From: Defluviitaleaceae bacterium
GTDB lineage: Bacteria > Bacillota > Clostridia > Lachnospirales > WQUN01
NCBI GenBank assembly: GCA_009781765.1
Contig: WQVC01000025.1
Span: forward strand, 1-32,738
Direction of reading: 5' to 3'
Length of the DNA stretch: 32,738 nucleotides
A program made the position numbers and the translations under genes. Below the pieces are notes generated by a model. The model had not been told where the DNA came from. It did not search any database and saw only the letters and a program-made list of their open reading frames with translations. Positions 1-32,738 of the stretch are shown here, piece by piece (the first letter of the stretch is position 1; every line of letters begins with the position of its first letter).

Positions 1-725
1 ACATAACCGTTGCAGGTTAAAATTACGCCGTGATAAATCATCAGCCAACCTTCGTCGGTTTCAATGGGAATCGGGCCTGCGCCGATTTTAAGCGAACCCC
101 ACGAGTCGGTTGCTTTCATTACATTGCGATGCTTGCCCCAATACGTGAGGTCGGGGCTTTCGGAAAGATAAATGTCGCCGAAGGGCGTATGGCCGTTATC
201 CGACGGGCGCGAAAGCAACACGTAGTTTCCGTTTATTTTGCGCGGAAAAAGCACGCCGTTTCGATTGTGCGGCAAAAAGGCGTTTTCGAGGCGCACAAAA
301 GTCTTAAAGTCCTTCGTTTTGCCCAGTCCGATTGTCGGCGAACCGGCAAATGATGTACACCACATTATAAAATATTCGTCGCCGATTTTCGTAAGACGCG
401 GGTCGTAACCGTAGGCGGGCTGAAACGGCGCGCCGCTTTCGTCAACCCATTTTATGTCTTCGTCGTCCAATTGCCAGTTAATCGCATCCTTGCTTTTGCC
501 GAAGTGCAGATGCATTGTGATGTCTTTGTGGTCGGCGCGAAAAATGCCGACAAAGCCGTCGTCGTAAGGATAAACCGCGCTGTTAAACACTCGTGCGGCT
601 TTCGGGCCGGGGTTAAGTTTGAAAATCGGATTTCCGCTGTACCGCCACAAAACTTCGTTATGGCCGGCGGGTTTATCCTCCCACGGCATGTTCGGAATTG
701 CGCGTTCGCCAATTATTTTTGCCAT
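1..725 (-). CDS. GH130 beta-mannosyl-glucose phosphorylase, partial
   Basis: The gene runs off the left edge, so only the N-terminal ~241 residues are visible. The frame starts MAKIIGER and contains the GH130 subfamily 1 landmarks ARVFNSAV, VGIFRADHKD, HLHFGKSKD, GYDPRLTK, NGVLFPRKINGNY and LSRPSDNGHTPFGDIYLSES. The Asp of GYDPR is at the position of the family's general acid. By family knowledge the enzyme phosphorolyses 4-O-beta-D-mannosyl-D-glucose (or short beta-1,4-mannosides) in the cytoplasm to mannose 1-phosphate plus glucose, in mannan use. The start is fixed by an AGGAGG seven bases upstream. The assignment to the family is strong; the exact substrate is inferred. Confidence 0.93.
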   Translation of the reverse strand, partial: MAKIIGERAIPNMPWEDKPAGHNEVLWRYSGNPIFKLNPGPKAARVFNSAVYPYDDGFVGIFRADHKDITMHLHFGKSKDAINWQLDDEDIKWVDESGAPFQPAYGYDPRLTKIGDEYFIMWCTSFAGSPTIGLGKTKDFKTFVRLENAFLPHNRNGVLFPRKINGNYVLLSRPSDNGHTPFGDIYLSESPDLTYWGKHRNVMKATDSWGSLKIGAGPIPIETDEGWLMIYHGVILTCNGY

Positions 726-750
726 TTCGTTTCCTCCTGATTTTTTGAAA

Positions 751-780
751 ATAATACCGGCTTTGAGTTGGTTGGTGCAA
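751..780 (-). promoter_or_regulatory. Candidate promoter for the GH130 gene
   Basis: On the minus strand TTGCAC (780-775) and TATTAT (756-751) are 18 bp apart and end 25 bp before the GH130 start codon. It is a plausible vegetative promoter with a modest -35 match. Confidence 0.4.
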
Positions 781-795
781 CCGAGAATGCAAAAT

Positions 796-905
796 GCGGG
801 ACGTCGCCCCGCACCCCACCCGCTTTTTGAAAAAAGCGGGGCAAAAACTTTAATTAAAATCGCGCGTACGCGCGATTTTTGAATTTTTTGTCGAACTTTT
901 TTCCA
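796..905. repeat. Composite GC-hairpin intergenic repeat, copy 1
   Basis: The block holds a 46-bp segment at 807-852 (GCTTTTTGAAAAAAGC with GC-rich flanks) that recurs with one mismatch at 22242-22287. An AAAATCGCGCG/CGCGCGATTTT hairpin at 856-879 follows, then a GTCGAACTTTTTT segment shared with the copy at 30834-30860. It sits between two divergent genes, so it is not there as a 3'-end terminator. Confidence 0.8.
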
Positions 906-940
906 AATTGAAATTGAAAATTTTTTTCTTGCGGCAAGCG

Positions 941-977
941 AAAATGCACGAAAACCTGCTTTTTTTTCGTGCATTTT
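941..977. repeat. Hairpin upstream of the HtrA-like gene
   Basis: AAAATGCACGAAAA (941-954) and TTTTCGTGCATTTT (964-977) form a perfect 14-bp stem, with a T run on the plus strand. It could be an operator, or an insulating terminator ahead of the HtrA-like gene's promoter. No plus-strand gene lies upstream for it to terminate. Confidence 0.6.
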
Positions 978-987
978 TTGCGCAAAA

Positions 988-996
988 GTGCTATTA
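988..996 (+). promoter_or_regulatory. Candidate extended -10 promoter of the HtrA-like gene
   Basis: TGCTATTAT fits an extended -10 (TGn plus TATTAT). No good -35 is seen. Transcription would start near 1003, leaving a short leader just before the AAAGGGG ribosome site at about 1005-1011. Confidence 0.3.
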
Positions 997-1019
997 TGAA
1001 GGCGAAAGGGGTTTCCGCC

Positions 1020-2450
1020 ATGAACAACAATGACGATTTTAATTTTTTTATGTCCGACATCGACAAAATTCAGGAAGAAATTGAACGAGACCTGAACGCC
1101 GGCAGCGATATTCAGGGCGCGCCTTCTCCGGAGAGCGACACTTTTGCAAAATTTCTTCTTGTTCCTGAAGAATATCGCGACGATACGACGCCGGAAGTTT
1201 CAAATGCCGGGATTTCAACGTCTTCCGGGACTGTGGATGAAGCCGGCGAAGTCATCAGAACGGAAACTTCCCGGCGCAAGCGGAAATCTTGGTTCGGGGT
1301 GGCGGCTTGTTTGCTGTTTGTTTGCACGTTGGGAACGGGAATGTTGGGTTTCGGAATCGGTTCGGGATGGGCGTTTTTTCGGGGCGGAAATTCCGGTTCA
1401 ACCGTCGAATTCCTTTCGCCTGATTTTACTCGGCATACTTTTGAAACCGTGCAGGAAGTTGCCACGCTTGCCGATATGATTGAACTGATTGCGCCCTCCG
1501 TTGTGGGAATCACAACCCACTATGAGTCGTCCGGCTTTACATTCGAGCGCGGCGCGGGTTTCAGCCACGGCTCGGGAATAATTTTCGCCTACTCGCACGA
1601 CAGAATTTTTATCGCCACGAACCTTTATGTTGTTCGGCCGGGGTATCGTTGGGATGTAAGCATCGCGGGCAGCGAGCCGATTGCGGCGCGCCCTGCGGGC
1701 GTGAACAGATATTACGACCTCGCTGTTGCGTACATTTATAATGCGGATTTAATCGCGGCGGGAATTGATACGGTAACATTTGCAACATTCGGCGATTCCG
1801 ACGAAATGCGAATCGGCGACGTTGTGCTTGCAATCGGAAACGCGATGGGGGAGGGGACGGCTGTAACTCGCGGGATTATCAGCGCGGACGAACGCCCGTT
1901 TTATCTGCCCGGGCGCGAGTATCCTCTCGCGCTTTTGCAAACCGACGCGGCAATAAATTACGGAAACAGCGGCGGCCCGCTTATTAACACTCGCGGCGAA
2001 ATTATCGGAATAAACATGAACCGCGCAACCCGTTTTATAACCGACCCCGTGCTGTCGGAGGGAATGGGCTACAGCATATCGTCAAATATCGCTGCACCGA
2101 TTTTGCAGCAAATCGTTGAAAATTATCGCCGGCCTGCAATCGGAATCGGCGGCACAAGCCTTGCCGACGACCCCGAAAATCGTGCGGAACGTTGGGGCAT
2201 ACCTGCGCTCGGCGTTATAATTCTCGAAGTACAGGAAGGTCGCGCCGCTTACAATGCCGGGCTTCGCGAGGGCGATGTTATAACCGGCTTCGACGGGCAG
2301 CCCGTTTTTTACATGCAACAACTCCAAGACGCCGTTCGCGCAAAACAAATCGGCGACATCGCGGAAATTCGCATACTTCGCGGCGGCAGGGATTCGATTG
2401 TCGTTCAGGTTGAGATTGCCGAAATGGTTCGCGAGTTTTTTAATGAATAG
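1020..2450 (+). CDS. HtrA/DegP-like membrane protein, catalytic His lost
   Basis: A 476-residue protein with an acidic cytoplasmic N-terminus, one membrane helix (about residues 91-118), a trypsin-like domain and a C-terminal PDZ domain (about 370-470). This is the usual layout of Gram-positive HtrA. The Asp of the triad is present in YYDLAVAY (residue 233) and the Ser in NYGNSGGPL (317). The His, normally in TNNHVV, is Tyr203 here (IATNLYVV, codon TAT at 1626-1628). It therefore probably binds misfolded or signal peptides, or regulates, rather than cleaving. The ATG at 1020 is preferred because AAAGGGG precedes it; GTG at 969 and ATG at 996 are in frame and would add 17 or 8 residues. Confidence 0.92.
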   Translation: MNNNDDFNFFMSDIDKIQEEIERDLNAGSDIQGAPSPESDTFAKFLLVPEEYRDDTTPEVSNAGISTSSGTVDEAGEVIRTETSRRKRKSWFGVAACLLFVCTLGTGMLGFGIGSGWAFFRGGNSGSTVEFLSPDFTRHTFETVQEVATLADMIELIAPSVVGITTHYESSGFTFERGAGFSHGSGIIFAYSHDRIFIATNLYVVRPGYRWDVSIAGSEPIAARPAGVNRYYDLAVAYIYNADLIAAGIDTVTFATFGDSDEMRIGDVVLAIGNAMGEGTAVTRGIISADERPFYLPGREYPLALLQTDAAINYGNSGGPLINTRGEIIGINMNRATRFITDPVLSEGMGYSISSNIAAPILQQIVENYRRPAIGIGGTSLADDPENRAERWGIPALGVIILEVQEGRAAYNAGLREGDVITGFDGQPVFYMQQLQDAVRAKQIGDIAEIRILRGGRDSIVVQVEIAEMVREFFNE

Positions 2451-2587
2451 ACTTTTTGCATAATTCAGGGATTTTCGGAGCGGGATTAACGGCTTGCCGA
2501 GCGACAGTCGTTTTGCGAAGCGAAACGACAAAAAGCGAGGTGCTTTGCCGTGAATCCCGAAACGAAAATTTCAATTATGCAAAAAGT
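2451..2587. repeat. Palindromic element, family A copy 1
   Basis: A 137-bp element with perfect 15-bp terminal inverted repeats (ACTTTTTGCATAATT at 2451-2465 and its complement at 2573-2587). Inside are nested stems, including a GTCGTTTTGC-GAA-GCGAAACGAC hairpin at about 2508-2530. Its core matches, in reverse orientation, the element at 16059-16204 over CACGGCAAA, CTCGCTT, TTGTCG, GCTTCGCA and GCAAGCCG. The terminal repeats of the two copies are unrelated. It begins directly after the stop codon of the HtrA-like gene. Confidence 0.8.
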
Positions 2588-2621
2588 CTGATATGCAAAA
2601 AGCCTGACAGACATAGGCAGG

Positions 2622-2686
2622 TTCGGTCTGTCTTCATAAAAACTTCACACCGGTTTCATTAAGACTTCACACTCGTAACATATAAT
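2622..2686 (+). promoter_or_regulatory. Pho-box-like 11-bp repeats plus -10
   Basis: TTCA occurs at 2633, 2644, 2655 and 2666, exactly 11 bp apart, with a weaker TTCG at 2622. The best units read CTTCACACCG and CTTCACACTC. The last unit ends about 8 bp before TATAAT (2681-2686), and there is no good -35. Direct repeats of 11 bp replacing the -35 are the arrangement used by PhoB/OmpR-type activators. The regulator and the regulated transcript are inferred; the nearest downstream gene is hom. Confidence 0.5.
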
Positions 2687-2733
2687 ACCTTCGTATCACA
2701 CCAAGTTGAACTTGGCACATGCGAAGGTATTTT
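2684..2733 (+). terminator. Intrinsic terminator before hom
   Basis: AATACCTTCG (2684-2693) pairs with CGAAGGTATT (2722-2731), and an inner CCAAGT-tga-ACTTGG stem is nested inside. A run of T follows (2730-2734). It probably ends the HtrA-like transcript. If the TATAAT at 2681 is used, the outer stem would be only partly transcribed. Confidence 0.65.
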
Positions 2734-2747
2734 TAATTGACGAAATA

Positions 2748-2756
2748 TGATATAAT
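2748..2756 (+). promoter_or_regulatory. Extended -10 promoter of hom
   Basis: TGATATAAT is a perfect extended -10 (TGn TATAAT), 38 bp before the hom start codon and after the terminator hairpin. Confidence 0.55.
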
Positions 2757-2794
2757 TTCGGAGATAAAATTTATTGCTATGAGGATGTGAAATT

Positions 2795-3826
2795 GTGAAA
2801 ATCGCAATTTTGGGGTACGGCGTTGTGGGTTCGGGCGTAGCGGAGGTTTTGAAGGTTAATTCGGCTTCTGTCGCGAAAAAAGCCGGCGAAAGTATTGATG
2901 TTAAATATGTTTCGGATTTGAGAGATTTCCCCGACGAGCCTTACAGTTTTGTGAAAAATTTCGACACAATCGAATCCGACCCGGAGGTTAAAGTAGTCGT
3001 GGAGGCAATCGGTGGCGAAACGATTGCGTATGACTTTGCAAAACGCGCAATTTTGGCGGGCAAGCACGTTGTTACGCCGAACAAAGCGTTAATTGCGGCG
3101 CACGGTGCGGAGCTTTTTGCGCTTGCCGAAAAACACGGTGTGCATCTCCTTTTTGAAGCAAGTGTGGGCGGCGGAATTCCGCTTATTCGTCCGTATTGCG
3201 GTGCGCTTTTGACCGACGAAATACAGGAAATCGCCGGAATTTTGAACGGAACAAGCAACTACATTTTGACGCAGATGCATGAGAACGGCACAAGTTACGC
3301 CGACGCGCTGAAAAGTGCGCAAAAATTGGGTTATGCCGAAGCCGACCCGACCGCCGATGTCGGCGGATTTGATGCATGTCGTAAATTGGCAATTTTGCTT
3401 TCTCTTGCGACGGGCAAAACCGTTGATTATACCAACATAGAAACCGAAGGCATCGAAAATATTTCCGCCGAAGACTTCGCTTTTGCCGCCGAAAACGGAT
3501 ACACGCTTAAACATCTCGCAACGGCAAAACTTACCGCCGACGGCGTTCAGGCGATTGTCGCGCCGTTTTTGGTGAAAATCGGACACCCGCTGTCAACGGT
3601 ACGCGACGTGTATAACGCGCTTTGGGCGAAAGCGAAAACTACCGGAAACGTGATGTTTTACGGCAGCGGAGCAGGAAAACTTCCGACGGCAAGCGCGGTT
3701 GTGAGTAATCTTGTTGACATCGCGCAAAACGCACACGCGCCGCATACATGGACGGCTGAAAGCGTAAGAATTTTGCCCGCCTCCGGGTATGAAATGAAAA
3801 AGATGCTTCGCGTTTACGAGGGCTGA
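2795..3826 (+). CDS. hom: Homoserine dehydrogenase, short form
   Basis: Reduces aspartate 4-semialdehyde to homoserine with NAD(P)H, the branch step toward threonine and methionine. The N-terminal Rossmann motif GYGVVG is at residues 7-12, TPNK at 94-97 and NGTSNYIL at 151-158. The conserved catalytic Lys is K197 in FDACRKLAIL. GSGAGKLPTASAVV is close to the C-terminus. At 343 residues the protein ends after the catalytic domain and lacks the C-terminal ACT domain of the common ~430-residue enzymes. Feedback inhibition by threonine may therefore be absent or come from another protein. The GTG start has GAGGAT eight bases upstream. It is followed four bases later by the exporter genes, but has no functional link to them that I can see. 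Confidence 0.95.
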   Translation: MKIAILGYGVVGSGVAEVLKVNSASVAKKAGESIDVKYVSDLRDFPDEPYSFVKNFDTIESDPEVKVVVEAIGGETIAYDFAKRAILAGKHVVTPNKALIAAHGAELFALAEKHGVHLLFEASVGGGIPLIRPYCGALLTDEIQEIAGILNGTSNYILTQMHENGTSYADALKSAQKLGYAEADPTADVGGFDACRKLAILLSLATGKTVDYTNIETEGIENISAEDFAFAAENGYTLKHLATAKLTADGVQAIVAPFLVKIGHPLSTVRDVYNALWAKAKTTGNVMFYGSGAGKLPTASAVVSNLVDIAQNAHAPHTWTAESVRILPASGYEMKKMLRVYEG

Positions 3827-3830
3827 TGAT

Positions 3831-4505
3831 TTGAGCGAATATGTAATGGAAGCGAAAGATATTAAACGTGCCTTTTCTGTGGGCGGCGGCGACTTTTGGG
3901 CGTTGAAAGGCATTTCGCTTACCGTTGCCGAAAACAGGTTGACGATACTTAAAGGGCGTTCCGGAAGCGGAAAAACCACGCTTATGAATATTCTCGGAAT
4001 GCTTGATTATCCTACTTCGGGCGAGATTTTGTTTTCGGGGGAATCAAAATTTTCCGAAAAAAAGCGCGACCTTTTGCGCCGCACGGAAATGGGCTTTGTA
4101 TTTCAGTCGGTGGCGTTAATAGGGATGATGTCGGCACTTGAAAATGTCGAATTTATGTTGCGTCTGAATATGGTTAATGCCGCCGAACGCAAGGCGCGGG
4201 CAGAACATTGCCTCGAACGTGTCGGGCTCGGGCCGCGAATGCGTCATATGCCGTCCGAGCTTTCCGGCGGCGAGCAGCAGCGCGTGGCGATTGCTCGGGC
4301 AATATCGCATCGTCCGAAAATTATCTTCGCCGACGAACCCACCGCCGAACTCGACACGCATACCGGCTTGCAGGTTATAAAAATTTTCAAGGATTTAATT
4401 GAGCAGGAAGGCGCGACAATCGTAATGACCACCCACGACCCCGGCTTAATGGAGGTTGCTGATAAAGTGTATGAAATCGCCGACGGAGAAATTATTAACG
4501 GATAA
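3831..4505 (+). CDS. ABC transporter ATPase, MacB/LolD type
   Basis: Cytoplasmic ATPase subunit of an FtsX-type ABC exporter, 224 residues, the usual length of LolD/MacB nucleotide-binding subunits. Walker A GRSGSGKT is at 42-49, signature LSGGEQQR at 144-151, Walker B IIFADEPTAELD near 165-176, and the switch His is in TTHD near 200. The TTG at 3831 is chosen because GAGGG lies about 7 bases upstream, overlapping the end of hom; ATG at 3846 is the alternative. It pairs with a second, different ATPase at 4535 and the single permease at 11294, so the two may form a heterodimer (inference). Confidence 0.93.
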   Translation: MSEYVMEAKDIKRAFSVGGGDFWALKGISLTVAENRLTILKGRSGSGKTTLMNILGMLDYPTSGEILFSGESKFSEKKRDLLRRTEMGFVFQSVALIGMMSALENVEFMLRLNMVNAAERKARAEHCLERVGLGPRMRHMPSELSGGEQQRVAIARAISHRPKIIFADEPTAELDTHTGLQVIKIFKDLIEQEGATIVMTTHDPGLMEVADKVYEIADGEIING

Positions 4506-4534
4506 ATTACATTGGCTGAACGGGGCAATGTTAA

Positions 4535-5431
4535 ATGGATAAAGTAATCGAGGCGGAAAGCCTTGTAAAAATCTACAAGACGAAGGATATCGAGGTACTT
4601 GCCCTGCAAGGGCTTGACCTTGTAATTGAACGCGGCGAAATCATGGCAATCATCGGCAACAGCGGAAGCGGAAAATCCACGTTGCTGAACATGATTGGCG
4701 GCCTTGATAAGCCGTCGGCAGGGAAACTTTTCGTGGACGGCAAGGATTTGTTCAAGTTGCGTGAAAAAGAGTTGGTTGACTACAAGGTTTCAACGGTGGG
4801 ATTTGTTTGGCAGAACAACGCGCGAAATTTGATTCCGTATTTGACGGCAATTGAAAATGTAATGATGCCCATGCAGTTCAACCGAAAAAAAATAAAAAAC
4901 AAGCGTGAGCGGGCGATGGAACTTTTAGAGCTTACGGGAATGAGCAAGCGAGCAAAGCATCGCCTTAATCAACTTTCCGGGGGCGAGCAGCAGCGCATTG
5001 CAATCGCGCTTGCGCTTGCGAATCATCCCGCCGTTCTTCTTGCCGACGAACCCACCGGCAGCGTTGATACGCGCACAACGGAATATATTCTCGATATGTT
5101 TCGCTCCGTGAACAAAGAACTCGGCACAACAATTGTAATCGTCACACACGACCGCGAAATCGCGAAAAAAGTTGAGCGCGTTGTTGCAATTCGCGACGGC
5201 AAAACTTCGAGCGAATTTATAATGTCTTATGCCGAAAAACTTGCCGGCATCGAGGGTTTCGGGCAAATCGAGTACGCCGTTTTGGACAGAGCCGGTCGTG
5301 TGCAAATTCCGCGCAATTTTTTGGATAAAATGAATTTGGAAAATAATCGACTTCACATACACATGGACGACGATGGGCGTGTTATTCTTTCCGCGCCGGA
5401 CGCAGTTGCCGAAACGGAGCAGGGCAATTGA
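4535..5431 (+). CDS. ABC transporter ATPase with AbrB-like C-terminal domain
   Basis: Second ATPase of the exporter, 298 residues. Walker A GNSGSGKS is at 41-48, signature LSGGEQQR at 147-154, Walker B VLLADEPTGSVD near 167-178 and VTHD near 202. It is some 70 residues longer than the first. Residues about 244-290 read AVLDRAGRVQIPRNFLDKM followed by a short strand and DDDGRVILSAP. This is the pattern of the AbrB/SpoVT/MraZ swapped-hairpin fold (D..GRv.IP....... and ..dGr.iL). The tail may dimerise the ATPase or bind DNA or a partner; that is inference. The next gene's start overlaps its stop. Confidence 0.93.
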   Translation: MDKVIEAESLVKIYKTKDIEVLALQGLDLVIERGEIMAIIGNSGSGKSTLLNMIGGLDKPSAGKLFVDGKDLFKLREKELVDYKVSTVGFVWQNNARNLIPYLTAIENVMMPMQFNRKKIKNKRERAMELLELTGMSKRAKHRLNQLSGGEQQRIAIALALANHPAVLLADEPTGSVDTRTTEYILDMFRSVNKELGTTIVIVTHDREIAKKVERVVAIRDGKTSSEFIMSYAEKLAGIEGFGQIEYAVLDRAGRVQIPRNFLDKMNLENNRLHIHMDDDGRVILSAPDAVAETEQGN

Positions 5432-5720
5432 AAATATCAAAAGCCGAAAAAACGGATTTGCCCCGCATACTCGAACTGCAATACTCGGCATATCAAAGCG
5501 AAGCCGTTCGATATAATGATTTTTTTATACCACCATTGAAACAGACCCTCGCAGAAGCTGAGCAAGAGTACGATGGTGGTTTTTTTTTGAAGGCTACGGT
5601 CGAAAACGCGATTGTCGGTTCGGTTCGCGCATATTCGGAGGGCAAAACAGCTATACGCGCTTCAAAGAGCAAAAAATTTCCGATAAATTGACTTTGGTGT
5701 TTTTGGAAAAAATTTTTTAA
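5428..5720 (+). pseudogene. GNAT acetyltransferase broken by internal deletion
   Basis: From a TTG that overlaps the previous stop, the frame begins like a GNAT N-acetyltransferase (ISKAEKTDLPRILELQ, then VENAIVGSVRAYSEGKT) and stops at 5691. From 5649 the next frame encodes the usual GNAT C-terminus, SYTRFKEQKISDKLTLVFLE, ending at 5720. The middle of the family fold, with the R/Q-x-x-G-x-G acetyl-CoA loop, is missing. An out-of-frame deletion of roughly 150 bp explains both. The gene would be about 150 codons when intact. It sits in phase inside the exporter operon and probably no longer makes an active enzyme. Confidence 0.82.
5529..5588 (+). terminator. Hairpin plus T8 inside the GNAT pseudogene
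   Basis: ACCACCAT (5529-5536) and ATGGTGGT (5573-5580) are a perfect 8-bp inverted repeat immediately followed by eight T. A 36-nt loop makes it a weak terminator candidate. It lies upstream of the secreted repeat protein and adaptors, so it could reduce read-through into them once the pseudogene is no longer translated. Confidence 0.35.
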
Positions 5721-5733
5721 CGGGAGGCATGTT

Positions 5734-7845
5734 ATGTGTAAAAAATTTTTTGCGGTTTTGGTTTTTATTGCCGCGATTTTCCCTGTCACGGTATACGCCG
5801 CGCAAACAACCCGAACGCTTCAGCCCGGTAATGTGTATGAATTTTCCGGAACGGATGCGCGGGTTGTTTCCCACGTAAACGTTACGGGCGCGGGGCGATA
5901 CGAAATTGTTCTGCGTGATGCCGACGGCGATGTTACACGCTTCGGGCGGGCGTCCGGGCGGTTTTCCGTAAGCGGCATCGGTGCGGCGGAAATTACGCCG
6001 CTTGCGCCGATTAACGTGACTTTCGATTCGTCACGAATTAACCTGCAACAGCGACCGGGGTTTGCACTTCGGCAAATTGCGGTGCGCGATACGTTGCGTC
6101 TTGAAAACACAACGAACGACCCTCTGCAAATTCGCCTCACGGGCGCGGCCGGTTTCGTTTTTTTTAATCGCGCCGGCGATGTCACGAGCTTTGTAAGCGG
6201 CGACCCCGATGAGCTGTTGCCGATGCTTACGATTCCCGCACGAAGCGCGGTAAAACTTGAAACTGTCGGCGATGCGCCGCTCGCGGTTTATTTTCCGTCG
6301 CGTTGGTACGGTCGGGAAGTTTTAGCGGAATTTCTCGGCACGCCCGCCGTTGCGAGAATTTTGCTTACCGAGCCGCTCACGCTTACCGCAAGAGAAAATA
6401 ATTTCGCGCTGCGGCTTGTCGGCGCGGATGCGGACACTCCGCTTTCGTATGAATATGTAATTCGCGGGCGCGACGGGCATGTGATTCGCTACGGCGATAC
6501 GGAAGGTCGCGAGCTTTCGCTTGCCGCGCGGCAAACCCTTACAATCACTCCGCTCGAACCCGGGTACATTTATTTTCCTTACGTATGGCTTGATGAGTTT
6601 GAAATCGAAAATAACGCGGTTGCGCCGGTGCATGTTTCGTTGCGCCCCGGCGAATCGCTTGAAATCGTAAACAGCGACCCTCTTCGCGACCACACAATTT
6701 TTATTCGTTGCTCCGACGATACCGGCGTTGAGTTCGGGTTTGAGTATGTGATGCATTACGACGACGAGATTTCGTTTGATGCAATCGACGATTTTCTTGC
6801 CGCGCAAGCATCCGTGACGATTCCGGCGGGCGCGGTTGTCACCCTTACCGCAACGCAGGCGGATGAAATTTTGGCGATTTCCGTGCCGGATGTTCCTGCG
6901 ATTACAACTCGTTATGTCACGGCAACCGCGCTTATTCGCCGGGAAATTTCTCCGGGCGAAACCGTGCGTGTCGCAAATGACGGCGACGACGCGGAAAAAA
7001 TTTTAATTCGCACCGATTCCCGCACCGATTCAAATGAAAGCGTCGATTTCGTTCTTTATGACGAGGACGGCGAAATTTATTCTTTCGGGCGCATCGACGG
7101 ACATATTTTATTAGACGAAGCGCAATCCGTTCTGCTTACCGCAACGGACTGTCCGGCGACGTTAATTTTCCCGCGCGGTTCACAGGTGACTGTTGAAGAA
7201 AGCGAACGCGCCGCGCTTGTGCGCCGCGAACTTTCATACGGCGAATATTTGCAAATCACCAATAACGACCGGCGACTTAATCGCGCCGTTATGGTTCAAA
7301 ATGAAAGCGAACGTGACGCCGACGGCTACGATTTTATTGTGACTGACGCGAATAACAATGTTTCGAATTACGGAGTGGCGTCGTTCGGGCTTCATGTTTT
7401 GCCCTACACACGGCGACTCACTATTGCGCCGCAAAGAGGCTCGACGATTTCCGTATCGTTTCCCGCCGAGCAATCGCAGCATTTCCGATTCCGCGAGGTA
7501 AACACGCCGCCGCTTCATCGGATTACGGTCGCGCCGGGAAATTCCGTGTCATTCAACAATCGAACCGAACGCGATTTTGCGATTTCCAATAATTCGCGCC
7601 CCGGCGGTGCAGGTTTTCACACATTGGGCGAAGGCGAATATGAACGGTTTTACGAAGCCGACCGGACGCAATATTTTTACGTGTTCCGCCAACCGCCGCC
7701 GATTGATATTCACAACGACACGCCGCGTACCGGCGACATGCTTCTCGCTGCCGGCGAACGACGTTCGTTTACAGCCGCGCTCGGCGAAGAGTTGGAAATT
7801 ATTATGCCTCGCGCATGGGCGCGGACATTGGGGCTTGTACGATGA
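5734..7845 (+). CDS. Secreted protein of tandem ~95-residue beta-rich repeats
   Basis: 703 residues with a Sec signal peptide (FFAVLVFIAAIFPVTVYA, cleavage after residue ~22) and no anchor seen. About seven divergent repeats follow, starting near residues 29, 118, 213, 303, 405, 500 and 599. Each opens with a phrase such as LRPGESLEIVNSD, ISPGETVRVAND, LSYGEYLQITNND or VAPGNSVSFNN. Several then have D.DG.I..FG (for example YDEDGEIYSFGR) and end in a hydrophobic LTITP...I.FP strand. I do not recognise the repeat. The ATG has GGGAGG eight bases upstream, and the end overlaps the next start (ATGA). Its place between ATPases and adaptors suggests an extracellular partner or cargo of the exporter, which is inference. 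Confidence 0.88.
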   Translation: MCKKFFAVLVFIAAIFPVTVYAAQTTRTLQPGNVYEFSGTDARVVSHVNVTGAGRYEIVLRDADGDVTRFGRASGRFSVSGIGAAEITPLAPINVTFDSSRINLQQRPGFALRQIAVRDTLRLENTTNDPLQIRLTGAAGFVFFNRAGDVTSFVSGDPDELLPMLTIPARSAVKLETVGDAPLAVYFPSRWYGREVLAEFLGTPAVARILLTEPLTLTARENNFALRLVGADADTPLSYEYVIRGRDGHVIRYGDTEGRELSLAARQTLTITPLEPGYIYFPYVWLDEFEIENNAVAPVHVSLRPGESLEIVNSDPLRDHTIFIRCSDDTGVEFGFEYVMHYDDEISFDAIDDFLAAQASVTIPAGAVVTLTATQADEILAISVPDVPAITTRYVTATALIRREISPGETVRVANDGDDAEKILIRTDSRTDSNESVDFVLYDEDGEIYSFGRIDGHILLDEAQSVLLTATDCPATLIFPRGSQVTVEESERAALVRRELSYGEYLQITNNDRRLNRAVMVQNESERDADGYDFIVTDANNNVSNYGVASFGLHVLPYTRRLTIAPQRGSTISVSFPAEQSQHFRFREVNTPPLHRITVAPGNSVSFNNRTERDFAISNNSRPGGAGFHTLGEGEYERFYEADRTQYFYVFRQPPPIDIHNDTPRTGDMLLAAGERRSFTAALGEELEIIMPRAWARTLGLVR

Positions 7846-8885
7846 AGCGATTGTTATCGTTGCTCCCGTTCATCGCGCTCCTCACCGCATGTGCTGCAAT
7901 TCCGGCGGACGAGGGGCTTCTGCCGCCGATGTTTGATGCGCCCGCGCCGGTGCAGTGGCAAACGGTTACTGTGCATCGCGGCGACGTGATTAGCGAAATT
8001 GTGCTCGCGCCGATTATTTCGATGGAAACACGCGACGTTTTGCGTTTTGAGCAACCCGACCTTGAAATCGAGGGCGTTTTTGTGGCAAACGGCGACGAGG
8101 TTCGCGCGGGGCAAATTCTTGCCGAACTTCGATACCCGGAAATTGTCGAGCGCGTCGAAGAAGCGCGTCGTCGGGCGGCGCGGCTCGCGCTTGAACTCCG
8201 GCAACTTGACGAGCGTCACGCATTTTCTCTCAGCGCGGCAGAAATTTCCGGCGTACCGGTTGACGATTCTTCATATTTGGATGCGCGTGAAAATATTTTG
8301 CGGCAAATTCATTTTCATTCGCAGGAATACGCTTATCTTAACGCGCAAAACGAAGCGCGATTTGTACGCGCACCCGGAAACGGTGTTGTGCAAAACGTTA
8401 TGCCTTTCGCCGAGGGGCTTGAAACGTCACAGGCAAGCCCGACCGCACCGGTGAACCCGATTGTTGCCGTTCTGGAAGACCCTGCGCGTGTATTTTTTCG
8501 CGCCCGTCACACCACCGATTATATTCAACCGGGCGACCGCTTCGATATGACAATTGTCGGGCGATTGCTGATTCTCGAAACGGAGGTCATCGACCCCGCC
8601 GAATACGGCATCGACGACGACCAACATATATGGTTTCGGCTCGTCGGCGACGAACATATTCTTTTCGACCAAGGCACTGTCGGGCGCGTTGTGCATGTGT
8701 TGGAAGAAGTACGCGATGTCGTCGTTGTGCCTTCGCGCGCACTTTTTCGCGTGGGCGAACGCGAAGTTATCTACGTACTTGAAGACGGCGTGCGACGTAT
8801 GCGTTTCGTCGAAACCGGCGTTCGCGGGCGCGATTACACACAAATTTTGCACGGAATCGAACTCGGAGATTTGGTGATATTGTGA
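7842..8885 (+). CDS. Lipoprotein HlyD-like adaptor 1
   Basis: A 347-residue membrane-fusion protein with a lipoprotein signal (MKRLLSLLPFIALLTAC, Cys17). The first half-lipoyl motif is in VFVANGDEVRAGQILAELR, followed by a short helical hairpin rich in E and R. The second half-motif is RAPGNGVVQNVMPFAEG, and a beta-barrel and a membrane-proximal domain (VVVPSRALFRVG) complete the fold. Such adaptors sit outside the membrane on an FtsX/MacB-type permease. In a monoderm cell the lipid anchor replaces contact with an outer membrane. The ATG at 7842 overlaps the stop of the previous gene, giving the signal peptide its natural start. The next adaptor starts on its stop. Confidence 0.9.
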   Translation: MKRLLSLLPFIALLTACAAIPADEGLLPPMFDAPAPVQWQTVTVHRGDVISEIVLAPIISMETRDVLRFEQPDLEIEGVFVANGDEVRAGQILAELRYPEIVERVEEARRRAARLALELRQLDERHAFSLSAAEISGVPVDDSSYLDARENILRQIHFHSQEYAYLNAQNEARFVRAPGNGVVQNVMPFAEGLETSQASPTAPVNPIVAVLEDPARVFFRARHTTDYIQPGDRFDMTIVGRLLILETEVIDPAEYGIDDDQHIWFRLVGDEHILFDQGTVGRVVHVLEEVRDVVVVPSRALFRVGEREVIYVLEDGVRRMRFVETGVRGRDYTQILHGIELGDLVIL

Positions 8886-9994
8886 AAAAAAATTTTTTTC
8901 TCGCGGTTTTAATCGTAATCTTCACAGCATGTGCGTCGTCGGCAATTGAAACGATGTACGGCCCGGAATTGATTGAGCCTGCGGGGCTTGCGGCAATGAC
9001 GGATTTCACGGCGGTGGCGGAAATCGGTACGGTTGAGCAGCTTGTTGTGCGGCACGGAATTGTTCGTGTGGAGTCTGAGTCGCTTGCCTTTGCCACAAGC
9101 GGGCGGGTGGCGGAAGTTTATGTTTTTCCCGGCGACGAGGTGAGCGCGGGGCAAGTTCTCGCGCGGCTCGACACGGAGCGGCTCGAAGAGCAAATCGCGC
9201 GACAGGAAGAGCGTGTTGCGGATTTGGTGCGCGACATCGCATCTGCGGAGGAGCTTTTTGCGAACAACGCGGCTCTTATGCAGCTTGATTACGCCGAAGC
9301 GATTCGACGCGCCGGCGCGACTTTTGATGCGCAGGCGATTGAAACTGCCGAAAATATTCTTGTTGAACTGGAGCGGGCGGAGCTTATGCACACGCAAGCA
9401 GCAGCGCGACGCGCGCTTGATTTGGCGGACGAACGCCGCAATCTCAACGAGATGCGCGAAAGAGTGGCGGACACTCGGCTTCGCGCACCCGCCGACGGCG
9501 TGATAACGCATCTTACGGGAGGGCGTTCGGCGTCTGTGGGTGAGCCGTTTTTGTATATAAATATCGCGGGCGACGTTTTTATCGAGGACGTTAATGAAAA
9601 TTTGCCCTTCGTGCTTCGAAGTGCGGAGCGTTTTCAGGCGCGGGTGAACGGGCTTGTTTATGATTTGGAGCTTATCGAGATGACTTTGGCGGAAATCGCG
9701 GTTGCGCAGCAAAATAATTCGCCGCTCAGATGGCGTTTTGAAATTTCGCCGCAACCGGACGGAACTTTGCCGCCGCCGGGCGCGTATGCGTCAATAATTT
9801 ATTCGTCTGTTTTCGCGCCGGATACTTTGCGCGTACCGTCGAACGCCGTAACGCGCACACATTTGGGGCATTTCGTTTACGTTGAACAGGACGGCGTTTT
9901 CGAGCGCGTATCGGTTCGCGCGGGCGCGGTGGCGGACGCCTTTACAGAAATTTTGGAAGGCTTGGAGGAAGGGGCGATTGTGCTTGTACGATAA
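8882..9994 (+). CDS. Lipoprotein HlyD-like adaptor 2
   Basis: 370 residues, lipoprotein signal MKKNFFLAVLIVIFTAC (Cys17). This is the most canonical of the three adaptors: VAEVYVFPGDEVSAGQVLAR gives the first lipoyl half. A long helical hairpin runs from about residue 100 to 195 (ERLEEQIARQEERVADLV onward). RLRAPADGVITHL is the second half, and LRVPSNAVTRTH is in the membrane-proximal part. The GTG start overlaps the stop of adaptor 1, so translation is probably coupled. It differs enough from adaptors 1 and 3 to be an old paralogue rather than a fresh duplicate. Confidence 0.9.
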   Translation: MKKNFFLAVLIVIFTACASSAIETMYGPELIEPAGLAAMTDFTAVAEIGTVEQLVVRHGIVRVESESLAFATSGRVAEVYVFPGDEVSAGQVLARLDTERLEEQIARQEERVADLVRDIASAEELFANNAALMQLDYAEAIRRAGATFDAQAIETAENILVELERAELMHTQAAARRALDLADERRNLNEMRERVADTRLRAPADGVITHLTGGRSASVGEPFLYINIAGDVFIEDVNENLPFVLRSAERFQARVNGLVYDLELIEMTLAEIAVAQQNNSPLRWRFEISPQPDGTLPPPGAYASIIYSSVFAPDTLRVPSNAVTRTHLGHFVYVEQDGVFERVSVRAGAVADAFTEILEGLEEGAIVLVR

Positions 9995-10089
9995 AAAAGC
10001 GCGCCGGGCGCGCATCGGACACCAGGGGCAAATGCCGGCGGCGACACATGCTCTCGAAGCCGGATGCGGCTTCCTGTACGATAAAAAAG
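9985..10089. repeat. 75-bp insert between 15-bp direct repeats
   Basis: TGTACGATAAAAAAG occurs at 9985-9999 and again at 10075-10089, 90 bp apart. The first copy carries the stop codon of adaptor 2 and the second abuts the GTG of adaptor 3. Sequences outside the repeats do not match, so this looks like an insertion with target duplication rather than a tandem duplication. The insert has GCGCGCC/GGCGCGC and GAAGCC/GGCTTC palindromes and shares CTCTCGAAGCCGG and GCGACACATG segments with 14222-14260. Confidence 0.6.
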
Positions 10090-11297
10090 TGCGAACAGCG
10101 GCGTGTTTTCTTTCGCTATTATTTTTTTTGATTTTTGCCGCCTGTGCGACGGACGGCGAATTTGAAAGCGGAACGCTTGACGCGGTTGTTGCCGACGGGT
10201 TGCTGATGCCTTTTGAAGACATCGGCGATGCCGCTGCCGGAAGGCTTCCGAGTCCCGTTGCAGTTGAATATCGCCCTATGCCGGGCAGACTTCGCTTGAA
10301 CGCGGATGTGGGTTTCAGTGTTGCGGAAGAGTTGTCATTTGAGTTGGAGGACAGAATTTTCAACGACTTTTACGTTGAGCCGGGGCAGTTTGTACGCGCG
10401 GGTGAAATTTTGGCGTCGGCGCGGCGCGATAATACGGAAATTTTTATGCAGCGTCATTTACGTGCAATTGACGAACTCGCGCGATTCGAAGAGGATTTTC
10501 GCGACGGGCGCGACCGCCGTTCGGTCGAAATTCAGGAGTTGCGCATCGAGCTTGAAACCGCTCGTGATTGGGAGCGGATTTCGTTAAATTTGGCGATTGC
10601 GGAAATTCAATACGAAGAATTTGTGAGAAATTCGCAGCGAATGATGCGCGATATGCGCCGCGACATCGCCGATACGCGGGTTCTTACGGCTGACGAATAT
10701 ATTACTGCGCCGTTTGACGGGCTTGTTATTCACATAAACCGAACGATTCGACCGGACCTGGAAGTCAGCGAAGGCGTTCTTGTTGCGATTGTGGCGGATG
10801 TAAATACGATGAATTTAAATGTGCAGGGAAACATGCATTTTTTGCGCTACGATGATATTGTTCCGGTTATTTTCGCCGAGCATGAATTTCTCACCCGCGT
10901 TGTAAGCGACCCTTTCGCGGGCGGCGAACGCGGTACTGCATGGTTTATTTTGCAACCGCTTGATTCGCAAATTTTGCCGCAAATTTTTGCGGAATTTGAG
11001 TACGATTGGGATGCGTTTCGTCATAATCCGTCGCGATTTGCCGAGCCGCATTGGAATATGTTCGGCGACGGAATTTGGGTTCGGCAGGAAGCCGTTTTTT
11101 TTGAAGCTATCCGCGGCGAAGTCGCTTTGCCCGGAATGCCGCCGCCTACGCGAACGTTTGTAATGGTATATGAGAACGGCGTTTTCGGGCGGCGAATTAT
11201 TACGCTTTCGCCCTATACATTCGGTTCATACGTGCATGTGCTTTCGGGGCTTGTTCCCGGTGAAATTGTGGCGGATGCAGGGGAGGTGCTTCCGTGA
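10032..11297 (+). CDS. Lipoprotein HlyD-like adaptor 3
   Basis: Membrane-fusion protein with lipobox ...FLIFAAC. The lipoyl halves are FYVEPGQFVRAGEILASA and ITAPFDGLVIHINRT, separated by a long charged helical hairpin, and a barrel domain follows. Two starts are possible. ATG at 10032 (421 residues) has AGGGG just upstream but puts 19 extra residues before the usual signal peptide. GTG at 10089 (402 residues) gives MRTAACFLSLLFFLIFAAC directly but has no Shine-Dalgarno. The inserted sequence at 9999-10075 supplied the ATG and its ribosome site, and is in frame. The GTG is probably the ancestral, stop-coupled start. The end overlaps the permease start. Confidence 0.87.
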   Translation: MPAATHALEAGCGFLYDKKVRTAACFLSLLFFLIFAACATDGEFESGTLDAVVADGLLMPFEDIGDAAAGRLPSPVAVEYRPMPGRLRLNADVGFSVAEELSFELEDRIFNDFYVEPGQFVRAGEILASARRDNTEIFMQRHLRAIDELARFEEDFRDGRDRRSVEIQELRIELETARDWERISLNLAIAEIQYEEFVRNSQRMMRDMRRDIADTRVLTADEYITAPFDGLVIHINRTIRPDLEVSEGVLVAIVADVNTMNLNVQGNMHFLRYDDIVPVIFAEHEFLTRVVSDPFAGGERGTAWFILQPLDSQILPQIFAEFEYDWDAFRHNPSRFAEPHWNMFGDGIWVRQEAVFFEAIRGEVALPGMPPPTRTFVMVYENGVFGRRIITLSPYTFGSYVHVLSGLVPGEIVADAGEVLP

Positions 11298-14185
11298 CGG
11301 GATTTCTTTTTCGAAAAATGCGCAAAAATAAATGGCTGATGTTGTGTTTGCTTGCCGGAAATATTTTGCTTATAGGCATTGCGGCGGCAACGCCTATGTA
11401 TTCGACGGCAACGGTTACGCGAATGTTGCATCAGGCGATGCGCTTGCGCCAAACCGCAGAAAATATTTATCCTGCGTTTTCGCAACTTGCTTTTGCTTTC
11501 GAACACACGCATCCGGATTTTTGGGTGAGCGCGTATGAATCCACTCACGACAGAATGCTCGGCGAAATGCTCGACACTTTGGGGATTCCTGTTGCGCAAA
11601 CCGTGCGCACGTATCGTATGTCGGGTTGGTTGCTTGAACCCGTAACTTTGCGTGATGTTCGGCCGTTTCCGCGAAATGTAAATTTATTTGCGTCGCAATA
11701 TTCGGAAGAAAATATTCGTCTCACTTACGGGCGAATGCCTTCGTCGCAAACGATTTTGAGCGAAATCGAATATTATGACGACGACGGAATTTTGCAACGT
11801 AAGCAAGCGGAAGTCATTGAAGCGATTGCAATGGACGTCGGGCTTTTGCGTCAAAATTTGCTGTACGACGAATTTCTTCGTGTGCGAAATGTGTACGATT
11901 TTCGTGAAGGCGACCCGTTTATTTATGTGCGCGTGGTCGGCATTTTTGAAATGCCCGACGAAAGTTTGCCGTTTTGGGCAATCGTTGACATGAACCCGCT
12001 GAACAACCTTGTTGTTTGCGAAAATTTGGTGCGCGAGCGTTTAATCGAAAATTATCATCCGACGTATTCGATTGTGGCGACGTGGCACAATGTTCACGAT
12101 TTTTCCGAAATGCACGGCGGAAATATTGCCGCATATCTTGCCGGTGTAACCGAAAATCGCGAGCGTTTTCACGGTACAAATCGCCGTTTCAGCGAAAATT
12201 ATTACGAACTTTTGCGCGAACACGAAGCACGTGCGGCGGAGTTCAGCCTGACGATAATTGTTCTGCAATTGCCGCTTTACGCGCTTTTGGCGTTTTACAT
12301 GTACGTTGTGAGCCGAAAAATTTTGCAGCAGGAACAAAACGACATTTCTGTTTTGAAAAGTCGCGGCGCAAGTCGCTTGCAAATTTTCGGACTGTACGTG
12401 GGGCAGGGGAGTGTTATCGGCGGGGCGGCGTTTCCGCTCGGAATTTTGTTCGGCGTGGGCGTGTGCCGAATTTTAGGCGCGTCGGCGGGCTTTTTGGAGC
12501 TTACGGGCCGAACGGAGCTTGTTGTTCGGGTGTCCGGCACGGCATTGCTTTTCGGTGCGGGCGCGGCGTTGTTTTCGTTCCTCGCGATGATTCTGCCGGT
12601 AATTCGATTTTCTCGCGTCGGCATAATCGAGCATAAACGCAACAAGTCCGGCAAGCCGCAAAAATCTCTCTGGCAACGATATTTCCTTGATGTAATTTGC
12701 CTCGGAATCGCGCTTTACGGGCTGTACAATTTTAATTTGCAGCAGGAATTTGCCGCCGGCGACTTTGTTGACCCCACGCTTTTTATGCTGTCAACGCTGT
12801 TTATGGTTGGCGCGGGGCTTTTTTGCCTGCGATTGTTCCCGTACCTTATCAAACTGGTTTTTTGGCTCGGGCGGCGATTCATGCCGATTTCACTTTACAC
12901 CGCGATTATTCGCGTTGCGCGTTCCGTCGGCGAAGAGCAATTTATTATGATTTTTTTGGTGTTTACAATGTCCATCGGAATTTTTTCCGCACAGGCGGCG
13001 CGCACAATTAACCTGAATGCCGAGCATGAAATCCTGTATCTCGGCGGCGCGGATTTAATTTTTGCCGAAACATGGTCGCATAACGCCACCATGATTGCGC
13101 AGGGTTTTGCCGACGAGCTGATTTTTACCGAGCCGAGTTTTGAGCGATTCACGCAATTTGACGAAGTGAACGCACTGACCCGCGTTATGAATCGTCCGGC
13201 ATCAATGCAGGGTTCGGGTCGCGCCGCGCCGCGCACGATTCAGCAAACCACGCTTCTGGCAATTGAAACGCGCAGTTTTGGCGAAACCGTGTGGTTTCGC
13301 GACGATTTTCTGCCGACGCATATAAATTATTTTCTCAACGTGTTGTCGCAAGTTCCGCACGGAGTTTTGGTTTCGGAAAATTTGCGCGAACAAGGTTTCG
13401 TCATCGGCGATTCGATGTGGGTTTGGCATACTTGGACGTTTCCCGACCCGCAGGGGGGCGTAATCGAAGTTACGGACGAAATTTACGTGACGATTGTCGG
13501 TTTCGTTGAGCGTTGGCCGGGCTTCCGCCCGACTTCGCGGCAGGAACTCGCCGACGGCAATATAATTCATGTTTCGAATAACTTGGTTGTCGGAAATTTG
13601 GGGCATTTTCGTGCCGAATGGGGCGCGTGGCCGTATGAAGTTTGGTTCAGCACAGATTCAAACCTCTTCTTTTATGACTTCATTCGCGAGGAATCTTTGC
13701 GCTACGAACTTCTGCACGACGTAACAAATATCGCCGCACAAGGTCGCTTCGACCCGCTTTTGCAAGGTACAAACGGCGTTTTAACCGTCAATTTTATCGT
13801 GACACTTCTCGTGTGTTTTTCAGGATTCTTGATTTACTGGATTTTATCTATCCGCGAACGGGTGTTGCAGTTCGGAATTTTCCGCGCAATGGGCATGAGA
13901 ATGCGAAGCATAATCGCGCTGCTCATCAACGAGCAAATTTTTATCACAATCACCGCGCTTATAATCGGCGCGGGAATCGGTGAGCTTTCTGCGCGGCTTT
14001 ACGTGCCGCTGATTCAGCTTGCGTACTCAAATCAAATTATTCCGCTGATTGTTGTAATGGAAGCGCGGGATTATGTGAACCTTTACGCCGTTATGGCGGC
14101 AATGATTTTGCTGTGCCTTGCGATATTGATTGGCTTTATTTCGCGGATTCGCATCGACCAAGCGTTGAAACTCGGCGAGGATTAA
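11294..14185 (+). CDS. FtsX/MacB-type ABC permease, two-half form
   Basis: 963-residue integral membrane protein with about ten membrane helices. TM1 is at ~12-33, followed by a large outside domain (~34-314) and TM2-4 (~316-340, 372-394, 416-438). Two further helices (~463-482, 495-520) and TM7 (~549-570) precede a second outside domain (~571-830) and TM8-10 (~832-853, 873-898, 927-952). Each half thus has the FtsX layout of one helix, an outside domain and three helices. RKILQQEQNDISVLKSRGAS and RERVLQFGIFRAMGM are the matching coupling segments where ATPases dock. One polypeptide could serve both ATPases. The GTG start overlaps the stop of adaptor 3. It closes the operon. Confidence 0.92.
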   Translation: MTGFLFRKMRKNKWLMLCLLAGNILLIGIAAATPMYSTATVTRMLHQAMRLRQTAENIYPAFSQLAFAFEHTHPDFWVSAYESTHDRMLGEMLDTLGIPVAQTVRTYRMSGWLLEPVTLRDVRPFPRNVNLFASQYSEENIRLTYGRMPSSQTILSEIEYYDDDGILQRKQAEVIEAIAMDVGLLRQNLLYDEFLRVRNVYDFREGDPFIYVRVVGIFEMPDESLPFWAIVDMNPLNNLVVCENLVRERLIENYHPTYSIVATWHNVHDFSEMHGGNIAAYLAGVTENRERFHGTNRRFSENYYELLREHEARAAEFSLTIIVLQLPLYALLAFYMYVVSRKILQQEQNDISVLKSRGASRLQIFGLYVGQGSVIGGAAFPLGILFGVGVCRILGASAGFLELTGRTELVVRVSGTALLFGAGAALFSFLAMILPVIRFSRVGIIEHKRNKSGKPQKSLWQRYFLDVICLGIALYGLYNFNLQQEFAAGDFVDPTLFMLSTLFMVGAGLFCLRLFPYLIKLVFWLGRRFMPISLYTAIIRVARSVGEEQFIMIFLVFTMSIGIFSAQAARTINLNAEHEILYLGGADLIFAETWSHNATMIAQGFADELIFTEPSFERFTQFDEVNALTRVMNRPASMQGSGRAAPRTIQQTTLLAIETRSFGETVWFRDDFLPTHINYFLNVLSQVPHGVLVSENLREQGFVIGDSMWVWHTWTFPDPQGGVIEVTDEIYVTIVGFVERWPGFRPTSRQELADGNIIHVSNNLVVGNLGHFRAEWGAWPYEVWFSTDSNLFFYDFIREESLRYELLHDVTNIAAQGRFDPLLQGTNGVLTVNFIVTLLVCFSGFLIYWILSIRERVLQFGIFRAMGMRMRSIIALLINEQIFITITALIIGAGIGELSARLYVPLIQLAYSNQIIPLIVVMEARDYVNLYAVMAAMILLCLAILIGFISRIRIDQALKLGED

Positions 14186-14351
14186 GAATCGCGCATACTT
14201 GCTCTGCAAGTGCGTTCGCTTTAACCGGCTTCGAGAGAACGCCGATGCCGCGACACATGTTCCCGGTGCTGAATTTCCAAAATTTCGACAGGATAAAAAT
14301 TCTTCTCCGGCAAAAAATATTTGTATGACGAAAACCCAAGGGGGAGAATAT
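14186..14351. other. Gap after the permease with repeat fragments
   Basis: No gene is seen. ACTTGC-tct-GCAAGT forms a small hairpin at about 14197-14211. AAGTGCGTTCGCT (14208-14220) is the reverse complement of the left end of the 18033 element. 14222-14260 shares CCGGCTTCGAGAG and GCGACACATG with the insert at 9999-10075, but with the second segment inverted. GGGGGAG before 14352 is the ribosome site of yqzL. Confidence 0.5.
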
Positions 14352-14486
14352 ATGTACGGCGAGCAAGAGTTTATGTGGCGGGCGTTTGCGGTTACGGGCG
14401 ACCCGTTGGCATATTTGGAGTACAGACGCGGCAACAATGATTTTCCCGAAAATCGCCGCCCCAAAGATAAAAAATCAATCGGTTGA
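14352..14486 (+). CDS. yqzL: YqzL-like small protein
   Basis: 44 residues, MYGEQEFMWRAFAVTGDPLA onward. It matches the YqzL family pattern of a short protein with W.LF..TG....YL, and ends in a basic tail. In Bacillus yqzL lies just before recO, as here, which supports the call. The ATG has GGGGGAG six bases upstream. The function of the family is not known to me. Between this gene and recO three palindromic elements have been inserted, so the two may no longer be translated as a unit. Confidence 0.75.
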   Translation: MYGEQEFMWRAFAVTGDPLAYLEYRRGNNDFPENRRPKDKKSIG

Positions 14487-14589
14487 TATAGCAACTTGGT
14501 TTTGCGTAGCCTCAAACTTCGCCGAAAAACGCGCAGAAGCCCGCGATTTTCCGCCTCGTTTTCGGACAACGCAAAATCAAATTGCTCTA
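14487..14589 (-). repeat. GCTTC-loop palindromic element, array unit 1
   Basis: About 103 bp, imperfect palindrome (left end TATAGCAACTTGGTTTTGCG, right end CGCAAAATCAAATTGCTCTA). Read on the minus strand, its core is AAAC-GAGG, stem GGAAAAtCGCG, loop GGCTTCTG, stem CGCGTTTTTC, GCGAA-GTTT, flanked by GA on both sides. It shares this core with the elements at 14588, 14687 and 16389, but has its own outer arms. It begins at the yqzL stop codon and touches the next unit. Confidence 0.8.
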
Positions 14590-14686
14590 ATAATCGCTGT
14601 TTGAAACAATTGAGCGCGAGGCGGAGACCGGAGGCTTCTGTCCGGTTTCCGACGAAGCGCGAGATGATTTCAAACGTGACTTATTA
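14588..14686 (+). repeat. GCTTC-loop palindromic element, array unit 2
   Basis: 99 bp with TAATAA/TTATTA ends and a GTTTGAAA/TTTCAAAC outer stem. Core: GCGC-GAGG, a 10-bp stem with one G-T (CGGAGACCGG/CCGGTTTCCG), loop AGGCTTCTGT, ACGAA-GCGC. It is 84% identical, in reverse orientation, to the element at 16389-16487 (16 differences in 99). Several differences are paired. Confidence 0.85.
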
Positions 14687-14788
14687 TAGCGAACGACCTT
14701 GAGAACCGTGAAGGCGAGGCGGGAAATCGCGGGATTCAGCGCGTTTTCCGACGAAGCCTGAACGGGCTTCTCAAGTACGTTCGCGATA
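14687..14788 (+). repeat. GCTTC-loop palindromic element, array unit 3
   Basis: About 102 bp, following unit 2 without a gap. The outer arms are TAGCGAACG...CTTGAGAA and TTCTCAAG.ACGTTCGCGATA. Core: AGGC-GAGG, stem GGGAAAtCGCG/CGCGTTTTCC, loop GGATTCAG, ACGAA-GCCT. The left end is shared with the short element at 18033. It ends 29 bp before recO. Confidence 0.8.
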
Positions 14789-14817
14789 TGACACCGATTG
14801 ATTTTTTTGGAGGTTTT

Positions 14818-15507
14818 ATGAAAACAATTAAAGCGCGAGGCATTGTACTTAAAGAATACGAAACCGGCGAGTCGGACAAACGGCTTTTGCTTTTATGCAA
14901 GGGACTTGGGCGCGTTATGGTGCGCGCGCGCGGGGCGCGAAAGCCGAAAAGCAAATTTATGGCGTCGGCGCAGATTTTTACATACAGCGATTTTATTTTG
15001 ACGGAGGGCAGGGGATTCATGTCCGTTGCACAGGCCGATGTAATTGAAAGTTTTTACGAACTGCGTACCGACTACGACCGGCTTTGCGCCGCGTATGCAA
15101 TCACGGAAGTATGCGACAAGGCGTTGCGCGAAAGCGAAAACTGCGACGCAATTTTGCTTCTTGTGCTGAAATCGCTTGCGCATTTGACAAAGGAAAAATT
15201 TCCGCCGGCGCAGATTTCCGCCGTATTTATGTTGCGTTTTTTCGATGTTTACGGACTCCGGCCGCGCACGGATGAATGCGTCGTTTGCGGCGCGAAGGAG
15301 ATGCCGGAATTTTTTTTCTGCGAAGAAGGCATTTTATGTGCCGCACACGGAGTTCTGCCGATTTCCCGTTCGGCCGTTGCGGCGATGTCGCATATATTAA
15401 CCGGCAAACTTTCGGAGGCGTTTCAGTTTGAGGCAAACGACAGCTTGCTGGAAGAGTTAAACAAAACCGCAAAGCTCTTGTGGAATTTTCATTTCGGGGT
15501 ATCCTGA
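14818..15507 (+). CDS. recO: DNA repair protein RecO
   Basis: 229 residues, near the usual 230-260. RecO binds SSB-coated single-stranded DNA and loads RecA with RecR in gap repair, and anneals strands. The N-terminal OB fold contains KARGIVLKEYETGESDKRLL and GARKPKSKF. The zinc site in the C-terminal half has CVVCGAKE followed by CEEGILCAAHG. The ATG at 14818 has GGAGG four bases upstream; an earlier ATG at 14788 lacks one and lies in the repeat end. YqzL upstream is conserved context, but era and glyQS, its usual outer neighbours, are not here. Confidence 0.95.
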   Translation: MKTIKARGIVLKEYETGESDKRLLLLCKGLGRVMVRARGARKPKSKFMASAQIFTYSDFILTEGRGFMSVAQADVIESFYELRTDYDRLCAAYAITEVCDKALRESENCDAILLLVLKSLAHLTKEKFPPAQISAVFMLRFFDVYGLRPRTDECVVCGAKEMPEFFFCEEGILCAAHGVLPISRSAVAAMSHILTGKLSEAFQFEANDSLLEELNKTAKLLWNFHFGVS

Positions 15508-16058
15508 TAGAAAAATTCATTCAAGTGGCGTTGAGTTTGCCCTGTCTGCATTGTTGAGGTTTTGCGTCACCGGGAAGTTGTCGCTTCGCCCGAATGTCAC
15601 GACGGTCGATTGCGAAAATATATTCGAAAATGCTAGACGTCGAAATATTATTCGATTACATTAAAGTCAAGCGAAGAGGCAACGCCTTGACGCTGAACAC
15701 ATAACGGAACAATACGTGCATAGTATTAAACCGCCGACCATCGCTGTACGCAATCCATATTTGAGATAGGCTTCATGTCGTGCAAAATGTTGAGACAATA
15801 TGCGAATCAGGAAAAAACAGAAATATACCTTGGAACATATGGACAGGCGCGTTAAATAAAATGCCTCTCTTTGCCGTACAGTCGAAGAGTTTAGCCCTTT
15901 ATTCTTGCTCCCCGTCATTTCTGTTATTTGCTGTTGCCTCCGTGGGTGGGGATTATGTTGGGTATATTTTTTGCCTGTTCCGCATTCGATAAGACCGACG
16001 GGGCAGAACAGGCAAAAAATCCAACACTTGACTTGCAGTTTCTGTGATGGTTTTCAAA
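15508..16058. other. Gene-free stretch after recO
   Basis: No recognisable gene on either strand. At 15549-15719 there is a long imperfect palindrome (ATTGTT...GTTGTCGCTTCGC against GCGAAGAGGCAAC...GGAACAAT) around an AT-rich AATATATTCGAAAATG centre. A minus-strand open frame at 15667-15918 (83 codons) resembles nothing I know and has unusual Cys/Phe-rich composition. No clear terminator follows recO. Confidence 0.4.
15966..16020. repeat. Perfect 15-bp inverted repeat
   Basis: ATTTTTTGCCTGTTC (15966-15980) and its exact complement (16006-16020) flank 25 bp. A-rich rather than T-rich sequence follows on each strand, so it is not a standard terminator. It may be an element end or an operator. 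Confidence 0.6.
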
Positions 16059-16204
16059 AGACCTGTCCTGAAACTGTAATCCTCGCTTCGGGATTGCACG
16101 GCAAAACGCCTCGCTTATTGTCGCCTTGCTTCGCAGAAGCGATTGCCGCCCGCAAGCCGCAGGGCAACCCCGAAACGAAAATTCTGAAATTATAGGACAG
16201 GTCT
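16059..16204. repeat. Palindromic element, family A copy 2
   Basis: 146 bp bounded by AGACCTGTCCT and AGGACAGGTCT. The interior follows the element at 2451-2587 in reverse orientation: CTTCGGGATT, CACGGCAAA, CCTCGCTT, TTGTCG, GCTTCGCA, GCAAGCCG. The terminal repeats differ completely from that copy, but again match each other. Confidence 0.8.
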
Positions 16205-16213
16205 AAAACGAAT

Positions 16214-16261
16214 AAAAGGCTGTTGCGAGAACGTGAATGCGTCCGACAACAGCCTTTTTTT
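16214..16261. terminator. Bidirectional intrinsic terminator
   Basis: AAAAGGCTGTTG (16214-16225) pairs with CAACAGCCTTTT (16247-16258). Seven T follow on the plus strand and TTTTATTCGTTTT on the minus strand. No intact gene ends close to it on either side. Confidence 0.75.
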
Positions 16262-16388
16262 GTGTGGTTATGAATTTGTTTGATTTGATTTTTAAAGCAG
16301 TTCTTTCGGGTTGCGCATAAATGAGCGGTTATACAGCGGCTTCGGCACGGAGCGGTGCGGTCAGTTTCGGGGCGAACCCCTTCCTGTG

Positions 16389-16487
16389 TAATAAATCGCG
16401 TCTGAAATCATTTCGCCCTTCGTCGAGAACCGGCCTGAAGCCGCCGGTTCTCGCCTCGCGCTCAATTGTTTCAGACTACGATTATTA
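16389..16487 (-). repeat. GCTTC-loop palindromic element, solo copy
   Basis: 99 bp, reverse orientation to 14588-14686. Read on the minus strand the outer stem is GTCTGAAA/TTTCAGAC, the inner stem a perfect 10-bp CGAGAACCGG/CCGGTTCTCG, the loop CGGCTTCAGG, and the internal loop GAGG/ACGAAG. Relative to unit 2, the outer stem has a T-A to C-G change and the inner stem a G-C to A-T and an A-T to G-C change, all paired. Confidence 0.85.
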
Positions 16488-16641
16488 CCTGTTGGCAAAC
16501 ACGTCCTTTGGCATAGAAGCGACTGCTCTGTTTCTCGGTTGCAAAGCAAGTATATCCCAAGCGTCATACGAAGATATCCGGAACGGTTCTGAGAAAAATT
16601 CCTGGAATTTTTCCTGGATTTATGCAACCTTGATGACATCA

Positions 16642-16722
16642 AAAAAATCGCGCGTAAGCGCGATTTTTTATAAAAGTTTTCAAGGGGTTCGGGGAAACTT
16701 TTTCAAAAGTTTCCCCGGTCTT
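16642..16722. terminator. Twin hairpins at the lipoprotein 3' end
   Basis: AAAAAATCGCGC-gtaa-GCGCGATTTTTT (16642-16669) has T runs on both strands and can end the minus-strand lipoprotein gene at 16726. GGGGAAACTTT/AAAGTTTCCCC (about 16693-16716) follows, with T7 on the plus strand. Both parts belong to the composite repeat family seen at 796, 24433 and 30807. Confidence 0.65.
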
Positions 16723-16725
16723 TTT

Positions 16726-17889
16726 TTAAAACATATCATTTTCGCCGGTGTTGCTGATAACCACATCGCCGCAAGAAATCCATGCTGCGGCCTCGAGTGC
16801 GCGCCCGAAAAAGCCCATGGGTACGAACAATATTTCGTCAACCAACGCCGGCGGTGCGCCGAGTGAAACTGTATCAAGGCGACCAATCATGTAGGCGTCT
16901 TCGCCTTCTATGAATGCGACGGCGTGCGGGCCTGCGCCGTACATTCCGACCACCGTGCCAAAGCCTTCGCCGGTGACCGTGTAGCCCAGAGCTTCGGCAA
17001 TCGCAACAACGGGAAGCATTACGACTCCGGCTTCGCGGTCGATGAAGGGGCGGGGAGAGTCGATGGCGGTGTCATTTACGACAATTTGAACGGTTTCGGG
17101 GTCAAACATGCTGTCCCACATCATGTCTAAATCTTCTTGGGTCAGTTCCAATCCGCCGCCCCAACCGAAGTCGATTTCGCCGCCGTCAAATCCTGCAAAA
17201 TCATCGTCCGTGAGCCACAGCTCCGGATGCACTGCGCGTTCGAACAGTACCACTATTTTTTCAGAGGATAAAACGGCTATGGTGCGATTTTTTAATTCGT
17301 CAAGCTCGCCATCAAAGAGTGTTCCATCTTGGAAAATGATTTCCGTATCCGCGCCGATTTCAAGCTCATCGCTGAAATGCGTTACGGTTACGTCGGGGTC
17401 GGATACGAGAAGCCGCGCATTGTGTTGCGGCGGATAAATAAGAATCATTGCCGCGCCGACTTCATAAAAACCGGTAACGCTCGCGCCGACTTCAAGTTCG
17501 CCGTCCAAGAAAATCGCGGTGAGCCGGTCTATCGTGAAATTAACTGTGGGGCTGTAGCCGTCGGCATCTTCTTCGCCCTGCACCATTACGGATAACATGT
17601 GCGAAACCGGCTCATCGTCAACCGGCGCCGGCCCCAAGCCCGACATAATTTCTACTACTGTACCGCTGAAGCTCATAAATTCCGGCATAGTCCAAGTCCA
17701 ATCGTCAGAAATTTCGCAACCCGTAAAGTGATTCACTAAGTCGTAGGGTTCGTCTGTGTGCCCGAGAAGCTCAACATCCGAGCCGAGTGCCCCGAGAACT
17801 TGCGTTTCTTCCGGTGTGCAGCCCGTTGAGAAAGCCATCAACCCTGCAACTGCACCGACGGATAAAATTCTTACAAGCCAATTTTTCAT
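16726..17889 (-). CDS. Lipoprotein with copper-amine-oxidase-N-like domain
   Basis: 387 residues with a lipoprotein signal (VAGLMAFSTGC, Cys24). The middle part contains LIYPPQHNARLLV and acidic, glycine-rich stretches. The last ~120 residues have the pattern of the Cu_amine_oxidN1 domain (PF07833): VVNDTAIDSPRPFI, MLPVVAIAEALGYTV, then a second half ending FVPMGFFGRALEAAAW. In Firmicutes this domain is common on surface proteins and has no known enzyme activity. The start at 17889 has GGAGG eight bases upstream and is preferred over the longer frame from 17985, which runs into a repeat. It is divergent from sigE. Confidence 0.85.
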   Translation of the reverse strand: MKNWLVRILSVGAVAGLMAFSTGCTPEETQVLGALGSDVELLGHTDEPYDLVNHFTGCEISDDWTWTMPEFMSFSGTVVEIMSGLGPAPVDDEPVSHMLSVMVQGEEDADGYSPTVNFTIDRLTAIFLDGELEVGASVTGFYEVGAAMILIYPPQHNARLLVSDPDVTVTHFSDELEIGADTEIIFQDGTLFDGELDELKNRTIAVLSSEKIVVLFERAVHPELWLTDDDFAGFDGGEIDFGWGGGLELTQEDLDMMWDSMFDPETVQIVVNDTAIDSPRPFIDREAGVVMLPVVAIAEALGYTVTGEGFGTVVGMYGAGPHAVAFIEGEDAYMIGRLDTVSLGAPPALVDEILFVPMGFFGRALEAAAWISCGDVVISNTGENDMF

Positions 17890-17920
17890 TTTAATTACCT
17901 CCGTTTTTTTTATGCGCATA

Positions 17921-18031
17921 GGAGAGTGTTGAAAAATTACGCTTTCGCATATGCCGCATCTCGTAAAATGACCCGAAGCTGTCATTTTCCTGCGATGCAG
18001 GCACAGCTCAAGCTATTTTTCAACACTCTCC
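17921..18031 (-). repeat. Palindromic element, related GCTTC-loop type
   Basis: 111 bp bounded by GGAGAGTGTTGAAAAAT (17921-17937) and its exact complement (18015-18031). On the minus strand the core is GCATC-GCAG, stem GAAAATGAC, loop AGCTTCGG, stem GTCATTTT, ACGA-GATGC. This has the same order of stem, internal loop with ACGA, stem and GCTTC loop as the 14487-14788 units. It lies in the gap between two divergent genes. Confidence 0.75.
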
Positions 18032-18032
18032 A

Positions 18033-18069
18033 TAGCGAACGCACTTGAGAACCGTGAAGGCGTTCGCTG
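18033..18069 (+). repeat. Short derivative of array unit 3 lacking the core
   Basis: TAGCGAACG.ACTTGAGAACCGTGAAGGCG matches the left end of 14687-14788, then jumps to TTCGCTGCA. The result is an AGCGAACGC/GCGTTCGCT hairpin of about 35 bp. The GCTTC core is deleted. It directly follows the 17921 element, repeating the abutting order seen before recO. Confidence 0.65.
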
Positions 18070-18128
18070 CATTTGCAAGATAATACCCGGCAGCGACAAT
18101 AAACATTACACGCGAAAATGAAAATTTT

Positions 18129-18161
18129 CCGACAAATTCCGCTGTCGTTAAAGGCTATAAT
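18129..18161 (+). promoter_or_regulatory. Candidate spoIIG-type promoter of sigE
   Basis: TATAAT (18156-18161) lies 24 bp before the ATG. CCGACA at 18129-18134 is a poor -35 at a long 21-bp distance. TTTGTCGGAA on the minus strand (about 18136-18127) and TGTCGTTA (18143-18150) resemble Spo0A boxes (TGTCGAA). The B. subtilis spoIIG promoter likewise has an over-long spacer with 0A boxes near the -35. Confidence 0.4.
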
Positions 18162-18185
18162 TGCCAAACAGGACGGAGGGATTTT

Positions 18186-18914
18186 ATGTTTGGTGCAATT
18201 TATTCTAAGGCGCGCGACTTGATATTGGGTGCGCTTGCTTTAACAGAGGAAAATACGGGCTATTACATAGGCGGAAGCGAGGTTCTTCCCGCGCCGCTTG
18301 CCGCGGAAGAGGAGGCGGATTTACTTTCGCTTCTCGGAACTGACGATGATAGCGGAGCGAAGGCAACGCTTATTGAACGAAATTTGCGTCTTGTTGTGTA
18401 CATTGCGCGAAAATTTGAAAACACGGGCATCAACGTGGAAGATTTAATTTCAATCGGAACAATCGGACTGATTAAAGCAATCAACACGTTTCGACCGGAC
18501 AAAAAAATTAAATTGGCAACGTACGCAAGCCGTTGCATCGAAAACGAAATTTTAATGTATTTGCGCCGAAACACGCGCACAAAATCCGAAATTTCCATCG
18601 ACGAGCCGTTGAATATCGACTGGGAAGGCAACGAACTTTTGCTTTCGGATATTCTCGGCACGGAAGCCGATGTTATTTCGCGCGACATTGAGGACGAAGT
18701 TGACAAGGAACTTTTAAGCATCGCCCTCGAAAAACTTTCACCGCGCGAGCGAAAAATTATAGAACTTCGTTTCGGTTTGTACGCCGGCGGCGAAGAAAAA
18801 ACACAGAAGGAAGTCGCAGATTTACTGGGAATTTCTCAGTCGTACATCTCGCGACTGGAGAAAAAAATTATCGGTCGGCTCAAAAAAGAAATCGGTCGTA
18901 TGGCGGTCGGTTGA
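18186..18914 (+). CDS. sigE: Sporulation sigma factor SigE (pro-form)
   Basis: 242 residues, close to B. subtilis pro-SigE in length and sequence: [66 protein letters not shown] and [17 protein letters not shown]. The region 4 helix-turn-helix is [20 protein letters not shown]. SigE directs early mother-cell transcription in sporulation. Residues 1-26 before YYIGG correspond to the pro-peptide that SpoIIGA removes. spoIIGA, normally just upstream, and sigG, often just downstream, are both absent here. The ATG has GGAGGG five bases upstream. It heads a five-gene operon with 32 bp to the next gene. Confidence 0.93.
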
Positions 18915-18946
18915 ATTTAATGGTATAGTGAACGCGGGGGGAGAAG

Positions 18947-19942
18947 ATGCGAAGGACGAAACGAACCTATCGACCGTATCGCACGGGCAAGCGACGCAAC
19001 ATGAAGCCTCGGCTTTTTATCGCCCTCGCGGCGACGCTTGGTGTCGGCCTTGCGGGTTATCTTGCGATATGTACTGCTTTAACCGACACTCCCGCCGCGC
19101 CCCCCGCAGAGCGCATTTCACTGTCCGCACCGGCCGGCATTTCGGGCGTTTCTTTTGAAGCACCGCCGAAAGCGTCGCCGGCGTCGGGAACGCAGCCCGA
19201 CAAGAGAGCGTTGCGGCAAGAGTCGTATATTGTCGATTTTGATGCGATTCCGCTTGAGTACACCCGGCTTCCTTTCTACATACCGGAAAACAGCTTGCTG
19301 TACGCGGAATTTTCGCAAAGTCGCCCGGATTTAGACCCGGAAGCCGTCGTTTGGATGGTAAATGCGTTTGTTCACGTGCCGTTTTATTCGGAAATTCAGG
19401 TCAATTACAGCCCGAATCCGCTGCTGATTACCCCTGCATTTCGTCTTCCGTATGATTTTGCGCCCACCGCGCTTGTTCCGGTAAACCACGACGACTGCCC
19501 GCATCTCGCAACGCCGGAAACAGTTGCGGCGTTTCGGGAGATGCGTTATTCTGCGCGGGCGGCGGGTTTTAATTTGTCGGTAGTGTCGGGGCATCGCACC
19601 TCACAGCGACAATTGCGACTCTGGAACAACGGCGGCCGCCGCGACGGACGAATCGCTCGCCCGTATCACAGCGAGCATCAAACCGGTCGCGCGTTGGATT
19701 TTTGGGGACCCGGCGGACGCGGGCTTATGGATTCAAATTCGCCGGTCGGACGTTGGGCGGCGGCAAACGCGCATCATTACGGCTTTATCGTGCGTTATCG
19801 CGCCGAAGCTACGCATATCACGGGCTACATATACGAGCCGTGGCACTTCACATATGTGGGTTTAGAAATTTCATTGTATATGCATAATAATAATATCCTC
19901 AGTCTTGAGGAGTTTGTCGGCAGAAATCCTGACCTCCGCTGA
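18947..19942 (+). CDS. VanY-type D-Ala-D-Ala carboxypeptidase
   Basis: 331 residues with a basic N-terminus, a membrane helix (about 21-44) and a Ser/Pro/Ala-rich linker. The peptidase M15 (VanY) domain follows: SGHRTS at 214-219, SEHQTGRALD with zinc ligands H244 and D251, and EPWHF with catalytic E297 and zinc ligand H300. It trims the terminal D-Ala of peptidoglycan stems outside the membrane. Being directly downstream of sigE suggests a role in spore cortex or engulfment-stage wall remodelling (inference). The start has GGGGGGAG eight bases upstream. The N-terminal region of about 200 residues is longer than in simple VanY proteins. Confidence 0.9.
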   Translation: MRRTKRTYRPYRTGKRRNMKPRLFIALAATLGVGLAGYLAICTALTDTPAAPPAERISLSAPAGISGVSFEAPPKASPASGTQPDKRALRQESYIVDFDAIPLEYTRLPFYIPENSLLYAEFSQSRPDLDPEAVVWMVNAFVHVPFYSEIQVNYSPNPLLITPAFRLPYDFAPTALVPVNHDDCPHLATPETVAAFREMRYSARAAGFNLSVVSGHRTSQRQLRLWNNGGRRDGRIARPYHSEHQTGRALDFWGPGGRGLMDSNSPVGRWAAANAHHYGFIVRYRAEATHITGYIYEPWHFTYVGLEISLYMHNNNILSLEEFVGRNPDLR

Positions 19943-19962
19943 TTCAAAGGGAGAATTTCACC

Positions 19963-20628
19963 ATGGAGAAACTTTACACACGCGGCGAAGAACTTTTTAA
20001 TATGATTACGCACATTGTCGGCGGGGGCTTAGGACTCGTCGCGCTTGTTGCGTGTGTAATTGTTGCGGCATTTCACCAAAACGTACTCGGAATAATAAGC
20101 GGCATAATTTACGGCTGTATGGTAATACTTTTGTTCACAATGTCGAGTATTTATCACGGGCTCGGCATCGGTAAGCCGAAAATGGTGTTTCGCATACTCG
20201 ACCACTGCACAATTTATTTGCTCATCGCGGGAACATATACGCCGATTCTTTTGTCGCAATTTATGCGGCAAGAACCCGTTACCGCATGGATAATGTTCGG
20301 ACTGATTTGGGGCTTTGCAATTTTGGGCGTAACCCTCACTGCTATCAACCGCAAGCGATTTAAATATTTCGCCCTTGCGTGTTATCTCGGCATGGGTTGG
20401 ATGGCGATTTTTCGCGTAAATATGCTTGTTTATGTGCTTGGCGCACCGTTTTTTATTCTGATTCTGATTGGCGGAATTTTGTACACCGTCGGCGTTATTT
20501 TTTATGTTGCCGGCGGCAAAAAAAAGTACATGCACAGCGTTTTTCATCTGTTTGTAAACGCCGCGTCGATTTTGCATTCCGTTGCGATTGCAGTTTTTGT
20601 CATGCCGGGAGGTTTTGAATATGTATGA
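19963..20628 (+). CDS. Hemolysin III (HlyIII/PAQR-like) membrane protein
   Basis: 221 residues with seven predicted helices. Family motifs are EELFNMITHIVGGGLGLV at the N-terminus, SSIYHGL, DHCTIYLLIAGTYTP, and HSVFHLFVNAASILH near the end. The His and Asp residues of SSIYH, DH and HSVFH are the conserved metal-site residues of the PAQR superfamily. Despite the family name, a haemolytic role is not implied; a lipid or membrane-homeostasis hydrolase role is more likely. The start has GGGAGA upstream, 20 bp after the VanY gene. It overlaps lgt by 8 bp. Confidence 0.92.
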   Translation: MEKLYTRGEELFNMITHIVGGGLGLVALVACVIVAAFHQNVLGIISGIIYGCMVILLFTMSSIYHGLGIGKPKMVFRILDHCTIYLLIAGTYTPILLSQFMRQEPVTAWIMFGLIWGFAILGVTLTAINRKRFKYFALACYLGMGWMAIFRVNMLVYVLGAPFFILILIGGILYTVGVIFYVAGGKKKYMHSVFHLFVNAASILHSVAIAVFVMPGGFEYV

Positions 20629-21526
20629 TATAGGATTTCCCAATATCGGCATTTTTTTCAGAAATGTGCCGCGAATTATGTTTACGATTCCGATTATTGA
20701 CCGTCCGATTTATTGGTACGGCTTTATGGTGGTTTCGGGCATACTCGCGGCTTATTTTTTAGCCGTTTGGTGGATTAAAAAAACCGGTCAAAGAGTCGAG
20801 GACTACACCGACTTGCTTTTGCTCGGTGTGCCGCTCGCGCTGATTGGCCTGCGCACGCATTATCTGATTTTCATGCACAGCGGAGTTTACAATTTACAAA
20901 CTTTTTTCGGCGCGTTTTTGCGATTCGACCAAGGCGGACTCGCCATCTACGGCGGAATAATCGGTGCGCTTCTTGCCGGAGTAATTATCGCCAAGCGGAA
21001 AAAAATCCCGTTCACAACGCTTGCCGACACCGCCGCACCCAGTATGCTTTTGGGACAAGTTATCGGGCGTTTCGGAAACTTTTTTAATCGCGAGGCTTTC
21101 GGCGGCTACACCGACAGCCTTTTTGCCATGAGCATGAACACAGAAAACGTCCCCGGCTTTCCTCACGGCTCGCATATTACCCCGGAAATGATTGAAAACA
21201 TCACAATTATCGACAGTTATCAGTTTATCCGGGTTCATCCGACGTTCCTGTACGAAGCGTTTTTTAATTTGCTTTTGATGGTCGCGCTTTTAATTTATCG
21301 TCCGCACAAGAAATTTAACGGCGAAATTATTTTGATGTATTTGTGCGGATACGGCGTAATTCGCTTCTTTATCGAAAGTTTGCGAACCGACCAAATGATG
21401 CTGTTTAACACCGGGCTGCCGGTTAATCAAGTATTGGCGGCTTTGTTTGCCGTAATTTGCGCGGCGTTTATTATATGGGGTCACGTGCGAGCGCGTCGCC
21501 CCGAAATTCAGAGGAGGAAAAAATGA
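20621..21526 (+). CDS. lgt: Prolipoprotein diacylglyceryl transferase
   Basis: 301 residues, seven membrane helices. Lgt moves the diacylglyceryl group of phosphatidylglycerol to the lipobox Cys of prolipoproteins, the first step in lipoprotein maturation. The signature GRFGNFFNREAFGG starts at residue 149, and HPTFLYEAFFNLLL follows at about 206. RPIYWYGFMVVSG is the conserved N-terminal helix. The ATG at 20621 has GGGAGG eight bases upstream; starts further up lie inside the previous gene. The lipoprotein adaptors and the lipoprotein at 16726 would be among its substrates. The next start overlaps its stop. Confidence 0.96.
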   Translation: MYDIGFPNIGIFFRNVPRIMFTIPIIDRPIYWYGFMVVSGILAAYFLAVWWIKKTGQRVEDYTDLLLLGVPLALIGLRTHYLIFMHSGVYNLQTFFGAFLRFDQGGLAIYGGIIGALLAGVIIAKRKKIPFTTLADTAAPSMLLGQVIGRFGNFFNREAFGGYTDSLFAMSMNTENVPGFPHGSHITPEMIENITIIDSYQFIRVHPTFLYEAFFNLLLMVALLIYRPHKKFNGEIILMYLCGYGVIRFFIESLRTDQMMLFNTGLPVNQVLAALFAVICAAFIIWGHVRARRPEIQRRKK

Positions 21527-22209
21527 AGCACTTACAGGAAAATCACGACAAACAGAATGAGGCGTATTTGACCGCCAAGGCAAAGCTGTTCGAAGAAGGC
21601 GGGCAACCCGGCGATTTCGCCGAAATTGCCAACGCGCGGCTTGACAAGTTGGCACCGACCGACACCGGAGGCAACTACCTCGAAACTCTCGATTTTTTTG
21701 TGTCGTTTTTCGACGACGTGGTTCTCGAATGCGCGGAAATCACCGACCGCCGCGAAGAAATCGAAACGAAAATTTTATCTTGGTGCGCAAAAATTTTGCC
21801 CGAAAAAAGCAAGCGCGACCCGGAAAACGAACACGTTACCGCACGAATTATCGACGGCGACGAAAAAATGTCTGATGCAATTTTGCACGACACAAACCCG
21901 TTGCGTCTCGGATTTTTCGCGTTTCTTGCTTATTGCGAAAAAAATCCCGCCTCCCCCGAGGTTTTGGAGTATTTGAAACTTGAGCGCGGGGTTCGCGCGT
22001 TTTTAACCAAGGGCGAAGACGCCGCCGCCTTCGCGTCTCTCGAAAAACTCCTTCTTTCCCCGGTAAATTGCGCAGAAAAGTATCTGCTTGTTGCCTTGTG
22101 CCTGTTTTATCAGGGCTTCGAGGACGACGCACGAAACTCGCTCGACGTCGGGCTGAAAATTTCCCCGAACAATCAGCGTCTTTTAAGCGCGAAGGATGCA
22201 CTCGGGTGA
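21523..22209 (+). CDS. Helical protein with TPR-like C-terminus, unknown role
   Basis: 228 residues without signal peptide or membrane helix. I do not recognise a family. It is acidic and mostly helical. The last ~60 residues (AEKYLLVALCLFYQGFEDDA then SLDVGLKISPNNQRLLSAKD) look like one or two TPR repeats. The ATG overlaps the stop of lgt (ATGA) and has GAGGAGG five bases upstream, so it is surely expressed with lgt. It ends the sigE operon in front of a strong terminator. Confidence 0.75.
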   Translation: MKHLQENHDKQNEAYLTAKAKLFEEGGQPGDFAEIANARLDKLAPTDTGGNYLETLDFFVSFFDDVVLECAEITDRREEIETKILSWCAKILPEKSKRDPENEHVTARIIDGDEKMSDAILHDTNPLRLGFFAFLAYCEKNPASPEVLEYLKLERGVRAFLTKGEDAAAFASLEKLLLSPVNCAEKYLLVALCLFYQGFEDDARNSLDVGLKISPNNQRLLSAKDALG

Positions 22210-22229
22210 GGCACGGTTTTTTAATGATT

Positions 22230-22287
22230 TGCGGGGCTTTGCCCCGCACCCCGCCCGCTTTTTGAAAAAAGCGGGGCAAAAACTTTA
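22230..22287. repeat. Composite GC-hairpin intergenic repeat, copy 2
   Basis: GCGGGGC-ttt-GCCCCGC hairpin followed by the 46-bp segment 22242-22287, which differs in one base from 807-852. It sits at the end of the sigE operon. Confidence 0.8.
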
Positions 22288-22290
22288 CTA

Positions 22291-22328
22291 AAAAACCCCT
22301 CGTGTTGTTTAACACGAGGGGTTTTTTT
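22291..22328. terminator. Bidirectional terminator between convergent operons
   Basis: CCCCTCGTGTT (22296-22306) and AACACGAGGGG (22311-22321) form a perfect 11-bp stem with a GTTT loop, with A5 before it and T7 after it. It serves the plus-strand sigE operon and the minus-strand RDD gene, which ends at 22337. Confidence 0.92.
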
Positions 22329-22336
22329 CGCGCAAA

Positions 22337-23053
22337 TCACATGGGGTCGGGGAGGGGAGTCGCCTGAATTTCAGGCGTTAAATATGCAAGCAGCTTATCC
22401 CCGCAGGCTTTGCCGCCGTCGGGCATATCGTCGCGGCGGGCGAGCCATTCTTCGGCAAGACGGCGTTCATCCTGCGTAAGCGAAAACGGGTCGGGCAAAA
22501 AATCAGGCCAATGAAGCGTGTGCGAATGCGGATTCGGCAGAAAATCCGGCAAATTTTGCGACGTATACGAAACAAATTCCTCGCGATGCTCGCTTATAAC
22601 AATTGTTCCCGCCGCCATGTCCCCGAGGCGTTTGTGTTGTTTTGAGAACAAAACCGCAAAAAATCCTACATACAGCATGTCAACCGACGTACGCAAAAGC
22701 CCGCGAACAAGCGACTGCCCGAAACCCAACGGCATACCGTTGTCGCGAATTACGCGCAGCGAAAAAATTTTTTTGCCGACGGATTGCCCGTTTAAAACCA
22801 TTTCGGAAACAATAAAATATCCGAAGTTCATTACGAACCAAAAAACAAGCACAAGCCCGAGCGCGACTCCGCTCGGCGGCGAGTTTCCCAAAATGCGATA
22901 ATCAATGCCCAAAAGCACGACCAACGCAAAAAGAATAACAATTAAATACTGCAACGTGAAATCAACAATGAACGCCGCAATTCGTGACCCCGCACCCGCA
23001 AGGCGGTATTCAACTTCAATATTTGACGGCGTTACAACGGTTATTGTTTTCAT
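22337..23053 (-). CDS. RDD-family membrane protein
   Basis: 238 residues with an RDD domain in the first ~165: AGAGSRIAAFIVDFTLQ with the family's Arg and Asp, helices at about 27-50 and 65-90, GQSVGKKIFSLRVI, RGLLRTSVDMLY, and KRLGDMAAGTIVI. A hydrophilic tail of ~80 residues follows and is rich in Pro, Asp and His; I cannot assign it. RDD proteins are often found with MoxR-DUF58 loci. AAAGGAGG precedes the ATG. It is the last gene of the operon, 42 bp after the DUF58 gene. Confidence 0.9.
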   Translation of the reverse strand: MKTITVVTPSNIEVEYRLAGAGSRIAAFIVDFTLQYLIVILFALVVLLGIDYRILGNSPPSGVALGLVLVFWFVMNFGYFIVSEMVLNGQSVGKKIFSLRVIRDNGMPLGFGQSLVRGLLRTSVDMLYVGFFAVLFSKQHKRLGDMAAGTIVISEHREEFVSYTSQNLPDFLPNPHSHTLHWPDFLPDPFSLTQDERRLAEEWLARRDDMPDGGKACGDKLLAYLTPEIQATPLPDPM

Positions 23054-23095
23054 GGTGCGCCTCCTTTTTAAGACCTTGGGGGAGAACCCCGCGAA

Positions 23096-24400
23096 CTATA
23101 CTGTTAATTGAATGTAACGATTAACCGCCGCTGCGGCAAATTCTTCGGCTTTGCTTTCAACATTCGGAATGCCCATCGCGGACAACTTGCGGAAAATTCC
23201 GCGCCGCTCGGCTTGAAACTCGCGAGCGGTGTCGCGCAAAATTTTGTCGTTTTTTGTTCGAGCGGGGGCATCTGCCATTTTGTTCAGACTTTCATTTTCC
23301 ATAAAAACGATTATGGGCAGATGGCGTTTTTTGAGATACAGTATTTGCGAAATCAGCTCGGTTGCTTCCTCGGGCAGCTCGAAATCGGTGAAAATGAACA
23401 CAAGCGAACGGCGTTTTTGCTTGTCGCAAAGAGCGCGAAACGCGCCGCCGAAATCAGCGGAACGGCGATTATCTTCGACGTGGTACAGCGTTTCCATAAG
23501 CTGATTTCTGTGCGCCGCGCCTTGCCCCGGCGCGATGTGACTTTGCACGCCGGAATCAAAAACCATCAGCCCGGCTTTGTCGCCGGATTGGTTTACAATG
23601 TCCGCCAAAATCAGCGCGGCATTGATTGCATAATCCAACTTTTTGTACCCGCCCACCGGGTACGACATCGGTCGCCCGATATCGAGCAAAATGTATACGG
23701 GCTGATTGCGCTCAATTTGATATTTGTTCACAATCAGCTTGCTTTCGCGGGCGGTGGCGCGCCAGTTTATTCGGCGATAATCGTCGCCCTCGACATACGG
23801 GCGCAGGCTTTCAAACTCGTATCCCATGCCGTAATTTTTTATGTTTTTGTCGCCTTGCGGAAGCAGACGATTTTTTTGAAGCATCAGGCGATACATAGAC
23901 AAATCGCGCACGTTTGGATACACTTTGTATTCAATCGAGCAGGAAAATTTTGCGTATTTCACACACAATCCCAAAAGCCCCGTCCAACGCAAAAAAATTT
24001 GCTTAAACGCAAAACTGCCGCGCTTCGACGGCACGACATCATATATGAACGAAGACTCCTCGCGCGGGGAAACCCAACGTGTCGGCGCGATATTATCCGG
24101 CAAATTGAAATGCCTCACGCGCTCGTCCTTCGCCTGAATATTCAGCGCGTGGCGCGACGAATTTTTTACGAAAAATTCGATTTCGTTTTCCGTTTGAAAA
24201 TATAGCGTATCGTCCTCGTTTCGCCGCACACGAAAATGTTTTTTGCCCGGCGTAATCAAAAAGTCAACAAAAAGAAGCCCGCTAATCAGCGCGTTCCAAA
24301 AAATGAACATCGCAACATACGAGCCGCCGAAACGCCACGCCAAATACGTTACAACCGCACCCAACGCGACGAGGATAACGAAATTTTTCGTAACAGACAT
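23096..24400 (-). CDS. DUF58 (VWA-like) protein
   Basis: 434 residues with two N-terminal membrane helices (about 5-45) and a beta-rich middle. The DUF58 hallmark GDDYRRINWRATAR lies near residue 235-250. A von Willebrand-like fold follows, starting at VYILLDIGRPM, where the metal-site D.S.S motif is reduced to DIGRP. The family works with MoxR ATPases in an unclear chaperone or assembly role at the membrane. ATG at 24400 is preferred (AAGGTGA just upstream); the frame extends to 24451 without a ribosome site. A 185-bp repeat block separates it from moxR, the only large gap in this operon. Confidence 0.9.
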   Translation of the reverse strand: MSVTKNFVILVALGAVVTYLAWRFGGSYVAMFIFWNALISGLLFVDFLITPGKKHFRVRRNEDDTLYFQTENEIEFFVKNSSRHALNIQAKDERVRHFNLPDNIAPTRWVSPREESSFIYDVVPSKRGSFAFKQIFLRWTGLLGLCVKYAKFSCSIEYKVYPNVRDLSMYRLMLQKNRLLPQGDKNIKNYGMGYEFESLRPYVEGDDYRRINWRATARESKLIVNKYQIERNQPVYILLDIGRPMSYPVGGYKKLDYAINAALILADIVNQSGDKAGLMVFDSGVQSHIAPGQGAAHRNQLMETLYHVEDNRRSADFGGAFRALCDKQKRRSLVFIFTDFELPEEATELISQILYLKKRHLPIIVFMENESLNKMADAPARTKNDKILRDTAREFQAERRGIFRKLSAMGIPNVESKAEEFAAAAVNRYIQLTV

Positions 24401-24432
24401 GGAATCACCTTGTATTCCGGATTTTTTTCGTT

Positions 24433-24580
24433 TTTTGGGGCTTCGCCCCAAGCCCCACGAGGGGTCAATGACCCCTCGACTCCGACAAAGAAATCGCGCA
24501 AAGCGCGATTTCTTATAAATTTTTTGGAGAGGGGGTGCGAGGGAGAACCTTTTTTGTAAAAAAAGGTTCTCCCTCGCAAA
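24433..24580. repeat. Composite hairpin repeat between moxR and DUF58 genes
   Basis: Four hairpins in a row: GGGGCTTCGCCCC, GAGGGGTCAATGACCCCTC, AAGAAATCGCGC/GCGCGATTTCTT (24488-24514), and GAGGGAGAACC/GGTTCTCCCTC with a T/A-rich loop (about 24538-24577). TATAAA follows the CGCGC hairpin here, as at 16670 and 30834. It lies within an operon and could weaken transcription of the DUF58 and RDD genes. Confidence 0.8.
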
Positions 24581-24585
24581 CTTAG

Positions 24586-25524
24586 CTATCTGGGTGCTTT
24601 TACCTGCGAGAGAATATTTTCGATAACTTGGTCGGGGGTGATGCCTTCGATTTCGGCTTCGGGCTTGATTAAAATGCGGTGACGCAGAATCGGGAGCGCG
24701 AGGGTGTGAACGTCGTCAGGGATAACGAAGTCGCGCCCGTTTATTGCGGCGTATGCTTTCGACGCCAAAAGAAGCGCGACAGAACCGCGCGGGCTTGCGC
24801 CGAATTGCACCGCGCCCACGCGCCGCGTTGTTTCCACGACACTTATAATGTAATTGAACACCGTTTCATCAACGGTTACGGCGGTGATTTCGCGCTTGGC
24901 TTCGGCAATTTCCGCCGCGCCGCAAACGGGTTGCAAGTCGTGCAGACGATTCGCGCCGGACCCTTCGTGATACATTTGAAGCATCTGTTTTTCTGCCGCA
25001 ACGCCGGGGTAGCTGATGAGAATTTTCATCATAAAGCGGTCGGTGAGTGCCTCGGGAAGCGGATACGTGCCTTCGTATTCGATGGGGTTTTGCGTCGCCA
25101 TTACGAAAAACGGCTCATCCATTTGATATGTTTGCCCGTCGATGGTGATTGCGCGTTCTTCCATGACTTCGAGCAGCGCGGATTGTGTTTTCGGCGGAGT
25201 GCGGTTGATTTCGTCGGCAAGAAAAAGCTGCGTGTGCAGCGGCCCTTTGCGCAACTCGAATTGTCCGGTTTGCTGGTTGAAAATTTTTGTACCCAAGATG
25301 TCGGAGGGCATAAGGTCGGACGTGAACTGCACACGATTGCAGTTTACGCTCAAAAGTTGCGAAAGCGACCGCGCCCACAGGGTTTTTGCAAGCCCGGGTA
25401 CGCCCTCGATTAAAACATGTCCGCCGGCAAACATCGCCGTGAGGGCGAGGTCGGTGAGATTTTCTTGGCTTAAAACGCGAGAATTTATTTGCGTTTTTAT
25501 TTCGTCGGCTAAATTTTTAAGCAT
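24586..25524 (-). CDS. MoxR-type AAA+ ATPase
   Basis: 312 residues, the usual size. Walker A GVPGLAKT is at 41-48, Walker B LFLADEIN at 100-107, followed by RTPPKTQSALLEVMEE. Sensor 1 is in FVMATQNPIEYEGTYPLPEA, and DRFMMKI carries the Arg finger. MoxR proteins are cytoplasmic chaperone-like ATPases acting with VWA proteins such as DUF58. GGGAGA lies upstream of the ATG. It follows the DUF4350 gene by 20 bp. Confidence 0.95.
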   Translation of the reverse strand: MLKNLADEIKTQINSRVLSQENLTDLALTAMFAGGHVLIEGVPGLAKTLWARSLSQLLSVNCNRVQFTSDLMPSDILGTKIFNQQTGQFELRKGPLHTQLFLADEINRTPPKTQSALLEVMEERAITIDGQTYQMDEPFFVMATQNPIEYEGTYPLPEALTDRFMMKILISYPGVAAEKQMLQMYHEGSGANRLHDLQPVCGAAEIAEAKREITAVTVDETVFNYIISVVETTRRVGAVQFGASPRGSVALLLASKAYAAINGRDFVIPDDVHTLALPILRHRILIKPEAEIEGITPDQVIENILSQVKAPR

Positions 25525-25544
25525 GGTTTATTCTCCCTGATTGA

Positions 25545-26309
25545 TTATTTTTTGCGGATTCTTTGGTATAACCGCGCAAGTGCGCGCACATACTCATTTT
25601 CTTCGCGCTCAATTTCTTCGTAATACGGTACGGAGTTTCCGAATCGCTTGCCGAAAAAGAGAAGTGCGACAAGCGAAAAAATTACCGTTTGCAACAGAAT
25701 AAGTCGCATGAAAAGAGGCAGTCGTCCGACGAAATTCTGCGGCGTGTGAAAGCCGTGATAATATTCAGCAAAAAAAATTGCGGAAACTTCGCGGGTGGAG
25801 TTCCAGTCGTCGAGGGTAATTTGAATGCGGCGTCCGGGGGCGTGGTTGTGCATTAACACGCTGTTTTCAATTTGAACGGCGTCGCCGGTTAAAATCGCGC
25901 CGCTGCCGTGAGTGTACAGAGTGAACTGCCCGGAAGGGATGCCCTGCGTATCCAAAGCGCGGTCGATGGCGGTATTGGGATGATTCCAACACAGAAAAAT
26001 CAACCGTCCGCCGTAGTAAACCCATTCAAGCATTTCTTCCGCACGTTCCGCGTTGATTGCCGGTGAACGCGGCTGAATTATTACATATACAACGTTCGGG
26101 TCGGTTTGCGGCGTCAGCGGGCGATAACTTCGGCGCGCGGGATAGTTCATGTGTTGCAGTGTGTCGAAAATAAGGCTTGCACCGCGTTCGCCCGTTGATG
26201 TAACGGAGTGGGGAGTGCCGTCGCCGGTGTCGAGAAAATACGTGATGCCGACTGCCGCAAGTACGAGTATCGCCGGGAAAAACCACATGAACCACTTTTT
26301 ATTTCGCAT
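25545..26309 (-). CDS. DUF4350-like membrane protein
   Basis: 254 residues. An N-terminal helix (WFMWFFPAILVLAAVGITYFL without its charged start) and a second near residue 205-225 (MRLILLQTVIFSLVALLFF) enclose an outside domain. YVIIQPRSPAINAERAEEML and WVYYGGRLIFL are typical of DUF4350, a GATase-like fold without enzyme residues. The C-terminus (GNSVPYYEEIEREENEYVRA) is cytoplasmic and charged. It overlaps the DUF4129 gene by 11 bp. The function is unknown, but always in MoxR-DUF58 loci. Confidence 0.85.
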   Translation of the reverse strand: MRNKKWFMWFFPAILVLAAVGITYFLDTGDGTPHSVTSTGERGASLIFDTLQHMNYPARRSYRPLTPQTDPNVVYVIIQPRSPAINAERAEEMLEWVYYGGRLIFLCWNHPNTAIDRALDTQGIPSGQFTLYTHGSGAILTGDAVQIENSVLMHNHAPGRRIQITLDDWNSTREVSAIFFAEYYHGFHTPQNFVGRLPLFMRLILLQTVIFSLVALLFFGKRFGNSVPYYEEIEREENEYVRALARLYQRIRKK

Positions 26310-26910
26310 GAGGTATCACCTCGCTTACGGCGGTGCTGAGCGTTTCGAGTTCATCGCCGGATAAATCTTTATGCCCGAACCATGCCAAATGAAATGCATG
26401 GGCGATTTGCGAAAACGGCGCGGAAAGTTTCGGTGCGGCGGAACGAATTTGCCGCAAAATAATTGCGTTTGTTGCCGACGGTTTTATTTCGATTATATCG
26501 CGCTCGTTGAGATATAAAATTGCGGCGATGTATTTGAAGCGAACCGACGTGCGCAGGTTTGGCGAGTTTTTTGAAAGCTCCAGTAATTCCGCGACGGTGT
26601 GGGTGCGTAATTCCTCGAAAATATCATCGAGGGTGTGTTCTTGGGGGACTCGGGAGCGAAGCCACGAGCGAATCAGAACAAACGCCGCAATTGCTACAAT
26701 TATTACTGCAACTACGCTGAAAATTGTCGCAACCAAATTCACGTGCTGAACCCCGCCGTAAGGCATGGAGATGTTTACATTGTCGAAAAACCAATTCAGC
26801 ACACGATAAATAAATTCGAAAATAAGTTCGCGAATATCAACGCGCCGTTCGGTTAAAAAATCGTAGCGGCGCATTTCGAGGACTTCGTTCATCGCGTCGT
26901 AAAAATTCAT
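26299..26910 (-). CDS. DUF4129-like membrane protein
   Basis: 203 residues with one clear membrane helix (about 62-84, ATIFSVVAVIIVAIAAFVLI). The cytoplasmic C-terminal region carries the DUF4129 pattern: VRFKYIAAILYLNERDIIEI, then FSQIAHAFHLAWFGHKDLSG. In other genomes this domain closes the C-terminus of MoxR-locus membrane proteins, often with a transglutaminase domain; none is here. It overlaps both neighbours by a few bases (4 and 11 bp), so the three are translated together. Confidence 0.85.
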   Translation of the reverse strand: MNFYDAMNEVLEMRRYDFLTERRVDIRELIFEFIYRVLNWFFDNVNISMPYGGVQHVNLVATIFSVVAVIIVAIAAFVLIRSWLRSRVPQEHTLDDIFEELRTHTVAELLELSKNSPNLRTSVRFKYIAAILYLNERDIIEIKPSATNAIILRQIRSAAPKLSAPFSQIAHAFHLAWFGHKDLSGDELETLSTAVSEVIPHAK

Positions 26911-27872
26911 TGGGTTGCCTCGCGTTCGTGCAGAAGTTTGTTAAGTTGAAGCTCTACGTCGAAGCCCTCGTTTTTTATGCGTTGGTTGAAGTAAATTACG
27001 GCCTGCATAAGACCGTCAAGGGGCGCGGTTATGATTGAAGAAATTGCGGGACCGGCAAGTCCCGTGAACATCGTTACGAAAAAGCTCAAAATAAACAGCA
27101 TCGGAACGGTGCCGGCAAGCAGGCTGAACGCTGAGTTTACAAGTGAAAACGCGCCTTGCACGGAAGTTGACACAATTACTGCGACAACAACCCAAATTGT
27201 GCGAATGCCCAAAGTGCGAAAAAAGTCCGTTTTAATAAGCTCCCACGAGCGTTTTATTGCGCCGAAAAAGTACAGCTCTTCGAAAATTGCCGCCGGAACA
27301 GCTAAGGAAAACACGTGTGAATACATCAGCGAGCCGAGTCCCAATACGGCAAGCAACGTCAAAAATCCGAAAAAAGCAGACAGCGATTCCGTTATAAAAA
27401 AATTACCGACCGACGCGATAAAGGCAAGAACCGCGCCGGTCGCCACAATAAAAAAGGGAATCGTAAAAAGAATTTGCGCCAAAAGTGCCGTAAACACGCG
27501 CAAAACTACTTTGAAAAATTCCCGGTCGAAAATTTTCACTTTAAAGCCGTAAAGTTCGGGTTTTGCAAGCAAGATATGCCCTGTGCCGGTTGCGGTCTGC
27601 CAAAAGAGAAACAGCGGAATTATAAGGATAACAGCGGAAATTCCGACTATTGCAAGAGCATTTGCGCCTCCGCCCAAATCGAATGCGGCAAGCAAGCCAA
27701 TCAAAAACGCCGTGACAAATATTCCGACAATCAACGCAAAAAAGCCGCCGCCAAGTACGCCGACATAAAAAACAGCCGCCCATGCCATTTGCTTCCAAAA
27801 TGACCGTTTGTAAACATCGACGACCTTATCCATAACTTCCGCCGCGTTCATGGGGGAAAACTCTCTTTGCAT
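26907..27872 (-). CDS. Multi-pass membrane protein, first gene of MoxR operon
   Basis: 321 residues with about six long hydrophobic stretches and a hydrophilic, charged C-terminal tail (QRIKNEGFDVELQLNKLLHE). I cannot name its family with certainty; it resembles the polytopic proteins that often precede DUF4129 genes in MoxR loci. The N-terminus (SPMNAAEVMDKVVDVYKRSF) is an amphipathic segment before the first helix. ATG at 27872 is chosen because AAGGAG lies six bases upstream; the open frame to 27920 would run through the promoter. Confidence 0.82.
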   Translation of the reverse strand: MQREFSPMNAAEVMDKVVDVYKRSFWKQMAWAAVFYVGVLGGGFFALIVGIFVTAFLIGLLAAFDLGGGANALAIVGISAVILIIPLFLFWQTATGTGHILLAKPELYGFKVKIFDREFFKVVLRVFTALLAQILFTIPFFIVATGAVLAFIASVGNFFITESLSAFFGFLTLLAVLGLGSLMYSHVFSLAVPAAIFEELYFFGAIKRSWELIKTDFFRTLGIRTIWVVVAVIVSTSVQGAFSLVNSAFSLLAGTVPMLFILSFFVTMFTGLAGPAISSIITAPLDGLMQAVIYFNQRIKNEGFDVELQLNKLLHEREATQ

Positions 27873-27891
27873 GACACACTCCTTCGTACAA

Positions 27892-27920
27892 ATAATATTG
27901 TACCGAGGGCTGTACGTCAA
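27892..27920 (-). promoter_or_regulatory. SigA-type promoter of the MoxR-DUF58 operon
   Basis: On the minus strand TTGACG (27920-27915), exactly 17 bp, then TATTAT (27897-27892). Transcription would start about 13 bp before the start codon's ribosome site region. Confidence 0.8.
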
Positions 27921-27979
27921 GACCGCGCTCTTTATCGTGAACTGTCGGTTATATTGTAAGCGGATTCCGGAAAAAAATA

Positions 27980-28017
27980 AAAACCTATCGGTAGCCGGTT
28001 GGCTACCGATAGGTTTT
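27980..28017. terminator. Bidirectional terminator after the carboxypeptidase gene
   Basis: AAAACCTATCGGTAGCC (27980-27996) and GGCTACCGATAGGTTTT (28001-28017) form a perfect 17-bp stem with a 4-nt loop. On the minus strand it is followed by TTTTTATTTTTTT. It ends the minus-strand dac gene at 28048. Confidence 0.92.
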
Positions 28018-28047
28018 CATATTCTTTCAAAAAGCGGTGAGCGCGCT

Positions 28048-29403
28048 TCAGATTTTTTTGCGAAGAAGAAACAGTGCAAGCAACGCCGTTGCTGCTGTGC
28101 CGAGAGAAATCGTTGCGACAAGCGCGGCTTCGGTGGTTGACAAATGTTCCGGCGGAGCAGGGGGAAGAGATTCCGAAACCGGCGGCGGCTCAGGAGCAGC
28201 GGGGGAGGGCATATGTATGAAGTACATTCCTCCCAAAACTTCGCGTTCGTCGGCGAGGCAATATTCTTGACATTCAGGGGGTTCGTAAAGTTCCGGTGCG
28301 TCTTTGAAAAATTCGTATTCCGGTTCATACGGGGGGTCGGATTCTTCCGATTCTTCTGAGGCGGGCGGATATTCAGACTCTTCGGAGGGGGCGGATTCTT
28401 CAGCGAAGACGGACTCCTCGTCGGCATCAGAGGTTTCCGGGTTCTCAGTCTCTTCCGACGCCGGCGGTGATTCGGAGATTTCTTCCGATGGGGGAGATTC
28501 TTCGGGCGATTCCGCGACTTCCGGGGGTTCTTCCGGAGGCGGTTCGGGCGGCGCAAACCCGAAAATATAATTGATGAGCGCAGTGGTGTCGGAAAAAATT
28601 GCGGAACGGGGCGACGCAAAAAGTACGGAAATGATTACTTCACGCCCGTCGTATTCGGCGTATGAAACAAGCGTGTGCTGCGCGGCGTTTGTAAAGCCCG
28701 TTTTTCCGCCGATTGTGTTTGGGTTAAATTCATCCCGCGTCGGATGAACCATCTGGTTTGAGTTGCGCATACGACGGGGTTCTTCGTGAACGGGGTTCGG
28801 CGCGACGGTGAAATACGGCGTCGCAATAATCTGCACAAACAGCGGGTGGCTGATGGCTTCCCGCATAATCAGCGCGATATCGTAGGCAGTTGTGAACTGA
28901 CCGTCGCCGGGCAAACCGCACGGATTTATAAAGCGCGTGTTTTCCGCACCGATTTCGGCGGCGCGAGTGTTCATTTGCGCAACAAAATCTGCTCTGCTCG
29001 GCGCGAAGTGTTCGGCAAGTGCGCGCGCAACGTCGTTCGCCGACGGCAACATTATGGCGTAAAGAGCCTCCAGTACCGTCATGCATTCCCCGGCGTACAC
29101 GCCGAGTCGCCCCGCATAGTGCGGCAAATCAACCGCATATTCGGTCATCAAAACGCGCTCCTGTAAGTCGTCGGCGAGTTCAAGAACCAACAACGCGGTC
29201 ATAATTTTCGTTATGCTTGCCGGATAACGCCGCGTGAAACCTGCCCGCTCGAAAAGCACTTCGCCGGTTTGCGCGTCCATAATAAGCACCGACTCCGCAT
29301 AATGATGCGGTGCGTCGGTTGCAAGCGCGATGTTCGGCGCGATTGAAATAAGCAGAATTGCCGCCGCTGCGACAAGAGCCGTTGTGCGTAAAATTATTTT
29401 CAT
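28048..29403 (-). CDS. D-Ala-D-Ala carboxypeptidase (DacA/DacF family) with acidic stalk
   Basis: Penicillin-binding serine carboxypeptidase, 451 residues. A Sec signal (ALVAAAAILLISIAPNIALA) precedes the catalytic domain with SITK at 63-66 (nucleophile S63), SAN at 121-123 and KTG at 234-236. It removes the terminal D-Ala of peptidoglycan stem peptides. The PBP5 C-terminal domain usual in this family is missing. Instead a ~125-residue Pro/Glu/Ser-rich stalk leads to a hydrophobic helix (LVATISLGTAATALLALFLL) and RKK at the C-terminus, a membrane anchor without an LPxTG motif. ATG at 29403 is used because a promoter would start transcription there; ATG at 29409 adds two residues. No ribosome site is seen for either. 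Confidence 0.93.
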   Translation of the reverse strand: MKIILRTTALVAAAAILLISIAPNIALATDAPHHYAESVLIMDAQTGEVLFERAGFTRRYPASITKIMTALLVLELADDLQERVLMTEYAVDLPHYAGRLGVYAGECMTVLEALYAIMLPSANDVARALAEHFAPSRADFVAQMNTRAAEIGAENTRFINPCGLPGDGQFTTAYDIALIMREAISHPLFVQIIATPYFTVAPNPVHEEPRRMRNSNQMVHPTRDEFNPNTIGGKTGFTNAAQHTLVSYAEYDGREVIISVLFASPRSAIFSDTTALINYIFGFAPPEPPPEEPPEVAESPEESPPSEEISESPPASEETENPETSDADEESVFAEESAPSEESEYPPASEESEESDPPYEPEYEFFKDAPELYEPPECQEYCLADEREVLGGMYFIHMPSPAAPEPPPVSESLPPAPPEHLSTTEAALVATISLGTAATALLALFLLRKKI

Positions 29404-29409
29404 GGGCAT

Positions 29410-29438
29410 ATTAAAGCACAGGTTTATTCGACCCGCAA
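29410..29438 (-). promoter_or_regulatory. Promoter of the carboxypeptidase gene, possibly leaderless
   Basis: On the minus strand TTGCGG (29438-29433), 17 bp, TTTAAT (29415-29410). The expected start, seven bases on, falls on the A of the ATG at 29403. With no Shine-Dalgarno upstream this suggests a leaderless mRNA. Confidence 0.5.
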
Positions 29439-29466
29439 GGGGGTGTTTTTTCCTGATTTCGGAAAA

Positions 29467-30744
29467 TCACGGTCGGTTTCGTCCGAAAAATAAATCGCGC
29501 GGGGCGAATCCGCCGATTGCGCGAAGTACGCAAGTTTTCCCCTGTGCGTCCCGGATGATATGGCTTTCGCGCAAAAGTCCGTCGTCGCGAAGCAGCGATA
29601 TTGCAACCGGCGCAAATTTTTCGGTGCAGGCAAGCATTTCGGCGTCACTTGTTTCGCAAAATTGTTCGGCAACCGGCAGTTTTTTTATGCGGCTGATTGC
29701 GGCGCGAAGTTCGTCAAGCGCGGCGGAAAGCGCGGCGTGTTCCAACGCAAACTTGTTGTGCGCGGCTCGAACATCCTGTAATTCGCGTCGCAAAGTATAA
29801 TGCTCGCCGATTTTTTCCTTCACGCGGCAAACGCTGTGCCACGGACGAACAATTTCCGCCGCCGTTTGATGCATCTTCTCTTCGAGAATCGCGGCGGCTA
29901 TTTCCGTTTCAACAAGCACATCCGGTAATTTTTTTTCCGCCGTCGCCGCTTCGCAAAGCGTTAGTTTTGCGGCATAATTTTCTGTTTCCGGTATCGGCGG
30001 CGGAAAACTCATTTCGAAAAATTTTTCCGCCAGTCCGCCAAACAGCAAATTTTCCGCCTGCTTCACGGTGCAACCGCGCAAATCCCAAAATCGGAGCGGC
30101 TTTGCAGGAACAGCGACAACAGAACTTGGGCTTTTTCGCCCGGTTTCATTCCGAGGGAGGTCGAAAAACGGTGAGCCTTCAGCCAACCGGCGTTCAAGTG
30201 CATCGGCGAGCCTGTGAAGCTCACGATTTCCCAAAAACGGTTGCGGCGGCTTTTGCCAAAATCCGGCGGAGGCAAGAGCCGGCCCTTCGACGGTTCGTTC
30301 GGCGAGGGCGTCGCAAAAATCTGTTTCATGCAAAAGCGGCAATGCCGCGATGATGTCGCGAATGCGATTTTCCGAATCGGGCAAAATTTCGCCGTGTTCG
30401 TTTTTGTCGCTGATGATAAAAATGCGGTCGAAAGGGGACTTTTCAATGCCGCTCGCAACTGTAAGCGCGTCCAAAAATGTTCGCACTGACGCGCCGGATT
30501 CCCGCGTAAGCGCGATTGCAAGCGTTAAATCGACGGTTGAAAATTCGTCGCAAAACGCCTCGCGAATTTTTCGACCTGCGTCATGCGCCGCATCGAACTC
30601 AACTGTTTCAAACATTTCGCGCGCCACCGCACAAATATTTACGCGGTTCAAATTGAATCCGCCTTCATTTTCCTGAATCCGCGCAATGATTTCGTTCAAG
30701 TCGTTCGCTTCGTCAAAAAACACAAAAACCGAAGGATTATACAT
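29467..30744 (-). CDS. Unrecognised 425-residue cytoplasmic protein
   Basis: No signal peptide or membrane helix, and no family I recognise. It starts MYNPSVFVFFDEANDLNEI and has an alternating alpha/beta look in the first ~150 residues, with FDRIFIISDKNEHGEI being a buried strand followed by a polar turn. GFWQKPPQPFLG stands near residue 160. From about 285 to 375 it is strongly helical and charged (YTLRRELQDVRAAHNKFA), possibly a coiled coil. A GGGGGAGG ribosome site lies eight bases before the ATG, and codon use matches the neighbours, so it is a real gene. It is divergent from the uridine kinase gene and 57 bp upstream of the carboxypeptidase. Confidence 0.75.
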   Translation of the reverse strand: MYNPSVFVFFDEANDLNEIIARIQENEGGFNLNRVNICAVAREMFETVEFDAAHDAGRKIREAFCDEFSTVDLTLAIALTRESGASVRTFLDALTVASGIEKSPFDRIFIISDKNEHGEILPDSENRIRDIIAALPLLHETDFCDALAERTVEGPALASAGFWQKPPQPFLGNRELHRLADALERRLAEGSPFFDLPRNETGRKSPSSVVAVPAKPLRFWDLRGCTVKQAENLLFGGLAEKFFEMSFPPPIPETENYAAKLTLCEAATAEKKLPDVLVETEIAAAILEEKMHQTAAEIVRPWHSVCRVKEKIGEHYTLRRELQDVRAAHNKFALEHAALSAALDELRAAISRIKKLPVAEQFCETSDAEMLACTEKFAPVAISLLRDDGLLRESHIIRDAQGKTCVLRAIGGFAPRDLFFGRNRP

Positions 30745-30806
30745 ATCAAAAACCTCCCCCTAAAATTGTATACGGGAGGATGTGAAAAAATTACACAGGC
30801 TTTTTT

Positions 30807-30896
30807 CAAAAAATCGCGCAAAGCGCGATTTTGATAAAATTTTTGTCGAACTTTTTTTAAAAAGTTCGTGGGGTTTGGGCTGTCCCCCGGCGAAGC
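30807..30896. repeat. Composite GC-hairpin intergenic repeat, copy at 30.8 kb
   Basis: AAAATCGCGC/GCGCGATTTT hairpin (30810-30831), GATAAAA, then AAAGTTCG and CGAACTTT arms around 30849-30870. A GGGCTGTCCCCCGGCGAAGCCCC block follows as two overlapping arms. It again lies between two divergent genes, so it is not a gene-end terminator. Confidence 0.75.
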
Positions 30897-30942
30897 CCCA
30901 AAAACAGGTATAAATTCACGCGCAAAATGTCGGGATTTCATG

Positions 30943-30948
30943 TATAAT
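30943..30948 (+). promoter_or_regulatory. -10 box upstream of the uridine kinase gene
   Basis: TATAAT 22 bp before the ATG; the only -35-like hexamer, TTCACG at 30915, is 22 bp away. It is probably a real -10 with an unusual or activator-dependent -35. Confidence 0.4.
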
Positions 30949-30970
30949 GGGTTGAAGAGGAGGGGTTTCA

Positions 30971-32620
30971 ATGGAAATCAAAATAAATATTGCGGGAGTG
31001 GGGGAAGTTGCGGCAACTCGCGGAACATCGCTCTTTGAAATCAGCGAAAAATATGCCGACAAGCGTGAGCGTCCCGCCCTGATTGCAAAAATGAACAACG
31101 AACTGCACGACCTGTCGCGACCGGTGCTTTACGATTCGAATATCGAATTTTTGGATATAACAAGCTCGCAAGGTTACCGCGCCTATCAGCGCGGCGTTTC
31201 ATTTTTGATGGTGTACGCGGCAAAAATTGTGTTCGGGGCGAAAGCGCGGGTTGTGATTGCGCATTCAATCAATAAAAATTTGTGTTGCGAAATGCCGGAA
31301 TTTGAATTGACCGAGGAAAAAATTGCGGAAATTGAAGCGGTTATGCGCGATGTTGTTGCTCGCGATTTGCCGATTGAAAAAACCGCGATGCCGAAAGAGC
31401 TCGCGCTTCGCACATGCGAGGAACTCGGGCTGCACGACAAAATCAGCCTGTTGAAATATCGCCACAATCAGACGTTCAGCTTCTACAAATTGGACCGGAT
31501 GTACAATTATTTTTACGGCGAAATGCCGCCGCGCACCGGACGTTTGAGCGAGTTTAAACTTTCCAAACGAACGCGCGGATTTGTGTTGCAATTTCCGTCG
31601 GCGTCGCAGAATTACGAATTTACCGAGCTCGCGCCGGAAGGGCGATTGTCGGAAGTTTTTGCCGAAGCGAATCGTTGGGCGCGAATAATGAAAACCGACA
31701 CCGTCGGCGCGCTTAACGACAAGCTGTGCGCTCGCGGCAACGGCGAAATCATTCGTATAGCCGAGGCGTTGCACGAGAAAAAAATCGCCCTGCTCGCCGA
31801 CCGAATCACTCAGGAACATCGCCCGATTGTGTTAATTGCCGGGCCGTCGAGCAGCGGAAAAACGACTTTTGCAACAAGACTCGGCATACAACTGAACGTA
31901 ACCGGTGCGACGCCCCACGTAATTTCACTGGATAATTACTATCGCAACCGCGAAGATTGCCCCAAGGACGCGAACGGAAATTACGATTTTGAAACAATCG
32001 ACGCGCTCGACACGGCGCAAATTACTGCCGACTTAAAAGCCCTGCTTGCCGGCGAAAGCGTTGAAATTCCGAGCTTTAATTTTTACAGCGGTCGGCGCGA
32101 ATACAAGGGCAATTTCATCAAACTTTCCGACACCGATGTTCTCATTCTCGAAGGAATCCACGGGCTTAACGACCGCATCGGCGGCGATATCTCCCCGAAC
32201 GACAAGTTCAAAATTTTCATCTCGTCCCTCACGCAAATTAACATCGACGACCACAATCGCATCCCCACAACCGACGCCCGCCTGATGCGGCGCATGGTAC
32301 GCGACTTTCTGTTTCGGGGGGCGTCCGCCGAAACAACCCTCGATATGTGGCCGCGCGTTCTTTTGGGCGAAATCAAGTACATTTATCCCTGCCAAGACAA
32401 CGCCGACGCTTTTTTCAATTCTGCCTTGGTTTATGAGATGTGCGTTCTCAAGCAGTACGCCGAACCGCTTCTTTTTAACATTGCGCCTTCGTCGCCTCAT
32501 TACCCCGAGGCTCGTCGTCTGATTAAATTTTTGTCTGCATTTTTGGGCGTCCCCGGCGAAACTATCCCCTCAAATTCAATTATGCGCGAATTTGTCGGCG
32601 GGAGTTGTTTTGCTCATTAG
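30971..32620 (+). CDS. TGS-domain nucleoside (uridine) kinase fusion
   Basis: 549 residues. Residues 1-60 are a TGS-like domain (EIKINIAGVGEVAATRGTSL), and 61-225 resemble the second additional domain of threonyl-tRNA synthetase, with AHSINKNL and FELTEEKIAEIEA. The C-terminal kinase has the P-loop GPSSSGKT at 291-298, then ISLDNYYRNREDCPKD and LILEGIHGLND. It ends in IPSNSIMREFVGGSCF. The kinase domain phosphorylates uridine or cytidine with a nucleoside triphosphate. The fusion is widespread in Clostridia; the role of the N-terminal part is unknown. AGGAGGGG precedes the ATG. The stop overlaps that of the transposase on the other strand. Confidence 0.93.
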   Translation: MEIKINIAGVGEVAATRGTSLFEISEKYADKRERPALIAKMNNELHDLSRPVLYDSNIEFLDITSSQGYRAYQRGVSFLMVYAAKIVFGAKARVVIAHSINKNLCCEMPEFELTEEKIAEIEAVMRDVVARDLPIEKTAMPKELALRTCEELGLHDKISLLKYRHNQTFSFYKLDRMYNYFYGEMPPRTGRLSEFKLSKRTRGFVLQFPSASQNYEFTELAPEGRLSEVFAEANRWARIMKTDTVGALNDKLCARGNGEIIRIAEALHEKKIALLADRITQEHRPIVLIAGPSSSGKTTFATRLGIQLNVTGATPHVISLDNYYRNREDCPKDANGNYDFETIDALDTAQITADLKALLAGESVEIPSFNFYSGRREYKGNFIKLSDTDVLILEGIHGLNDRIGGDISPNDKFKIFISSLTQINIDDHNRIPTTDARLMRRMVRDFLFRGASAETTLDMWPRVLLGEIKYIYPCQDNADAFFNSALVYEMCVLKQYAEPLLFNIAPSSPHYPEARRLIKFLSAFLGVPGETIPSNSIMREFVGGSCFAH

Positions 32621-32738
32621 GGTGTGTCGACAATAGTTTTGCCCCAACCAACAAAACAGGCAATCTGTACAGCGGCAAGATATGAAGCCGTATGTTTGGC
32701 GTAACGAGTTGCAATGCCGCGCCACTGCTTGAGAACGG
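32617..32738 (-). mobile_element. IS5-like transposase, 3' end only
   Basis: The minus strand from the right edge encodes 39 residues in frame: VLKQWRGIATRYAKHTASYL, AAVQIACFVGW, then GKTIVDTP and a stop. This is the C-terminus typical of IS5-family DDE transposases (KxxRxIATRYxKxxxxFLAxxxxA). The stop (TTA at 32617-32619) overlaps the kinase stop on the plus strand. GGGTGTGTCGAC next to it could be part of the insertion sequence's end. The catalytic part lies outside the window. Confidence 0.8.

Follow-up and report, generated by a model that had tools for sequence, protein, structure and literature searches.

The hairpins described here are best explained as copies of a mobile palindrome of about 100 bp that is non-autonomous and is moved by an enzyme acting in trans, a reading to which we assign a probability of about 0.78. 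The window, by which we mean the whole stretch of 32,738 nucleotides that was analysed, is contig C25 of a 2.94-Mb draft genome that is in 154 contigs and is 94% complete. A covariance-model search of this genome, the check called for in the initial annotation, found 143 copies and so came out in its favour. These can be sorted by outer arm into subfamilies A (TAATAATCGC), B (TAGAGCAATTTG) and D (TAGCGAACG), together with E, a D-like variant. Chimeric copies with a B left arm and a D right arm are present, and an identical extra hairpin is found in the apical loop of B-armed and D-armed copies. In three of the 143 copies (C31:28107, C91:4713 and C3:61679) one arm has been replaced by the perfect complement of the other, from which it would appear that the hairpin can at times form in DNA and be copied from its own sequence.

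Palindromic hairpins were confirmed at all five of the positions in the window that had previously been assigned to one structural plan, and their folds are better than those of dinucleotide shuffles, with z scores of -4.9 to -8.3 and none of 200 shuffles as good (Table 1). The covariance model used throughout (R1) was built on an alignment of copies from the same genome with differing outer arms, the window copies included, and it recognizes four of the five hairpins as members, at 76.9-91.2 bits and E values of 2e-17 to 6e-21. The single plan thus holds for the elements at 14487, 14588, 14687 and 16389, and does not extend to that at 17921. The earlier comparison of the elements at 14588 and 16389 is exact (16 of 99 bases differ, an 84% match), and the three paired substitutions reported between them are readable in the alignment.

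Table 1. Features of the window, with positions counted from its first nucleotide, and host genes carrying in-frame copies of the element
Feature	Position	Strand	Basis and remarks
yqzL-like small gene (MYGEQEFMWRAFAVTGDPLAYLEY...)	14352..14486	+	Translation; stop codon TGA directly adjoins the first element; approximate start
B-subfamily element (arms TAGAGCAATTTGATTTTGCG.../...CGCAAAACCAAGTTGCTATA)	14487..14587	-	Core 14504-14571, 76.9 bits; fold z -4.87; other B copies in genome
A-subfamily element (TAATAATCGC...TTATTA)	14588..14686	+	Core 14604-14670, 81.0 bits; 40 genome matches; fold z -4.86
D-subfamily element (TAGCGAACG...CGTTCGCGA)	14687..14786	+	Core 14702-14769, 91.2 bits; fold z -6.74; flanked by TA on each side (14685-14686, 14787-14788)
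recO	14818..15507	+	Likely start ATG 14818 behind GGAGG, as in homologues; matches in six sister species are 59-72% identical
bg1, larger dispersed repeat carrying an A element	16328..16618	-	Other copies without the element
A-subfamily element inside bg1	16389..16487	-	Core 16405-16471, 79.0 bits; empty site in other bg1 copies
F, separate palindromic family	17921..18031	-	12.4 bits with R1; fold z -8.31
Deletion derivative of a D element (TAGCGAACGCACTTGAGAACCGTGAAGGCGTTCGCTG)	18033..18069	+	Sequence; D-arm pattern match 18034-18057
Dihydroorotase			In-frame element; family search and PDB 3mpg alignment
RluB/RsuA-type pseudouridine synthase			In-frame element; family search; alignment breaks at element
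HydF			In-frame element; family search; alignment breaks at element
BioY			In-frame element; family search
YlbJ			In-frame element; family search
DASS/sodium:sulfate symporter			In-frame element; family search
522-residue membrane protein without family match			Two in-frame copies in opposite orientation

The hairpins are insertions, and both empty and filled sites can be found within the one genome. Most A copies, including that at 16389, sit within the larger dispersed repeat bg1, in which the empty site reads TTTGCCAT^CTCAGGAAGG (also TTTGCCAT^CTCAGG) and the filled site TTTGCCAT-CAGG-[A]-CTCAGGAAGG; the element is missing from at least 34 other copies of this repeat. Empty counterparts of D copies were found in three repeats of the same genome, the empty sites being CTTA^GAAAA and CTTA^CTTAAAA, which when filled have TA on both sides, as well as GCAAG^CAAAAG and CTTACAATGC. 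Nested sites with empty counterparts carry duplications of TA, CA or CAA (TA in bg2 and CA at bg3) and TCA stands on either side of A copies at two unrelated sites; no uniform length of target duplication was found over 40 D sites. The yqzL and recO genes overlap in three sister species (L247, L248 and L249), and in the host they are parted by three abutting elements that occupy 14487-14786.

Most copies lie outside genes. The net insertion is usually 102 nt, equivalent to 34 codons, and in every subfamily one frame or more is open on each strand; at least eight copies lie in frame, in seven genes (Table 1), and they are found on either strand of the coding sequence. In the dihydroorotase, residues 2-266 and 300-343 of the query align with PDB 3mpg, the chain of which passes from 268 to 270 at the break, so that the 33-residue insert corresponds to the element and to nothing else. 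Among the 96 copies with enough flanking sequence the frame is kept in all eight clear genic copies, and no clear case of a frame-breaking insertion in mid-gene was found. A serine recombinase with a copy close to its C-terminus provides a ninth but less clear genic case, and the tail of an AcpS-like frame is altered by a B copy that lies at its end. That the elements are insertions, some of them in frame within genes, had been overlooked in the initial annotation.

The core of the element consists of an arm, GA opposite GA, a 4-bp stem, GA opposite GAA, an inner stem and an 8-nt loop (GGCTTCAG). The internal loop described earlier as GAGG/ACGAA is present but is better written as GA/GAA, since the C of ACGAA is the partner of the inner G of the loop; this pair is formed in 68 of 69 distinct sequences, and the position next to it is paired where it reads C-G or U-A. 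Tandem sheared G.A pairs can arise from GA opposite GA in both RNA and DNA. A search of related genomes showed the same plan in relatives, with those in other genera having hairpins with quite different stems, and the GGCTTC loop is part of the plan that recurs across several families of the host's order; it is the folded core that is kept across genera, and not the family-specific sequence. In an alignment of 38 sequences drawn from the subfamilies of this genome and from relatives, which was fitted to the model and is therefore biased toward it in its pair counts, 93.1% of cells are paired and double-sided changes are seen in 20 of the 21 pairs; across lineages the figure is 20-21 of 21, with the loops fixed. 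The covariation score is 0.667, compared with 0.201 for shuffled alignments and no more than 0.12 when the partners are slid, and given the size of this effect and the slid controls it is unlikely that model-fitting is its source; the covariation of the helices noted previously is strong. The most highly fixed positions (A17, 100%; G72, 97%; T38, 97%; A73, 92%; G36, 89%; T39, 89%) are all unpaired or adjoin loops.

Matches at E values of no more than 1e-4 were found in 29 of 295 genomes of the host's order, which belong to five or more of its families, and the numbers of copies in relatives are lower bounds because 17 candidates were scored per genome in this search. When 398 genomes drawn from the phylum were searched at E 1e-5, none of the other 397 matched and only the host genome itself did so, which bounds the false-positive rate. 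The element was matched neither in viral contigs, which were scanned with exact patterns, nor in phages and plasmids, which were searched with blastn. The named relatives with elements are Defluviitaleaceae metagenome bins, which from their isolate labels appear to derive from termite guts.

Stems that covary around fixed loops across genera, together with the frequent location of intergenic copies between co-directional genes, are properties that would be expected if each copy were a functional structured RNA, such as a regulator, processing site or terminator, under selection in the host. We consider this very improbable, however, because distinct single changes in the stems of three subfamilies lead as often to G.T (18) as to A.C (18), and the stems of subfamily D diverge much as the loops do (0.0615 versus 0.0646); thus G-U does not outnumber A-C as the stems decay, and the stems do not diverge more slowly than the loops. 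The orientation of copies relative to neighbouring genes is evenly divided (9 versus 9), genic copies use both strands, and there is no Rfam match at the gathering score, in keeping with the earlier statement that no described element with this core was known, the weak matches at E 0.04-0.46 being judged to be due to chance. Decay without a G-U bias indicates that single copies are probably not regulatory RNAs, and individual copies look 'dead on arrival'; any structural constraint must then act on those copies that give rise to new ones, and it is this constraint on source copies, which we infer, that carries the mechanism. The selection for a folded RNA or single-stranded DNA that was proposed in the initial annotation is thus supported in part: single copies do not show selection as RNAs, and the constraint is one between lineages, on whichever copy is able to move. 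An alternative source of the covariation is quasi-palindrome correction, in which template switching between the arms would generate paired changes as a by-product and without structural selection. The three copies with a rewritten arm and the compensatory double changes within subfamily D (9 cells) are consistent with such a process, and template switching between the arms of a DNA hairpin could be the source of part of the covariation; as a full account it is improbable, given that correction erases internal loops whereas the GA/GA and GA/GAA loops survive in nearly all lineages.

The identity of the mobilizer bears on two further explanations. A REP-like element mobilized by a Y1 HUH transposase (RAYT, IS200/IS605) would share with these copies an imperfect hairpin whose fixed unpaired bases are a likely recognition signal, a high copy number, and nested insertions with little duplication. 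However, the Y1 transposase gene that had been suggested as a possible neighbour of the copies is absent from the host genome in a PF01797 search for which the control matched in 5 of 14 genomes, and the element, at about 100 nt, is three times longer than the 20-40 nt of REP sequences, lacks a GTAG/GGAG foot tetranucleotide and is associated with short duplications, making this origin quite improbable. It is also possible, but on balance unlikely, that the element is a MITE of an IS630/IS5-like DDE transposon, with its parent lost or unassembled and the palindrome representing long inverted repeats. A terminal TATAGYGA (TA-TAGYGA) is common to several other palindromes of the host genome, which suggests that they have one common mobilizer; this motif and the TA duplication in bg2 accord with such a parent, as do the DDE_3 genes of IS630 type that several sister species carry. 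On the other side, neither DDE_3 nor the IS4/5-type DDE_Tnp_1 was found in the host genome, an inverted-repeat scan of the IS630 loci of relatives did not find these ends, which together with the missing gene speaks against IS630 as the parent, the duplication at bg3 departs from a strict TA, and plain inverted repeats leave unexplained why internal mismatches should be fixed within changing stems. Draft bins often lose multicopy transposons, and the absence of a transposase is therefore weak evidence. The only rve gene in the genome, on contig C43, is frameshifted and without matching ends, and a search for an autonomous copy bearing D arms led to orphan arms, of which the 14 examined proved to be contig ends, deletions, or elements that another palindrome interrupts.

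Under the favoured interpretation as a mobile palindrome moved in trans, an element making a net insertion of usually 102 nt, with a duplication of 2-3 bp such as TA or CA, would be moved by the trans-acting enzyme into gene junctions, other repeats and genes. Insertions that break genes would be purged, so that the genic survivors would be those in the one open phase that each strand offers. The conserved fold most likely serves mobilization, with the tandem GA mismatches and the GCTTC loop perhaps being recognized as a cruciform, single-stranded DNA or RNA by an enzyme that would be either undescribed or lost. More tentatively, these copies may represent a class of mobile palindromes that is recognized by fold rather than by sequence, in which a GCTTC loop and a fixed pair of GA motifs in mismatch, set within otherwise free stems, are the signal for an undescribed hairpin-specific recombinase or reverse transcriptase, and in-frame copies are tolerated in enzymes; we regard this as plausible but doubtful.

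As far as we have searched, which included the literature on palindromes in Defluviitaleaceae, where nothing relevant was found, the element is undescribed, although the kind to which it belongs is already known. The Rickettsia palindromic elements (RPE) are palindromes of about 100-150 bp that form several families and are found between genes and in frame inside unrelated genes, where they add a peptide (PMC10969869). Our element resembles them in being a palindrome of about 100 bp with many copies and in-frame insertions in unrelated protein genes, but it differs in occurring in another phylum, in having about 140 copies that are mostly outside genes, in using both orientations inside genes, and in having, in common across genera, a core whose mismatches and loop are fixed while its stems covary; the likeness is drawn at the level of kind. 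We know of no mobilizing enzyme for RPE. ERIC, RUP, Correia and other palindromic bacterial MITEs are likewise short, end in inverted repeats, reach high copy numbers, form stable hairpins and can be nested, one family within another (PMC10969869). The present element is shorter than 500 bp, has terminal inverted repeats (TAGCGAACG...CGTTCGCGA, 100 bp) and contains no transposase gene, but it is a folded core rather than a sequence that is kept across genera, and no parent IS was found in the draft genome. There is some similarity to integron attC sites, which are also folded DNAs whose stems vary while certain structural features are fixed, but neither gene cassettes nor RYYYAAC/GTTRRRY boxes were seen. 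It is thus a mobile palindrome of the RPE/MITE kind, set apart by its in-frame genic copies outside Rickettsia and by the fold shared across genera. Palindromic elements that lie in frame have been described chiefly in Rickettsia, and their movement is unsolved; a system in another phylum, with some 140 copies, empty sites in its own genome and a cross-genus fold, provides many natural mutants that could show which bases count, and it also presents peptide insertions into central-metabolism enzymes such as dihydroorotase.

The remaining hairpin of the window, at 17921 (GGAGAGTGTTGAAAAAT...), was rejected as a member of the family, R1 giving only 12.4 bits at E 0.54. Because of this low score, and because the same palindrome interrupts D copies of the 14687 type elsewhere in the genome (at L257 and L263), we regard it as an independent family, designated F; the likeness of its loop (AGCTTCGG, GGTTTCAG) to that of the element family is suggestive only.

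In three copies of the hairpin element one arm is the exact complement of the other, a quasi-palindrome correction, and the GA/GAA loop has gone. Four further copies have an identical hairpin insertion of ~27 nt in the apical loop while differing in their outer arms, and this common insertion points to recombination between subfamilies.

The D elements (14687 type) also lie inside longer branched palindromes of about 240-250 bp, bg3 and bg4, with ends TATAGTGAATCA...TGATTCACTATA, and palindromes of this type are found without an inner D element as well. The second palindromic family (GGAGAGTGTTGAAAAAT...) is inserted within or adjoining D elements, and its loop, GGTTTCAG, is similar to the core loop of the hairpin elements. 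At locus L073, two elements in opposite orientation occupy one 522-residue membrane-protein frame.

The larger dispersed repeat, roughly 0.6 kb and present at ~70 further sites, consists of conserved blocks, and the tandem units that lie between them, GGAAAAATTCC and GTACCACC-like, are variable. Those of its copies that were searched against Rfam gave nothing above gathering. Many of the repeat's copies are located at contig ends. The window also has other, unrelated dispersed repeats, one direct and one inverted pair.

Coordinates of the repeats (C, contig of the same draft genome; L, locus outside the window)
Feature	Window	Elsewhere
Corrected copies		C31:28107, C91:4713, C3:61679
Apical-loop insertions		C23:24005, C36:27565, C19:31676, C107:6921
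bg3		L137, L084
bg4		L101, L088, L102
bg3/bg4 type without D		C57:14682-14829; L018, L073
Second palindromic family	17921-18031 (-)	L257, L263
Membrane-protein frame pair		C66:875-942, C66:1452-1519
Larger dispersed repeat	16328-16618 (-)	L002-L060
Direct pair, 91%	795-859, 22230-22294	
Inverted pair, 83%	2511-2552, 16097-16138
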